Positions 1-64,000 of a stretch of 64,000 nucleotides of DNA are shown here, one piece after another. Numbering within the stretch: position 1 is the first letter of the stretch; each line of letters starts with the position of its first letter. The stretch spans positions 386,875-450,874 of the forward strand of contig NZ_AP018929.1 in assembly GCF_008326425.1 (NCBI RefSeq). The letters run 5' to 3'. The notes below the pieces were generated by a model. That model was not told the DNA's origin, made no database searches, and saw only the letters and a list, made by a program, of their open reading frames with translations. The position numbers and the translations under genes are program-made. This DNA comes from Sulfuracidifex tepidarius (GTDB taxonomy: Archaea; Thermoproteota; Thermoprotei_A; Sulfolobales; Sulfolobaceae).

Positions 1-747
1 TTTGTAATTTATTGTCCATACTAAGTCATGAAAGAAATTCTTTACCCCCCTGCGGTCCGAGGTGAGGAACCCGAAGCTCATCCATCTTCCGATCCTAACA
101 GGTGATACGGGGTCATACTCTGGCTTTATGGTGATTCGAAACTCGTCACCGCAATGAGGACACCTAACGGTTCTCCCTTCTAGGAGTTTAGGATGTTTAC
201 GGATCTCAATTTCGTTGACTTCCATTCCCCAAACTCTGCCGCATCGCGGACAAAGGAGTTGAGGTGCTCTCCCGGAGGTATATATCCATGTGGGAACTTT
301 CCCCCTAGTTACAAAAACGTATGAAACCAAATTTCCTTTATAAAACCACAGATCTTTGGTTACCTTCTGTGCTGCGATCAGTAAGTTTTGGTCAAGATTA
401 ATCCCCTTTTGTAACGACGTGTATCCCTTCATTACATGATAAGCTACGGGATTTACATCTATTCCGAAGGAACTGAAGCCGTATATTGAGGCTTCCCCTA
501 CTCCCGTCCCTCCCCCCGCTAGAGGCTCCAGAAATGTCTTACCTTCCCCTCCACTAGGGGATGTGAGTAACCTAGGAAATGAATCATGGTCTCCCAAGAA
601 TGCTGAAAATATTCCATCATATATAGCTAAAAATCTTCTAGACCATCAACGATGAAGTCTCAGCTGAGGCTTTCTCCTTCCTCTCTCCTCGTCTATCCTC
701 TTTTCTATTAAGTCTAATTCCTCTTGAGTTAATTCATCAATTATCAC
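1..747 (-). pseudogene. DNA methyltransferase, 3' end outside window, in-frame nonsense codon
   Basis: The frame is open from the GTG at 747 down to base 1 except for one TGA at 646-648. The start has GAGGT about 8 nt upstream. The N-terminus (VIIDELTQEELDLIEKR) leads to LHR-stop-WSRRF; families of this type have RWW there, so TGA most likely replaces a TGG Trp codon. After the stop come FLEPLAGGGTGVG (SAM-binding motif I) and FGIDVNPVAYHV (motif II), then two zinc-knuckle pairs, CPRCG and CPHCG. This fits the large zinc-ribbon DNA methyltransferases related to DUF1156 proteins, which modify bases in restriction or orphan systems. No good in-frame restart follows the stop, so I call it a pseudogene. 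The family assignment is from motifs only. Confidence 0.6.
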
Positions 748-769
748 GTTTTACTACCTCGTTTCTTAG

Positions 770-1162
770 TAGCTAAGAGATTCTCGATATTAATTTTTGA
801 GTCTACATTGAGTGAATATATCTTTGGTGCTACCGCTTCACGGTTTAGACCTTATTTAGGTAATGCTACGATTTCTCAGCACATATAGTTCTTTCTGGAA
901 CTGAGAAGAACGTTAAGGATATTTCCTATCTTATTACGGAAAAAGTTTGAGGTAAAACTTGTTCAATGATGATCAAGGCTAATGAAGAACCTTTCCTATA
1001 CTACGAATGCGTTTAATTTTGCCCTTGAGTTTCCTGGAAAGAAAGAGCTCAGTTCTACCAAGGTTATTTCCCCAGCAATTGGCTTAATTTCTTTACCTTC
1101 TTGGGTTTATCGAAGTCTGTATCATCTGCTAGAGACAGAATAACGTTAGTATCGAGATACTG
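770..1162 (-). pseudogene. PIN-domain (VapC-like) toxin remnant
   Basis: Reading the minus strand from about 1160 gives YLDTNVILSLADD, the first acidic motif of PIN ribonucleases, then after a frame change ITLVELSSF, which carries the second conserved acidic residue, then SRKLKGKIKR in a third frame. Further downstream only short matching pieces remain. The usual Met before YLDTNV is missing. At least two frameshifts are needed, so this is a dead gene. PIN toxins cleave RNA and pair with VapB antitoxins; no antitoxin is seen beside it. Confidence 0.55.
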
Positions 1163-1171
1163 ACTTCCTCC

Positions 1172-1200
1172 CCGCCACGGCGAGGGTCCTCCCTCATCGA
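1172..1200. repeat. short GC hairpin resembling an IS200/IS605 end
   Basis: A pyrimidine-rich stretch with CCCCGCC followed closely by GGCGAGG can form a small stem. Similar motifs flank the tnpB remnant near 17.72 kb. It may be a solitary scar of an IS605-type element between the PIN relic and the IS4-type fragment. There is no other support. Confidence 0.25.
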
Positions 1201-1229
1201 TTCGCTCTTATATTAGCAGTTGTACTACT

Positions 1230-1555
1230 TTAACGTAGCTTAAACGTTTTCATCAAGCCTAGGGCACCTCCTAAACGAATTTCAACGAACCTGAGGAGGT
1301 CTTCCACGCTCCTCAGGTTAAGGGAGGCGACCAGGTACCTGACCGCGTTGACCACCGTGACGAAGAGGAGCAGGTACCCCTGGAGCCTGCTACTCAGGAA
1401 GGAGTCCTGGAGACCCGGGGCCTTGACGTCCCGGTGGAACTCCTCTATCTCCCACCTGACCCTCCACGTCTCCAGTACATCCCCCCGGTCCAGGTCCAGG
1501 TCGGTGCTGTACAGGTTCAACCTGTTACCTTTATATTCCAGGACGAACAACTTCA
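1230..1555 (-). pseudogene. IS4-family transposase, C-terminal fragment
   Basis: About 108 codons remain. The segment WRVRWEIEEFHRDVK fits the IS4 signature Y-(2)-R-(3)-E-(6)-K with Trp for Tyr, and contains the last catalytic Glu of the DDE triad. The N-terminal two thirds, with the two catalytic Asp residues, are absent because the frame stops exactly at the left end of the IS256-type element at 1556. The fragment cannot be active. Its C-terminus (GLMKTFKLR) looks natural. It shows that the IS256-type element landed in, or recombined with, an older IS4-type copy. Confidence 0.75.
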
Positions 1556-2883
1556 GGGGCTACCAGTTATAGTTGTGGTAGCCAAAGGTGAAAAATAATG
1601 TCGAAAAGTAAAAATAACCCCGGAAGGGGTAATATAAGGGAGGGTAATACCATGAAGGTAAGGGAGGAAGTGAGGGAGACCATAAGGAAGGCAGTCAACG
1701 AAGGAGTCAGCCTAAGGGAGATCGGGGAGATGATACTACAGGAGGCCATGATGGAGGAGAGGGAAGCGTATCTTGAAGTTGAGGACGACGAGAAGAACGG
1801 GACGTACTTCAGGTATCTGGGCACTGGAAACGGGGTGTTGAGGCTCAGGGTTCCGAGGACCAGGAAGGTGGATTCAGGCCGAAGATCCTCCCCGAGAAGT
1901 ACGAGAGGATGGACCAGGGCTACGAGGAGTTCCTCCTGGGACTTGTCCTTTCTGGGATGACTCCAGGTCAGGTTAAGGCTGTTCTCGCAGCCAAGGGTAT
2001 ACCGTACAGTGAAGTGGTGATGGACCGCGTCGCGGAGAGGATATCCAACAAGCTCAGGGAGTTCAAGAACCGCGAACTACCTCACGACCTCCTTGCGCTC
2101 TACGTGGACGTGAAGTTCGTTAAGGTCAGGATCAACGAGGCCATTGTGGAGAGAGCGGTTTACATTGCCATAGGAGTTGACCTTGATGTCAACAAGTCCG
2201 TGCTGGACTACGAGGTCAGGGATAGGGAGGACCTGGACGGTTGGAAGTCCTTCTTGGGAGGTCTAGTGAGCAGGGGAGTCAGCAGAGTAGACGTGATCGT
2301 AAGCGACGACTTCTCGGGTCTAGATCGCGTGGTGTCCACTCTCTTTCCCTCCTCAGAACACCAGCTCTGCATAACCCACTTGATCAGGAACCTCATAAGG
2401 GTTCTTCCTGACAAGGAGAAGGACGAGCTGATGGCTAGGGTTAGGGACCTCAAGTCCTCGAGGAACGTTGAGGAGGAAAAGAAGGCAATCTCGTCCCTCA
2501 GTCAACTCGTTGAACCCTTCTCTCCAGCTCACGCCAAGAGGCTTCTAGACGCTGCTGATAAGTACCGCGCCTTCCTCAACTTCCCCAGGGAAGTCAGGCA
2601 CTACCTATACACCAACAACACGTCGGAGAGCTTCAACTCAACCTTAGCCAGGTTCGAGGAGGAGCTCGGAGGTTACTTTCCATCCCTTCGCTCCCTGCAG
2701 GTCTACCTCTACGTCTCGATCGAGGAGAGCAACTCACGTTGGAAGTCGAGGCCCATGTCGGTGATAAGGCATCACTCCTATCACCTGAAACAGCTCCACG
2801 CCTCCAGGTTCCAGGTGAGCTTTGATGAAGACTTTCAAGCTACTGCTTATATATTTTCTTACACATCTATACCCGGTAGCCCC
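1556..2883 (+). mobile_element. IS256-family insertion sequence, 1328 bp
   Basis: The element is bounded by imperfect terminal inverted repeats. The left end (1556-1577) starts GGGGCTACCAGTTATAG, and the complement of the right end (2862-2883) starts GGGGCTACCGGGTATAG; 19 of the first 22 positions agree. It contains one transposase gene, split by a frameshift. The length is close to that of known Sulfolobus IS256-type elements. The 8-9 bp flanks do not match, so there is no target-site duplication. The left flank is an IS4 transposase and the right flank is ureC, so the element appears to mark a deletion or recombination breakpoint rather than a simple insertion. Confidence 0.85.
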
Positions 2884-2946
2884 ACCGAGGCGTTGGTTTC
2901 TCCCATGAGTGCCCATGCAACTGCACCTCCCTTTATCACCATGTAA
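1598..2946 (+). pseudogene. IS256-family (mutator-type) transposase, frameshifted
   Basis: The first frame (from 1598) gives the helical N-terminus (REEVRETIRKAVNEG) and the second (to 2946) gives the catalytic part. The second contains YVDVKFVKVR with the first Asp, VIVSDDFSGL with the second Asp, QLCITHLIRN (the C/H region of mutator transposases) and NNTSESFNS with the catalytic Glu. The break is near 1870: KVDSGR should continue as FRPKILPEKYERMDQGYEE, which needs one extra base in the GTGGATTC region. The frame also runs through the right inverted repeat into ureC, so the natural stop codon is lost. I infer that the copy is inactive. Programmed frameshifting is unlikely because family members are normally single ORFs. 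Confidence 0.8.
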
Positions 2947-4261
2947 GGTCTAACGGCGAAGAATCTTGGGTCCCAAAGTACTATATCGGCTATCTTCCCT
3001 GGCTCGAGGGAACCCACGTATGAGGATATGCCGTGGGTTATGGCTGGGTTCACTGTAACCTTAGCTAAATATCTCAGGACTCTCTGATTATCATCCATCG
3101 CGTTAAGGTTCAACGTTTTCATTTTATGAGCTAGTTGAAACGTCCTTATTCCACTCTCTCCAACTCTCCCCATGGCCTGGGAGTCAGAGCTCATCATACT
3201 GATTGCTCCTAGATCGTGAAGATAATCTTCTGCAGCCATTGTCTCGTCCCTTATCCTCGACTCGGCGTAGGCAACGTCCTCGGGAATCTTTGGGTTAAGG
3301 TGATGCACAGCCATTAACATTTCGAGGTGTTCCTTATAAATGTGAACCGTGAAAGGTTTGGTAGGATTAGTAGAGGAAGGAAGAACGTTAAGTTCTCCAA
3401 CAATTCTTATTATATCAGGCGCATGACCTCCGCCTGCACCCTCTACATGATACGCGTGAATTGTCCTACCTCCTATGGCACTCACAGTGTCCTCGTAGTA
3501 GCCGCTCTCGTTTGACGTGTCGGTATGTATTGTGACTTGAACGTCATATTCGTCGGCAACCGTGAGGGTCTCATCTATCACCCTGGGCATGGCTCCCCAA
3601 TCCTCATGAACCTTGAAGCCAAGGACACCAGACTCAATCTGTCTCTCCAGCTCAGGTCTTGAAGAGACACCTTTCCCAGTCAAACCCACGTTTATTGGCA
3701 TCTGATCCAATGCCTTCAACATCATTTCAATGTTCCATTTTCCCGGCGTTGCTGTGGTAGCCTTAGTTCCCTCGGCTGGACCGGTTCCTTCACCTACTAT
3801 AGTTGTGAACCCAGCGGATATAGCATCGTAGGTCTGTTGCGGGGCTATCCAGTGAACGTGAGAGTCTATGAAGCCCAGCGTGGCAATCAAACCTTCTCCA
3901 GATAGCACCTCTGTTCCTCCTCCAACTACCATAGTTACTCCATCCATAGTGAATGGATTTCCTGCATGTCCAATTCCAACTATTAAACCGTCCTTGATTC
4001 CCACGTCTGCCTTAATAATTCCGATCACAGGATCCATTACTATTACGTTAGTTATTACAAGATCCTTTCCTCTTCCTTGGATGCTAGGGGATAAACTCCT
4101 ATTCCGTCTCTGCTCGTTTTTCCCGCTCCAAATACTAGCTCATCACCGTGTGAGATTAGATCCTTCTCTAGTGTTATCCAAAGGTCTGTATCGGCTAACC
4201 TCAAGGAGTCGCCCACTGTAGGACCATATAGGTCGAAGTATCTTTTTCTCTCTATCTTCAC
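2859..4261 (-). pseudogene. ureC: Urease alpha subunit, frameshifted and C-terminally truncated
   Basis: UreC carries the dinickel active site that hydrolyses urea to ammonia and carbamate. The first 68 codons (RYFDLYGPTVGDSLRLADT) are followed by a frameshift near 4045, after which [19 protein letters not shown] continues the family. Restoring one base in the purine run GAAGAGGAAAGG repairs it. Nickel and active-site motifs are present: HVHW, the carbamylated-Lys region [24 protein letters not shown] and [12 protein letters not shown]. The IS256-type element cuts the gene after GETNASVG, about 120 residues before the usual end of a roughly 560-residue protein; the last six codons and the stop belong to the element. 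The ATG overlaps the end of ureAB by 4 bp. It cannot make normal urease. Confidence 0.9.
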
Positions 4262-4914
4262 GCAAATCCCCTCTCTCTAGCTCTCCTCATAACTTCTCCC
4301 TTGTTATGATCAGGGGATCCCTCAGTTAATCCGTTCAATCCTACTATCCTCGTCTTACCTTTAATTCTAGTAAGTTTCACCTTTTTCTCTTCCCCCGGCT
4401 CAAACCTCACTGATGTTCCCGAGGGAATGTCGAGCCTCATGCCTAGAGCTTTCTCCCTATCAAAGAAGAGGGCTTTATTAACCTCGAAGAAATGATAATG
4501 AGAACCCACTTGAATTGGTTTATCTCCCGTGTTTCTCACGGTTATCTCCACTTCACCTTGTTCCTGAACCTCAATGTCATCGTCTCCTAACTTCACTCTC
4601 TCTTTACCTTTACCCTTAATTGGGTTCCTCACTGTAACCAACTTAGTTCCATCTGGGAACGTTGCCTCTACTTGCAGAATATCTATCATGTCTGGTACCT
4701 CAGGCATTACGTCTTCTTCGCTGAGGAGGTTTTGTGATTCTGATATTATTTCATCCATTCTCTTCCCTTCTCTTGCTGATTCTATGATAAAGTCGCTGAT
4801 TAACGCTACTGCCTCTGGATAATTCAACTTAATTCCCTTAGCTTTCCTTCTCCTGGCTAATTCAGCAGCCCAGGAGAGAAGGAGTTTTTCTATCTCACGT
4901 TGTGATAGGAACAT
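4258..4914 (-). CDS. ureAB: Urease gamma-beta fusion subunit
   Basis: This 218-residue protein joins UreA (residues about 1-100, starting [18 protein letters not shown], with [10 protein letters not shown]) and UreB (about 105-218, with [14 protein letters not shown] and [12 protein letters not shown]). Both are structural subunits that pack around UreC. Gamma-beta fusions are known in several bacteria and archaea. The gene is intact and overlaps ureC by ATGA, so the two were translated together. No ureEFGH nickel-insertion genes are visible, and ureC is broken, so the operon is a remnant although this gene looks sound. Upstream of 4914 is an A+T-rich region where a promoter could lie. Confidence 0.93.
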
Positions 4915-5851
4915 TGAAGAGAATTAACATGAAAATAATATAAAGATTCTCGGTAGTGTGATAAAAAATTATTAAACATTATCATATTTCCTTGACGTAA
5001 AATGAGTTCTTTGTTGATTATATTAACGTTTAAAATGTTTACTTTAAAATAGTAGCATGAATCATCTATTCCTTTGTTTTGAGATATAAAAAATTAATAA
5101 GAATAATTTTATAGAAAAGAAGTAAATACACTATATGTATTACCTTAATAGTACAGTGGTATAACTAGTGGTATTTTGCACGGCATTGAAGTCAAGATGG
5201 ATGACGGATCTTCATTTAGAAGAAAGTTTTGTTATTTTGGAGTTAAGGGAGCTGAAGACCAATCCTTGAGGGAGAGGAAGGATATCTCTTATAGTAATAT
5301 TTTATATTTATACATATAAAATAACTAATCATTTTTAGACATTGGATGTAAGGGCTAAGTCGTATCCTCGGGACTGGTGGAACTTACGTTTATGGAAAGC
5401 AAACCTTTCGTAATCCCTCTTCCACACGAGGCATTATAGAACGGTTCTAGTAGATAAAACCTCCGCTTTTGATGAAGAGAGTAGAAATTGCTCTGAGAAG
5501 CATGAAATCCTTATAGTGAAATGAGAATGCATCGTCCGTAAGGGTATCATAGTTCACTATCTAGAAAATGGAGAAGTATTGATAGTCGAAATTCTTTGGA
5601 ACATTAATCTAATTCAATGACAATAACTTTTATTTAGAATATTATAGTCTTATTCATGGGAACAAAATTCAACAATATCGCTACTGATATTGTAATAATA
5701 AACTATTTTCTAAATAATTTAAGCTATATAAGTGAAGTTAAAAGAGATAGAAGCTAAAATGAAGATAAATTAAAAATAAAGAATAATTATATTTATTTTA
5801 TTTAAGTTTCATAAATTAGATATATTACTAATTATTATTGTCAAACCTATT
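4915..5851. other. Gene-poor 0.94 kb stretch with possible transposase debris
   Basis: This stretch is mostly A+T-rich. Between about 5160 and 5560 the composition looks coding (for example ALKSRWMTDLHLEESF on the plus strand, and LDVRAKSYPRDWWNLRLWK in another frame), but stops interrupt every frame after 30-50 codons. I take it as debris of a transposase or similar gene, without a firm family. There is no RNA gene or repeat array. Confidence 0.4.
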
Positions 5852-7162
5852 TTAGACACAACAGCTCATTCTCTGTACATCTCCTCTGAATGAAATTGCA
5901 GCTATTCTGATCGCCTCACCCATTGTAGGGAACAGATGTATAGTATCTATTAAATCATCTACGGTTACCCTCATCTTGATTGCTAATGCAGCCTCGTTTA
6001 TTACGTCAGCGGCATTCTCACCTACCATAGATACTCCCATTACTCTTCCTTGTTGGGTTACCATCTTTATGAACCCTCTACTGTTTACAATCCTACCTTT
6101 TGCAATGTCCTTCATCATAACTTTTCTGCTCTCAGCCTGAGGAACATCCATTTCCCTGAGTCCGACGCTGGCTATGTTAGGTTGGACGAAGACTGCTCTC
6201 GGAACGCTGAGGAAATCTATTCCCTTTCTGGACCCTGTGATCGCGTTCTCCGCTGCTAAGGAACCTTCCCTCCCAGCTACGGCCTCCAGCATTGGTTCAC
6301 CTATTACGTCACCTGCGGCATAAACGTTAGGATTTGATGTTTGAAGAGCGTCGTTCACCTTCACACCTCCCCTATCATTTAGCGACACGCCTGCAACTTT
6401 AAGGTTAAGATCGACATTAGGTTTCCTTCCAGTAGCCATGAGTATCTCGTCAGCTTCTACCTCACCCTTATCAGTCACCACTACCTTCTCTAACCCTTTC
6501 CTCACTTCCTTCACCCTGACGTTAGTAGCTACAACTACACCGTCGTCTTCTAAAATATTCCTAGCTTCGATTGACACTTCAGGTTCCCAGTCAGGTAGAA
6601 GCACTGGACTTCTCTGCAGCAAAGCAACGTCTATACCCATTCTGGCGTACATCTGAGCAAACTCTACGCCAAGAGCTCTTCCTCCTACCACGATCAAAGA
6701 GTTAACTTTCCTTGATGAGAGAGCCTCAACGTTAGTCCAGAATCCTACTTCCCTCAAACCGGGGATGTCTGGAATTGAAGGAGATGAACCAGTTGCTATG
6801 ATGAATTTGTCGCCTTCCACAACTTTGTCCCCTACCTTCACTGCTTTAGGGGAAATGAAATGAGCTTTGCCTTCCACTAGCTCCACGTCATAGGAGGACA
6901 GCACGTCCTCGTATTTCTTCTTCCTCATCTCCTCTACTATGTTATTCTTGATCTCCATGGATTTGGAGAAGTCCGCGTTCTTACCGCATTGTTTTGCTAT
7001 CTCTCCCTCGTGGAGCAATGTCTTAGATGGGACGCAACCCACGTTCACACATGTGCCTCCTAAAGGACCACTACCTATGAGAACGGGCTTCACTCCCAGT
7101 TCGTTAGCTTTTATCATGGCTGCAAAGCCTGCAGCTCCGTAGCCTAGTATGACCAACTTCAT
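5852..7162 (-). CDS. merA: Mercuric reductase
   Basis: This flavoprotein disulfide reductase reduces Hg(II) to volatile Hg(0) with NAD(P)H in the cytoplasm. The N-terminal FAD motif is VILGYGAAGFAA. The redox pair is in GGTCVNVGCVPSK (Cys38, Cys43), the NAD(P)H-binding glycine motif is VVGGRALGVEFAQ, and the second FAD motif is VYAAGDV. The C-terminus MSCCV (Cys434, Cys435) is the vicinal Cys pair that delivers Hg to the active site and separates MerA from other members of the family. At 436 residues it lacks the N-terminal heavy-metal domain of many bacterial MerA proteins, as in other archaea. It lies 9 bp after merH, in the same orientation. Confidence 0.95.
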   Translation of the reverse strand: MKLVILGYGAAGFAAMIKANELGVKPVLIGSGPLGGTCVNVGCVPSKTLLHEGEIAKQCGKNADFSKSMEIKNNIVEEMRKKKYEDVLSSYDVELVEGKAHFISPKAVKVGDKVVEGDKFIIATGSSPSIPDIPGLREVGFWTNVEALSSRKVNSLIVVGGRALGVEFAQMYARMGIDVALLQRSPVLLPDWEPEVSIEARNILEDDGVVVATNVRVKEVRKGLEKVVVTDKGEVEADEILMATGRKPNVDLNLKVAGVSLNDRGGVKVNDALQTSNPNVYAAGDVIGEPMLEAVAGREGSLAAENAITGSRKGIDFLSVPRAVFVQPNIASVGLREMDVPQAESRKVMMKDIAKGRIVNSRGFIKMVTQQGRVMGVSMVGENAADVINEAALAIKMRVTVDDLIDTIHLFPTMGEAIRIAAISFRGDVQRMSCCV

Positions 7163-7171
7163 GACGTATCA

Positions 7172-7348
7172 CTAACAACAATGTGACTCGTTCTCTTTTT
7201 TCTCAAAAGCATCTGCACAATGAGAACAGCAGAAGTAGTGTACCTTACCTTTCATTTCTCTAGAGTACACGTTCTCTGGAGTTAGAGGTTTCCCGCAATA
7301 TTCACACTTATTTTCATCTTCTTTCTCTATTCTAAGGTTCAATTTCAT
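7172..7348 (-). CDS. merH: TRASH-domain mercury metallochaperone
   Basis: This is a 58-residue protein from the ATG at 7348. Cys residues form a TRASH-type zinc-ribbon: CEYC (15, 18), then FCCSHC (40, 41, 44), with a terminal CC at 57-58. In Saccharolobus solfataricus the merH product binds Hg and passes it to the MerR regulator; gene order merH-merA and the small size match. It is the first gene of the operon, leaves from the shared intergenic region with merR, and is spaced 9 bp from merA. Confidence 0.88.
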   Translation of the reverse strand: MKLNLRIEKEDENKCEYCGKPLTPENVYSREMKGKVHYFCCSHCADAFEKKENESHCC

Positions 7349-7382
7349 CTTTCATCAATTATACTTCTCTTCTTATCATATA

Positions 7383-7404
7383 TATACATATGTTTATATG
7401 TATA
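7383..7404. promoter_or_regulatory. Inverted repeat in the divergent merR/merHA promoter
   Basis: Perfect 8-bp arms TATACATA (7383-7390) and TATGTATA (7397-7404) are separated by 6 bp. The site is 35 bp before merH and 26 bp before merR, so it overlaps where TATA boxes for both directions should be. A dimeric ArsR-type repressor binding here would block both promoters. The repeat is seen; its role is inferred. Confidence 0.6.
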
Positions 7405-7429
7405 ACTATTCAACTTAAAAAGGCTGAAG

Positions 7430-7807
7430 ATGGATAGAGTAAACATGGAAAAAGAGAAAACTGAAGACTTCGCGTTGATGGCAGAGTTGGAATCATTCTT
7501 CTCAGCCCTTTCAGATTCCACTAGGCTTAGGATAGTCATGTTCCTACTGAAGAACGGTGAGGCCTCGGTTCAGGAGATCTGTAAGAGGGTAGGGAAATCA
7601 CAGCCATTGGTCTCACACCATATGGCGTGCCTAAAGAACTGCGGGGTGGTGAAGTGGGAAAGAAAGGGGAAAAATGTAATATATAAGCTGAACGATGAAC
7701 ACGTAAAGGAAATAATTAATGAAGCCTTGAATCACGTAAGTTTGTTCAGTAATTCCATTTTATCATGTGAGATCATCAAGGAAGAGAGAGAAGACGGGAA
7801 GGAATAG
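7430..7807 (+). CDS. merR: ArsR-family mercury-responsive repressor
   Basis: This 125-residue winged-helix protein has FSALSDSTRLRIVMFLL (first helices), VQEICKRVGKSQPLVSHHMACLKN (recognition helix) and a wing KWERKGKNVIYKL. Cys51, Cys67, Cys71 and Cys113 could form the metal site; the archaeal MerR is of ArsR type, unlike the bacterial MerR family. It is divergent from merHA with an 81-bp shared promoter. The ATG at 7445 is a possible second start that would drop five residues. It is expected to repress merHA until Hg is bound. Confidence 0.88.
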   Translation: MDRVNMEKEKTEDFALMAELESFFSALSDSTRLRIVMFLLKNGEASVQEICKRVGKSQPLVSHHMACLKNCGVVKWERKGKNVIYKLNDEHVKEIINEALNHVSLFSNSILSCEIIKEEREDGKE

Positions 7808-8392
7808 AGGAATGTAGGAATGAAAAACAAGGCTTTTGCATGAAATATAAATATTTCAATTAGTTTGCTAAAAAATTTATACGAACTTCTTTCTAGGAGA
7901 TTTTTCCTTATTTAAAGAGAACTTAACTCTTTACATATGCACCCTTAACTTTCCCACGAAATGATCCCCTTTTCCTCATCAAATAATACAAAAGTATCCT
8001 TTTTATTAAACAAAAAAGTAGCGAATACCTTAAAAATATAATTAGATATCTTTTTCCTGCTTTTTAATATTATATTCATTTTCTAGATTCTTAAATACTT
8101 TGTCCGATATTTCATCTGGAATTAATATTATAAATCCCTTATCTCTTATCTTCATATCCCTCAAACTAGATCTTATGAAATATTGACAGAGAGTTACTCG
8201 AATCTATCATGTCTCTATTTATACTAGGTACCAGTATCTAATTGAATATAATAAGAATATTTTCTATCTATTAAATTGAGAAGTTATAGCTAAAAATTTT
8301 AGAGAAAAATACTAAGTATTATATCAGACTTGGAGGACTTCTGACCTTTCGTTCAAAATTTTTATTAAATTGCTCTAAAAAGATAGAGGTAA
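7808..8392. other. Intergenic region upstream of the McrBC-like genes
   Basis: A+T-rich. On the minus strand near 8050-8165 there is a 37-codon ORF (MKIRDKGFIILIPDEISD) with a plausible extension but no recognised family; it may be a fragment. A TATA-like TTTTTATTAAATT precedes the gene at 8393 by about 30 bp. Nothing else is clear. Confidence 0.4.
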
Positions 8393-10183
8393 ATGTACTC
8401 CGATTGGTTTAGTATTAGGAACGAATTTAAGCTCATTGAAAGTGTAGAAGGAATCAAGGATTATTTGTCTCATGAGAACTCTGAAATTGTTCCATGTATT
8501 TTTAGAGATAGCTCAGATTCACCGTTCGACATGGATGCATCTTTAATTTATTCCATTCTCGGAGAACCAGGTTACTTAATTTGGGGAGATAGCAAAGGTT
8601 CGGTGAAGATCAGTGTCAGAGGGAATGGAAGTGAGCCAGTTGGGTATCCTTTTTCAGCGCTTTTCAAAAGATACTTCTTATCTTATCTTAAAAATGATGG
8701 GTCCAGAATAGATATGGTACCCTCCCTCAACAAGATTATGATAAGCTTACTTTACGTACCATCGGATGAAAAGAATAAAAGGAGATTTATAGGAGCTGGA
8801 ATAATAACAGATATTAATATAGATTCAATCAGAAATTTCAGATATTGGAAGGAGGAATCTGGCTCAAACGAGAAGTACTGGATTCTTAGATTCAGAATGA
8901 AGGTAATATGGTTGTCCAGATCCGTGAGAAACTCAATCCGTGAAAGCATACCTGAGATACGAGAGTGGTTAAGAAAGGGAGGAAACCTTCAAGACCAAGT
9001 CCCTTCTATCTTGAGAAACGCAGTAGGAGAAGAAATAGAGGGTGTACAAGCTTCTCAGTCTAATAACTGTTACAATGATTCGAAATACATAAACGGTGTG
9101 AAAGATTTCATCATGTCCAAGATTGAGAGCGGAGAGGTAGAGGAAACTTATAAATTCTATAAACAGATAACAAATGAACTTGAAGATCTATCTCAAGGTA
9201 TCATTACAGAAGAAGTAAATAATGCGAATCCCCAATGTAAATCTGTGGAAAAAGCACTTGAGGAAGCTAAAGATTTAATTTCTAACAATCTCTATCTGCA
9301 GAATCCTAGAATTTTAGACTTCATGTTTGCGTCCCTGAGGATAGGAAACATTTTGCTTGTAGGACCGCCAGGAGTAGGAAAGACTGAAATAGCTACCACC
9401 ATAGCAGATTCACTTTGTTCTAACGGCGAGAAGGCTACCGCTAACGCGCTGTGGACGAGAAGGGATTTAATAGGAGGAGAGACCCTGAGGGAAGGATCAA
9501 TCTCTTGGAAGCCCGGAGTAATTCTCAGAGCTTACGTGAAGGCATCTAGAATACCAGATAATGCATTGTTTCCCGTAGTATTAGAAGAGCTCAATCGTGC
9601 AGACATAGACAAAGCTTTCGGTGACTTTTTTACCATGTTTTCATCCGCTGACGCCTCTAAATGGAGAATTCCGTCCTCTTTGATGGAAGAAATAAGGTCT
9701 TTTCCGCCCGATCCTCAGCTATCTCAGCTCCTTAAGGTAATAGAGAACGAGAAGAACACTGGGAAAAGTCCCCTAAGTAAGTTGAGGGTTATAGCGACAA
9801 TGAACTTGAAGGACTTAAGGAACCTATATCAAATAGGCGACGCCATTACCAGAAGATTTTCCGTCTTTTATTTGGATTGCCCTAAGGGAGACTCAGACGT
9901 TGAGGTAGTGATGAAAGCTAATGGATTTAACTTTACTCAGGAAACGGTAAATGACCTTAAGGAAGTGATATCTAGAGTTAGGAAAGGGTTAGGATCAAAG
10001 TTCTGCCTTTCTACATCTACGGTATCAAAGGTAATATCGCAGATGTCCATAATGCAGAAGGAGACTCATAAAATCGAAAAACAAGAAATAATAGAGCTAA
10101 TAAAGATACATGCAGGAACTATAGATAATGGAGTAATGAAGAGGATAGACAAGATGCTTGAAGTAAGTTCCGAAACTCATTAA
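8393..10183 (+). CDS. McrB-like AAA+ GTPase of a modification-dependent restriction system
   Basis: 596 residues. The C-terminal half is an McrB-type AAA+ motor: Walker A GPPGVGKT (324-331), Walker B VVLEELNR (395-402), the McrB consensus MNxxD as MNLKD (470-474), and an RRF arginine finger near 487. McrB normally hydrolyses GTP and drives McrC to cut DNA carrying modified cytosine or other marks. The N-terminal 220 residues are not the E. coli DNA-binding domain; the segment around FIGAGIITD and YWILRFRMKVIWLS could be a PUA-like (EVE) reader, but this is a guess. The nuclease partner starts 227 bp downstream on the same strand. The start at 8393 has GAGGT only 2 nt upstream, so the mRNA may be leaderless. 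Confidence 0.85.
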   Translation: MYSDWFSIRNEFKLIESVEGIKDYLSHENSEIVPCIFRDSSDSPFDMDASLIYSILGEPGYLIWGDSKGSVKISVRGNGSEPVGYPFSALFKRYFLSYLKNDGSRIDMVPSLNKIMISLLYVPSDEKNKRRFIGAGIITDINIDSIRNFRYWKEESGSNEKYWILRFRMKVIWLSRSVRNSIRESIPEIREWLRKGGNLQDQVPSILRNAVGEEIEGVQASQSNNCYNDSKYINGVKDFIMSKIESGEVEETYKFYKQITNELEDLSQGIITEEVNNANPQCKSVEKALEEAKDLISNNLYLQNPRILDFMFASLRIGNILLVGPPGVGKTEIATTIADSLCSNGEKATANALWTRRDLIGGETLREGSISWKPGVILRAYVKASRIPDNALFPVVLEELNRADIDKAFGDFFTMFSSADASKWRIPSSLMEEIRSFPPDPQLSQLLKVIENEKNTGKSPLSKLRVIATMNLKDLRNLYQIGDAITRRFSVFYLDCPKGDSDVEVVMKANGFNFTQETVNDLKEVISRVRKGLGSKFCLSTSTVSKVISQMSIMQKETHKIEKQEIIELIKIHAGTIDNGVMKRIDKMLEVSSETH

Positions 10184-10303
10184 AAAACATGAGATTCGTG
10201 TATTAAGTTCGATCCATATTCATGTACACCAATTCTAGATTTAGAGTACAACGTGAAAGTGAGTCTCAATTCTTTAACACTAAAGTATACATATGGACTA
10301 TCA

Positions 10304-10363
10304 GCATAATCATAGAAATATCTATTATTTTCAGTCAAGAAGATAGTCGTTTTATGATTATGC
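10304..10363. repeat. Inverted repeat between the McrB-like and McrC-like genes
   Basis: Perfect 11-bp arms GCATAATCATA (10304-10314) and TATGATTATGC (10353-10363) enclose a 38-nt loop. It lies in the 226-bp gap between the two genes, 46 bp before the second. It could be an operator or an RNA structure affecting translation of the nuclease gene. Confidence 0.5.
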
Positions 10364-10409
10364 GATAATAATTAACATATATAATTTTCTTTTACCTATC
10401 AATGATATC

Positions 10410-11648
10410 TTGAAGGGAAATCAAAACCAACGGAAATCACTTAACGCTAGAGATAAACGTCTTATAGAGCTTACATCCAGATTCTATTTACAATATAGGG
10501 GAATGGACTCTTTCTCTAAGCTAAGTAGGATCCTGGATAAAGTTGACGCGATGAACTTAGATGATGCTCAACAAGTCATTTCAGCGTACTTAACTTACTC
10601 GGCTCTGAGGACAGTTAATAGAGCTATCAACTCAGGGTTAAGGGATCAGTGGGTTAGAAGGGAATACCTATCCGAAACTGGAGAAGATGTGTCTGGAATC
10701 CTAGATGTTTCCAGGTCATTAACTACCCTTCCCTTCAATGTAGCTTATCTCCAGCCAAATCTAAGGTCTAAGGAGCTATCTTTTCTGGCCTGGATAGCAA
10801 GGGAGACATTGAGAAACGCTAAAGACAAGTTGAACTATTCGGCTATTGAGCCCTTCAGCTTCCATCATGAAATGAGAAGGGAAATCAAAAAGGCGTATGA
10901 GAGAAAAAAGTTGCTTCCCGAGCCGTCAATTCCCTCAATAGACGAAAACTCTCCCGACTGGCTGAGAAACAGTTATCGTGCCTACTTGATCTCGAAGAGG
11001 AGCAAGATGGGAATCAAATCCAGAGGAGGGAGGAAAGACGTTAAGATAGTAATAAGCAAGCTTTACGAGCTCTTCGTATATATGGTAGTCATGAAAGTCC
11101 TAAAGGAGAAAGGGTTCACTATTAAGGGAAAGGAAGGTTTCATGGAAGGGAGCTTAGGAAACGAACTTCTTCATTTAGCGTTTAACGTAGATCCTACGTC
11201 TTACGGTATAAAAGACCTGATAGAGAGTGTTGATGCCATGGACGAGAAATTCACTAAAAGCGTACTAGGAAGACCCGATCTCTCCATAATAAAGGAGAGC
11301 GAAAGTAAAAGGAAATTAATAATAATTGAATGCAAGTATTCCCTCAGTCCAACGTACATTACGGAGGGCAGATTTAAGGCAATGGCTTACACTTACGAGT
11401 TTAGTTCTGATGCTACATTACTTGTGTTTCCTGGTTTACTGAATAGAAAGGCTAAACAGGGAGAGGAGGAGAGCACTATCCGGATTTATGAGGAAATGAT
11501 GAAAAGAAAGATGAACGGACAGTTAGTAGGATGGATAGACCTGAAGCTCAGGGATGGAAGAAAGGTTTACCTAGTTTCCATAGACCCAATGGAGGAAATG
11601 GAAGAGAACTTTGAGAGAATGAAGACGGTGATCTCTTCAATTATCTAG
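10410..11648 (+). CDS. McrC-like PD-(D/E)XK nuclease
   Basis: 412 residues. The C-terminal nuclease core is visible as GRPDLSII (Asp290) and KLIIIECKYS (Glu307, Lys309), the PD-(D/E)XK triad, with the McrC-like YELFVYMVVMKVL helix before it. The N-terminal 200 residues are helical and likely bind the McrB-like ring. The pair would restrict modified foreign DNA. The TTG at 10410 is the chosen start; it lacks a strong Shine-Dalgarno site, and an in-frame start slightly downstream cannot be ruled out. The gap from the McrB-like gene holds an inverted repeat, so the gene may have its own promoter. Confidence 0.82.
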   Translation: MKGNQNQRKSLNARDKRLIELTSRFYLQYRGMDSFSKLSRILDKVDAMNLDDAQQVISAYLTYSALRTVNRAINSGLRDQWVRREYLSETGEDVSGILDVSRSLTTLPFNVAYLQPNLRSKELSFLAWIARETLRNAKDKLNYSAIEPFSFHHEMRREIKKAYERKKLLPEPSIPSIDENSPDWLRNSYRAYLISKRSKMGIKSRGGRKDVKIVISKLYELFVYMVVMKVLKEKGFTIKGKEGFMEGSLGNELLHLAFNVDPTSYGIKDLIESVDAMDEKFTKSVLGRPDLSIIKESESKRKLIIIECKYSLSPTYITEGRFKAMAYTYEFSSDATLLVFPGLLNRKAKQGEEESTIRIYEEMMKRKMNGQLVGWIDLKLRDGRKVYLVSIDPMEEMEENFERMKTVISSII

Positions 11649-12165
11649 TATCTAGTAAGGAAAGAGAGGAAGAGATAATTGAAATTAAATAGAGTTAGCT
11701 CAAAGTTTATCCTGGAGCGTATTGTAACGCATTTATGAGCAAGTTCTGGATACTCCAAAACTTAATGCGGAGATCTTACAGCTCATTATGAATTGTTAAC
11801 GTAGGGGAAAAAGAAAGAAACATGGATGAGGATAATGGATGACATTACTGTATACACTTTTGGAAAATAGAATCAAAATATGGGAATATATTTCGTTAAA
11901 GGGAAATTAAATATGAAATGAATTCCTCGTTAAAGTCACAGGAGGGAACGTTCAAGTTACTACGCAGACATTATAAACGAGAGAGCCGGCTTTAACGAAA
12001 GCCTCTTCACGTTAGGCCTATACTAGATTAAAAGTCCACTCTGGTGGAAGAAGACCAGAAGGGCAAACATAACAGATGAGTTAGTGAAGGTGTAACTAGA
12101 TCATGAACGAGAGATTTCATAACCAAGAGTTTTCTCTGAGGTTCTCCTCAACATAGATGTAAACC
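11649..12165. other. Intergenic region with short coding-like scraps
   Basis: No intact gene. Around 11940-12110 the plus strand reads YADIINERAGFNESLF and, after a stop, KKTRRANITDELVKV, which has the look of a decayed antitoxin or similar small gene. The evidence is too thin for a call. Confidence 0.35.
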
Positions 12166-12270
12166 ATGAAGATCCTCTTTGGAAACCAAAAAACCCTATG
12201 TGATTTTATACACCTGTTTAACCTCTTATATCAGGCTAATTCTTTTTACCATGAGAACATTAGCTTTCAT

Positions 12271-12684
12271 GTGTCTTCATTTCAAAATGCAGTGCTTCTT
12301 TGCAAAAGGTCTTTAAATTACCTGAAAGCTTCAAAGGAATCGTTCAAGGAGGGTTTGTATGACGTTTCCTCCACAAACTGTCAGATCTCCGCCGAGCTTC
12401 TCATAAAATCAACGTACCTTCTGTTAGGATACTCCTTTCCCCAAACTCATAACATAAGGAAATTGCTTTCAGGATTGGCTGAATTAACTCTTTCTGAGAA
12501 AATTAAAGACTTCGTGAAGAATAAAAGAAAGGATTTAAACATGGTGGAGCTAAACAGATTTGAAGGACAGTACTCGCTAATAGACATAGATTCAGAGACA
12601 GCGTCTGACTGTCTAGATACGGTGGAAAATCACCTCCTTCCTTTAATGAAGAGCGTTTGGGGTGATAAATGGTGTGGGGATTAG
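12271..12684 (+). CDS. HEPN-domain protein (toxin of a HEPN/MNT pair)
   Basis: HEPN proteins are helical RNases or RNase-like toxins neutralised by a partner nucleotidyltransferase. The domain begins LLCKRSLNYLKASKESFKEG, continues with CQISAELLIKSTYLLLGYSFPQTHNIRKLL and ends WGDKWCGD. I prefer the GTG at 12271 because the paralogue at 34.8 kb starts at the equivalent residue; an ATG at 12166 would add 35 residues that look non-HEPN. The stop overlaps the MNT gene by 16 bp, so translation is coupled. It is paralogous to the frameshifted HEPN gene at 34756. Confidence 0.8.
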   Translation: MSSFQNAVLLCKRSLNYLKASKESFKEGLYDVSSTNCQISAELLIKSTYLLLGYSFPQTHNIRKLLSGLAELTLSEKIKDFVKNKRKDLNMVELNRFEGQYSLIDIDSETASDCLDTVENHLLPLMKSVWGDKWCGD

Positions 12685-13001
12685 AATATATTCAATATCT
12701 AGAAAATAATTGGCGCAAAATAGCCGAGAGAGTCAAAGAAGTGGCCAAGACCTTAGGTAAAGTCGATAAGGTTGTAGTGTTTGGTTCTGTCATTAAAGGA
12801 GAAGTGACAGGAAGTAGCGACCTAGATATAGCAGTATTTTATGACGAGGATCTTACTGACAAAGAGAAAATAAGGAGGACTCTAGAAATACTAAACAGAG
12901 TAGACGAGGAGATCGCCGACATAAACCTACAAGTGATGAACAGAGATGAGGAGGACTTCTTCCTGAATAAATTCGTGGACAAGTACGTGGAAATCGATTA
13001 A
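12669..13001 (+). CDS. MNT-type minimal nucleotidyltransferase (antitoxin)
   Basis: This 110-residue protein has the polymerase-beta-type signature VVFGSVIKGEVTGSSDLDIAVF, with GS and DxD metal-binding residues. In characterised HEPN/MNT systems the MNT protein neutralises the HEPN toxin, in some cases by AMPylating a Tyr in it. It follows the HEPN gene with a 16-bp overlap. Its closest relative in the window is the MNT gene at 35144 (both begin MV-G-E---YLE-NW-KIA). Confidence 0.88.
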   Translation: MVWGLEYIQYLENNWRKIAERVKEVAKTLGKVDKVVVFGSVIKGEVTGSSDLDIAVFYDEDLTDKEKIRRTLEILNRVDEEIADINLQVMNRDEEDFFLNKFVDKYVEID

Positions 13002-13327
13002 AGTGATCTGAGACGTTTTTACATCATGATACCCTTTTCATGCTCAAGAGACATGAACTCTGGAATCGCGTAAATGGTGCTATAAACATTATCTTTTACG
13101 AGGTTTTACAGAGATCAGGCATCCAAAAAATTCAGAACGAAGAAATTGAAATAGAATTATAACTGCGTGTAAGTACATATGCATATATATATTTTTCTCA
13201 TCTTTTAAATCAAAAAAGGAACACGTGATCTTGTTTTGTAATGCGTTAGCATCTGAGAGTTGACATTGACCCCCAAGTTTTCTTTTCCGTCTGCTTCGCT
13301 TTTTAACGTTAGGAACCTAATTAACTT
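13002..13327. other. Intergenic spacer between two HEPN/MNT pairs
   Basis: About 0.33 kb, A+T-rich, with alternating TA tracts near 13180-13200 (CATATGCATATATATAT) that could serve as promoter elements for the next pair. No gene is seen. Confidence 0.4.
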
Positions 13328-13750
13328 GTGCTTGATCACGAAGAATTTAACAGATGGTTTAGATCAGCTCAGCTGACCTTAGAAAGTGCCAAGCATGATC
13401 TCAGCGGTGGTTTCTATAATTGGTCTTGCTTCAAGTCACAGCAAGCTTCCGAACTTTCAGTTAAGGCTTACCTTTACGGTATAGGACAACCGAAGACCGG
13501 GCATGTAGTATCTCAATTGTTGATCTTTCTGAGAGCTCCTCAAGACCTCGTGGACAAGGCAAAGTATCTCGATAAGTTGTATATCCCCACCAGATATCCA
13601 GACGCATGGGAGAATGAAAATCCTTCATACTATTACACTAAGAGAGAAGCCGAGGAAGCTATTAAATACGCCGAAGAGATAATTAATTACATAGAGGAGA
13701 AATGGAGGACGTTATCTCAAGAAGAGAAAGAGAGAGGAGAGAAGTCATAG
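13328..13750 (+). CDS. HEPN-domain protein, second pair
   Basis: 140 residues from a GTG. The HEPN helices are clear: FNRWFRSAQLTLESAKHDL, then NWSCFKSQQASELSVKAYLYGIG, then AEEAIKYAEEIINYIEEKW. The middle segment GHVVSQLL sits where the catalytic or structural His of HEPN domains lies. It differs from the other two HEPN proteins in the window and belongs to the common archaeal type that partners MNT proteins. The stop overlaps the next gene by 49 bp. No clear Shine-Dalgarno site is seen. Confidence 0.85.
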   Translation: MLDHEEFNRWFRSAQLTLESAKHDLSGGFYNWSCFKSQQASELSVKAYLYGIGQPKTGHVVSQLLIFLRAPQDLVDKAKYLDKLYIPTRYPDAWENENPSYYYTKREAEEAIKYAEEIINYIEEKWRTLSQEEKERGEKS

Positions 13751-14079
13751 AGAAAGCTATGACATACGTTAACTCTTTGCAAGGTCGCTACACATCTTTC
13801 CTGATAGGTTCGTATTCAAGGGGAGACTTCAACGTATGGAGCGATGTAGACATTCTTTTGATAGGGGAATTTAATGGAAATCCAGTAGAAAGGTTATTGA
13901 GGCTGGACTTTCCCCCAGGTTTTGAAGTCATCCCCATAAATGAAGGGGAGTTCGATAAGGCAATCAGGAAGAATAATCCCGTGATTTGGGACGTTAAAAA
14001 CAAGGGAATAGTTCTAAGAGATGATCTAGAGATCTGCAAAAAGTACGCTAACGTGATAAAATGTACTTTTGTGGAGTAA
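13702..14079 (+). CDS. MNT-type nucleotidyltransferase, second pair
   Basis: 125 residues. The core motif is FLIGSYSRGDFNVWSDVDIL, giving GS(x)RGD and DxD metal ligands. The C-terminal part (IWDVKNKGIVL) is typical of archaeal nucleotidyltransferase-domain proteins. The gene starts inside the HEPN coding region (49-bp overlap), so the two are co-translated. It is likely the antitoxin or toxin-modifying enzyme for the HEPN protein. Confidence 0.85.
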   Translation: MEDVISRRERERREVIEKAMTYVNSLQGRYTSFLIGSYSRGDFNVWSDVDILLIGEFNGNPVERLLRLDFPPGFEVIPINEGEFDKAIRKNNPVIWDVKNKGIVLRDDLEICKKYANVIKCTFVE

Positions 14080-14432
14080 TCTAGCTTCCTATCATTCTTC
14101 ACTCTTAAGGGTTCGACGTTTGTCTAGAATGGTACTTAAAATCTTCCTAGATTCTTTATCGGTAACTAGTCACTTATTTCTTGAAATTACACGTTATCAA
14201 CCTTCAAGACACAAGGTTAACACTTACGCTTGTATCACTAACTTTGCTATTTTCCTATATTAAGTTCTACAATGGTATATGACTAAGATTAGCCTTTGAC
14301 TGCTCTAGTTTATGTTTTTACCGTAAACATTTCAGCATTTAGTTATAGAAAATACTATGTTCATGGCTTTTTAACTGCGCTAACGCTTAACTATCCCATA
14401 AACAATTCTTAATCTTATCTTTTGTCGTAGTT
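14080..14432. other. Intergenic, no gene
   Basis: A+T-rich spacer of about 0.35 kb between the MNT gene and the PIN fragment. I see no supported ORF, repeat or RNA in it. Confidence 0.4.
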
Positions 14433-14631
14433 CTATTTATAATCTAAGTTAACTACTTTGATCCCAGTGTAATTTTCCACTATTTCTTTCTTGTTAAGTA
14501 TATCTTTATCAAAGGTTACAAACAGGGACGATTCACTCAACACAGCGTAGGTAATCTGAAGTATGTCTAGCGTTTTTAGCTGCAACTTAGATGATAATTC
14601 TTGACCCTTTTTTAATTCTATGGTTCAAGGT
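14433..14631 (-). pseudogene. PIN-domain toxin, C-terminal fragment
   Basis: The minus strand reads RIKKGQELSSKLQLKTLDIL, then QITYAVL and LFVTFDKDILNKKEIVEN, ending at a TAG at 14433-14435. LKTLDILQ carries the third acidic residue of PIN domains and FVTFDKD the fourth. The N-terminal half is missing: upstream the frame runs straight into the restriction-enzyme remnant, which marks a deletion joint near 14.63 kb. It is a dead VapC-type fragment of the same Sulfolobales PIN group as the relic near 1 kb. Confidence 0.65.
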
Positions 14632-14976
14632 TGCCCTTTCATAGTATGCCACCACGACATAAACCTGAAGCAAGGTCATGAGAGAGACTGTATCCCATTA
14701 TAGAAAGTCTCTATCACCTCCTTTCCCTTCATCCTTAACTATTGGTATTATAGTTACTCTCTTCTGGGATTGCAAGGTATTGTATACTCTTGCATATGGA
14801 TAAGATCTAGTTCTCTTGGGTGAGACCCACCAGCTCACCGCTAAGTTTTGACCTTCGTGTGAATAATTGAAGAAAGCCCTTCTCTTGATCCCATCCTCAA
14901 GGTCTTCAAAGGTCTCAAGCTTGGGTAACCTGAATGTAGGCTGATACGTATTCCCTCCACAACACCCTCAAATCTC
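14632..14976 (-). pseudogene. Type II restriction endonuclease-like remnant
   Basis: Just downstream of the methyltransferase remnant the minus strand gives LPKLETFEDLEDGIKRRAFF, GQNLAVSWWVSPKRTRSYPY and RVTIIPIVKDEGKGGDRDFL, then a TAA at 14698-14700, then WDTVSLMTLLQVYVVVAYY. The stop most likely replaces a CAA Gln codon. The set of conserved Trp, Lys and Asp residues and the position next to a DNA methyltransferase suggest a restriction endonuclease; I remember similar proteins annotated this way, but no catalytic motif is proven here. The start is also out of frame. The 3' end is replaced by the PIN fragment. It is not functional. Confidence 0.5.
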
Positions 14977-14979
14977 AAG

Positions 14980-15843
14980 TCAACTCACTTTCTTGTTCTC
15001 CAATTTTTCATTAATCTTGGCACGCATATTAGAGGATAATCTCTTCGCATCCTCTCGTTCTAGGAACTCTACTTTTTCTTCTCCGAAGAGTGTGCTAACC
15101 GGGATCCTCGCCTTGATTACGTCTTTCAGCTTCAGATCAATCTCATATCCCACTGCGTTCCTCCCCATCTCTCTGGCGACCTTCAAAGTAGTGCCAGTGC
15201 CAGTAAACGGGCCTAGAACTACGTCTCCCACGTATGAGTACAAGGTGATAATTCTCCTGGCAAGATCCTCGGGGAAAGGAGCAGTAAACTTGGATAACTT
15301 GTTGTTAGGTAGAACGTTAGTTATCTCCCAAACGTTAGAGTACCATTTTTCCCTTTGAAACTTGGTAATATCTATCTTACTCTCCTCTTTATTCCGGGGA
15401 GTGAAGTTACCTTGTTTCTTGAATATTACAATATCTTCGTAAATGTTATCTGGATAGAAATACAGAGGGTAAGGGTGTTGAATTAGTACACCACTCCTCC
15501 TGCTTATGCGTATATAACCCTCGGGTTTCTTCCAGATTATCCTCTCCTGATATTTGAAGCCTAAGTCTTGCATGATCTTTATGAGGTCTGCAACTATAGG
15601 GTAAAGTACTCCGTCGATCCTCACGTCTGCGGTAACGAAAACCGCAGCTCTACCTTTTTCCAAGACTCTGTGAACCTCCTTTCCTACACCCTTCAGGAGG
15701 TCTAGGTAGGCGGATTAACTGGGAAAGAGATCTGGAAAATCGAAAGGAGCGTTATAATAGGGAGGTGAAGTTAGTACTAAACCCACGCTTTCATCAGTGA
15801 TCTCGCTCATGTCCCTCGAATCGCCGAAGATTACTTTGATCAT
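14980..15843 (-). pseudogene. Type II DNA methyltransferase (TSPPY class), nonsense codon
   Basis: This is a beta-class amino-methyltransferase: the catalytic motif IV TSPPYYNAPF comes first, and the SAM-binding motif I GPFTGTGTTLKVA near the end. Such enzymes methylate N4 of cytosine or N6 of adenine. The ATG at 15843 starts MIKVIFGDSRDMSEITDESV; after PDLFPS there is a TAA (15715-15717), most likely from a Tyr codon, and the frame then continues unbroken from SAYLDLLKGVGKEVHRVLEK to the TGA at 14980. An internal start at 15663 would lack motif IV. With the neighbouring nuclease remnant this was a complete restriction-modification pair. Confidence 0.8.
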
Positions 15844-18319
<2,476 letters not shown>

Positions 18320-18484
18320 CTAAGATTCACTCCAGAAAGTTATTATCTTCTCTCCGAGGATTTCCCCCATACATCTAGTTAAATTTGTCATGAAAATATT
18401 GTGTTTTTCATTGAGTTTTCGTACGAAAACGGGAGTCGAGTAATCAGCTTGACCGCAGTTGGTCAAGAGTTGATACCTCATCAT
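18320..18484 (-). CDS. Small hypothetical protein downstream of cas2
   Basis: This 54-residue ORF from the ATG at 18484 begins MMRYQLLTNCGQADYSTPVF and ends EILGEKIITFWSES. It lies 40 bp after the cas2 stop in the same orientation. I recognise no family. It could be a real small gene of the cas2 unit or the remains of a larger one. The run TTGACC-N5-GGTCAA inside it is a short inverted repeat. Confidence 0.35.
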   Translation of the reverse strand: MMRYQLLTNCGQADYSTPVFVRKLNEKHNIFMTNLTRCMGEILGEKIITFWSES

Positions 18485-18524
18485 AGGGCAAAGGATAGAC
18501 CATGAAAGCGATGTAGCAGTGAGC

Positions 18525-18803
18525 TTACAGGACTTCTAATTTTCTTTCGCTGATTTTGACGCAACCATCCTTGGTACAGTTAATAGAGGAGTACTCCCAG
18601 TCCTGTATGACGACAATGTAGACGTTATCATTGTCTTCAATAATTCTTTCAGCTCTTTCGGACACGAGGGACGCCGTCTTGTAGCTGCCAACTCCAGCAT
18701 AGACTGACTTGTTAACCATTGAGAGACCCATAGACCTGAGGTATCTCCTGAGTTTCCCCCTGATTTTCTCTGAGGAGATGTCAAAGGCCACCTCTATGTA
18801 CAT
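18525..18803 (-). CDS. cas2: CRISPR adaptation endonuclease Cas2
   Basis: This 92-residue ferredoxin-fold protein has YIEVAFDISSEKIRGKLRRY at the start, where Asp8 is the usual metal-binding residue, then LRSMGLSMVNKSVYAGVGS, matching the Cas2 core. The C-terminal tail has two Cys (CTKDGC), which is less usual. Cas2 joins Cas1 to integrate new spacers. Neither cas1 nor cas4 is in the window, so this copy is an orphan here, 0.56 kb from the end of the type III operon in the same orientation. Confidence 0.85.
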   Translation of the reverse strand: MYIEVAFDISSEKIRGKLRRYLRSMGLSMVNKSVYAGVGSYKTASLVSERAERIIEDNDNVYIVVIQDWEYSSINCTKDGCVKISERKLEVL

Positions 18804-19363
18804 ATAGAATAGGACGTACTGGAGGATAAAAGTTTTGTACTACGAGTCAGAGAGGTATAGACGATACACATTCGACAAGGACGAAGACTGTCCCAGTAAG
18901 CCCCTAACCCGGTCGTGGTAGTAAAAGAGTACTAGATAAGCGTTTTAGCCTTAGGCCCCTAATCCGATTGTGTTCCTAAGGGTCTATTTCCGCTACGCCA
19001 ATAGAATCGGGTTGAAATAAGCAAGAACTGAAAGTCCTTTTGTGAAGGTCCCTTTTACCCTATATTCTAAGTGATTGAAAGGAAAAAGATGAAAGAACCA
19101 GCTATAAAAAATGTAATAAAAGTAGTATATGAAAACGTAATGAGTAAGACAGAAAATTAAAAAGGGAGAGAAGGATGCTTTTGAACTGAAATAGGAGGAA
19201 AAGGAGAAGAAAAAGAGGAGACAAGAAAGAGAGGAAGAAGAAAAATATGAAAAGGCATATAAAAAATAGAAAAATATGAAAAGAGGAGGAAAAGGTAGAA
19301 AAAGGAGATAGAGAAAGGCTGGGGAAAAAGACTTCTTGAAATCCTCACACTGTCTCTCTCACA
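18804..19363. other. Spacer between cas2 and the type III operon, with repeat-like pair and purine tract
   Basis: Two similar 22-bp segments, near 18897 (TAAGCCCCTAACCCGG) and 18952 (TAGGCCCCTAATCCGA), match at about 17 of 22 positions and are 55 bp apart; they could be decayed CRISPR repeats. From 19150 to 19330 the plus strand is almost all purine (GGAGGAAAAGGAGAAG-type), which continues up to the end of the operon. No gene is supported. Confidence 0.4.
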
Positions 19364-20209
19364 TCACGATTTAGACCACAGGAATTTCGTCAGCCCGTCC
19401 CACTTCACGTCCACCCCGTCAACCTCTCCTACCTTGCTCTCCTCTACGTCGAGGGTGAGGTGCCCCAGTCCCCTGCTCTTGGATCCTCCCACGGCTATCC
19501 CCATCTTCTCCACGTACCTCAAGGTATATTTCCACAGTTGAACGTCACCTTCAGGCCTCAGCACTACCTTTAGGCTGATGATAGAAGGCTCGACCACTTC
19601 TTCCTCGAAGAGGTGTTTCTCCTTTTGGGCGCCGAAAGTCCTGTCCAGCACCACGTGTGGCTGGAAGGAGACGTTCCCCTCGACAAGGGAGTCAGAGAAG
19701 GATATGGAGGACGCGAAGAGCTTGGAGCCGTAAAGCCTCTCCACCGGACACATATAATAGTAAACTGCTCTGGCTGTGAGTTCCTCTAGGTCTCCCCACG
19801 TGATCTCGGCTGCGGGAACGTTAGACCTCACGATAGTCCATACCTCGTCGTCTATGTCCACCCCCTTCAGTTGGGTCCCATTTACCTCGTTTCTCTCATT
19901 GTCGATCGTCTCCCTAACTCGTTCTAAGATACGTGTAACCCTCTCGTCAGCCTCTTTGTTTCCTCTCAATTCCTTAGGATGATCGTCGTTGTCATGCGAT
20001 AACGCAGTTCCCATCCCTTTACCCTTAGATATTTCCTCACTTATCCTCTTGAACACTCCCTTCCAAGAGGAGTTCGGGATCACCGGTACTTCCCTTGCCT
20101 TCACCTTGTACTTCAACTGGTACAAGGTAGACCCTTCCCTTTCTCCTCCCACCCTGAGGGAGTCCCCTTTGAAGCTCAGTTTGAAAAGACGTATCACTTT
20201 CTCGCTCAT
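19364..20209 (-). CDS. Cas7-family RAMP subunit of type III-D effector (operon-distal copy)
   Basis: 281 residues. The RAMP fold shows as an RVGGE turn near residue 20, the VPVIPNSSWKGVFKR helix cap (family PGSSLKG), and the C-terminal glycine-rich loop GGSKSRGLGHL. Cas7 subunits form the backbone along the crRNA. The loop before VPVIP that carries the RNA-cleaving Asp in Csm3 reads STLYQLKYKVKAREVPVIP, with no Asp, so this subunit probably does not cut. It has a long insertion rich in charged residues. The start overlaps the Cas5-like gene by 4 bp. By position it corresponds to the last subunit of the S. solfataricus Csm operon. Confidence 0.83.
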   Translation of the reverse strand: MSEKVIRLFKLSFKGDSLRVGGEREGSTLYQLKYKVKAREVPVIPNSSWKGVFKRISEEISKGKGMGTALSHDNDDHPKELRGNKEADERVTRILERVRETIDNERNEVNGTQLKGVDIDDEVWTIVRSNVPAAEITWGDLEELTARAVYYYMCPVERLYGSKLFASSISFSDSLVEGNVSFQPHVVLDRTFGAQKEKHLFEEEVVEPSIISLKVVLRPEGDVQLWKYTLRYVEKMGIAVGGSKSRGLGHLTLDVEESKVGEVDGVDVKWDGLTKFLWSKS

Positions 20210-21120
20210 AACCTCACCTTAGATAAGAGCTCTCCCAACGAACTGAGGGAGAAGGCGAAGTTCAAACCAGCAGTCTTAAGGGGGTAAAGGTCTCCCTTCA
20301 CCTTAACCAGAGACCCCTGCGTGGCTACCTTGAGGAATGGTTTCGTCCCCCTCAAGTCGTCTGAGGTGAACCATCCAGTGTAGTTCGTGACCTTCCCTAT
20401 CCCTGTCTCTACCTCCGTGTAACACGGGGACAAGCAGTAAGCCCACCCGTCCCTCGCGTCCTTCAGCTCTACCTCTCCCTTCTTTTTCAACACCGCTTCG
20501 CCGAAACCCCTGTTCCTAGACCTGCCTATATTGAGCCTGACCTCGTCCTTGGGAAAGTCGTTCGAGAGCGCCCAGAACGTGGTCGGCATCTTATACTCGT
20601 AGTGGTATAGCATTCCAGCCTCCTTGTTCATAGTGACCTTGTTGATTGCTACGTGGCCTTGTATGATGGAAGGTACCTTGACTTCGTTGTAGAAGAACAA
20701 CCCGTTCCCTGAATTCCCGCGGAGGGCTACAACGGTACCGGTCTTAGACTTCAACGATTCTACTCCCACACTCTCCTTCATCTCTTCCCTTTTCCTGTCG
20801 ACCACTTCCTCATCACCGTTCATGAGCAGGGAGTCTTTCCTCTCCACGAACTCCTCCGACTTCCTCCCCATGGCGAAGACGAACGGATGAGCCGGGGCCG
20901 AGTTGACGGGATACCCAGGAGATACGTAGACGTCCGCGAGTTCGTGAACGTCATATCCTTCCTTGATGAGGGCGTCTATTATGGCACCTCTCAGGGTCTG
21001 TGACGGGATGAAGTCCTCAGTGGAGAGGAAGTAACTCTTCACGTTCCTGGCGTGTATGAGGGCTGGTGTGACCACCTTCACCTCAAGTAGCGTGTACTTC
21101 ATGTCGATCACCACACCCAC
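20206..21120 (-). CDS. Cas5-like RAMP (Csx10/Csm4-type) of type III-D effector
   Basis: 304 residues. It opens as a RAMP (YTLLEVKVVTPALIHARNVK), has DFIPSQTLRGAIIDALI as the PGSSLKG equivalent, and carries IGRSRNRGFGEAVL, the glycine-rich loop. Two RAMP-like halves, a position right after a Cas7 gene, and a length near 300 fit the Cas5-like Csx10/Csm4 subunit that caps the crRNA 5' tag and touches Cas10. The first ATG-equivalent at 21120 overlaps the upstream gene by 13 bp; the Met at residue 7 (MKYTLLEV) may be the true start. The C-terminus ends with hydrophobic FAFSLSSLGELL. Confidence 0.78.
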   Translation of the reverse strand: MGVVIDMKYTLLEVKVVTPALIHARNVKSYFLSTEDFIPSQTLRGAIIDALIKEGYDVHELADVYVSPGYPVNSAPAHPFVFAMGRKSEEFVERKDSLLMNGDEEVVDRKREEMKESVGVESLKSKTGTVVALRGNSGNGLFFYNEVKVPSIIQGHVAINKVTMNKEAGMLYHYEYKMPTTFWALSNDFPKDEVRLNIGRSRNRGFGEAVLKKKGEVELKDARDGWAYCLSPCYTEVETGIGKVTNYTGWFTSDDLRGTKPFLKVATQGSLVKVKGDLYPLKTAGLNFAFSLSSLGELLSKVRL

Positions 21121-21704
21121 TTCAGGTCTAAGGGGACCCTCCCAGTTTCCACCTCCTTCCCGTTCCTGACCACCTTGTCCACATTGACGTCTATCATTCC
21201 TCCCCTGCCTAACCTCAGAAAACGTAAGTAGTGAAGCGACGCCAAGGCTAGGCAGAGGTCCTCCTCTTCGCCTATAACCTGAACGGTGAAGGGGAACTCC
21301 TCCTCCGGCGGGACCACCTCCTGTTTGAAGAGCGCCCTTTCCTTGGCCGTTCCCTTTTCATCGTCTATGCTAACGTGAGTCACCACGTGTGTCGGGGGTT
21401 TCGTCATCCCGTCCTTGTTAGGGCCAGAAGATACCCTGAGCTTTCCCTCATGGTCGGGGTACCCGAAGAGGGAGCACACGTCGCAGGGTTTACCCCCGTG
21501 GGCTTTAGCTATCCTGGAAGGCTCTATCTCGTCGCATGAGGTCCCCCTCACCATACCGTTCCTGATTGCCCAAGAGATCGCAGTCCTCATTGCCCCTTTC
21601 AGGGTGGAAGGGACGAGACCTAGCTGGTTGAACTGGACGTCTATGAAGAACCCGTCAGTCCCTATAGTGAACGAACTGACGGTCTTGATTTTACCTTTGA
21701 TCAT
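21108..21704 (-). CDS. Cas7-family RAMP (Csm3-like) after the cas10 gap
   Basis: 198 residues. IKTVSSFTIGTDGFFIDVQF is followed by LVPSTLKGAMRTAISWAI, the RAMP helix cap, and the end has LRLGRGGMIDVNV as the glycine-rich turn. CDEIEPSRI and CDVCSLFGYP give a possible zinc-binding Cys set, known in some Csm3-like proteins. FIDVQF places an Asp close to where the target-RNA-cleaving Asp of Csm3 sits, so it may be catalytic; this is inferred from spacing. It begins a second block of the operon, 719 bp after cas10. Confidence 0.82.
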   Translation of the reverse strand: MIKGKIKTVSSFTIGTDGFFIDVQFNQLGLVPSTLKGAMRTAISWAIRNGMVRGTSCDEIEPSRIAKAHGGKPCDVCSLFGYPDHEGKLRVSSGPNKDGMTKPPTHVVTHVSIDDEKGTAKERALFKQEVVPPEEEFPFTVQVIGEEEDLCLALASLHYLRFLRLGRGGMIDVNVDKVVRNGKEVETGRVPLDLKWVW

Positions 21705-22423
21705 GAAGACGGATTTACCCGTGTTTTTAATTCCTTCACATAACGTGTTTAATCACCTTTTGAGAGATCGAGAGAGAGAAATGAGGAAAAAACAGAGAGA
21801 AAGGAAAAAAACGAAGAAAAGAGAGAGACACGACACGACACGACACGACAAAAGAAAAAAACTTGAAGGAGTCGGGAAGGGGAGCTTCCGCCTCATCAGC
21901 CTTGACGTGCCGCGTGTATCTTGCTCGGCGTGTGGTTGGTGACCCGCCTCATTAGCCCTGACGTGTGGGGAAACCTCTCCCCCTAGGGTCCGCTCATTCC
22001 TGTCCTCACTAATACAGTGAACGGCATCTGCCTTCACCTCTGGTCCGCCCACTCTAAGCTCGTTTACTTTCTCCCTTCTTTTCCCGTCTCCCTCAGTTTT
22101 GGCCAACTCGTTCGCGTGAGGTTTGAGGTACTCCCCCTTGAGGCGAGACACCTCCGCACCAGGGATCGACGAGAAGTCAGCCGCAGGTAAGGTTCCTCCA
22201 CCTGAGTGTTTTCCGCTCTTCATTTCGTCGAGGTTTGAGGTAGCGTATCGCAGAGGAAGACGTACCGAGAGGCGTGGCTCTTTCCATCTCACTACCAATT
22301 GTGTCCAACGTCCATCCCCACAGCCGCTCCCTTCGGAACTGTGCGTGATCCCATTCGTGTTGTCGAGACAGGGGTTAACGTGGAGTACCTCGTTCAACAC
22401 TATCCACCTCATGTTACTCAATT
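21705..22423. other. 0.72 kb segment interrupting the type III operon
   Basis: All other genes in the operon touch or overlap, but here 719 bp intervene. One minus-strand frame stays open for 224 codons from a TTG at 22427 (overlapping the cas10 stop as TTGA) to 21753, starting MKLSNMRWIVLNEVL and continuing NGITHSSEGSGCGDGRWTQ. The last 50 codons only translate a purine tract. It resembles nothing in the effector; its tail-like composition and repeats recall the 3' regions of some IS200/IS605 tnpB elements, but I cannot confirm that. A near-repeat of 22 bp (21888-21909 and 21944-21965, 20 of 22 identical) and a 23-bp ACACG tandem (21828-21850) lie within it. Confidence 0.45.
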
Positions 22424-25111
22424 TCAAGGACTTTCACCCTTATCTCCTGCCTCAGCTAACGCTGTCTTCAACATGAAGAACACGTCAGCTAGAGGTACAC
22501 TCGCCACCTTGTCATTTCCGCTAGACTCCTTCGGCTCGCCTTTTTCACCCGACTTTCCTTCTTCGCTAGACTTCTTTCCCTCCTCGCTCCATTGGTTCAG
22601 CAAGGTCAACATTAGCTTTGACGCTTCCTTGTGTCTGGTGGCCTGCCTCATCATGTAAATTACGGTATAGTAAATGTCCTTGTTCCTTTGGAAGGCCTCC
22701 ACTACGTCCTCCATAACCCTCACGTGACTCTTGAACGAGTCAACCCTCTCTTCGTGTTCTTTTCCCTGACCGGCACTCCTCAACAATGCCCAGAATCCCT
22801 CAGACGAATCCATGACCTTTCTCCAGAAAGAGAAGTTAGTCTTCATCTTGTAAAGCGACCCGACTTCAGAACTCTGCGACGTAGCCGTCCACTCCCTCTT
22901 AACTTCCTCCACTGAAGACTTAGTCACCAGGGAGGAGGCGAAGAGGAGAGTGAGCGTGTTCCTTCCTTTCTCATTCACAGCACCTGCCTCGTCTTTGGTC
23001 TCCCTCCTTATCTTACCGTCTTCCATTAACTTCTCTGCAGCCTCAATGGCGAACTGGATAGGCGTATCGTATTTCAGGGTCACTACCCCTACCTTGAAAG
23101 ACATCCCCAGCTTGTCTGAAGCCTTGCTCAACGCGTTCATGGTAATTACCGGTGCGGTCATCGCTGGGCCGATGAGGAGGATGTCGTCCCCTCCCATGTA
23201 TTGCACTCCCAAGAGGGTCCTCATTACCATACCCTTGTTCAGTGTACCGTCCCGTTCAGCTTCGTCAGTTGCCTCAACGAAGCTCTTCTTGACCCAATAG
23301 TCCACCTTGAAACTCTTGTCGATGTATTCGCCGAAGAACAGGGAGTTGCTGAAGTACTCTCCCGCGTCGTTTCCGTCACTCTTCACAACTGACAGGTAGC
23401 GTCTGGGGGCTTTCACGGGCTCGTACAGCTTGTTCTTCTCGTCTATTATGTCTCCTGATAAGTAAGGCATGGGTTCCTCCACTTTCATGGGATACATTAC
23501 TGTTGACCCTACCTTGAAGTAGGTTTCCAGCTTCGAGCTGAACCCCTTACTCTTGGATAGCTCGTGGACCGTGTAACATCTGGTACATAGGCGCTTCCCC
23601 CTATCGTCGCTTCTCACTGCGGGGTAGACACCGCAACTCTCGCAGACAGCGTGAAGTCCGGGGGAGATCATCTTTAGTGAGGAGGGAGGTATCATCAATC
23701 CCTTCACTCCGTCCTTCCCGAAGAGCTCGCTGACCGTCTCATATCCCCTCATTCTGTACGTCCCATTTCCCACGATGAGCGGGGTAGAGGAGACCGTGAG
23801 GCTCACGTCCAGGTCGCGCAACAGCTTCACGTCCCTCAGCTCTTCCTCTATCCTCTCCATCACTCTAGACGTGTCCCTCCTCGTCACGATGAAGGAGTGA
23901 CCTCCGCTACTTATGAGGAGTGAATCTAAGGGTAGATATGTCTTTTCGTACATGCTATCTATTACCACGAAAGGTATTGTAGTCACGCTCATGTCCACCA
24001 GCATGCTCGCTGTGGAGATGTCCCTCAAGTCCGAGAACGACTTTATGAATGATTGAACGCCGGGGAAGTTGAACATGTTCAGGTCTGCCACGACGTTCTC
24101 AGACGGAGTGTCTCCTCTTCTCTTCTTTCCCTTGCGTTTCTCCTGCATTTTCTTGTACACTTGCCTGGAGCACTCCTCGTATTTTTCCTTCAGCGAGCCC
24201 CTCTTCTCTATTTCGTTGATGTAGTCCTCAGCTTCCTCTGCAGTCATGTGGAGTGTCTCGAGGAAAGGAGAACAGGACTGGATGGAAGAGTAGAGCTGTT
24301 CCAGCTCGCCCCTCTCCACTCTCCCCTCACCTGAAGAGATCAGGTCGCCCTCTATGTTCACTAAGTGGTGATTACGAGCCCTCTCCCTAGCCTTGCGTAG
24401 GACGTCTACAATCCCTGACCTCAACCTCTGATTCAAGTCACCGATTCTCTGGATGCCGTCGATCAGTCCGTCGAAGAACGCTGTTGAGGACTCCCAATGT
24501 CTCCCGAAATCCGTTAGCTTCCCTATGTCGTGTAGCACTGACGCTAACCTCAAGAAATGAAGGTCTTCCGAGTCGCGGAAGATCGCCCACTCCGCCATCG
24601 AGGTGAGCGAGAGGTGGGACGCGAGTGAGCCCACGTTGTTCCCGGGCCTGCTGTCAGCGGGTACCATCATGAGGGCTTCGTAAATTGAATAGATCTCGTC
24701 TTGGTATAGGGAGATGAACTGCAAGAAGGGATTCTTCCTTCCCCAACTTCCTTTCACCACGTCGGTTACTTTGTCAGGACTGACTTTCCCCTTCACGTGT
24801 CTCTGCAACACATAGTTCGCTAACGTTTCGAAGTTGTTGGCGTTCTCCGGCGCGCTTCCTTTCGTTACATCTCTCGTCCCCGCGTAACGTAAAGGAGGAA
24901 GGAGCATAGGGGCTTTCAGGACGAGCGAGATCAAGTCCGACAATGCGAGGGCTACCTTCTTCTCGTCCACGTCAAAGTCAGCAAACATGATGCTAACTCC
25001 TTCAGAGAGCACTTTCTTGAAACCGTCGAAGGCTCTCTTCGCCTTTTCCTCGTCTACTTCCTCCAATCTCCCCGTGCTGGGGTTGTAAACTCCCCTAATC
25101 ACGTTTATCAC
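22424..25111 (-). CDS. cas10: Cas10, large subunit with HD and GGDD domains
   Basis: This 895-residue protein is the signature of type III CRISPR. It carries an HD nuclease motif SVLHDIGKL (His194, Asp195) for single-stranded DNA cleavage, a first palm without catalytic residues (SSGGHSF, near 402), a zinc finger (Cys490, 493, 509, 512), and the palm motif YMGGDDILL (GGDD at 640-643) for cyclic oligoadenylate synthesis. Both activities look intact. The C-terminus (about 811-840, IYMMRQATRHKEASKLML) resembles the separate small subunit encoded at 27546. A charged insert follows the HD domain (about 265-340). The GTG start overlaps the small ORF by 17 bp. The stop borders the intruding segment. 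Confidence 0.93.
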   Translation of the reverse strand: MINVIRGVYNPSTGRLEEVDEEKAKRAFDGFKKVLSEGVSIMFADFDVDEKKVALALSDLISLVLKAPMLLPPLRYAGTRDVTKGSAPENANNFETLANYVLQRHVKGKVSPDKVTDVVKGSWGRKNPFLQFISLYQDEIYSIYEALMMVPADSRPGNNVGSLASHLSLTSMAEWAIFRDSEDLHFLRLASVLHDIGKLTDFGRHWESSTAFFDGLIDGIQRIGDLNQRLRSGIVDVLRKARERARNHHLVNIEGDLISSGEGRVERGELEQLYSSIQSCSPFLETLHMTAEEAEDYINEIEKRGSLKEKYEECSRQVYKKMQEKRKGKKRRGDTPSENVVADLNMFNFPGVQSFIKSFSDLRDISTASMLVDMSVTTIPFVVIDSMYEKTYLPLDSLLISSGGHSFIVTRRDTSRVMERIEEELRDVKLLRDLDVSLTVSSTPLIVGNGTYRMRGYETVSELFGKDGVKGLMIPPSSLKMISPGLHAVCESCGVYPAVRSDDRGKRLCTRCYTVHELSKSKGFSSKLETYFKVGSTVMYPMKVEEPMPYLSGDIIDEKNKLYEPVKAPRRYLSVVKSDGNDAGEYFSNSLFFGEYIDKSFKVDYWVKKSFVEATDEAERDGTLNKGMVMRTLLGVQYMGGDDILLIGPAMTAPVITMNALSKASDKLGMSFKVGVVTLKYDTPIQFAIEAAEKLMEDGKIRRETKDEAGAVNEKGRNTLTLLFASSLVTKSSVEEVKREWTATSQSSEVGSLYKMKTNFSFWRKVMDSSEGFWALLRSAGQGKEHEERVDSFKSHVRVMEDVVEAFQRNKDIYYTVIYMMRQATRHKEASKLMLTLLNQWSEEGKKSSEEGKSGEKGEPKESSGNDKVASVPLADVFFMLKTALAEAGDKGESP

Positions 25112-25274
25112 CTAACAAGGATTTCGACAGGGTGTGGATGATGAACTCTGATTGCTCGTCTTTCCACACCATCCTTTCACCCTGAAGTTCCACTTCGACT
25201 ATCTTGAAGCAGTTCCCCTCTTTCAAGGTAACGCTCAAGTCTTTCTTTATGCACAACTTCAAGGTATACCTCAC
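25095..25274 (-). CDS. 59-residue protein encoded between Cas7 and cas10
   Basis: A GTG at 25274 overlaps the stop of the Cas7 gene as GTGA and the frame ends at a TAG at 25095-25097, 17 bp inside cas10. Residues include RYTLKLCIKKDLSVTLKEGN, CFKIVEVELQGERMVWKDEQ and SEFIIHTLSKSLLGDK. The beta-rich start and helical end would fit a small ferredoxin-like or single-sheet protein. The double overlap means it is translationally coupled in a tightly packed operon, which is good evidence that it is real. I recognise no family. It may be an accessory subunit of the effector or a regulator of Cas10. Confidence 0.65.
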   Translation of the reverse strand: MRYTLKLCIKKDLSVTLKEGNCFKIVEVELQGERMVWKDEQSEFIIHTLSKSLLGDKRD

Positions 25275-26050
25275 CTTTTCTCCGTCACTTCTCCTATCGC
25301 TCTCACGTGTCCCTTGTGGGCATCCAGGAACGCCTTCAGGTACTTCCCGGAGTCCACATCGGGGATGCTGAACTTAACCCTCCCCCATGAGGGATCGGAG
25401 AACTTGAACCTCCCCATGAGGACTACGCCGTTTCCCCTCCCTATCCCTAAAGCGAAGAGTATTGCCCCGAGGTCAGCGTCGTCGTAGTTCCTGATCGTGA
25501 ACGAACCCACGAACTTGGAGCCCTTCTCAACCGTCTCGTAGGTAGACCTCATCTCGGTGACCAGGTTGACCCTTCCGCTCTCAAATGTCAGGTCGGTGAA
25601 CGAAACCCTGCTAGCTAACCCCATGTTACCCATCAAGTCGCAAACGAAGCACATTTCACGGTCTCCCAGAAACTTCTCGAAGGGTTTCCTCTGTGGCTTA
25701 AACAATGACTGATAGACTCTCGACACGGTCCTCGAAGGCCTCACCGCTAGGGATGAGTAGCACGCACAGTCCACCAAGAGCTCCAGCCTGGACCTCACGA
25801 GTCCCTTCACAGTACCCCCGGGGATGACCAAGCCCTGAGAGGTCTGCATGAACTTCGCGAACTCTCTGGAAGCGTGGATCCCCTCAGGCAGGGAACCCGT
25901 CCTCAGGAACGCCTCAACGTCACTGTCGCTGATCGCGGCCTCTTGTTCAAACCTGCTCCTCCCCGACGAAACGTGGAGATGGTCGCTCACCACAGTCATC
26001 TCCAGTTGGTACTTCCTAGTGTTTCCACCGTTCCTGTCCTTAACCTTCAC
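25271..26050 (-). CDS. Cas7-family RAMP (third backbone gene)
   Basis: 259 residues. LEMTVVSDHLHVSSGRSRFE gives the first RAMP strand and turn; GLVIPGGTVKGLVRSRLELL is the PGSSLKG helix cap, and LGIGRGNGVVLMGRF the glycine-rich loop. Cys at 124-126 region (DCACYS) and MCFVCDLMG could bind zinc. Between the first turn and GLVIPGG there is a longer insert than in Csm3 (SDSDVEAFLRTG), so the position of a catalytic Asp is unclear, although several are present. It follows the preceding Cas7 gene with 1 bp between them and overlaps the 59-codon ORF by 4 bp. Confidence 0.8.
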   Translation of the reverse strand: MKVKDRNGGNTRKYQLEMTVVSDHLHVSSGRSRFEQEAAISDSDVEAFLRTGSLPEGIHASREFAKFMQTSQGLVIPGGTVKGLVRSRLELLVDCACYSSLAVRPSRTVSRVYQSLFKPQRKPFEKFLGDREMCFVCDLMGNMGLASRVSFTDLTFESGRVNLVTEMRSTYETVEKGSKFVGSFTIRNYDDADLGAILFALGIGRGNGVVLMGRFKFSDPSWGRVKFSIPDVDSGKYLKAFLDAHKGHVRAIGEVTEKR

Positions 26051-26051
26051 C

Positions 26052-26894
26052 TTATGGTTTAACGTATTTTAACACCTCGAGGAACTTGTCGTCACTCAAC
26101 GGGTCTATGGGGAATTTAGCCTCGACTTTCTCGTCCTTAGGGTCCATTTCAGGAAGCTTGTATGGGACGTATTCCTTCATGTCGAGCTTCAAGTCTCTGA
26201 ACTTCATGACTCCGAAACCACGGCTCTTGTTCCCTCCTACCTGGGTCAACCCTTGGTCTATCTCCCTGATTATCGATATAATGTACCCAATCACGTAGTT
26301 CGTGGGGTTCATCATGTTTATCCTGAACGTGAAGACAGACCCAGGCTCCACGTAGTCCATTGTGACCAACGCTCGTTCTGATACGCTTCCGGTCTCCCTG
26401 TTTATCGCTATCATAGGTCTCGTGCCTATCTCGTAAGACGTAGGGGTCTTGGGATAGGAGTCGAAGAAGGAAACCGACGCTCTCACGTGGGGAGCACCGA
26501 AGACCTTGCAGTTAATACACGTGCCCTCCCAAACTAGCCTCACCGCATCGTCGTAATTCCCCCTCTTGAGCAATGACTCTAGTTCGTCCTCTATCTTGTC
26601 CACGCAAGTCTGTTTGGTGAGCCCCGTACAAACGCTCACGCCCCTACCCCTCATTAACCTCTCCCCGGTGGAGCGGAAGACTCCCTTCCATGAGGATCCG
26701 GGGATCACGGGGACCCTGTCCTCACCCATCCTCACCCTCAGCAGGGCTTGGTTTGCCGTCGACAACAAGTCCAAGTTATCCCTTCCTACGCCTATCCTCA
26801 GCGGAGTTTCGTTCACCACTTCCCCGCTTATCACGGCTTCCCTCACTAGGACGTCCTTCCTTATCAGGATGTGACTTAACGAGTTCTGAGACAC
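26052..26894 (-). CDS. Cas7-family RAMP (second backbone gene)
   Basis: 280 residues. VVNETPLRIGVGRDNLDLLS leads to VPVIPGSSWKGVFRSTGERL, the typical RAMP helix cap, and GGNKSRGFGVMKFRD is the glycine-rich loop. CTGLTKQTC and CINCKVFGAP give a probable zinc site. In the loop before VPVIP the residues are TANQALLRVRMGED, where Csm3 has an Asp followed by NP; an Asn takes the place, so RNA cleavage by this subunit is doubtful. It sits 4 bp after the first Cas7 gene. It would pack along the crRNA guide. Confidence 0.84.
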   Translation of the reverse strand: MSQNSLSHILIRKDVLVREAVISGEVVNETPLRIGVGRDNLDLLSTANQALLRVRMGEDRVPVIPGSSWKGVFRSTGERLMRGRGVSVCTGLTKQTCVDKIEDELESLLKRGNYDDAVRLVWEGTCINCKVFGAPHVRASVSFFDSYPKTPTSYEIGTRPMIAINRETGSVSERALVTMDYVEPGSVFTFRINMMNPTNYVIGYIISIIREIDQGLTQVGGNKSRGFGVMKFRDLKLDMKEYVPYKLPEMDPKDEKVEAKFPIDPLSDDKFLEVLKYVKP

Positions 26895-26898
26895 GGCT

Positions 26899-27549
26899 TC
26901 ACACCTCCACGTCTGAGAGCCCGAACTGGGTACACTTGACCTCGGTCAACCTCATCAACCCCAGCCCTGTGCTCTTCCTCCCGCCTATCTGAAATCCCGA
27001 CTTCATGGTTTCGATCACCTGAGATATGACTTCTCCCCTCTCGTCGTTACCCTTGCACTCCTCGTTCAGCTTGACGCCCCAGAGAAGAGCGGTGAACTTG
27101 AACTTGTTACCCTTGTCCACCAAGTCGAGAGAATACAAGTTCGATGGGTACTGTCCGTTGAAGACCCTATCTATTGATACCATAGTCCTGGTGTGGACCG
27201 TAGGGGTCTCCAAGGGCATCGCGTCCATCACTTCCACAGCTGAGGCGTTGGACTTAGACCCGAAGAGCTGAGAGACTATATCGTTTGGTTTCCCTTTCTT
27301 TTCGTCCTTCTCGTCCTCTTCATAAGGGTATACCACCTCACCTCCCTTGGTCTTGACAATACTCTCAACTAACCCCCTCATGAAACCCTTCAACGTAGAA
27401 CCCGGTATGAAGGGTACTCCCTTCCTTGTCATCATGGCCGAGTCCGTAGTTTGTTGGAAAGCGTTCTTCGACACGCTCGTCTTCCCTCCTCCTATCCTGA
27501 AAGGAGTGTCGTTGACCAGAACTCCTTGTACCTTAGTTCCCTCTATCAC
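26899..27549 (-). CDS. Csm3-like Cas7 RAMP, probable RNA-cleaving subunit
   Basis: 216 residues, the most canonical Cas7 here. DTPFRIGGGKTSVSK, then TTDSAMMTRKGVPFIPGSTL with Asp36 in the position of the catalytic Asp of Csm3, then KGFMRGLVESI, then VHTRTMVSIDRVFNG, and a C-terminal IGGRKSTGLGLMRL glycine-rich loop. Such subunits cut target RNA at 6-nt intervals. It overlaps the small-subunit gene by 4 bp. The C-terminus ends with a single Cys. The catalytic assignment rests on alignment by eye. Confidence 0.87.
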   Translation of the reverse strand: MIEGTKVQGVLVNDTPFRIGGGKTSVSKNAFQQTTDSAMMTRKGVPFIPGSTLKGFMRGLVESIVKTKGGEVVYPYEEDEKDEKKGKPNDIVSQLFGSKSNASAVEVMDAMPLETPTVHTRTMVSIDRVFNGQYPSNLYSLDLVDKGNKFKFTALLWGVKLNEECKGNDERGEVISQVIETMKSGFQIGGRKSTGLGLMRLTEVKCTQFGLSDVEV

Positions 27550-27953
27550 GGATGTCCCCTACCGTAATTGGTGTGGTGTTCGTAAGCCCCTCTTCCCTGT
27601 CCCTTACCTGACTCGGTGTTGGTGGAAGTCACGAACGAGTTCACCATGGAGCTGAAGTTGTCGAAATTGGACTGTGTTTCGTTGAGGGCCTCGAAAGACC
27701 ACTTGAACAAGCCGAGGAATTCCCTAGCCTTCATTATGTCCTTGTCTTTCAAGTACTTGACTAAGATCTTCGCGGTCTCGACGAAGTGGTTCCTGGAAGC
27801 CTGCCTCATTATGAAGATGAGGAGATCGTTTACGTTATCGGTAGATTGAGAGAACTCGAGCATGTTGTTGACCTGCGTGGGGTTCAATCTCTCCCTTTTA
27901 GCTTGCGAAACAGCTTTAGCTATAATATCGTATAAAGATACGGACTGAGACAT
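27546..27953 (-). CDS. Type III small subunit (Cas11/Csm2-like)
   Basis: This 135-residue mainly helical protein starts MSQSVSLYDIIAKAVSQAKR. Residues 40-70 (NVNDLLIFIMRQASRNH, ETAKILVKYLKD) match the C-terminal helical domain of Cas10, as expected for Cas11 proteins, which stack along the minor filament and contact the crRNA-target duplex. The last 25 residues are Gly-, Asn- and His-rich and probably disordered. It is the first gene of the operon and lies just after a clear TATA promoter. The position equals that of the 17-kDa first subunit in S. solfataricus. Confidence 0.78.
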   Translation of the reverse strand: MSQSVSLYDIIAKAVSQAKRERLNPTQVNNMLEFSQSTDNVNDLLIFIMRQASRNHFVETAKILVKYLKDKDIMKAREFLGLFKWSFEALNETQSNFDNFSSMVNSFVTSTNTESGKGQGRGAYEHHTNYGRGHP

Positions 27954-27996
27954 TTCGATCTGCCCATTTGGACAATTAATATAGAGCTAGAGCACA

Positions 27997-28019
27997 TTTA
28001 AATATATTACGTAACGTAA
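27997..28019 (-). promoter_or_regulatory. Promoter of the type III operon with palindromic operator
   Basis: On the minus strand a 13-bp palindrome TTACGTTACGTAA (28007-28019) runs directly into a TATA box TATATTTAAAT, and the cas11 start lies about 45 bp downstream. The palindrome occupies the BRE position, so a bound regulator would compete with TFB. A Csa3-like or similar cas regulator is possible; none is encoded in the window. Confidence 0.6.
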
Positions 28020-28262
28020 AAATTAGGCTAAACATTAGGTTTTTTGGTCTGTTCTTCACAACTGAAGAAAGCCGATTGGCTAATGTCCTGATATGGATGA
28101 AAGCCCCTCATTTTACTTGAAGAGATCTGGGAAAGTTGGAGAGGGATGGATATACGCTATGTGTATGTGTATACATTCACGTATACATATATCCTCTCAT
28201 GTACCGCGTTTATAAAGGAATAAATACCACTTTGTGACTTATAAAAGCCGGTAAGTCTTTCC

Positions 28263-28394
28263 CTTTAGTTTTCTACAAAGAGAAGGTTCATGATAAGTTG
28301 ATCAACTGAACATTTAGCTTTAGTTTTCCGCGACGAGAAGGTGGTGATTACCCCCTCAGGTAGCCCCTCGTTTTAGTTCTCCACAATAGGGGAC
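28263..28394 (-). repeat. Three spaced imperfect repeats, possible relic CRISPR array
   Basis: Copies start at 28263, 28318 and 28371 (periods 55 and 53). The first two, 25 bp each, match at 21 positions: both begin CTTTAGTTTTC and end GAGAAGGT. The third keeps TTTAGTT and CACAA and matches at about 15 of 24. Read on the minus strand the copies end in GAAAACTAAAG, like the 3' end (crRNA tag) of some Sulfolobales repeats. Length and period fit an old array with roughly 29-30 nt spacers; operator repeats are the alternative. Confidence 0.4.
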
Positions 28395-28780
28395 ATATCC
28401 ACATTTCAAAGCGTGAAGATATCCTTGTGACCGTTTTACGAGTTCATATTGAGTTTCCGTATCCCTCTTTTCTTGAGGAAGGAAGGACATTCCCGTTCAG
28501 ACTATATCTTGATTAAGTTCCCATTAAGGGATTTATAATATATTTCAGTTATAACTATTAAATATTTATTTTTTAAAAAAACTCTCATACAGGGAACATG
28601 TCTAGAAATAAAACCGAACAGACTAAATGTTGTCTATCAGTTCATAGACGACGGATCACACTACAATACAACTATGCAAGTACAAAAATCTTTTGTGATT
28701 AAAATCTTTTATGTCGGGCGAAACTCAGTGTACAGAGTTTAACTTTGCATCACCTGAAAGTATAAGGAAAAGCTTTTAAA

Positions 28781-28803
28781 CTATAAAGAGAAGCTCTTTA
28801 TAG
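28781..28803. promoter_or_regulatory. Perfect 10-bp hairpin with 3-nt loop
   Basis: CTATAAAGAG (28781-28790), loop AAG, CTCTTTATAG (28794-28803). It contains a TATA-like core on both strands and lies about 150 bp upstream of the nuclease-cas6 unit. It could be an operator-promoter or a terminator-like structure. Confidence 0.5.
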
Positions 28804-28949
28804 TCTTGAAATGAAATCGAACAGCCTAAGGTTAAAATACTTCATTCTATCCAAGATTTTTTTAAAAGTGAGTGTAAGTAGCGTGTCAGTGGAGACTCCA
28901 AGGGGCTGGAGGAGACAAGTGATTATCTCCGTTTCTAAGGGGTGTCCCG

Positions 28950-29678
28950 ATGAAGATCAGTAACCTTCTTGAGGTTTACGAAGTGGACTTCATCACCAAC
29001 CTTAAGCTTGAGATACCGTGGCGCAATTCCTCGCTGACCTCTTGCAGCACGGGCAACCTCACTTTCGTGAATAGGACTTACACGGTTAAAGAGCTCGTGA
29101 ACTTGATTTTAAACGTCCACGAGACCCCTCACGAAACTTACTCGGTGGAACACGCGGCTATCCCGCTGATAGAAGAGATCTTAGGTAGAGGTAGAAGGCA
29201 CGAGAGACTTCAAGTCACCCTTCCCTTACACGGGCAGGAAACGACGGTGGCGGGTAAACCAGACCTCATAATTGAAAAGGGTGACTTCAATGTAGTGGTT
29301 GAACACAAGGGAATTCATCTCGAGATGAGCGAGAGAGAGTTTCAGACGAAATCTCGGTACAGGTGGTGGTGGGAGAGCGTAATCCCCTCAAGGAGTTTTG
29401 AGCGTCATGCACTTCAGTCCCTGATATATGGGTCCATGGAGTCCTGCTTAAGGAAAGTCCCCACAGTCCCCGTCATAGCTTACACCCCCTACAAGATGGT
29501 CGACTCTAAGGCGGAAATCTACGCCGTGGTCGTTGTGTACCCTAGCACGTCATTTTCTCCTAGCTCTTACCTGCTCTATAGTATGCCGAGCCCATTCGGG
29601 AACGTGAGGATGGAATGGCTTTCACCTGAAGGATACCTTGTGAGTATACTTGAGGAGGTAAGGGGAAGGGCAGGATGA
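28950..29678 (+). CDS. PD-(D/E)XK nuclease coupled to cas6
   Basis: 242 residues. The nuclease core is GKPDLIIEKGDFNVVVEHKG: Asp105, Glu118 and Lys120, with Glu67 in YSVEHAA as a likely first acidic residue. A later helix FERHALQSLIYGS fits the Cas4/RecB-like fold. The four iron-sulfur Cys of Cas4 are absent (only two Cys in total), and no CARF or other sensor domain is seen. It overlaps cas6 by ATGA and shares the divergent control region with the type III operon, so it probably works with that system, perhaps in DNA degradation or crRNA/array processing. The role is unknown. GGGGTG precedes the ATG. Confidence 0.75.
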   Translation: MKISNLLEVYEVDFITNLKLEIPWRNSSLTSCSTGNLTFVNRTYTVKELVNLILNVHETPHETYSVEHAAIPLIEEILGRGRRHERLQVTLPLHGQETTVAGKPDLIIEKGDFNVVVEHKGIHLEMSEREFQTKSRYRWWWESVIPSRSFERHALQSLIYGSMESCLRKVPTVPVIAYTPYKMVDSKAEIYAVVVVYPSTSFSPSSYLLYSMPSPFGNVRMEWLSPEGYLVSILEEVRGRAG

Positions 29679-30406
29679 AGGTAATCTGTAGGGTCAAGGT
29701 AGTCCCATCTACGGACGCCGTCATTCCTCCCTTCTCCGCAAAGGTTGGAAAGACGTTGTTGGGAGGGACTAAATCCAACGTGTCGATATCTCCGTTGTGG
29801 GACGGGAAGAGGTACCTATTCAAGTCTGGCGATGCCCCTATCCCTATGACAGTTTACGCTGGAGACGAGTACTGGTTCAGGATCGGAGGGGACGAGAGGG
29901 AAGTAGCTACGGCGATTGCGGGGCTGAGAGACACTAAGGCGTTCAACACCTTGTGGCACGTTGAGGACGTGGAGGTGAAAAGGGTGGGCGACCTTCCTTC
30001 AGACACCAGGAGGATAACCGTGGAGACATTGACCCCAGCCATACTTCCCGACCCTTTCAGCCCGAAGAAGAGGAAGAGGTTCTCCAATGAGTTCGTAACG
30101 GTTTTTGCCGTTAACTTCATGGACGAGTTGAGGTTCACAAGGGAGGACGTAAAAGAGAAGTTGGCCACCATAGAGGAAGTGGTGACGGAAGAGCCTTCGT
30201 GGATGAAGTGGGTCACCGTGATCTACGCCGGAAAGAGGGTGGTTGGTGTCGTGGGGAAGTTCACCTACTCCTCTGAGAGGTTCGGCGAGATGATGCCAGT
30301 AATAGGGAATGCCGTAGTTAAAGGGATAGGGAGTTCAAGGAGAAACGGATTCGGGATAGTGAAAGTTACTTTAGATAACGGAAACCAGAGGATACCGTAT
30401 TTTTAG
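29675..30406 (+). CDS. cas6: Cas6 crRNA-processing endoribonuclease
   Basis: 243 residues. It has a RAMP-type first strand (MKVICRVKVVPSTDAVIPPF), a central RITVETLTPAILPDPF strand-turn, and the C-terminal glycine-rich loop VVKGIGSSRRNGFGIVKV that marks Cas6. Cas6 cuts pre-crRNA inside repeats and leaves an 8-nt 5' tag. The usual general-base His is not obvious, which is also true of several Sulfolobales Cas6 proteins. It overlaps the nuclease gene by 4 bp, and the mini-array candidate lies 160 bp downstream. Confidence 0.82.
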   Translation: MKVICRVKVVPSTDAVIPPFSAKVGKTLLGGTKSNVSISPLWDGKRYLFKSGDAPIPMTVYAGDEYWFRIGGDEREVATAIAGLRDTKAFNTLWHVEDVEVKRVGDLPSDTRRITVETLTPAILPDPFSPKKRKRFSNEFVTVFAVNFMDELRFTREDVKEKLATIEEVVTEEPSWMKWVTVIYAGKRVVGVVGKFTYSSERFGEMMPVIGNAVVKGIGSSRRNGFGIVKVTLDNGNQRIPYF

Positions 30407-30567
30407 GAAGAGCTTAATTTTTAAAAGCGAAGAATACAGTTAGAGGTAAGAAGGTAAATACGGTGAGACAAATCGGAAACTTACTTATTCGCACGAAGGA
30501 TAGAAGAGAGAAGCTTCGCCGTGTATAACGACATGCGGACACAAACTCCAAATGCGGTACGATGTTT

Positions 30568-30650
30568 CACAATGTCTTCTCAAACTAACACGCCCTGCGT
30601 TTTACAGCCTTTTCTATGCCTCCTCACACAATGTCTTCTCAAACTAACAC
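30568..30650 (+). CRISPR. Candidate mini CRISPR array: two 24-bp repeats, one 35-bp spacer
   Basis: Repeats at 30568-30591 and 30627-30650 are identical over 24 bp (begin CACAATGTCTTC, end CAAACTAACAC) and differ immediately outside. The spacer, 30592-30626, is 35 bp. These lengths are those of Sulfolobales arrays. The 3' end AAACTAACAC resembles known Sulfolobales repeats ending AAACTAAAAC. It lies just downstream of cas6. With only two copies, a chance duplication cannot be excluded. Confidence 0.55.
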
Positions 30651-31088
30651 CGATGTATGAGAGAGTTATCCATCATGTCCCAAGCTTCCCTATGGCCCTC
30701 TCTCCTCGAGCCTCTGATCAACTTTCTCACAACAGGACGTGAAGGCATTCTAGTAGATGTGAGAAGAGTCCAGACTCGTGTTTACTACGTGAATCAAGAA
30801 CGTTCATGTGATACCTATCTCTTCATGATCATGGAACGTATAGCAACAATAGTAGGAAATAAAAGTAAAAGTAAAATATCAACGAGAATATGTTCTTCAG
30901 CGACTCTTTGCATTCAGTTTTTAACAAATAAGGAAAAAAAAGAAAAAAGAAGAGACGAAAATTCCTCATGAAGGTTTCAGAGACTAGGTCGTGATAGCAG
31001 ACGTGGAGTTCAATGTTATGGAGAAGAAGATCCTTCCCTTTCACCTATAAAAAGGGCGCTACCTAAGATACCTGAGCGGGGTTTCTCT

Positions 31089-31128
31089 ATCCTTTATCCA
31101 AGAGAAAAGGATTTGTGTGTTTTTTTTT
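31089..31128 (+). terminator. Hairpin followed by T tract
   Basis: ATCCTTT (31089-31095) pairs with AAAGGAT (31106-31112), followed by a nine-T run (31120-31128). It lies past the cas6 unit, 10 bp from the end of the convergent protease gene. Archaeal termination mainly needs the T run; the hairpin is seen directly. Confidence 0.4.
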
Positions 31129-31137
31129 CTCCCGCTT

Positions 31138-33477
31138 TCATCTCCTTCTCAACACCGCTATCACAATTATCATCACCACCATGCCCACTATCAAGAGGGG
31201 AACGTAATCAAGCGATGAGTAGATCGTAAATTCAGCCGCTGATCTAGCCCCTAGTGAGTCCTTTGCAATCACGGTGATGTTGTTATCACCCTGTGTTAGA
31301 GTTAAAGTATAAGGTGGAGAAGACCCGTGATAGACCTCCTCACCGTTGAGGTAAACGCAGTAGGTCACGTTACCCACCCCTCCTGTCGTGGAGTATTGCA
31401 AGGACACGCGGTGGTTAGTGAAGAGGAAGTTGTTTGTCTCCTGATGTGTGACTGAGAGTTCAAGGTGAGGCTTGACGTTCACCGTGAAGTTGTAAATCCC
31501 AGTGAACCCCGCTGAGTCCGTCAGCTTCACAGTGATTTCAATGGTTCCCACCCTAGTTCCATTGACGACGACCGCGTCCCCACTGGAGGCGGACCCTTGC
31601 AAGGACCAGGAAACTTCAAATGGTGGAGTCCCCCCGCTCACGTTAACTCTCTCCGTAACGGGTATCCCAACCTCGTCCTCCTGATATATCAAGTTCAGGG
31701 TCGGGTCCGGGTTCACAGTCACCGTCTTGGAGAAGGACGTGGTGAAGCCCAATGAGTCCTGCACCAACACAGTAACGTTGTAATTACCCTCGGAGTAGTT
31801 CAGCGTTATTGACTTTCCGTGTCCCACGACCTCTCCGTTCACGAGCCAAGTGTAATTGTAAGGCGGAGTCCCTAAGGTAGCGCAGGCTTCCTCTGAGATG
31901 GTCAAGTGTGCGTCTGTCACGTTCTCTCCTCTCACATCCACCTCGGGGTCAGGGTTTACTGTGAGGTGACCATTGAATGAGGAGGACTGTCCCAATCCGT
32001 CGGTCACAGTCAAGGTGTAGGAGTAATTCCCCGAGTTCAGGTTAACCTGTTCTACCCCGCTGTAGTTCCCCGGGAAAGGTTCCAGGAAGAGGTAGGACTG
32101 CGTACCTTCACTAGAGGTCAGCGTCAGGTTAGCCACGTAGGGTCCCTCTCCTCCGCTCTCCTCCCAGTTGACAGGGATGCCGAAGTCCGCGTCAGCTACA
32201 CCCGCGGAGAAGCGGGATTCCAGACTTGAAGTCTGCGATAGGAGGGATTGGGTCATCTCACCCGTTGTCACTTCCCAAGCACCGTTCAAAGGAATTGTGT
32301 TCAAGTCGTCCGCAGACTCTTCCGTGTCAAGCCCGAAAGGCGTCACGTAACGCGGTGAGAAGAAGTGGTTCCCGTCAAGGAAGAACATGTCTAACGTAGC
32401 ATTCAAGGAAAGGTACTGCGTGAACTCCCCGTTGTCCTCACCGCCGAAGACCAGCTCGGCGTCGTAAGCTTGTCCACCGCCGGTGGAGTTGTAACCTGAA
32501 ACCAACATGTACGCCCCTTCGTTGGGTATCAGGAGAGTCACGTTGTCGTACCAGAAAGTGCCTGAGGAGTTAATGAAGCCGAAGTGAATGGTGAAGGAAG
32601 TGAGGTTATACGTCACGTAATCCGTCAAACCAAGAGAGAAAGGTAACGAGTAGTTATGTGAAGGCGTGCCGAAGGCGTAGTTTTCCTGCAACCCGTACGG
32701 GTACACGGATCCTTCACCCCGGACGAGGTACCCGTTCAGCTCGCTCTGTGTTGAGGTGAAGTTCCACACGTTATCGTACACACAGTAGCTCTGTCCCTTC
32801 GTGTTGAATTCTATCACGTCCTGAGCCCAGTATTGTTGGCTTCCTGAGGGAGTGTTTACCTGAACCACTGTGTTGAGCTGTAACGAGGCGCCGTACTGGG
32901 AGGTCCCGTTCGGTGGAGTCGTATTGAAAGCTGAAATGGAGTACACTTTCACGTAACCGAAGGCCTCGGTGAAGTTCTGAACGAAAGGCACGAGGCCGTT
33001 GCCCTGAGGTTGTACCCCCACCTCAGCTATCCCCGTGGGAGCCTTCTGTCCCACCAGGTGGACGTTGCTTATTAGTGCTGTGCCTGAGGACACGTTGTTG
33101 TAAACCACGAGGTAGAGTTCCCCTGCCACGTTCACCCTTTCCAGGAAGAACTTCCCTTCTTGATGGAGAATCACACCTCCAAAGTTTCCGTATGAAGGAG
33201 GCTGTGACAACACCATCAGGTAAACAGTTGTGTTTGAACTCAACATGACGGTGACTCCTATCACGCTGTTGAATTGAATGCAATCATAGTAACCTTGAGG
33301 TAGTGTATCACTGCTGTAATAAGCTTCCGTGGGGTTATCCTTGTACACATAGCTCGCGTGTAAGCGATCAACACCGTGGAACGTCCATGAGAAAGACAGA
33401 AGATTGAGAGGAGGTGCGAAAAATAGAAGCAGAAAAATGATCATGAAGATTCTTTTCATCAGAGGAGGAAATATCAC
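31138..33477 (-). CDS. Thermopsin-family acid protease with Ig-like repeats and C-terminal anchor
   Basis: 779 residues. A signal peptide follows MKRIFMIIFLLLFFAPP (the Met at residue 7, base 33459, is the likely start). Residues about 150-400 match thermopsin (peptidase family A5): PTGIAEVGVQPQGNG, QYGASLQLNTVVQVNTPSGS and YWAQDVIEF. Thermopsins are secreted proteases acting at pH near 2. After that come about three PKD/Ig-like repeats (each ending in TVTVNPDP- or TVNVKP-like strands), a C-terminal membrane helix (VPLLIVGMVVMIIVIAVL) and RRR. There are many N-glycosylation sequons. It is therefore a cell-surface-tethered protease. The gene stands alone and is convergent with cas6. Confidence 0.85.
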   Translation of the reverse strand: MIFPPLMKRIFMIIFLLLFFAPPLNLLSFSWTFHGVDRLHASYVYKDNPTEAYYSSDTLPQGYYDCIQFNSVIGVTVMLSSNTTVYLMVLSQPPSYGNFGGVILHQEGKFFLERVNVAGELYLVVYNNVSSGTALISNVHLVGQKAPTGIAEVGVQPQGNGLVPFVQNFTEAFGYVKVYSISAFNTTPPNGTSQYGASLQLNTVVQVNTPSGSQQYWAQDVIEFNTKGQSYCVYDNVWNFTSTQSELNGYLVRGEGSVYPYGLQENYAFGTPSHNYSLPFSLGLTDYVTYNLTSFTIHFGFINSSGTFWYDNVTLLIPNEGAYMLVSGYNSTGGGQAYDAELVFGGEDNGEFTQYLSLNATLDMFFLDGNHFFSPRYVTPFGLDTEESADDLNTIPLNGAWEVTTGEMTQSLLSQTSSLESRFSAGVADADFGIPVNWEESGGEGPYVANLTLTSSEGTQSYLFLEPFPGNYSGVEQVNLNSGNYSYTLTVTDGLGQSSSFNGHLTVNPDPEVDVRGENVTDAHLTISEEACATLGTPPYNYTWLVNGEVVGHGKSITLNYSEGNYNVTVLVQDSLGFTTSFSKTVTVNPDPTLNLIYQEDEVGIPVTERVNVSGGTPPFEVSWSLQGSASSGDAVVVNGTRVGTIEITVKLTDSAGFTGIYNFTVNVKPHLELSVTHQETNNFLFTNHRVSLQYSTTGGVGNVTYCVYLNGEEVYHGSSPPYTLTLTQGDNNITVIAKDSLGARSAAEFTIYSSLDYVPLLIVGMVVMIIVIAVLRRR

Positions 33478-33869
33478 GACATTTAAAAGATTTCCTTGGT
33501 TTCTTGTTCTCTATGTTGGAATCATGTAGGTCCGAGGGCGTGTGAAGTCCTTTTCGGATTCACGTTAGTTACCACAGACAGTCCGACCACTTGGTGAGAC
33601 CGCTGGCGGAGACAGGCGAGGACGATTCGGTGACGAAGTGAGTAGACCCGCTATTGGGGTATCAGAGCGGAGTTCCTTCTAGATCCTTTCATTAAATACG
33701 ACGTGAGCGTGGTGAAACTTCGTCGATTCCTTTCACGAAAGGCTTACGTGAAATTACGTGATTCTTCAAGCAAAGTCCGACAAAACGTGCTGACGGTTTC
33801 GCCTTTTCAGGAAACGCGTGATATACAAGTTCGGGAATCTCTTACAATGTTTAAACGATTATAGTCCAT
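33478..33869. other. Non-coding stretch with structured-looking sequence
   Basis: More G+C-rich than most spacers here. It contains GTGAA-G-TCC-TTTTC-GGATTCAC (33550-33572), a short stem with a bulge, CCTTTCACGAAAGG (a hairpin near 33737) and a close repeat TTACGTGAAATTACGTGA. No ORF or known RNA family is recognised. It may be IS debris or a small structured RNA. Confidence 0.35.
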
Positions 33870-34604
33870 CTAGAGAGAGGAAGCTCTCCTCAATATCTCT
33901 TCGATTGAAGGTCTCTTCCTTTTCTCGCAGTTCACCATCATCAGGATCAACTCATCGAGTTTGCTCCCGTCCATAGTTACTTCTCTGTGCTCACATAATT
34001 CCATGGCCTCACTCATGACGTCATTGTAAACGTTGAGGAAGTTACTCGAATTCACGCTCTTGAAAAGGTCATAATTTTTAGCGACCCACTTGTCTATATC
34101 GATGCTAATCCCGTTTAAGTTTACACTGTTTAACGCTTTTTGGTTCACCAGGAAGTAGAGCGTTGATCCGAACGCGTAAATATCGTCCTCTGGGAACACC
34201 CCTAACTTGCTCACGTTAGGAACTTTCACGGATGTCATAGACACTGACACCATTTGGTCGAAGGAGGAGTATAAGGAATACGTGAGAGCGCCCTCACCCT
34301 TCTTCACAACGCTACCTAGATCTCCAAGCTTAACCTTGATTTGACCGTCCATTATCTTCGTAACTAAGTTACCCGAACTTGGAGGAGAGCTCAGGAGAAT
34401 ATTTGATGGTTTCACGTCGCTGTGTACCAACCCCATGTTGTGGAGAGACTTCAACGCGTTTCCCAAGTATAGGATCAGTATCTTCGCTAATTCCTTCCTC
34501 TCCTCACGAGGCAATGAACGGGTGTAATTGTTCAGAGACCCTCCCCGCATCAGTTCCATCACGAGATAGGGAGGGCCGTTTATGAGTCTTGGAATATTCT
34601 TTTA
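33870..34604 (-). pseudogene. Ser/Thr protein kinase lacking its N-lobe
   Basis: The kinase C-lobe is well preserved: NGPPYLVMELMRGGSL (hinge), LVHSDVKPSNIL (catalytic loop, HSD in place of HRD), VKLGDLGSVV (DLG for DFG), then PEDDIYAFGSTLYFLVNQ and the final KRKRPSIEEILRR. The glycine loop and VAIK Lys of the N-lobe are missing: upstream of NIPRLINGPPYL the frame meets a TAA at about 34606, and no ATP-binding half follows. An ATG inside the hinge could start a 230-residue product, but it would not be an active kinase. The gene was probably cut by a rearrangement. Confidence 0.75.
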
Positions 34605-34755
34605 TAGCGGAAAGTCAAGAAAAATTGTTTTCCCTTATTTCTGTGGGATACACCGTGATATTGCGATAATATATAAGGTGCAGACTTGACGTGATGCCTA
34701 TATCATGTTTAACTATTGAAACAACTATAAAACTTGATAAAGATAATAAAATCAC

Positions 34756-35168
34756 GTGCATGAGCTTCATAAATCCCTTTGTAGAAGGGCTCTGGAATAC
34801 CTTAAAGCGTCTGAGAATGCGTTAGACGGTGGTCTCTACAACGCCTCAAGCCTAATGTCTCAAATAGCCGCTGAACTGGCAATAAAAGCTACCATCTCAT
34901 TCCTAGGCTATTCCTTTCCTGAGACCCACGAGATAAGGAAACTCCTGTCAGTTCTATCCACGCTCTCGTTGAAAGAGGAAATAACTAACTTCGCTAAAGA
35001 GAAGAGAGGAGAATTAATTCTTTTAGAAGATGCATGGCAAAGGGGACAATATTTCTCTTACGGGCTAAAAAAGAGGATGCTGAAATCTGTTTAAATGTGA
35101 CTAAGGAAATAATTAACTTGGTAAGGAAGATTTGGGGTGAGAAGTGGTGTTCGGAACAGAAAGAATGA
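34756..35168 (+). pseudogene. HEPN-domain toxin with frameshift at an A6 run
   Basis: The first 112 codons (SLCRRALEYLKASENALDGG, LMSQIAAELAIKATI, GYSFPETHEIRKLL) match the HEPN protein at 12271. At CTAAAAAAGAGG near 35070 the frame shifts; one more A would continue it as KEDAEICLNVTKEIINLVRK and IWGEKWCSEQKE, ending at 35168 and overlapping the MNT gene exactly as in the first pair. The product as read stops 25 residues early. It may be a loss, a sequencing indel, or slippage at the A run. Confidence 0.75.
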
Positions 35169-35476
35169 AATATTTGGAGGAAAATTGGAGTAAAATCGCC
35201 TCTTTAGTGCTGAATGAAGCTAGAAAGTTCGCAGATGTAAAAGAGGTAATAGTTTACGGTTCTGTGGTAAAGGGTGACACTATGGGTAGTAGCGACTTAG
35301 ACATAGCTCTGATAGTCAGAAATCTTGACTTGACACACCTTAGAGATCTTTTATTGAAAGTCTATTTCTCTCTGCCCGATGAAGTATCCCAGATCTTGGA
35401 TTTAAACATCATTGAAGAGAGAGATGAGAATGAGCTATTGAGATTTGCTGGTAAATACGTAATAGTTAAGAGTTAG
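35144..35476 (+). CDS. MNT-type nucleotidyltransferase, third pair
   Basis: This 110-residue protein has the signature VIVYGSVVKGDTMGSSDLDIAL with GS and DxD motifs. It is the partner of the frameshifted HEPN gene (25-bp overlap with its restored end). It begins MVFGTERMKYLEENWSKIA, parallel to the MNT gene at 12669, so the two pairs are paralogous. The antitoxin is intact while the toxin gene carries the frameshift. Confidence 0.86.
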   Translation: MVFGTERMKYLEENWSKIASLVLNEARKFADVKEVIVYGSVVKGDTMGSSDLDIALIVRNLDLTHLRDLLLKVYFSLPDEVSQILDLNIIEERDENELLRFAGKYVIVKS

Positions 35477-36295
35477 TCCTTTCTATCCAAGACTGTAGGT
35501 TTAGCAAGATTTCACTGGAGGTTTTTAAACTAGACTCAGGTACTAAGGGAAAACTAGATGGAACTGGTGTTGCTTCCATTTCCTTCACGCTTTTAACAAT
35601 ACTAATAGTTTTTATAAAAACTCTTATTCATTTAAATAGCGTAAAACAAGAAATATTAAGACGAAGTAAAATACTGACGATATGTGCCCAAACATTCTGC
35701 TAAAATTCTCTTATATACTATATTATAACCTTAGAGTTTTTATAATATAGATGCACTTAATTTATGAAAGGATATCTGAACTACAGTAAAGACTCTAAAG
35801 CGTATATTTACGCTATTTATATGATAGTTTAGGGTAAATTAACTTTACAAATGCTAGAAAGAGGAACTCTACAGAGTGCTTCAGCAAAGGACCTTTCTGA
35901 GCGTTAAGTCGGCTCTTAGTATACTTGTAGTAAAAAATTAATGAGATTATTATCAAGCCTAATAACGAGAAAGGAGGAAAAGTACTGATACGAGAACGTC
36001 GGATCTCCTCTTACTAAGGGATTATAGAAATTTCAAAAGACCTTGAGAAGTTGGGCGTTAACGCTGAAAACGCAGTTAGGATAGCTTTGTCTCTACACAA
36101 GTTTCGTGTAATGGTTTCGACATCAATTTTGTTGATTACAGGATTTCAGAAGAGGTAATAAGTAACGTGATGGAGGTAGTCGAATGATTATATTAACCTT
36201 AAATGAACACTTTAAGAGTTTATAGGATGAAAAGTTAGGAAAAAGAGATAAGGGGAAGAATTAAAGAAGATGTTAGAGAAGGTGCAGGAAAATTA
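35477..36295. other. 0.8 kb gene-poor stretch with one frameshifted scrap
   Basis: On the plus strand near 36025-36187 there is IIEISKDLEKLGVNAENAVR and, after a frameshift, GFDINFVDYRISEEVISNV. It looks like the tail of a small toxin or antitoxin gene but the family is uncertain. The rest is A+T-rich with no gene. Confidence 0.4.
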
Positions 36296-36730
36296 TTAAT
36301 TATCAATGAATTGATAAGGATCCTCTTCATTTTCATTTAAACACTCTTTCAGCTCGTTTCCCTCTACTTCAAGGCTAACTCCCTCCTTTCGAGCTTCTTC
36401 ATATATAATTGCTAATATACTTTTTTCTAATTTAGAGTTAAAATAGAATTTAATTTCATCTGAGCCTTGGGAATAGTCTATTTTTACCTTGTAATTACTT
36501 TCAGGAGGAGTAAATTTATAGTAAAGATTTTGAATAAATTGGTTGTCCTGCGACCCTACGATAAGTACTTCTTCACCGTTTTCATTATAATTCCATCCCT
36601 CCTTGACCATAGCTTTAGGTCGAGAATTTCCTACGTTATGGATGACGCGAACGTTAGGCTCAGGTCTGGATTCTGGTTTTTCACTCTCTAACACCGGAGG
36701 TGATCTAGATTCTTGATTAAAATTCTTCAT
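36296..36730 (-). CDS. Hypothetical protein
   Basis: 144 residues, not recognised. The first 35 are polar and Pro/Glu-rich (SPPVLESEKPESRPEPNVRV), probably disordered. Residues about 40-85 are beta-rich (NGEEVLIVGSQDN), and 85-130 form an alternating strand-helix segment (FYFNSKLEKSILAIIYEEAR). It is acidic at the C-terminus. No signal peptide, Cys pair or membrane helix is seen. A TATA-like TAATATAAAAATA precedes the ATG on the minus strand. It stands alone between toxin-antitoxin loci. Confidence 0.6.
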   Translation of the reverse strand: MKNFNQESRSPPVLESEKPESRPEPNVRVIHNVGNSRPKAMVKEGWNYNENGEEVLIVGSQDNQFIQNLYYKFTPPESNYKVKIDYSQGSDEIKFYFNSKLEKSILAIIYEEARKEGVSLEVEGNELKECLNENEEDPYQFIDN

Positions 36731-37302
36731 ATCTAACTTTTTTGATTACTAATATAAAAATATTTTCTTGATATTACATGAAATACTTCAATTTCTTAAG
36801 GTTAAGTATATTGGCTTAATCTGTTCATGAGATAAAGACCGGCACATTCCTTGGGTATAAGAGATCACCACTCCTGAGCCTTTTCAGGTGGAGTGAAAAA
36901 GAGTAAGAGAACCTAGTTGAAACTCAAAACCAGGATATGACGTACCTTAATGCTTTTACATAATGATTTGAGAGGGCTAGAGGGAGTCTGATGAACCGAC
37001 TTCATTGATACAGTTGCTCTTATTGGATTTTTCTTCTTCCTAGCCATCAAATATTAGTTAGAAAAAGAAGTATTTAAACAAAAGGGGCTATCCATCCCCG
37101 CCTCAGAGAGGTGATGCTTTACGCCCCCTTAACCCCCCATTTTTGTAAAGCTTTAGAACAAATATGAACTAGAGACAGCACTAAAGAACCTATCCCTACT
37201 AAGCCTACTAGAGGCATATCATGTGGAGCCTCTTCACCTGTCTTTATAGGTAAGAAAATATAGTACTACAAAATATTTATTACCTTATAATTCAAGAATG
37301 TA
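36731..37302. other. Intergenic region upstream of vapBC
   Basis: No supported gene. A G+C-rich patch at 37083-37140 (GGGGCTATCCATCCCCGCC and CGCCCCCTTAACCCCCC) looks like an IS200/IS605 end scar. TTTATTACCTTATAA at about 37276 is a TATA-type promoter for vapB. Confidence 0.4.
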
Positions 37303-37536
37303 ATTATCGGCGAATGGGTTACTACGTCAACGAAGGTTAGGAGAGAAATTTTAGAAAAAGCAAAAGAGTATAACATTAATGTAAGTGAGGTTTTAAGGAA
37401 AGCATTGGAAGAAGAGGTTAAAAAGAAGGAAGAAGAGCATGCAAGAAGATTATTAGACTTAGCATCTAAGGAGGTAGCAAAAATCGATACTGACGAAGTA
37501 TTTGAGGAGTTGAAGAAATGGAGGAAAGAAAGATAA
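37303..37536 (+). CDS. vapB: VapB-type antitoxin, start codon unclear
   Basis: The frame encodes GEWVTTSTKVRREILEKAKE, YNINVSEVLRKALEEEVKKK and a helical tail (DTDEVFEELKKWRKER) ending at 37536. Ribbon-helix-helix antitoxins of this type bind the operator with their N-terminus and cover the PIN toxin with the tail. No ATG, GTG or TTG is in frame near the expected start; ATT (37303) or ATC (37306) would be needed, or one base is missing after the ATG at 37298. It overlaps vapC by 19 bp. Confidence 0.65.
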   Translation: MIGEWVTTSTKVRREILEKAKEYNINVSEVLRKALEEEVKKKEEEHARRLLDLASKEVAKIDTDEVFEELKKWRKER

Positions 37537-37895
37537 AATACCTTTTTGACTCTAGCGCAATCTTCGACTTGACAAAATTGGGAGGAAAAGCGTTAGATTT
37601 CCTAAAGAATAATTATACAATAACGTTAGCGTATTATGAATTAGGAAATATGCTATGGAAATACAAAGATAAGTTAGACATAGAAGTTATTTTTAATGCG
37701 CTTTCCGCTGCGTTATCTTTCGTTAATATAATAGAAGTTAAACTAGATAAAGAAATATTAGAAGAGGCGATAAAAAAGAATCTAACTTACTATGATTCAG
37801 CTTATCTCGTTACTGCTAAAAGAATAGGAGCTAAATTGATAAGCTTAGATAAGGATTTAATAAACAACGGTGCTATAACTCTGAAGGATTTATAA
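37518..37895 (+). CDS. vapC: VapC-type PIN-domain ribonuclease toxin
   Basis: 125 residues. The four acidic positions are visible: YLFDSSAIFDL (Asp11), YYELGNMLW (Glu41), LTYYDSAYLVTA (Asp93) and LISLDKDL (Asp111 and Asp113). Such toxins cut RNA when released from VapB. The gene is intact with an ATG inside the end of vapB. It is the only complete PIN gene in the window; two others are relics. Confidence 0.88.
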   Translation: MEERKIKYLFDSSAIFDLTKLGGKALDFLKNNYTITLAYYELGNMLWKYKDKLDIEVIFNALSAALSFVNIIEVKLDKEILEEAIKKNLTYYDSAYLVTAKRIGAKLISLDKDLINNGAITLKDL

Positions 37896-38598
37896 AAAAT
37901 TAACTGAAATTAAACGAAATATGAATTCTTTAGTTTAGGATTTAAAAATTAAAATATACTTAATGAAAAGAGTATTCATAAATCTGCAACACTTCTACGT
38001 TTTGAGCTAAGTTAGTTTTCTCTCAAAAATTAAATACGATTATAGTAACACTTTTAACATATTTAAATAGCATATTAGTTGATTTGTGGATTTTTTTGAA
38101 TTTTTATAGATTAGCAGTTGTTCTAGTTTCCCTCCTAGAGGCATCGCTGGGCATCTGTGTCCGTGGAATTGGAACGCCCACTAGTATTTCGTGTATTTTC
38201 TCTTGTTCCATTTACGTCAATATAGATTGAATAGTCAGTCAATAATTTAAACCCTTTCCTATGAAGTGGTTTGTAGATAACATATGCCTTGTGTACGGCT
38301 TTAATTCCCTTGAATTTCAGGTTAAATGATCAACATTGGATTCTTTATTAAACGTTAAGTTAAAAGAAAGTTTTATGTAAACTTTGATAAGAATTGAGAT
38401 CACGTATAAAGTTATTAATAAGGGAAATGTTAAAAATATGTATCCTTTTCCTACGGTGTTTAAAATCGGCCCGTGTTTCCTTAGACAAACTCGAAAGGTA
38501 AGTTAACATAAAATCTAGATGTGACGTGAGACGATCTCTCTTTCTTTTTCCCCTTTCTTTTTCTTCCTCCTCTCTATCTCCTACTTTTCTTCCCTTTT
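37896..38598. other. Intergenic region before the glycan cluster
   Basis: A+T-rich, then a mixed stretch at 38110-38330 that may be old transposase debris (no clear frame). From 38520 to 38600 the plus strand is a pyrimidine tract (purine on the minus strand), just after the end of the glycosyltransferase gene. No gene is supported. Confidence 0.4.
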
Positions 38599-39654
38599 TT
38601 ACTCCTCTCCTAACACCTCCTTGAGACGCTTTGCGTGGTTCTCCCAAGAGAGGGACTTAGCTGTCTCCCACGCGTTCCTACCAAGGGGTAGGGGATCGTC
38701 CAGGATCTCGTTTAGCCTCGACGACGCTTCCTCCACGTCCTTCACCACGAACCCGTTCTCACCTTGTTTCACGAGCTCCTTGCTCCCAAGCCCCTCGTTC
38801 ACGACCACCGGGACACCGTAGCCCATAGCCTCCAGGACTCCCATGCCGGGTCCCCTCTCGTTGAAGCCGAACCTGACCAAAGCAGAGGCGCGTGAGTAAA
38901 GGGACATGAGCTCCTCGTCTCTCAGCTTCCCCGTGATCGTGACGGTGTCGCCGTACTCCCTCTCGAACTGTCTGCGGGTGTCCTCCCTAGCCCATGACCC
39001 TGCCATGATGAACTTACCTTTCACGCGCCGGGACATCTCCCCGTAAAGGCAGGGTTTCCTCCCGGAGTCCCACATGGACACGCTTATCACGAGCCTCTCC
39101 CTAGTGTCGCTTATGGTGCGAGCCGGGTAACATCCTGGGTAGACCACGTGAGCGTTGAACCCCTTCTCTTTAAGGACGTCCCTATTCCACTTGGAGTTCG
39201 TGATCACCGTCCTGGCTTCCCGGAGTATCCTCCTCTCCATCTCTCTGGGGAGAAGGTACTTCAATTCCTTGCCTATGAGTGTGGTCTCGTGTAGGTAGAG
39301 AGCATACTCCTCCCCTGTCTTCCTCTTCCTCAGGTACCCCGTGATCCCGGCGAACTGGTCGTGGAAAAGGGTATACCCCTTTATGGAAGTAGCCTTCAAG
39401 ATGAGGTCGAGGTCCACCGTTGCCTCCTTACCGCGGTGGCCTGCGTAAAAAGAGGTAATGAGAGTGGAGAGCCTAGGGAGGACACCACGGCCTTTCTCCC
39501 CCTTCTTCCTGAGGACTATGTAATCTACTCCACTCAGGTCGTAATTTCCTCCCGCGTCTCTGAAGATGAACAGCTTCCATCGTGTGTGCTTGGCCTCTTC
39601 TACTGCCATCCTAGGTACCCCACTGTTCCAGAGAAGCCTTACCGCGATGTTCAT
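38599..39654 (-). CDS. Glycosyltransferase, GT4 family
   Basis: 351 residues, GT-B fold. The N-terminal domain has an acceptor-side core with FYAGHRG and [17 protein letters not shown]; the C-terminal domain has [13 protein letters not shown], then [20 protein letters not shown], the E-x7-E sugar-nucleotide motif, then GENGFVV. It adds a sugar from a nucleotide donor during glycan assembly on the cytoplasmic face. Its base composition is more G+C-rich than the glycosyltransferases further right, so it may be of different origin. It stands alone on the minus strand. Confidence 0.85.
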
Positions 39655-40050
39655 CTCCTACAGACTAGTGTTCTGGGTAATAAGAAAATATGTATAATAA
39701 TGAGGAGACCGTGGAGTTGAGTAATTTGACCCTTCTACATGTTAGCAGTAATTATCTTTCGGCATATTTTCCCTGTTTTTATCTATTTCTGTCTTAAGGA
39801 GTGGAGATGAGATAGTATAGTTTCCTTACTTAACTTATTTTACCTTTCACTATGGTGTAGGAAGTCACGAAGAGGTTTCCGTGGGCAATTCAGGTTTCCA
39901 TTGCAAATTGTAATTATGGCAAAAATAGATCAAATAAAGGAAATTGTCAGGCATGAATCCTCATCAGCCCATACAAGGTTTTTCAATTAAATTCATTCTA
40001 TTTCGACAAATAAACTGAAATTGCAAAGGAGACGTGAATTGCCCGTCCTT
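39655..40050. other. Intergenic, no gene
   Basis: About 0.4 kb between the GT4 gene and the flippase gene, A+T-rich with short broken frames. Nothing is supported. Confidence 0.4.
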
Positions 40051-41502
40051 TTAAGTCAATATCCTTAATATGGAAGATATGAAACTTAGCCTTTTTGGCA
40101 AAAATCCTTCCACTATCTGAACTTCTTCTTTACTGATTATCTTGAATGCCTTGAAAGCAAGGAGAACTACTAAGATCAATATGAAATCCAGGAAGGGAGG
40201 ATCTATAGTTACCTCATAGATTCCGATTAGAGGAAACATGGAAAGGATACCTATTTCCTTCTTTCCAGGTAGAAATACTGAGGTTCTGATAGCGTAGAAG
40301 ATTGTGAAGGAAGAGGATATCGTAGCCACTATTACCTGGGATATTGCACCTCCTATTATCCCCATCCTGGGGATCAAAAGGAAAGAGGTCAGTAAAACAA
40401 GACCCCCGTTAAGTGCAGAGAGGATTAGGAACGGCCTTAGATCCTTCTTGAATGCAACGATGAAGTTTGTGAGTGAGGTCACTGAAAATGGAAGGGTAGT
40501 TGAGATCAACAGTAAGATGAAAACATCAAGTCCAAGTCTATACTCTGGGAAGAAGCGATCAATTACCATTTCTCCTACTGGAATTGATATGATCAAAGTT
40601 AAGAAATTCAGAAGAGAGAAGAACCTGAATGAGAGCGATGACATCCTCTTCTCGTCCTTTCCCAGGGCCTTGTAGAAAGATGCTGTGGGAAGAAGAACGT
40701 TACTCAAAGAGTCCAATACCATGGAAGGAACTCCTCCTACTAAAGCTGCGAACTGATAAATGCCTAGGTAGTAGGAACCCAAGAGATAGGATGTAGTCAC
40801 TCTATCTCCCTGTGACGAGAAGAAATTAGCCACATTCGATAGATACAAAGGTGCTCCTTCCCTCATGCTCTTGAAAACGAAAGGTATATCGAACACAGGA
40901 TAAACTAAACCTATCTTCCTTGAGAGCCAGAAATAGTTCAATGAAAAAGCTATTACTCCTCCGAGTGTCCATATTCCTATGAAGAGATAGATGTTGTGAA
41001 GTATAACTGCTACTATGGAAATTCCCCATCTTATTATCAGGAAAACTATACTAGTGGCTGACGACTCACTGTACATATTCATTCCATTTAGAATAGAATT
41101 AAGTAGCCCTACCATAACGTACAAGAAAAGGTAAGGTATGGATAACATAACGTAAGTGGGAAAGACGAGTAGCACTAGAAGGAAAGGGAAAACAAGGAAA
41201 GGAATAGAGAAGAATTTGCCGACTAATTTCTTATCGACTTCTTGCTTGGCGTAAAGATAAGCCGTTTCTCTGGAAATTATTTGCGAAGGTATTAAGAAGA
41301 AGAACGCGTAAACGATAACTTCTAGTAATTGAAGGATTGCAATTTTCCCGAAGAAAGCAGGGTTAGATATCTTAGCAGAGACCACAAAGAAGACCAAGGC
41401 AACCAAAACATTAACAGTAGCGACGCTGAGGCTCTTCAACCAGTTCCTAATAGGATTCATTCGTTTTCGTTGTAGGATATGACGCATTAAAGTTTTTCCC
41501 AA
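40051..41502 (-). CDS. Polysaccharide flippase (Wzx/MATE-like, MOP superfamily)
   Basis: 483 residues with about 12-14 hydrophobic helices, beginning SLSVATVNVLVALVFFVVSA and ISNPAFFGKIAILQLLEVI, the usual N-terminal pattern of polysaccharide export proteins. Members flip lipid-linked glycans across the membrane. It ends with a further helix pair after FLPGKKEIGILSMFPLIGI. It is the only transporter in the cluster and probably exports the glycan built by the neighbouring transferases. The start at the Met of position 41502 is 10-20 residues before the first helix; the Met at residue 16 (MNPIRNWLK) is a possible alternative. Confidence 0.85.
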   Translation of the reverse strand: MGKTLMRHILQRKRMNPIRNWLKSLSVATVNVLVALVFFVVSAKISNPAFFGKIAILQLLEVIVYAFFFLIPSQIISRETAYLYAKQEVDKKLVGKFFSIPFLVFPFLLVLLVFPTYVMLSIPYLFLYVMVGLLNSILNGMNMYSESSATSIVFLIIRWGISIVAVILHNIYLFIGIWTLGGVIAFSLNYFWLSRKIGLVYPVFDIPFVFKSMREGAPLYLSNVANFFSSQGDRVTTSYLLGSYYLGIYQFAALVGGVPSMVLDSLSNVLLPTASFYKALGKDEKRMSSLSFRFFSLLNFLTLIISIPVGEMVIDRFFPEYRLGLDVFILLLISTTLPFSVTSLTNFIVAFKKDLRPFLILSALNGGLVLLTSFLLIPRMGIIGGAISQVIVATISSSFTIFYAIRTSVFLPGKKEIGILSMFPLIGIYEVTIDPPFLDFILILVVLLAFKAFKIISKEEVQIVEGFLPKRLSFISSILRILT

Positions 41503-41653
41503 TATGATCTACATCGTTTTACTTTATCTAAATACTTTAAAAATCATGATAGGTCCTTATTTATAGTAGTAACACAATAATAAAATGTATACATTTAATT
41601 AATATATAATAAAAGTAACTGTAACATTAAATTCTCTTAAAAAGGTAAAAAAT

Positions 41654-42589
41654 TCATTTAGACTTGATACAATAAAATATCTTGGTATCATTATCAATTT
41701 CCATTGTCTCTTCACACTTGTAGTTTTGTTCTTCTAGTTTCCTTATTAGTTTTTTGTGAGATATTTTAGTTATTCTTTGATGTGATTCAAGGAATATCTT
41801 ATCAAAATCTAGCTCTGACGACATAATTATATCTGCTTCACATCCTTCACAGTCTATTTTTAAAAGATGGTGGTCTTTGACCATCTTTGTGACATTGTTG
41901 AAGGATAACATAGGTATCTCAACATCTCCTTGGTCTGTTATGGAGAATCCGCCAGATTCTTCGGTATTGATATTTAATGGAACCTTAACTTTTCCCTCTT
42001 TAGAACCCACTGCCGCATTAGCTAGAGTAATTTTATTCTCTAGATGATTTATTTTAATATTTTGTAAAGCTATCCCATAAATGTCTGGCAACGGTTCGAA
42101 TGCATAGACGTGTGATGCTCCTTTTAAAGCGAAATAAATTGCTGAATCACCTATATTAGCTCCAATATCTACTACTTCGCCCTCTATTTCGTTGTTATAT
42201 TGTTTTATTGAAAAGTTTTCAAATAAACTTGAATTTATTCTATTAATAAATCGAATATTATAAGTTCTGTTATACCATAAATTACCTTCCTTTTCAAAAC
42301 CTCCAGCAGAAATCAAGGTTGATAAATAAGAGTCTTGAACAATGAAATTATTATTATAGTATAAACCTCTTTCCTTAAAATGAAGTTTTAACGGATCAAA
42401 ATCAAACTTATTGACTAAATCTACTACTGCAACTATGCAATTTATGGTACATATCCCCTTGGATTTATCCTTTAATTTAACTTCAATTGATCTCTCTCCA
42501 TTGCGTACTTTCGTCACTACATAGAGCCAGTTATCAAAAATTCTTCTATAAGTATTTATTCTAGCTATAGCAGACGTTAGACTCTTCAT
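41654..42589 (-). CDS. FkbM-family SAM-dependent methyltransferase
   Basis: 311 residues. EVVDIGANIGDSAIYFALKG (about 138-157) is SAM motif I, HVYAFEPLPDIYG motif II, NAAVGSKEG and LLKIDCEGCEADIIM the FkbM-specific part. FkbM proteins O-methylate sugars or other hydroxyls; here the target is likely a glycan residue. The first 120 residues form a less conserved N-terminal extension. Intact. It faces the flippase gene in the same orientation. Confidence 0.88.
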   Translation of the reverse strand: MKSLTSAIARINTYRRIFDNWLYVVTKVRNGERSIEVKLKDKSKGICTINCIVAVVDLVNKFDFDPLKLHFKERGLYYNNNFIVQDSYLSTLISAGGFEKEGNLWYNRTYNIRFINRINSSLFENFSIKQYNNEIEGEVVDIGANIGDSAIYFALKGASHVYAFEPLPDIYGIALQNIKINHLENKITLANAAVGSKEGKVKVPLNINTEESGGFSITDQGDVEIPMLSFNNVTKMVKDHHLLKIDCEGCEADIIMSSELDFDKIFLESHQRITKISHKKLIRKLEEQNYKCEETMEIDNDTKIFYCIKSK

Positions 42590-42653
42590 ACGAGGTCTCT
42601 ATTTAAGGTGAAGTTTAAAGCCTTATAATATTTAGTATTGAATAGGGAGGAAA

Positions 42654-42803
42654 TGATAGGAATAGTTTTGCCTATAAGAACATTTATTAAATTTTCTAGA
42701 GGAGGATGACGTTCATTCCAAAGAAGTTTTATCGAGGCTAGATAAGAGAACTGATATACTTTTACTTCCTCCTCTACGCGAAATAATTAATAATTACAAT
42801 AAA
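42654..42803 (+). pseudogene. Glycosyltransferase N-terminal remnant
   Basis: About 50 codons, IGIVLPIRTFIKFSRGG, then after a frameshift DVHSKEVLSRLDKRTDILLL, closely match the start of the glycosyltransferase encoded at 62390-63661 (minus strand), including similar upstream sequence. The rest of the gene is lost. Its position and orientation mirror that gene about the palindrome centre, so it is the left-arm copy, largely deleted. Confidence 0.7.
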
Positions 42804-43048
42804 ATTTTTAATTATACATAGATATAATAATCTTTAATTTTCTAGTTTTATAAAATTATAATAATAAAAAATTTTTATTATTTATATATATTCTGCAATA
42901 TAAATATTTAGTGTATATTATATGATATAAATTAGTATTAATCTAATTTTCCTCTTATAATTCTTATATATCAGATAATTCATTATAAATCTAAGATGTG
43001 CAGAAAGCTTTATAAATACTATTAGTTCTAATAATATGACGATATGAA

Positions 43049-44207
43049 TTGCTGACAATAACGTTCGTAACTAACAATATCTCATTAACTGGAGGATTTT
43101 ATTATACGTTTTTGATAGCTAATAAGCTTTATGAGAAGGGTTATGATGTGAAAATTGTAGCTCCAGGAGGAGTACCTTGGTTTTTCCCCAAAAACAAAGT
43201 GAATATCATTTATCCTAAAGAAGATAAGGTTAAGGTTTTTAAGATTATTGAAAAATTATTAAGATTTAAGTATAGACAGATAAATAATTATAAAGGTCTA
43301 GATTATATAAGAGCATTTGGTTGGAAGTATGGTTTCGATGTCGATATTACATCAGAAATGTCTAAAATTATTCCAGAGTCTGATCTCATAATTGTAGGCG
43401 AGCTATATCCATACATCTGGGCATTTGAATCAAGAAAGTTCAAGAAAATAGCCTTATTTCCTCAAGGATATCCTTCCCATAGAATACTTTATGAAAAGAG
43501 CATCAGAAATTTACTTTTATATATGTTAAAATATAATTATTATATTTCATTAAGTAAAATAGAAACTAAAATGGTAAAATCGGTAAATCCTTATAATGAT
43601 ACTAAATATTTTTTAGTAAATGCAGGTGTAGACTTAAACTTATTCAGATCAGGAAATGAAAAGAGAGAAAACACAATAATGGTAATTCTAAGAGACGAAA
43701 AGATTAAAAACCCAGAGCTTGCAATAAGAACTTTAAACATAGTAGCATAAAAAAAGAATAAAGGTAATATTAGTTGTAAATAATAAAAATTTTATTAATA
43801 AATATAAGTTAAACTTTGATTATGAAGTTTATTATAGGATATCTTATGATAAAATGGCTGAAATTTATAGAGCATCAAAAGTTTTTCTATATACTTCAAA
43901 GTTGGAGGCTTTTCCGCTGCCGCCTTTAGAGGCCATGGCGAGTGGTACGGCTGTTGTGAGTACAGATAACATAGGTATCAGAGAATACGGATTGCACAGA
44001 TATAATTGCTTACTTGACACGCAGCATAATGAAATAAACTTATCCAGATATACTTTAGAGTTACTAAACAATGAAGATTTTAGGCTGAAATTGGTTAGAA
44101 ATGGTTTATCAACAGTCCAAAAATATTCTTGGAATGTTATAGTAGAAAATTGGATGAAAATGCTAGAAGAAATAACAAATGATTTTAATAAAAATATTAG
44201 AATTTAA
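43049..44207 (+). pseudogene. GT4 glycosyltransferase with frameshift at an A7 run
   Basis: Codons from 43049 give the N-terminal domain (ITFVTNNISLTGGFYYTFLI, VKIVAPGGVPWFFP, KKIALFPQGYPSHRILYE). At 43750 a TAA interrupts in CATAAAAAAAGAAT; the next frame continues RIKVILVVNN and EIYRASKVFLYTSKLEAFPL, PPLEAMASGTAVVST (E-x7-E motif) to 44207. Together they make one GT-B enzyme of about 385 residues. The break is at an A7 run, so it may be a real loss, a phase-variable site or a sequencing error. It has no counterpart in the right arm. The start is a TTG. Confidence 0.75.
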
Positions 44208-44348
44208 TTATAATCGAAAATATTATATATTAATAAAAAAATACAGAATTTTATTTAATATTATTAATTTAATATGTCTATAATCTATATTATATTAAAA
44301 GAGATCTAATATAAAATTTCTTTTAATATATAGTAATAATATTTTATC

Positions 44349-45356
44349 TTATACTAAATTATCATAAATTCTTATTAGATTTTCAAAAGAGTTCCTCCAA
44401 GAGAACTTATTCATTTTATTTCTTAGTATATCATGATATTTTTCACTAAAAGATAGAATATAGTCTAAAGAAGGAAATTCGTCCTTAATCTTTATGCAAC
44501 TCTCACATATTTCTGGAGGAATCTTAGCATCTTTAAACACGATGACTGGAACTCCTCTGGATTGCGCTTCAACTATTGGTAACCCAAATCCTTCCTCTTT
44601 TGTAGGAAAGAAAAAGGCGTCAAAAGAATCGTAAATCTCTAAAAGCCTTTCGTCTAGTGCAGGCCCCATAATTCTTATTCTTGGATCTTCTTCACTCTCC
44701 TTTTTTATCTCCCTGAATATTGTGCTGTTAGGATCATAAATCCCCCAAAGCTCAAGTGTAACGTTCATCCCTTTCAGTTTTCTGAACATCTTTACTCCTC
44801 TAATAACGTCCTTCCTTTCGGTATCAAGCCTCCCGATGTACCCAAGTTTTATTATGTCCTTTTTCTCGGGCTTTTGTGGAGGTATAGTAAAAAATTTCTC
44901 TTCAACTCCTGGATTCACCACGAAGATCCTTTTATGATAACCTAATTTCTCTATGTCTTTCTTGATTATGCTTGAAACCGCTATCACCGCATCTGAATTT
45001 AATATACTTTTCAGGTAGGCTTTCTGCATTAACGGTGATGGCTTTGATTCTCTGTATTTTAAGAAGAACAAGTCATGAACCGTAGTAACCCATTTTGCTT
45101 TGCCTTTTCTTATCGAAAAGAAGGGTTTCGGAGATAATAAATGAACAATGTCGTAGTCCGAATAACTGTGGAAAGTCCCCTTAAGCGTGGTGGTGAATGA
45201 GGACAGGATAGAAGAGTAGTCGAAAAGCGGATAATAACTCGTGTCGATCTCCTTTTTTAATCCATTATACACTTCCCTAACGTATCTACCTATCCCTGTT
45301 ACTTTGCTGATGTCATTGTCAAAGTCGTTCTTAGAAGCTATTAAAAGTACTTTCAT
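44349..45356 (-). CDS. GT4 glycosyltransferase (left-arm copy)
   Basis: 335 residues, GT-B fold. It starts MKVLLIASKNDFDNDISKVT, has IVHLLSPKPFFSIRKGKAKW, the donor-domain opening KLGYIGRLDTERKD and the motif FFPTKEEGFGLPIVEAQSRG (E-x7-E). It is closely related to the gene at 60989-61999, which reads outward in mirror orientation. The promoter region is shared with the divergent gene at 45393 (36 bp between starts). Confidence 0.88.
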   Translation of the reverse strand: MKVLLIASKNDFDNDISKVTGIGRYVREVYNGLKKEIDTSYYPLFDYSSILSSFTTTLKGTFHSYSDYDIVHLLSPKPFFSIRKGKAKWVTTVHDLFFLKYRESKPSPLMQKAYLKSILNSDAVIAVSSIIKKDIEKLGYHKRIFVVNPGVEEKFFTIPPQKPEKKDIIKLGYIGRLDTERKDVIRGVKMFRKLKGMNVTLELWGIYDPNSTIFREIKKESEEDPRIRIMGPALDERLLEIYDSFDAFFFPTKEEGFGLPIVEAQSRGVPVIVFKDAKIPPEICESCIKIKDEFPSLDYILSFSEKYHDILRNKMNKFSWRNSFENLIRIYDNLV

Positions 45357-45392
45357 CGATTTTATTATTAGCTGTAATCATTAAAGCTATTT

Positions 45393-46601
45393 GTGAAGAT
45401 AACAGTAGTGACGTCAGGGTTAGGATCAAACTACTCTGGAGGAAGCGTGCATGTTAGTAATGTGATTAAAAGACTTACAAACTACTTTGATGTTGAATTC
45501 ATTCCGTCTATAAACTTTTTTGTGTCAAACCGAAACGCAAATACAGAGATTGAAAATATAAGAAAGTTTAATATAAAGATTCCAGATATTTATAATTCTT
45601 TAGATTTTAGTAAATTAAAACCGTCTTTCTTGCCCTACTCTTTCTCTATATATAAAGAGTATTCTGAGAAAGTCAATTTAGACTCTGATTTTATCTACGA
45701 CCCAGACTACACGACCCCAGAGAGCGTTTTTTTGTCTAACAGAAGTGGAATACTTCTGGGCATAACTCTTCATGAACCACTTTATCCTCTCAATCAATCG
45801 ATTCTTTATACTTACTACACGTTAAGACCCTTCTTTTTTCAATCAATTGATTATTTTGTAAAAAGATCTATAGGTCTTTACTTATTAACTAGAACTAAGG
45901 AAAAATATATTCGTGATGCTAGACATCTGAATTTTATTGCAGGTGTAAGTGAAAGTACCTTAAGTTCTGTTAAGGCTCAAAGAATTAGAAAATATATTCT
46001 TTATCCAGGCAACGGAGTAGATAAGGAGTTATTAAGTTATAGAACTAAAAACAAGGAAGACTATGTTGTTTTCTGGACCACACTGATACCTCCTAAAGGC
46101 ATTTTAAATATTCTTTATATCGTAAATCTGCTTAAAAAGAGAGGGATTCAGGTTAAGGTAAAAATAATGGGAAAATTTCTCTATGAAAAATTCAAAAAGT
46201 TCTTTTTAGAATATATCAAAGAAAATTCCCTAGAAATAGAATATCTAGGCTTCTTAGAAAAAAGAGAGTTATATAAAGTTGTGTCAAAAGCTAGACTCCT
46301 TCTATATCCCTCTTTAGCAGACGGATTCTCTATTACAATCTTAGAATCTTTAGCCTTAGGCACTCCAGTAATAGCTTACTCCCTTCCTACAGTTTACTCC
46401 GTATATAAGGATATTCCTGCAATAAAATTTGTCAAAGAAGGAGATGTGAAGAGTATGGCTAATGAATTGGAAAACGAATTGAAGAGCTACAAATTACTTA
46501 ATGCAGTTTTCGATGAAAAGACTACGTCATTTATTGAGTTTCATAATTGGGATAAGGTAGCGGAAAACGTGGCTAGTATCATTAAAGAGTCATTGAGCTA
46601 G
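45393..46601 (+). CDS. GT4 glycosyltransferase
   Basis: 402 residues. The start KITVVTSGLGSNYSGGSVHV is the usual GT-B first strand and glycine loop; the donor domain has FWTTLIPPKGILNILYIV and LADGFSITILESLALGTPVI (E-x7-E motif). It is of the same type as the genes at 47654 and 62390 (shared SVYK/SIYRD and HNWDKV endings). Where the right arm has a methyltransferase-glycosyltransferase gene, the left arm has this one, so the palindrome is not symmetric here. It starts with TTG or GTG-type initiation after a divergent promoter. Confidence 0.85.
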   Translation: MKITVVTSGLGSNYSGGSVHVSNVIKRLTNYFDVEFIPSINFFVSNRNANTEIENIRKFNIKIPDIYNSLDFSKLKPSFLPYSFSIYKEYSEKVNLDSDFIYDPDYTTPESVFLSNRSGILLGITLHEPLYPLNQSILYTYYTLRPFFFQSIDYFVKRSIGLYLLTRTKEKYIRDARHLNFIAGVSESTLSSVKAQRIRKYILYPGNGVDKELLSYRTKNKEDYVVFWTTLIPPKGILNILYIVNLLKKRGIQVKVKIMGKFLYEKFKKFFLEYIKENSLEIEYLGFLEKRELYKVVSKARLLLYPSLADGFSITILESLALGTPVIAYSLPTVYSVYKDIPAIKFVKEGDVKSMANELENELKSYKLLNAVFDEKTTSFIEFHNWDKVAENVASIIKESLS

Positions 46602-46639
46602 ACCACCACCCAATTTTTTAGTAAAGAAAGAGAATTGTC

Positions 46640-47677
46640 TTGATGAAGATTCTGATCTCACCACCAATGAGGTTCGGCGAGGAGTTAACTGGTGCCGCTC
46701 GGAGAACCCTTGAAGTCTACAGCAGAATAGGTGAGGAGGTCTACTTATGTGTAGATAGACACACTTTGACTAAAGTAGACCCTACTATTTCACCCCTTTT
46801 AAAGAAGTTTAAACTTGTGGAGAGTAGTAGTACCTCAAGAAAGGACTATATCCAAGGCTTATTGCGCTGTTTATCTGTGGCCAGAAAAGTGGACGTAGTG
46901 CTAAGTTATTCTGAATTTTCGCTAAGCATGTCTTACTCTTATCTTCTCTCCCTTCTCTCAGGTAAACCCCTTTTAATCTTCGTTCATCATGTCACCGAAG
47001 AGCTTAGGGGAGACTCTAGACTGTATTTCCTTATCAAGTTAGCATTTATGAGAAGTAAAGGGATAATTTGTTTGGATAACCCCGAAGTCTTTGATGAGAC
47101 GAAGAGGATGTTTCCGAAAAAGAGAATATTAATGTCTACCAACGGTATCGACGTAAAGGAGTATTATACTTCCGACGAAAAGATATGTGACGGCCTCTTC
47201 ATAGGTAATTACGGTGAAAGGAAGGGAGTCGACTACCTTTCAAAGATCTGGGATCTTGTTTCTGAGAAAGAAAGAGATGCTAGGCTTTGCATAATTGGAA
47301 AGGGTTGGAAGGAAATTCCGAGAAACGCAGTATATTACGGCTTTGTGAGCGAAGAAAGAAAGAAGGAAATTTTGGCTAAGTCTAAGGTCTTCATATTCCC
47401 CTCACTTTATGAAGGGTTTTCTTTAGTTACCGCAGAGGCCTTGGCTTCTTACTTACCAGTAGTGACATGGGACTTACCTTGGGCTAAGAGGTTCTTGACT
47501 GTAAAGATATCGCCTTATGATGTAGAAAAGTTTTCAAATGCAATAATTGACCTTCTTAAAGGCGAGGAGAAAAGGAGAAAGTTAGGGGAGGAAGGCAGGA
47601 AATTTGCTGAGACTTTAACTTGGAATGTGGCAAGTGATATGGAAAAGAAGGCATTATATGAAATTCTTTATCATTGA
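46640..47677 (+). CDS. GT4 glycosyltransferase (left-arm copy)
   Basis: 345 residues. It starts [20 protein letters not shown], has [19 protein letters not shown], the donor domain [19 protein letters not shown] and the motif [20 protein letters not shown] (E-x7-E). It is the mirror copy of 58354-59391, with about 85 percent identity by eye. It follows the 45393 gene by 38 bp, in an operon, and overlaps the convergent gene at its 3' end by 24 bp (counting that gene to its original stop), an overlap kept in both arms. Confidence 0.88.
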
Positions 47678-47701
47678 GTCTATAGCGTTAGTCACGTTGT
47701 C

Positions 47702-48856
47702 TCATGAAGAATGCAGTGCAATAAACTCATTCAGCTTAGCGTCGGAAAACATGTCCTCAATCTTTTTATTATCCAGCTTGGCTACCTCTTCGGTTTTTCT
47801 TACTAAAGATGCGATATCGAATTCCCTTACAAAGGATACAGGTTTGAATTTATAGACAGAAGTTAGGGAAGGTAGGTCATAAGTTATCACAGGAGTTCCG
47901 ACAGCCAACGCTTCAAGTACCGTTACTGAGAAAGCCTCTTGATGTGAAGGTAAAATTAAGGCCTTAGCCTTAGACAAGATTTCGTATTTCTCCTCTTCAG
48001 ATATATTCTCAATTACTTCTATTTTTAGGTCTTTAGCTTGTTTAACTATGAATTCTTGTTCGGAGTAACCAATCATTTTCAGTCTAACCCGTTTGCCTAC
48101 TTCCAACGCTTCATTAGCTCCTTTAGCGGTATTTATTCTTCCGAGAAAGACAACGTAATCCTGTTTATTAAAATTCCTATATTTTAATGCTAGAGGGTTA
48201 AAAGCATGAGAAGGAGATAAAACTTGTAGGTTGAAGTGCCTCGGTAAGTCGGTATACTTAAACACTCCATTATTCATTACTGCTATGAAAGATGGTTTTC
48301 TTCTTAAAGATTTTGTTAAAAACGTAATATTTTGGAATTTTTGAGCACTACAGAATTCTATTGCACGTTTTCTATTGAACCATATTTTACTCCAGATTTC
48401 TATACATTTCAAAAATAATTCTTTTTCTAGCAATGAATTATGCGGGTCGGTCATCAGTAACATTCCATACTTTTCCCCTAAATCTGATAGCAATAAAGAT
48501 GACATTAATTGGATCCTGTAATTATGAGGAATATAGATGAAATCTAGACTATCTATCTCCTTCCTATATTCTGCTTTTAATTCTTTAGCTAGAGGAGAGA
48601 ACGTGAATAATTCTCTTTGTAAAGATATTTTCGGCCGTCTGTCTAAGAGACTTTCGAAAGATGAAGGAAGAGTTGTATATTTCTTTATCTCTTTCAATTT
48701 GTACTTTGATATATTATCTAAGAAAGTATGGGTGGTTGGTAAGTAGTATAGTTTATAACGAGCAGAAAGTCTCTTGATAACTTCCCTTACATGTTTCTCT
48801 GATCCTCCATTAGATTCGCTAATTGCTCTTGAGTCTACTAAGCCTAATGATAACAT
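47702..48856 (-). CDS. GT4 glycosyltransferase, C-terminus shortened by a nonsense codon (left-arm copy)
   Basis: It starts at [20 protein letters not shown] (48856), as its mirror copy at 57175 does; a longer frame to 48925 exists but overlaps the membrane-protein gene more. The donor domain has [20 protein letters not shown] and [20 protein letters not shown]. At the C-terminus the frame meets a TGA after ALHSS, where the right copy has a TGG Trp codon; [15 protein letters not shown] would follow, ending at 47654. So the protein loses 17 residues and may still fold. Start codon overlap with the upstream gene is 38 bp, identical to the right arm. Confidence 0.82.
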   Translation of the reverse strand: MLSLGLVDSRAISESNGGSEKHVREVIKRLSARYKLYYLPTTHTFLDNISKYKLKEIKKYTTLPSSFESLLDRRPKISLQRELFTFSPLAKELKAEYRKEIDSLDFIYIPHNYRIQLMSSLLLSDLGEKYGMLLMTDPHNSLLEKELFLKCIEIWSKIWFNRKRAIEFCSAQKFQNITFLTKSLRRKPSFIAVMNNGVFKYTDLPRHFNLQVLSPSHAFNPLALKYRNFNKQDYVVFLGRINTAKGANEALEVGKRVRLKMIGYSEQEFIVKQAKDLKIEVIENISEEEKYEILSKAKALILPSHQEAFSVTVLEALAVGTPVITYDLPSLTSVYKFKPVSFVREFDIASLVRKTEEVAKLDNKKIEDMFSDAKLNEFIALHSS

Positions 48857-51254
48857 TGTTATAGACCCGTCCGATACTTTTCTTAAAAGGACTGCTATAA
48901 ATAACAAGGTATATGAATAGAGCATAGAAAAATATATTCATTGTTAATATCAATAAGTTAGTAATAAAACCTAGTTTTATTGAAACCGTTAACTTTCCAT
49001 TCGATATCAGAATATACTGACCAAATCCGTTAGTACCTAATAGCTTCCCACCATTTACTTGTATTCCTCCATAAGGTAGTGGTAAGGAAGTTTCTACAAG
49101 GTAATCAGAGTTACTGTCAATGTTAAATTCTGCTTTTAATTGATCAAACGAGAAATTAATTGGTGTAGATATGAATTCGGTAAGATTTAAGTTTTCGGGA
49201 ATGATCATAGACCAGGATTTCACACTTAATTTCTCATTATTTAATACATTCAAATGGCTTATATTTCCTTTATGATCTATAATATAAGCTCCTTGAAGAA
49301 TAGTAATATTCATAGTTTTATTAAATAATGACATGTAATTTTCGTCATCGATAGTAGGATTCAGCAACATTGTTACAGTATTACTAGTCTTTATTGGAGT
49401 AATTATCGCAGGGGTATCATGAAGTAGCGGATAAAGTAAACATTCGGCATTAAACAAAACTTTTTCGTTAGACGTATTAATATAAATACCTATCTTAGCC
49501 TCTCTAAATACTGAAGCGTTAGATTGTTCTAGTAAGTATACTTCACCTTTAGCATAAACTAATTTCAATCCTGAGTTATTTAGATAAGAATAGATAAAAG
49601 AGTTACTTATAGGTGTGTAAGAAGTATTATCTATGAAAAGATATTTTATTCCAGCTATATCGTAAGCTAATGGAGTCTGATTAACGTAAGTTGTCTGCGG
49701 AGAAGATATCGTTTCGTAACCCGGCATAAGAGGGGGAGAAAGTGAAATAAATTGGTAATTTGTCCACTTTTCACTGAAACCTCCTTCACCTACGTATGCT
49801 ACTCCTGCAGTAGATGTTGATAATAAGTTCATTACGTGAACCCATTGTGAGGGAGGATTCAATGGATAATAATATCCTTCCAAAGAAACTCCATTACCAG
49901 GGAAGGCTCCGTCGTGTTGGCTTGGGTAAAGGGTTCCGTCAAAATACTGCCAACTAGCGAAGCTCATAATTAAGATCAGTGTGATTCCAATTATATATTT
50001 AGTACTAATTCTTCTAAAAATATTTATTAGATAATTTAACCCTATTGCTGCTAATATAAGTGATATTGAGACGTTAGTCCATTCCGCATAAAATGGAATC
50101 GCAAAAGCTGTTGACATTATTCCTCCAATCATTGGCAGCTTTGACGGGAAGACATCAAATATATAAGTGAACTCTCTGAAAGGGAAGTTAGTCCCACTTT
50201 CTATTCCTATCATAAATAAGAGAATTAATAATAACTCTGCTGATATCTGCCTCCTAGCTTTATCAAAAACACTTATAAATACTATGAATATAAAAATAAA
50301 GAGAGAAGAGATCCAAAGATGTGAAATGAAGTCATCAGGTAATAACATTTGATCATTGAAACCGTAAGCTGGTAAGTAAAACCATTTCTCTCTAGGATAA
50401 AGAAGTATAGAGGGAGAGGACGGGATAACAGGTGGCCACCAGCTACTTATGAATGTAAAGAGGTTGAAGAAGCCTGCGTTCTGAGAAAATCCTGCAATAT
50501 AAGACAAGCTATCCGGCCTTAATGCACTGAAACTAACAGCTTTAGATACTGAAGTTGTAATCAGAGATGGGTATATAAAAATATAATAAACGTATAGCAG
50601 GAAAGGCAAAGACGTAAAGAATATACCTACTAGGCTTTTAATAATTTTAAAAAATGATTTTCTATATTCAAAAACAGAAAATAGTAGGAATATAATCATG
50701 ATGTAAACAAACCAAATGTAGAACCTAGGATCCATCATTGCGGAAAATCCCAAAGCTATACCAGATAGTATGACGACTTTTTTGGAGAGGTTAACGTTAT
50801 TTAATAGTAGATTAACAAGATTTATTAAAATAAATGTTAATGTAAGTATTCCTAATATTACATTGAACCAGTCAGAAGCTATAAGCTGCATATAAAGCGG
50901 TAATAAATAGAAAAATAGAATTAATAATATCTTTACACCAAGATTATATATCTTTAGAATATCAAGAATTAAGTCAGTTAGTTTCCATAATATAACATAT
51001 ACAACGCTAAACATTAATATCAGATATATCTTAGCAAGTAGAATTACATTGTCACTTGGTACAAGATACATAAAAGAATATAGAACACTTTGTACACTAG
51101 GTGAGATTCCGGTCTCTGGCGAGTATGTAAAAAGAGTGTAGAGATATTTAACTTCATATCCAGAGAAAAATGGGAACTGAGGGCCGTAATAGTTTAAGTA
51201 TCTATTACCAAACAAATATCCAGATATAGGAATAAAGGAAAAGAACCAAAGCAA
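48819..51254 (-). CDS. Large multi-pass membrane protein, probable GT-C-like glycan enzyme (left-arm copy)
   Basis: 811 residues: about 10-12 N-terminal helices (FFSFIPISGYLFGN start, LILMFSVVYVILWKL, LILFFYLLPLYMQLIA), a long extracytoplasmic part with many sequons (about 430-770) and a last helix (LLILTMNIFFYALFIYLVIY). The layout recalls GT-C glycosyltransferases or YfhO-like proteins; no catalytic motif is certain. The mirror copy starts 27 bp further upstream with GTG after GGAGAG; here that codon is CTG, so translation may begin at the TTG of 51254 or fail. Residues around ASWQYFDGTLYPSQHDGAFP lie in the block identical to the other copy. Confidence 0.75.
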   Translation of the reverse strand: MLWFFSFIPISGYLFGNRYLNYYGPQFPFFSGYEVKYLYTLFTYSPETGISPSVQSVLYSFMYLVPSDNVILLAKIYLILMFSVVYVILWKLTDLILDILKIYNLGVKILLILFFYLLPLYMQLIASDWFNVILGILTLTFILINLVNLLLNNVNLSKKVVILSGIALGFSAMMDPRFYIWFVYIMIIFLLFSVFEYRKSFFKIIKSLVGIFFTSLPFLLYVYYIFIYPSLITTSVSKAVSFSALRPDSLSYIAGFSQNAGFFNLFTFISSWWPPVIPSSPSILLYPREKWFYLPAYGFNDQMLLPDDFISHLWISSLFIFIFIVFISVFDKARRQISAELLLILLFMIGIESGTNFPFREFTYIFDVFPSKLPMIGGIMSTAFAIPFYAEWTNVSISLILAAIGLNYLINIFRRISTKYIIGITLILIMSFASWQYFDGTLYPSQHDGAFPGNGVSLEGYYYPLNPPSQWVHVMNLLSTSTAGVAYVGEGGFSEKWTNYQFISLSPPLMPGYETISSPQTTYVNQTPLAYDIAGIKYLFIDNTSYTPISNSFIYSYLNNSGLKLVYAKGEVYLLEQSNASVFREAKIGIYINTSNEKVLFNAECLLYPLLHDTPAIITPIKTSNTVTMLLNPTIDDENYMSLFNKTMNITILQGAYIIDHKGNISHLNVLNNEKLSVKSWSMIIPENLNLTEFISTPINFSFDQLKAEFNIDSNSDYLVETSLPLPYGGIQVNGGKLLGTNGFGQYILISNGKLTVSIKLGFITNLLILTMNIFFYALFIYLVIYSSPFKKSIGRVYNNVIIRLSRLKSN
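49639..49973. repeat. 335-bp block identical to 56058-56392 (inverted)
   Basis: I compared this stretch base by base with the complement of 56058-56392 and found no difference, while both flanks differ at once. It lies within the two membrane-protein genes and encodes the segment from MSFASWQYFDG to IAGIKYLF. Recent gene conversion between the arms is the simplest cause. Confidence 0.85.
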
Positions 51255-51520
51255 TAAGAACGTCAGTTTTCTGGTTCTGTTATTTACATAGAGCAGTGTA
51301 TTCTCTCCTAACTTTTCCTTTTTAATTTTTTCCTATTAGACGTTCAGTTAACTGTTCTAGAATATTTCATTATCTAGACTATAGATAAGATTTAGGTACT
51401 TATAAATTATAATTACAGAATATTTATAATAATAATTTTAAAATTAGCATAATTTGTTATCTGCTATCCTTCATTTAACGGGGTACTTATGTTCTCTTGG
51501 TATTGACATTTCATATAGTT

Positions 51521-52382
51521 TTATATAATTAATATATATTTTCCTATTATTTCACTATCTATAATATTATATTCTCTTAGATAATTGTAAATGTTTCTAG
51601 ATAGAGTAGTTTGAGCATCTTCTGTGTTCACATTAAAATATTTTCTTGGATTACTAATAGTATTCATTATTTTTTTATATAGAAGTAAATAATTATTTAT
51701 ATCACCGTTCTTATATTTACCCTTAATTCTACTAATAATGTCCATTAATATTAGAATTGTAATATACTTTTTAGTATATGGATACATAAATATAAGATCC
51801 TTATAAGTTATATTTAAACCACGATAAATATCAATGATATTTTTTAAAACTCTAATTTTCCATAATCTTGAATATCTTCTCTCTCTCAATATGAAGGTCC
51901 TTTATCCCTATTTCTTCATTTCGGCCTATAAATAGAGGGAAAGTAATGGATATTTTCTGTCTGCTTAAAAACTCTATATCTTCTCCATAATTGAGATCTC
52001 GCCAACTACCTGTCTTGATGACTTCACCCTTAGACTGTATGAAGGTCATAGTTGGACCAAATAGAAGTAATTCTTTTAATCCAGATTTTATTGCTTTATG
52101 AAAATTTTCATTATAACTTACATCTAGATCAAAGTATGCTGTTAAAGAATTTTCTGGGCATTGTGCTAATGCATAAGCTCTTCCTTTTCCTCTACTTGAT
52201 CTTTGCCGTAAAAGACTTAGATTATATTCCTTTTTAACCTCCTGTAATTTTTCCCACGTTCCATCATTAGAATAGTTATCAACGATAATTATAGAATAGG
52301 AAGGATCAAATACTGATTTAATACTATTTTCCACAGTTTTAATATTATTGAATATAGTACCATAGATACATGTAGCACTCAT
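51521..52382 (-). pseudogene. GT2 glycosyltransferase with frameshift at a GA repeat
   Basis: The first part (52382 down) reads ATCIYGTIFNNIKTVENSIK, SIIIVDNYSNDGTWEKL (GT-A nucleotide-binding strand), and LTAYFDLDVSYNENF with the DxD-type metal motif. It ends IEREKIFKIMEN; the following frame continues LRERRYSRLWKIRVLKNIID to 51521. The shift occurs in GAGAGAGAGAAG near 51880, where loss or gain of a base in the repeat is easy. The complete protein would be about 285 residues. This gene lies in the unique centre of the palindrome. Confidence 0.75.
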
Positions 52383-53037
52383 AATAATTATTAAAACTTT
52401 GTAATAACGTTTTGGCTGTCATTATGCAAAAATTATAAAGTATTTGAAATTGTTTATATAAACTGTATAAATTAATATAAATATCTTCACAGTAATTAGT
52501 ATTCAAAGTTTATCTAAGTACATAATAAAAGCCTAAAGGGTTGTTTAAAGTTCCTTCGTTAATTATAATTTATGAATACTATGAATTCAATAAAGTACAC
52601 TATTAAGTATTTATATTTCTAAATAATATGAAACTGTTAAATTAAAAATCTATCGTAACTTTTAATTGAATAAACTTTGGCTCGCGATCACACGAATAAC
52701 TATATATTAACATCTTTAGTTTTCGTTCTTCTCTCATTCAAAAGCTATCAAAGTTGTGGCAGCTATTACTCTAGATGATACGAAGGGGTATGAAGTAGAT
52801 AGCCTTGTGGATCTCTTCAATTTATGTCGCGACCTACGCCTAACTCTCTTTTAGCTAAACTATAGATTTAGAATTTTAATGCAAATTGAGGTTTAAAATC
52901 TAAAGAAACTAGACCACTTCATAAAGTAGAGGCAAATTCTAATAGCTAAATATATGTTGGATTTTAAAAGAAAGAGTGTTATTAAATTCGAATAAAGAAA
53001 AAGGTCTTTTAAATGTCTCTCATCTTAATCTTACAAA
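52383..53037. other. Central spacer of the palindrome, with possible transposase scrap
   Basis: A+T-rich. Near 52740-52856 the plus strand reads AIKVVAAITLDDTKGYEVDS with a stop soon after; it resembles the middle of an IS transposase but is too short for a family. A TATA-like sequence precedes the GT2 gene. Confidence 0.4.
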
Positions 53038-53802
53038 ATGAAGGTAAGTGTAGTAATTCCGACGTTAAATAATGAGAATACTATTGCAATTCCAGTTAGT
53101 TCGGCATTGGGCATAGCAGATGAGGTAATTGTAGTTGACTCTTTTTCAACCGATAATACAGTGAAGATTGCTGAAAAAGAGGGAGCGAAAGTAATTCAAG
53201 TTAGAGGAAGCAGACTAATTGCGAGAATTGAAGGAGCTAAATCTGCCAGCGGTGATTACGTAGTTAACCTTGACTCTGACATGTACTTTTCCGAGAATTT
53301 TAAGGGTTTTGAAGAGAATGTCATTGCTTTAGGTGAAATCACAGTGGGGAGAGGTATAATTAAGAAGATAATATCGTTAGATAGGGAGATGATGCATAAG
53401 CAATGGAAAGATAATTTACATGTGACTAGAGGTGGCATTATCCCCAGAATGTATGATAGGCAACTATTGTTAAAGGCTTATGAAAATATACCTTCTAACC
53501 TGAGAGAAAACCTTAACGCCTTTGAGGATAGTATAATCTATTATGAAGTATTAAAGATCTATAAAGGGAATGTACAACTAATTCTAAACGCTGTCTATCA
53601 CATAGAGGATGATCCATTCTTTTCTTTCATCAAGAAGTGGTATAGATACGGAAGGAATGCAAAACTCCTCAAAGGCACAGAATATGAAAAGATAATTTAT
53701 CAGAGAAAGATGAGACCTGGACTCACTACAAAAGAGAAAGTTAAGGCTATAATCCCCACACTGATTAAGGGAATACCATTCTTGTTTGGATATTATTTAT
53801 GA
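53038..53802 (+). CDS. GT2 glycosyltransferase
   Basis: 254 residues, GT-A fold. VSVVIPTLNNENTIAIPVSS at the start, ADEVIVVDSFSTDNTVKIAE, and DYVVNLDSDMYFSENF with a DSD metal-binding motif. GIIPRMYDRQLLLKAYENIP follows, near the acceptor side. The C-terminus KAIIPTLIKGIPFLFGYYL is hydrophobic and may attach to the membrane. It is intact and in the unique centre of the palindrome, opposite in direction to the frameshifted GT2 gene. Confidence 0.87.
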   Translation: MKVSVVIPTLNNENTIAIPVSSALGIADEVIVVDSFSTDNTVKIAEKEGAKVIQVRGSRLIARIEGAKSASGDYVVNLDSDMYFSENFKGFEENVIALGEITVGRGIIKKIISLDREMMHKQWKDNLHVTRGGIIPRMYDRQLLLKAYENIPSNLRENLNAFEDSIIYYEVLKIYKGNVQLILNAVYHIEDDPFFSFIKKWYRYGRNAKLLKGTEYEKIIYQRKMRPGLTTKEKVKAIIPTLIKGIPFLFGYYL

Positions 53803-54731
53803 TATTCTAATGCAGAAGAAAGAGTAATGAAGTAAATCTTAAACGAGTATATAAAAATAAAAATTGTCTTGTTCTAATCTCTTACTCTTTCTCTTTCATA
53901 AGATTAATTAATAAATCGATGATTTTAGAAAACTAAAGGCAATTGAGAATTTAATTATATATTAAACAGTCACTAAAAAAGGTAGAATAAGATCTTATTG
54001 TTTCCATAAAATTTATTTATTATAAAATTTATATTATTTAGCGTTAAATTTATTTTATAAGTTACTAATATGTTTCGTTAAAATGTATAGTGAGAAAATT
54101 ATTTTAATAAAAAATGATAGATTCTCCAAATATTAGCATTTTAAAATATAATCTCAACTCAGTTAACCTTATCTATAGCTAAGCTATATCGTTAAAACGT
54201 GATCTCAAGTAGTATAGAGATACTCTTATAGGTTATCTCATTGAAAGTTGTAGTGTAATTATCAAGGTTGTGCATGAATATCTCGGAGAGATGTTCTTAT
54301 ATAAGAGCCATAAGAATTTTAGATGAGGAGACTAACCTTACGGTACTCGTATAATCCATAACCTTAGTTATGAACAAGCATTAAGGTAAGAAAGTAAGAC
54401 TTAATAGAGATTTAGATGTGGCATACTGAGTTTTGAGATTGTCCCTAATGAAAGTCGACATACTTTTACTCTCTACTATTTGAGGAAATTGGCAGTGATA
54501 AGGAAGGATAAAGCTGAGCATTACTGTTCCAGAATCGTTAAGGTAAGAGTAAATAGACGGACCAGTAAGTTGTATATGAGATGTGTCTATGAACATATAT
54601 TTTGTACCTTTTTATCATGTGTTAGAGATGTTGGTCAACATATTTATAGGAGTAGGGACAATTGAATGTTCTAGAACGGTTAACCAATAGAGTAACACGA
54701 AAAAATTAAAAAGGAAAAGCCAGGAGAGTAT
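53803..54731. other. 0.93 kb spacer inside the palindrome
   Basis: A+T-rich; the part from 54240 to 54600 has denser coding-like sequence on the plus strand (for example KLAVIRKDKAEHYCSRIVKV) with many stops, probably an old gene. The AGGAGAG-type site just before 54732 is the ribosome binding site of the next gene. Confidence 0.4.
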
Positions 54732-57212
54732 TTGGTGCTTGATGTTAATAACAGATATAGAAAATTAATGTTCTTATTGTTTTGGCTATTTTCTTTTATT
54801 CCTATATCTGGATATTTATTTGGTAATGGATACTTAAACTACTACAACCCAGAGTTTCCATTTTTCTCTGGATACGAAGTTAAATATCTCTACCCTCTTT
54901 TTACGTACTCGCCTGAGACTGGGGTCTCGCCTAATGTACAGAGCGTTTTATATTCTTTCATGTATCTTATACCAAGTGACAATGTTATCGTGCTTGCTAA
55001 AATATATCTGATATTAATGTTTAGCATTATATACGTTATACTTTGGAAATTAACTGATTTAATTCTTAGTGTCTTAAAGATATATAATTTTAGTATAAAG
55101 ATATTATTAATTCTATTTTTCTATCTATTTCCACTTTATATACAGTTTATAGCTTCTGATTGGTTTAATGTAATATTAGGAGTACTTGCATTAACATTTG
55201 TTTTAATAAATCTTACTAATGTACAATTAAATAACGTTAACCTTTCTAAAGAAGCGCTCATACTTTCAGGTATAGCTTTAGGATTTTCCGCAATGATGGA
55301 TCCTAGGTTCTACATTTGGTTTATTTATATCTTGATTATATTAGTGTCATTTTCTGTTTTTGAATTCAGAAGATCGTTTCTTAAAATCATTAAAAATCTA
55401 GCGGGCATTTTCCTTACATCTTTGCCATTTCTACTATATACTTATTACATCTTCATATATCCTTCGCTAATTACTAAATCACTAGCTAAAGCTGCGAGTT
55501 TTAGTGCATTAAGGCCTGATAGCCTATCCTATATTGCAGGCTTTTCTCAGAACGCAGGCTTCCCGAACCTTTTTGCATTTATAAGTAGTTGGTGGCCATT
55601 TGTCATTCCTTCATCTCCTTCCATACTTTTTTACCCTAGAGATGAATGGTTCTACTTGCCAGCTTACGGTTTCAATGATCAAATGTTATTTCCAAATGAC
55701 TTTGTTTCGTATCTTTGGGTCTCTTCTCTCTTTATTTTTATATTTATAGCTGTTATATCTCTTTTTGATAAATCTAGGAAATTGATATCAGCAGAGTTAT
55801 TATTAATTCTCTTATTTATGATAGGAATAGAAAGCGGGACTAACTTCCCTTTTAAGGAGTTCACTTACATATTCGATGTTCTTCCATCAAAGCTGCCAAT
55901 AGTTGGAGGAATTATGTCCACGACATTTGCAATTCCATTTTATGCAGAATGGACTAACGTTTCAATATCACTTATATTAGGAGCTATAGGTTTAAATTAT
56001 ATATTAAATAAATTCAAGCAAATCAAAATAAAATATATAATTGGAATAGTATTAATTTTAATTATGAGCTTCGCTAGTTGGCAGTATTTTGACGGAACCC
56101 TTTACCCAAGCCAACACGACGGAGCCTTCCCTGGTAATGGAGTTTCTTTGGAAGGATATTATTATCCATTGAATCCTCCCTCACAATGGGTTCACGTAAT
56201 GAACTTATTATCAACATCTACTGCAGGAGTAGCATACGTAGGTGAAGGAGGTTTCAGTGAAAAGTGGACAAATTACCAATTTATTTCACTTTCTCCCCCT
56301 CTTATGCCGGGTTACGAAACGATATCTTCTCCGCAGACAACTTACGTTAATCAGACTCCATTAGCTTACGATATAGCTGGAATAAAATATCTCTTTATTG
56401 ACAATACCTCCTATATACCTATAAGCAACTCCTTTATCTACTCTTACCTTAATAGCTCAGGATTAAAACTAATTTACGCTAAAGGTAACGTATACTTACT
56501 AGAGCAACCAAACGCCTCAGTATTTAGAGAAGCTAAAATGGGTATTTATGTCAACTCATCTAACGAAACTATTTTGTTTAATGCAGAATGTTTACTTTAT
56601 CCGTTACTTGATTATACTCCAGCAATAATTAGTCCATTAAAGACTAACGATACTGTTAACATGTTATTGAACCCCTGCATCGATAATGGAAATTACATTT
56701 CACTATTCAATGAAAGCGCGAACCTCACTGTTCTTCATGGATCTTATATTATAGATCAGAAGGGGAATATAAGTAATATAGACATTTTAAATAAGGAGAA
56801 GTTAAATGTTAGGCCTTGGACTATTATTATTCCAGAAAACCTAAACCTTGCTAACTTAGTATCTAAACCAATTAATTTCTCTTTTAATCAATTAACAGCA
56901 CAATTTAGTATCAAAAGCAGTCCAGATTACTTAGTGGAAACTTCTTTACCTCTACCCTATGGAGGAGTACAAGTGAGTAACGGGAAAACATTGGGTACTA
57001 ATGTCTTCGGCCAGCACGTTCTTATATCGAAAGGAAAGTCAACTGTCTCGCTAAAACTAGGTTTTATTACTAATCTACTAATAATAACAGTAGACATATT
57101 TTTCTATGCATTGTTTATATACCTTATCATTTATAGGAACCTTTTTAATGGAAGTATAGAACGGATCATCAATAATGTTATCATTAGGCTTGGTAGACTC
57201 AAGAGCAATTAG
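54732..57212 (+). CDS. Large multi-pass membrane protein (right-arm copy)
   Basis: 826 residues from a GTG (VLDVNNRYRKLMFLLFWLF) preceded by GGAGAG. The topology matches its mirror copy at 48819: N-terminal helices with YLFGNGYLNYYNPEFPFFSG, extracytoplasmic part with FASWQYFDGTLYPSQHDGAF, and a final helix LLIITVDIFFYALFIYLII. Overall identity by eye is about 80 percent, but 335 bp (56058-56392) are identical to the left arm. It overlaps the next gene by 38 bp. The likely role is transfer or export of glycans at the membrane; catalytic residues are not identified. Confidence 0.78.
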   Translation: MVLDVNNRYRKLMFLLFWLFSFIPISGYLFGNGYLNYYNPEFPFFSGYEVKYLYPLFTYSPETGVSPNVQSVLYSFMYLIPSDNVIVLAKIYLILMFSIIYVILWKLTDLILSVLKIYNFSIKILLILFFYLFPLYIQFIASDWFNVILGVLALTFVLINLTNVQLNNVNLSKEALILSGIALGFSAMMDPRFYIWFIYILIILVSFSVFEFRRSFLKIIKNLAGIFLTSLPFLLYTYYIFIYPSLITKSLAKAASFSALRPDSLSYIAGFSQNAGFPNLFAFISSWWPFVIPSSPSILFYPRDEWFYLPAYGFNDQMLFPNDFVSYLWVSSLFIFIFIAVISLFDKSRKLISAELLLILLFMIGIESGTNFPFKEFTYIFDVLPSKLPIVGGIMSTTFAIPFYAEWTNVSISLILGAIGLNYILNKFKQIKIKYIIGIVLILIMSFASWQYFDGTLYPSQHDGAFPGNGVSLEGYYYPLNPPSQWVHVMNLLSTSTAGVAYVGEGGFSEKWTNYQFISLSPPLMPGYETISSPQTTYVNQTPLAYDIAGIKYLFIDNTSYIPISNSFIYSYLNSSGLKLIYAKGNVYLLEQPNASVFREAKMGIYVNSSNETILFNAECLLYPLLDYTPAIISPLKTNDTVNMLLNPCIDNGNYISLFNESANLTVLHGSYIIDQKGNISNIDILNKEKLNVRPWTIIIPENLNLANLVSKPINFSFNQLTAQFSIKSSPDYLVETSLPLPYGGVQVSNGKTLGTNVFGQHVLISKGKSTVSLKLGFITNLLIITVDIFFYALFIYLIIYRNLFNGSIERIINNVIIRLGRLKSN

Positions 57213-58377
57213 TAAATTTAATGCGGGATCAGAAAAACATGTTAGGGAGGTTATTAAGAGAATTTCAACCCACTATAAGCTCTATTACTTACCAACTACT
57301 CACGCCTTTTTAGACGGTATTTCTGATGATAGATTGAAAGAGATTAAGAAATACGCAAACGTTCCTTCGTTTTTCGAAAGTGTATTAGATAGACGACCTC
57401 GTGTAACACTAGGTAGAGAGCTATTCACGTTCTCTCCTCTATCTAAAGAATTAAAAGACGGTTATGAGAAAGAGATAGGCGGTCTGGATTTCATTTATGT
57501 TCCTCATAATTATAGGATTCAATTAATGTCGTCCTTGTTACTGTCAGAATTAGGGAGAAAATATGGAATGTTGCTGATGACCGATCCACATAATTCATTA
57601 CTAGAAAAAGAATCGTTTCTAAATTGTATAAAAAATTGGACTAAAATATGGTCTAATAGAAAAAGTGCAATAGAGTTCTGCAGCATTCAACGGCTCCAAA
57701 ATATTATATTTTTAACTAAATCTTTAAGGAAGAAACCTTCTTTCATTGCAGTTATGAACGATGGAGTGTTCAAGTACACGAACTTACCAAAATACTTCAA
57801 CTTGCGTGTTTTATCTCCTCCTCACGCTTTTAATCCCCTAGCTTTAAAATATAGGAACTTTGAAAAGGATAATTACATCGTCTTTCTCGGAAGAATAAAT
57901 ACCGCTAAAGGAGCTAATGAAGCATTAGAAGTAGGTAAACATTTCAAATTAAAAATGATTGGTTATTCCGAACAAGAATCCATAGTTAAGCAAGCCAAGA
58001 ACCTAAGTATAGAGGTAATTGAAAACGCATCTGAGGAAGAGAAGTATGAAATACTGTCCAGAGCCAAGGGTTTAATTTTACCTTCGCATCAAGAGGCTTT
58101 CTCGGTTACCGTACTTGAAGCTTTGGCTGTGGGAACTCCCGTGATAACTTATGATCTACCTTCTCTGACTTCTGTCTATAAATTTAAACCCGTGTTCTTT
58201 GTAAGGGAATTCGATGTTGCGTCTCTAGCTAGAAAAGTTGAAGAGATAGTCACGTTTAACAATGAAAAGGTTGAGAAGATGTTTACCGACGTCCAACTGA
58301 ACGAGTTTATCGCGCTGCATTCTTCATGGGATAACGTGGCTAATGCAATAGATTCAATGATAAAGAATTTCATATAA
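57175..58377 (+). CDS. GT4 glycosyltransferase (right-arm copy)
   Basis: 400 residues starting [20 protein letters not shown], with [20 protein letters not shown] and [20 protein letters not shown] (E-x7-E). It has the full C-terminus ([20 protein letters not shown]) that the left copy loses to a TGA. The start lies 38 bp inside the membrane-protein gene, so the two are coupled. Its end overlaps the convergent gene by 24 bp. It is probably the functional version of the pair. Confidence 0.88.
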
Positions 58378-59391
58378 CGCCTTCTTTTCCATGTCACTTG
58401 CAGCTTTCCAAGTTAAAGTCTCAGCAAATTTCCTGCTTTCTTTCCCTAACTTTTTTCTTTTCTCCTCGTTGTCGAGAAGGTCTATTACTATATGTGAAAA
58501 CTTTTCTACGTCATAAGGAGATATCTTTACAGTTAAGAACCTCTTAGCCCAAGGCAAGTCCCATGTTACTACTGGTAAGTAAGAAGCTAAAGCTTCTGCA
58601 GTAGCTAAGGAAAACCCTTCGTAAAGTGAGGGGAATATGAAGACCTTAGACTTAGCTAAAATTTCCTTCTTTTTCTCTTCGCTTACAAATCCATAATAGA
58701 CTGCGTTTTTTGGAAGTTCCTTCCAACCTTTTCCTAATATGCAGAGTTTTACGTCGCTTTTTCTCTCGGCAACGAGACCCCAAATCTTTGAAAGATATTG
58801 AATACCCTTCCTCTCACCATAATTACCTATAAAGAGACCATCGCATATTTTCTCATCAGAACTATAATACTTCTCGGTATCAATACCGTTAGTAGATATC
58901 AAAATTTTCTTCTTTGGAAATATTTTCTTTAACTCGTTAAAGACCTCAGGACTATCTAAACAAATTATCCCTTTACTCCTTTTGAATGCTAATTTTATAA
59001 GTAAATGCAGTCTCGACTCCCCTCTAAGCTCTTCGGTCACATGATGGACAAAGATTAAAATGGGTTTACTGGAGAGAAGAGAAAGAATATAGGAGTAAGA
59101 CACACTAAGCGAGAACTCAGAATAACTTAATATTGCGTCAACTTTTCTAGCTGCAGACAAACAGTGCAATAAACCTTGGATATAATCTCTCTTCAAAGTG
59201 CTACTACTCTCCACAAGTTTAAATTTCTTTAAGAGAGGTAAAATATCAGGGTCTACCTTGCTTAAAGTATTTTTATCTATACATAAATAAACTTCCTCAT
59301 CTATTCTACTATAAACTTCTAGAGTCCTCCTTGCTGCACCAGTGAATTCTTCGCCGAATCTCATTGGAGGTGAGATTAGAATCTTCATCAA
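58354..59391 (-). CDS. GT4 glycosyltransferase (right-arm copy)
   Basis: 345 residues, mirror copy of the gene at 46640. [20 protein letters not shown] at the start, [40 protein letters not shown] and [20 protein letters not shown] (E-x7-E motif). The same length and the same 24-bp convergent overlap as in the left arm are kept. Upstream there is an A+T-rich promoter region. It is intact. Confidence 0.88.
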
Positions 59392-59613
59392 AACAACTCT
59401 CCTTTTTTTAATAAAAAACTTGAGTGACGAATTTCTCGATCATACTTTAGTTACTACAAATTTATTTCAATTTATAATATATTTAATAATAATTTTATAT
59501 AAAGAAAATTATTTGGGTAAGATAATATAAATCTTAAATGGATTTACTATCCTTGCTTTAAGATCCGTTAAAAACTTATTCTTGCTGAGTTTAGATGATA
59601 CTATTAGTTCGAA

Positions 59614-60884
59614 ATGGCAGATACAATAAATTTTGACTATAAGATAATTAAGGGGAAGCTGTCAAAAATACCTAATGGAAGTAGAATATTAGACTTATAT
59701 TCCTATAATAATGAATTGTTATTTGAGATATGGCCGTTTTATAAGATTATTGGCATAGATACCAACGTAGATATATATATAATCAAAAATATTATTGGAA
59801 AATTCATTATATTAATACTGATATTTTCAATATCAATTTTCCCCCTAACTTCTTTGATGCAGTCATAGGCATCAGAATCAATAGACATGTAAGTAATTTT
59901 AAACAGCTAGCAGAAAAACTCTCTACGATAATAAAGAACTATACTCACATAATGCTTACTTTAGATAGTACTGTTAATGTTGATGAAATTATATCACTAT
60001 TTGAACAGAAGGGGTTGTTCTTAGAAGATTCTATAAAACTAGAAGATTTGATTTTTCTAAATTTTATATCAAATAAGAAGAATATTAAAAAGAAAGAAAT
60101 TAATGAAATATATATTTATCATCCTAACGTAGATGGAGAGGGGATTACAGAATATTCTAAGATTCTTAAGAAAAGATTAGAGAAAAGAGGAATAAAGGTA
60201 TTTGAAGGAGTCGCAAAAACGGGTTGCGTTCAGCTCATCGAATACGAAAGTTCCTTAGATATAGATCTAAACTCTTTTGAAAGAGGTTCTTACGTAGAAA
60301 TCCATTCTAATCTAGCAAATGTCAGAAAGGATCTAGTATATCTAACTCATACTTTCCCAATTAACCTCCCAATAAATTGGTTTTACACTCCTCATATTGG
60401 ATATGATATAGAAATGCCGAAAGTCGAGAAAAAATATGATTGGTGCTCGTTTGGGTTTTCCATGGTATTTAAACATTATGAGAAAATTATATTTCTAAAA
60501 GGTCATAAAAAACTCGTAATATCAATAAATAAGCTACTACCAAATAAGTATTATACTGCTTTTCTTAAAAGTATTGGAATATTATCAAAAAATTTAGACG
60601 TAAAAATAAAAGATTATTTTACAGAAGATGAGCTAATTAATGAATTGGCGGAGTGTAAAGCTTTTGTATTTTTTCAGGATTCAAAACGTCAAAGCTCAGG
60701 TACTATGAGACTTGCTGCGGCATTTAATGTTCCTGTTTATGCTAAAGATTCATATCAAGCTAGAGATTCTCAAGTAATTAGATTTAGAAAAATAAGCGAA
60801 CTGAGATCATTAAATCGTATATATGATACGATTAATATAGATGATGGGTTAGATTATATGCTTGCTACTTTGGAATATGCTTAA
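59614..60884 (+). pseudogene. Methyltransferase-glycosyltransferase fusion with frameshift at a TA repeat
   Basis: The first frame reads IKGKLSKIPNGSRILDLYSY and IWPFYKIIGIDTNVDIY, a class I SAM-binding start. At GATATATATATAATC (about 59770) the frame shifts; the next one gives NTDIFNINFPPNFFDAVIGI, then VSNFKQLAEKLSTIIKNYTH and continues without break into 59952-60884, a glycosyltransferase-like part (IYIYHPNVDGEGITEYSKIL, VFFQDSKRQSSGTMRLAAAF). Joined, the protein has about 420 residues. The second part alone has internal starts and may still be made. It replaces the 45393 gene in the mirror arrangement. Confidence 0.65.
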
Positions 60885-60988
60885 ATAAAAAACAATTATC
60901 TCCGAAATAATTTTCAGCTTATCGCCGAAGTGACAAACATGCTATCTACATAATTAGCTTTAACAATTCACAGTAAATAACAAACTGG

Positions 60989-61999
60989 ATGAAATTACTC
61001 TTAATATCAAGCAAGAATGATGTCATCGAAGATATAAGCAAAGTAACAGGGGTAGGGAGATATGTTAGGGAAATATATGAAGGATTAAAAGGAGAGAATG
61101 ACGTAAGCCTTTATCCGCTTTTTGACTATTCCTCTAACTTGTCTTCATTTGTTAGCGTAGGTAAGGGAATAATTCGTAATTATTCAGACTACGATATTAT
61201 CCATCTATTGTCACCAAAACCCTTCTTTCCGATAAGGAGAGGCAAGGCAAAATGGGTAACTACAGTCCATGACCTATTCTTTCTGAGGTATAAGGAGTCA
61301 AAGCCATCGCCTTTGATGCAGAAAGTTTACCTAAAAAGCATACTAAGTTCAGATGCGGTGATAGCGGTTTCAAGCATAGTTAAGGAAGATATAGAAAAGT
61401 TGAGTTATAATAAAAGGATCTTCGTAGTGAATCCCGGAGTCGAAGAGAAATTCTTCACGACGCCCTCACATAAGACCAGGAAAAGCGACGTGATAAGATT
61501 TGGATACATTGGGAGACTTGACGCCGAAAGAAAGGACATTATTAGGGGAATTAAGATGTTTAGAAAAATAAGGGAGAGGAAAATCATATTTGAGCTATGG
61601 GGGAGTTATGATCCTAATAGCGAGATATTCAAGGAAATAAAAAAAGAGAGCAAAGAAGATCCGAGAATAAGGATCATGGGGCCTGCTCTGGATGAAAAAC
61701 TTATTGAGATTTATGATACTTTTGATGCCTTTTTCTTTCCTACGAAAGAGGAAGGATTTGGATTACCTATAGTTGAGGCACAAACTAGAGGAGTTCCGGT
61801 CATCGTATTCAATGATGCTAGAATTCCTCAAGAAGTATGCAAAGACTGTATAAAAATTAGGAATGAATTTCCTTCTCTAGAATATATTCTATCTTTTAGT
61901 GAAAAATATTGTAATAGATTAAAAAATAATATGACTAGATTTTATTGGAGAAATTCTATTAAAAGTCTAATAAGCATTTATAATAGTCTAATAATATAG
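60989..61999 (+). CDS. GT4 glycosyltransferase (right-arm copy)
   Basis: 336 residues, mirror copy of 44349. MKLLLISSKNDVIEDISKVT, HLLSPKPFFPIRRGKAKWVT, RFGYIGRLDAERKDIIRGI and FFPTKEEGFGLPIVEAQTRG (E-x7-E). Identity to the left copy is about 80 percent by eye. It is separated by 104 bp from the upstream gene and is likely in the same transcript. Confidence 0.88.
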   Translation: MKLLLISSKNDVIEDISKVTGVGRYVREIYEGLKGENDVSLYPLFDYSSNLSSFVSVGKGIIRNYSDYDIIHLLSPKPFFPIRRGKAKWVTTVHDLFFLRYKESKPSPLMQKVYLKSILSSDAVIAVSSIVKEDIEKLSYNKRIFVVNPGVEEKFFTTPSHKTRKSDVIRFGYIGRLDAERKDIIRGIKMFRKIRERKIIFELWGSYDPNSEIFKEIKKESKEDPRIRIMGPALDEKLIEIYDTFDAFFFPTKEEGFGLPIVEAQTRGVPVIVFNDARIPQEVCKDCIKIRNEFPSLEYILSFSEKYCNRLKNNMTRFYWRNSIKSLISIYNSLII

Positions 62000-62389
62000 A
62001 AAATACTAGGTTTTATTAAACAAGGCATTTAATTGTGCAGAAGGACAGGAAACTGATCTCATAAAAGGTTTAAGGTGCAACTTTTATAATTATAGCGAAC
62101 ATAGTGGATTAGGAAATAACTGATCATTAGAATTCAGCACATTTTTCATCTTATTAAACAAGAAATTTATAAATATAATAAAGAAATAAATAATTAATTA
62201 TCTAAATATTAAAGAATCTTATATATAAAAGCTTAAAGAGAATCAATACTATTATAAATTTTATAGATTAAGAACAAGTATTTTAGTTATATTAAGAATA
62301 AAATATTGTTCGAATTCTATATTATAAAAATTAATTTCAAAAATAAAGTATAACACATGAGAAGTCTTTAAATTGATTTTAAGAGCATA
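62000..62389. other. Intergenic, A+T-rich
   Basis: No ORF. The left arm has the gene at 43049 in the corresponding interval; the right arm has nothing, so that gene was either lost here or gained there. Confidence 0.4.
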
Positions 62390-63661
62390 TTATTTATTAA
62401 GATATGTTAAGATTTCATCAGTTACTTTATCCCAACTATTATATCTCTCAAGGAACTTGTCTAGCATCTCATTATATATTAAAAAACTAAAGTAGTCTTC
62501 GTCTTTCATCTTTAGAATATCTAATACATTAAGTGCCATTCTATCTATATCAAACTCTCTTACAAATCTTACTGCTTTTAGATCTCTATATATGCTCTTT
62601 GGTCCTGGAAGGTCGTAAGCTATTACAGGAGTGCCTAGTGCTAGAGATTCTAAAATTACTAGCGAAAAGGAATCAACATGAGATGGGTATATTAAAGCTC
62701 TCGCTTTGCTGACTATCTTATACTTTTCTTCGTCTGAAATGAATCCCAGCCATTTTATATGTTTCTCTAGATTAAAGTTTTTAATTAGATTAAAGAATTT
62801 TTCTTTTTCAATATTATTAATAAATTCACCAAAAATTAAAAGTTTAACATCTCTATGTCTCTTAACTATCTCCCTCATGATATAAGGGATCTCAAAGATT
62901 CCTTTCAAATAATACAATCTAGCCCAGAATACCAGATAGTTCTCCTTATTTTTGGTTCTAAACCGCAAAAGATCAGGATTGAACGCGTTTCCTGGTTTAA
63001 GAACCTTAATTTTTTCGCTCTTAAGTTTTAATCCCTCTAGGCTACCTTCACTTACTGCTAACACATACTTAACTATTGGATCGTTTAAAATCCTTCCAAA
63101 TTTAGCTATATTAAGGAAGTTGTATCTTTGCTTAAACCCAAATAATGGGTCTCCTATCTTATACTTCGTACTGCCATACAAAAACCTTATAGATTCACCA
63201 TAACTCCTTATTTCTGACTGAAGTGTAGTAACTAGAGGTTTATTTGTTATCTTAGCAATACAATAAGCATCAAAAGATACCATTTCATTGCAGTATATAT
63301 CTCTGCTTAGAGACTTTATAAAAAGCTTAGCCTTGCTTCCTTTAGAGGTCATATCTAAGTGTATATAACTTATAAAATCATATATGATTCTAACATTATT
63401 TAAATATAGTGAATATTTATGTAAAATATCTGAATAACTAAGATTTTCATTTTTTAAACCATTTATAAAATCTGGAAAGTTGAATGGTATTTTATCTAAA
63501 TAATTATAAATTTCACTATAATTATTAATTATTTCACTTGGGGGAGGAAGCAGAAGTATATCAGTTCTCTTGGCTAATCTTGATAATACTTCTTTAGAGT
63601 GAACGTCTCCTCCTCCAGAGAACTTAATGAATGTTCTAATGGGTAAAACTACTCCTATCAT
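62390..63661 (-). CDS. GT4 glycosyltransferase
   Basis: 423 residues. IGVVLPIRTFIKFSGGGDVH is the GT-B first strand and glycine loop. The donor domain has LVFWARLYYLKGIFEIPYIM, WLGFISDEEKYKIVSKARAL and SHVDSFSLVILESLALGTPV (E-x7-E motif). It is related to the genes at 45393 and 47702, and its N-terminus is nearly duplicated as the remnant at 42654, which sits in the mirror place of the palindrome. Intact and at the outer edge of the cluster. Confidence 0.87.
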   Translation of the reverse strand: MIGVVLPIRTFIKFSGGGDVHSKEVLSRLAKRTDILLLPPPSEIINNYSEIYNYLDKIPFNFPDFINGLKNENLSYSDILHKYSLYLNNVRIIYDFISYIHLDMTSKGSKAKLFIKSLSRDIYCNEMVSFDAYCIAKITNKPLVTTLQSEIRSYGESIRFLYGSTKYKIGDPLFGFKQRYNFLNIAKFGRILNDPIVKYVLAVSEGSLEGLKLKSEKIKVLKPGNAFNPDLLRFRTKNKENYLVFWARLYYLKGIFEIPYIMREIVKRHRDVKLLIFGEFINNIEKEKFFNLIKNFNLEKHIKWLGFISDEEKYKIVSKARALIYPSHVDSFSLVILESLALGTPVIAYDLPGPKSIYRDLKAVRFVREFDIDRMALNVLDILKMKDEDYFSFLIYNEMLDKFLERYNSWDKVTDEILTYLNK

Positions 63662-64000
63662 TCTTTCATCTGCGATACAAATATTAAAAAGCTTTAAATC
63701 TCTTTTTTATGCTACATCAAATGGAAAGTTTGACGTCTATGTTATTTAGGAAAAAATAATAGAGAAATTTATAATGATTAGATTTCTATAATGATAGAAA
63801 TGATTGAATTACTATAAATATTAGAGAATAAGTCTAAATGCGAGTCCACATCGAATTATATCACAGCTTTAGTTGATCTAGCTTAGTTATAATTCTAATC
63901 CTTAAAAATTTTGATATATAAAAAATTTATATTTAGAAATAATAACACTTTTTAGAGATTTTTTAATAATAATTTATAAAAATAAAAATAGAAAGTTTAT
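63662..64000. other. A+T-rich end of the window
   Basis: This contains the promoter region of the 63661 gene (CTTTTTAATATTTGTATC on the minus strand, similar to the sequence before 42654), then strongly A+T-rich DNA without an ORF. Confidence 0.4.

Follow-up and report, generated by a model that had tools for sequence, protein, structure and literature searches.

The type III-D system of Sulfolobus is a biochemical model system for CRISPR defence. In S. solfataricus, Csm loci typically have cas6 in front, and the 3' end of the Csm crRNA is shortened by a nuclease of unknown identity (PMC3807668). Cas6-3 (sso1422) of this species, which is encoded near csm, is functionally linked to Csm (PMC4041471). 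Type III effectors that contain PD-(D/E)XK nucleases include Can1 and Can2/Card1, both of which are CARF-fused. Other close described enzymes are Cas4 (PF01930; SSO0001, PDB 4ic1; Pcal_0546, PDB 4r5q), which carries four Fe-S cysteines (PMC5704561), and the RecB-family nucleases AddA/AddB and RecE.

A 64,000-nucleotide stretch of the Sulfuracidifex tepidarius genome (the window) encodes a candidate nuclease that resembles each of these and matches none. Like Cas4, it has a predicted PD-(D/E)XK core with an identical set of catalytic residues (E, D, E-x-K and Q) and a matching fold, but its family lacks the Fe-S cysteines, has no cas1/cas2 neighbours, and is coupled to a type III-D cas6. The RecB-family nucleases have the fold and catalytic signature in common with it, whereas the window protein stands alone, without a helicase, and is linked to a CRISPR system. 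As with Can1 and Can2/Card1, a PD-(D/E)XK nuclease is encoded with a type III system, but the family has no CARF domain, a different architecture, and a length of only ~200–240 aa.

The nuclease-cas6 pair and its type III-D operon

The nuclease gene (P0001) lies at 28950–29678 on the forward strand and encodes 242 aa. It is followed by cas6 (29675–30406, forward strand; 243 aa), with the ATGA at 29675–29678 common to both frames. The coupling of the pair proposed in an earlier note from this overlap is upheld, with the overlapping layout found again in a second species. PADLOC and Pfam profiles both identify cas6, which matches PDLC01127 at an E-value of 6e-89 and Cas6_N above its cut-off. It also matches TIGR01877 at 2.8e-12, yet under the curated cut-off. 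Two more Cas6 genes are present elsewhere in the genome, and the position of the window cas6 suggests that its product may be the orthologue of Cas6-3. A profile scan of P0001 against Pfam, NCBIfam and PADLOC gave zero matches.

A complete type III-D operon occupies 19364–27953 on the reverse strand, divergent from the pair and separated from it by ~1 kb of intergenic sequence (27954–28949). Reading away from the pair, it consists of csm2, the III-D small subunit (27546–27953; PDLC01503, 4.8e-25), two cas7 paralogues of the Csx7 type (26899–27549 and 26052–26894), a further cas7 paralogue (25271–26050), and cas10 with HD and GGDD motifs (22424–25111). These are followed by another cas7 paralogue (21108–21704), the Csx10-related cas5 of III-D (20206–21120; PDLC01544, 1.5e-76), and a last cas7 paralogue (19364–20209). 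The cas7 genes and cas10 were assigned by profile matches, with the cas10 motifs read directly. The divergent type III-D operon described from the DNA alone is thus present, with the III-D Csm2 and Cas5, several Cas7/Csx7 proteins, and Cas10.

Further features surround this locus. Behind the operon lies a solo cas2-like gene (18525–18803, reverse strand; E 2e-4) with no cas1 nearby. A HEPN-like and nucleotidyltransferase-like gene pair of the toxin-antitoxin type occurs in two diverged copies (12166–13001 and 34756–35476, forward strand), which are ~22.5 kb apart and flank the III-D locus on both sides. Just 3' of cas6 are two identical 24-nt repeats (30568–30591 and 30627–30650, forward strand) separated by 35 nt. 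The repeat occurs nowhere else in the genome, is absent from two other genomes of the genus, and is unlike either of the repeat families of the CRISPR adaptation loci in this genome; an Rfam search of the region returned nothing credible. A CRISPR mini-array serving the window cas6 (30568–30650) was considered and, on these grounds, given no evidential weight. The repeats may serve the window Cas6 as a repeat-like RNA element, for which ncRNA60 of S. solfataricus provides a comparison (PMC4041471), or may be something else.

Recurrence of the pair beside cas6

Searching 197 genomes of the order with P0001 recovers a single relative, in a congener (G066), at 64% identity. This genome carries the same overlapping layout, with 79% identity between the Cas6 proteins. 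No credible relative was found with P0001 in public genome contigs, phages or plasmids, and a phage or plasmid origin of the nuclease was discarded on the basis of the phage and plasmid scans. From this search alone the nuclease would be read as an orphan gene, a reading overturned by the neighbourhoods of cas6 in other genomes. A comparison of the two species gives the nuclease a dN/dS of 0.17 and those cas genes with measurable dS values of 0.04–0.08; the gene is under purifying selection and is evolving faster than its neighbours. A hidden Markov model built from ten proteins of other genera, collected as described below, ranks the window ORF first among 227 frames (E 4e-4; the next at 0.77). 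The recurrence of the overlapping pair in G066, the dN/dS value and this ranking by a model free of the genus identify the nuclease as more than a chance ORF.

The wider family was collected by reading upstream of cas6 genes of the same lineage in further genomes of the archaeal family. At these loci, an ORF of 171–231 aa ends just before cas6, or before an ORF of 86–102 aa that abuts cas6. Intact cas6 of this lineage is found in 13 genomes (G000, G066, G090, G078, G151, G136, G050, G159, G102, G131, G141, G146, G119), and in 12 of them the nuclease ORF is motif-complete. The exception, G102, has kept cas6 and the III-D system while its nuclease is a 93-aa remnant frame without the motifs. III-D genes flank cas6 at all 13 loci, divergent and adjoining in seven, co-directional and adjoining in four, and several kb off in G151 and G102. 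When the layout changes the nuclease stays with cas6 and not with the csm operon. Eight loci of other Cas6 lineages in the same genomes gave no match to the nuclease profile. The pairing, which the earlier note wanted counted in other genomes, is therefore conserved across several genera, near III-D systems.

Decaying loci follow the same pattern. In G011, cas6 is broken and the nuclease is open only in its C-terminal part, while G096 and G042 retain only fragments of cas6 with no nuclease-family match beside them. This suggests that the nuclease and cas6 tend to decay together. A partial homologue is present in G183, whose genome is incomplete and contains gaps.

A scan with the profile of the 12-protein alignment (A2) covered 197 genomes from the order and 398 from the phylum, and its strong matches were confined to this archaeal family. 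The weaker matches that were read were solo Cas4 proteins with Fe-S cysteines and two orphan copies in G090. The latter lie away from cas6, at L076 (1495–2082) and on the reverse strand of L080, with E-values of 1.9e-19 and 1.2e-11. Median identity is 19% among the 12 nucleases and 48% for Cas6. The pairwise distances of the two proteins are correlated (r 0.82; Mantel p 0.0005, the lowest value that the test can give), although common ancestry of the locus would by itself produce the same result.

These data bear on whether the nuclease sits beside cas6 and III-D by chance, as a neighbour unrelated to them in function. The single relative found by plain sequence search and the orphan copies in G090 are what such a neighbour might show, but its presence at 12 of 13 intact cas6 genes, in loci of several genera and differing layouts, makes this explanation extremely improbable; the correlated distances point the same way, with the reservation on common descent given above.

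Other small genes accompany the pair. A second small ORF of 86–120 aa, in overlapping frames, is found in several genomes and is absent from the window. It lies between the nuclease and cas6 at L031, L032, L035, L036, L037 and L038, and after cas6 at L034 (2211–2573); two members scanned against PADLOC had no profile match. In G090 and G078, cas6 is followed by a zinc-finger-like protein of ~105 aa (L029, 2188–2508; L030, reverse strand).

Catalytic signature, fold and the HTH label

Only five columns are invariant among the 12 proteins of A2, corresponding to Glu67 (29148–29150), Asp105 (29262–29264), Glu118 (29301–29303), Lys120 (29307–29309) and Gln156 (29415–29417), with codons on the forward strand. 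As judged from sequence, these residues are the RecB/Cas4-type PD-(D/E)XK signature. The D/E-x-K triad of Asp105, Glu118 and Lys120, which had been noticed in the window protein alone, is present and conserved, and Glu67 and Gln156 complete the set. A cas partner can hence diverge too far for BLAST to detect while keeping its position and five residues unchanged.

Profile comparisons place the family with Cas4. The ten-protein profile matches a Cas4 profile at an E-value of 1.7e-9 (probability 96%), and the two-sequence profile of the genus matches the ten relatives at 1.5e-4 (probability 51%), which is the weaker link of the chain. One member of the family matches PDDEXK_1 at 9e-6, and three match the Cas4 profile of PADLOC, the best at 3e-5. 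A sequence search of the PDB with A2 found Cas4 SSO0001 (1.7e-4); the same search with the two-sequence profile found nothing.

Structure prediction likewise depended on the alignment used. AlphaFold2 with 12 sequences gave a model with a pLDDT of 67.5 and a pTM of 0.72, in which the core reaches a pLDDT of ~85–93. With two sequences the values were 30 and 0.26 and the structure was not usable. The modelled PD-(D/E)XK core spans residues 41–200, and residues 1–40 are of low confidence. Foldseek searches with the model returned a DinG entry, Cas4 (SSO0001, 3.9e-6), and then RecE and AddA, the last three with a probability of 1.00 and TM-scores of only 0.3–0.5. Viral Cas4-like nucleases were also returned, with modest TM-scores.

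The Cas4 comparators have four invariant cysteines, whereas no cysteine is shared by the 12 nucleases. P0001 has no CARF match in Pfam, NCBIfam or PADLOC, and the core filling residues 41–200 leaves no room for such a domain. Both absences, of the Fe-S cysteines and of a CARF sensor, had been read correctly from the window protein. The gene product is therefore predicted to be a RecB/Cas4-type PD-(D/E)XK nuclease that lacks the Fe-S module found in Cas4, on the strength of its catalytic set and fold class. The proposal of a new ancillary nuclease holds in that the protein is Cas4-type, free of Fe-S and linked to cas6, but it is not of an unfamiliar kind, being recognisable as Cas4/RecB-type by profiles and fold. 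In a tree with Cas4, dominated by long branches, the family does not separate from Cas4 as a clade of its own; its shared position makes one origin plausible.

Six relatives at the same position (L036, 706–1236, and five others) match PADLOC C3a146, a type III accessory labelled 'DNA binding HTH', at E-values down to 3e-78. Part of the family is therefore already catalogued with type III systems. The C3a profile names presumably originate from Shah et al. 2019. P0001 itself does not match the C3a146 profile, PDLC01076, at an E-value of 1. The label raises the prospect that the protein has lost its enzymatic function and regulates the cas6 unit by binding DNA. However, invariance is limited to the catalytic residues, a pattern not expected if activity had been lost, and the model is a PD-(D/E)XK core with no HTH domain seen in it, residues 1–40 being of low confidence. 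A regulator is accordingly very unlikely. As the label conflicts with both the PD-(D/E)XK motifs and the model, it is a probable annotation error, the matching proteins being PD-(D/E)XK proteins. The pairing was thought to lie outside the standard cas modules; this needs qualifying for the six C3a146 relatives, but stands in so far as the function recorded there differs and P0001 is missed. The passages searched in the 2025 classification update (PMC12669027) and in a type III effector survey from 2024 (PMC11229360) mention no cas6-linked nuclease.

Candidate roles in type III-D defence

Given its recurrence in 12 genomes next to the same III-D system, the pair is probably a real part of III-D defence. 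Judged from comparative data, the likeliest role of the nuclease is that of a DNA-degrading helper of III-D interference. This role is favoured because its relatives are DNA exonucleases, it evolves fast and adaptation genes are absent. All of the Cas4-linked matches (Cas4, RecE, AddA) are DNA exonuclease families, and the elevated dN/dS fits an invader-facing role. The fuller proposal is of a dedicated, fast-evolving III-D accessory, made together with its own Cas6, in which an Fe-S-free RecB/Cas4-type nuclease degrades invader DNA during interference; its chances are about even. The protein would be a metal-dependent DNase with no sensor of its own for cyclic oligoadenylate. Contact with Cas6 or the III-D complex may bring it to its substrate; alternatively, it may attack nicked or single-stranded DNA that Cas10 leaves behind.

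Several observations count against a role in interference. The HD motif of Cas10 is intact at every III-D locus read, which leaves no obvious need for another DNase, and replacement of a dead HD domain by the nuclease is ruled out. In addition, G102 has cas6 and III-D with only the nuclease remnant, and the attachment of the nuclease to cas6 and not csm points to work on crRNA. Separately, the G066 cas10 (L025, 7962–10645, reverse strand) is split into an HD-half ORF and a GGDD-half ORF in different frames, reflecting a broken gene or a sequencing error.

The attachment to cas6 keeps crRNA maturation alive as a rival, in which the nuclease would trim the 3' ends of Cas6-made crRNAs, or process repeat-like RNAs, before III-D loading. 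The unknown trimming nuclease of S. solfataricus (PMC3807668) and the link of Cas6-3 to Csm (PMC4041471) are in keeping with this. Conversely, DNA is the substrate of the close structural relatives, and slow evolution would be expected of a maturation enzyme. Trimming of 3' ends has also been reported for Cmr and for the Csm of S. epidermidis (PMC3807668), where this nuclease gene is not known to occur. Such a role in crRNA biogenesis is unlikely. The more specific version, a crRNA-maturation or effector-loading nuclease that acts on RNA with Cas6, makes III-D-specific crRNA 3' ends and is the missing trimmer of Sulfolobus Csm, is quite unlikely.

Adaptation was the third role envisaged in the earlier note, beside interference and crRNA maturation, and is the one weakened by the absence of cas1 or cas4 adjoining the nuclease. 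Its homology to Cas4 would suit a prespacer trimmer that hands spacers taken from III-D targets to Cas1-Cas2 proteins provided from elsewhere. Against this, the Fe-S module of Cas4 is missing, no cas1 or cas4 is present in the fetched flanks of any III-D locus, and two true Cas4 genes lie beside cas1 and CRISPR arrays elsewhere in the window's genome. The only adaptation-type gene at the III-D loci is the cas2-like frame of the window, ~10 kb from the pair. A trimmer of this kind is rather unlikely.

The likeliest role, assistance to III-D interference, and its main rival define the two points on which the nuclease bears, namely DNA degradation besides that by Cas10 and the trimming of crRNA 3' ends. 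Its gene has been kept beside the III-D cas6 of Sulfolobus while going unannotated or being listed as an HTH protein. If active, the nuclease would be an enzyme missing from reconstituted III-D reactions.
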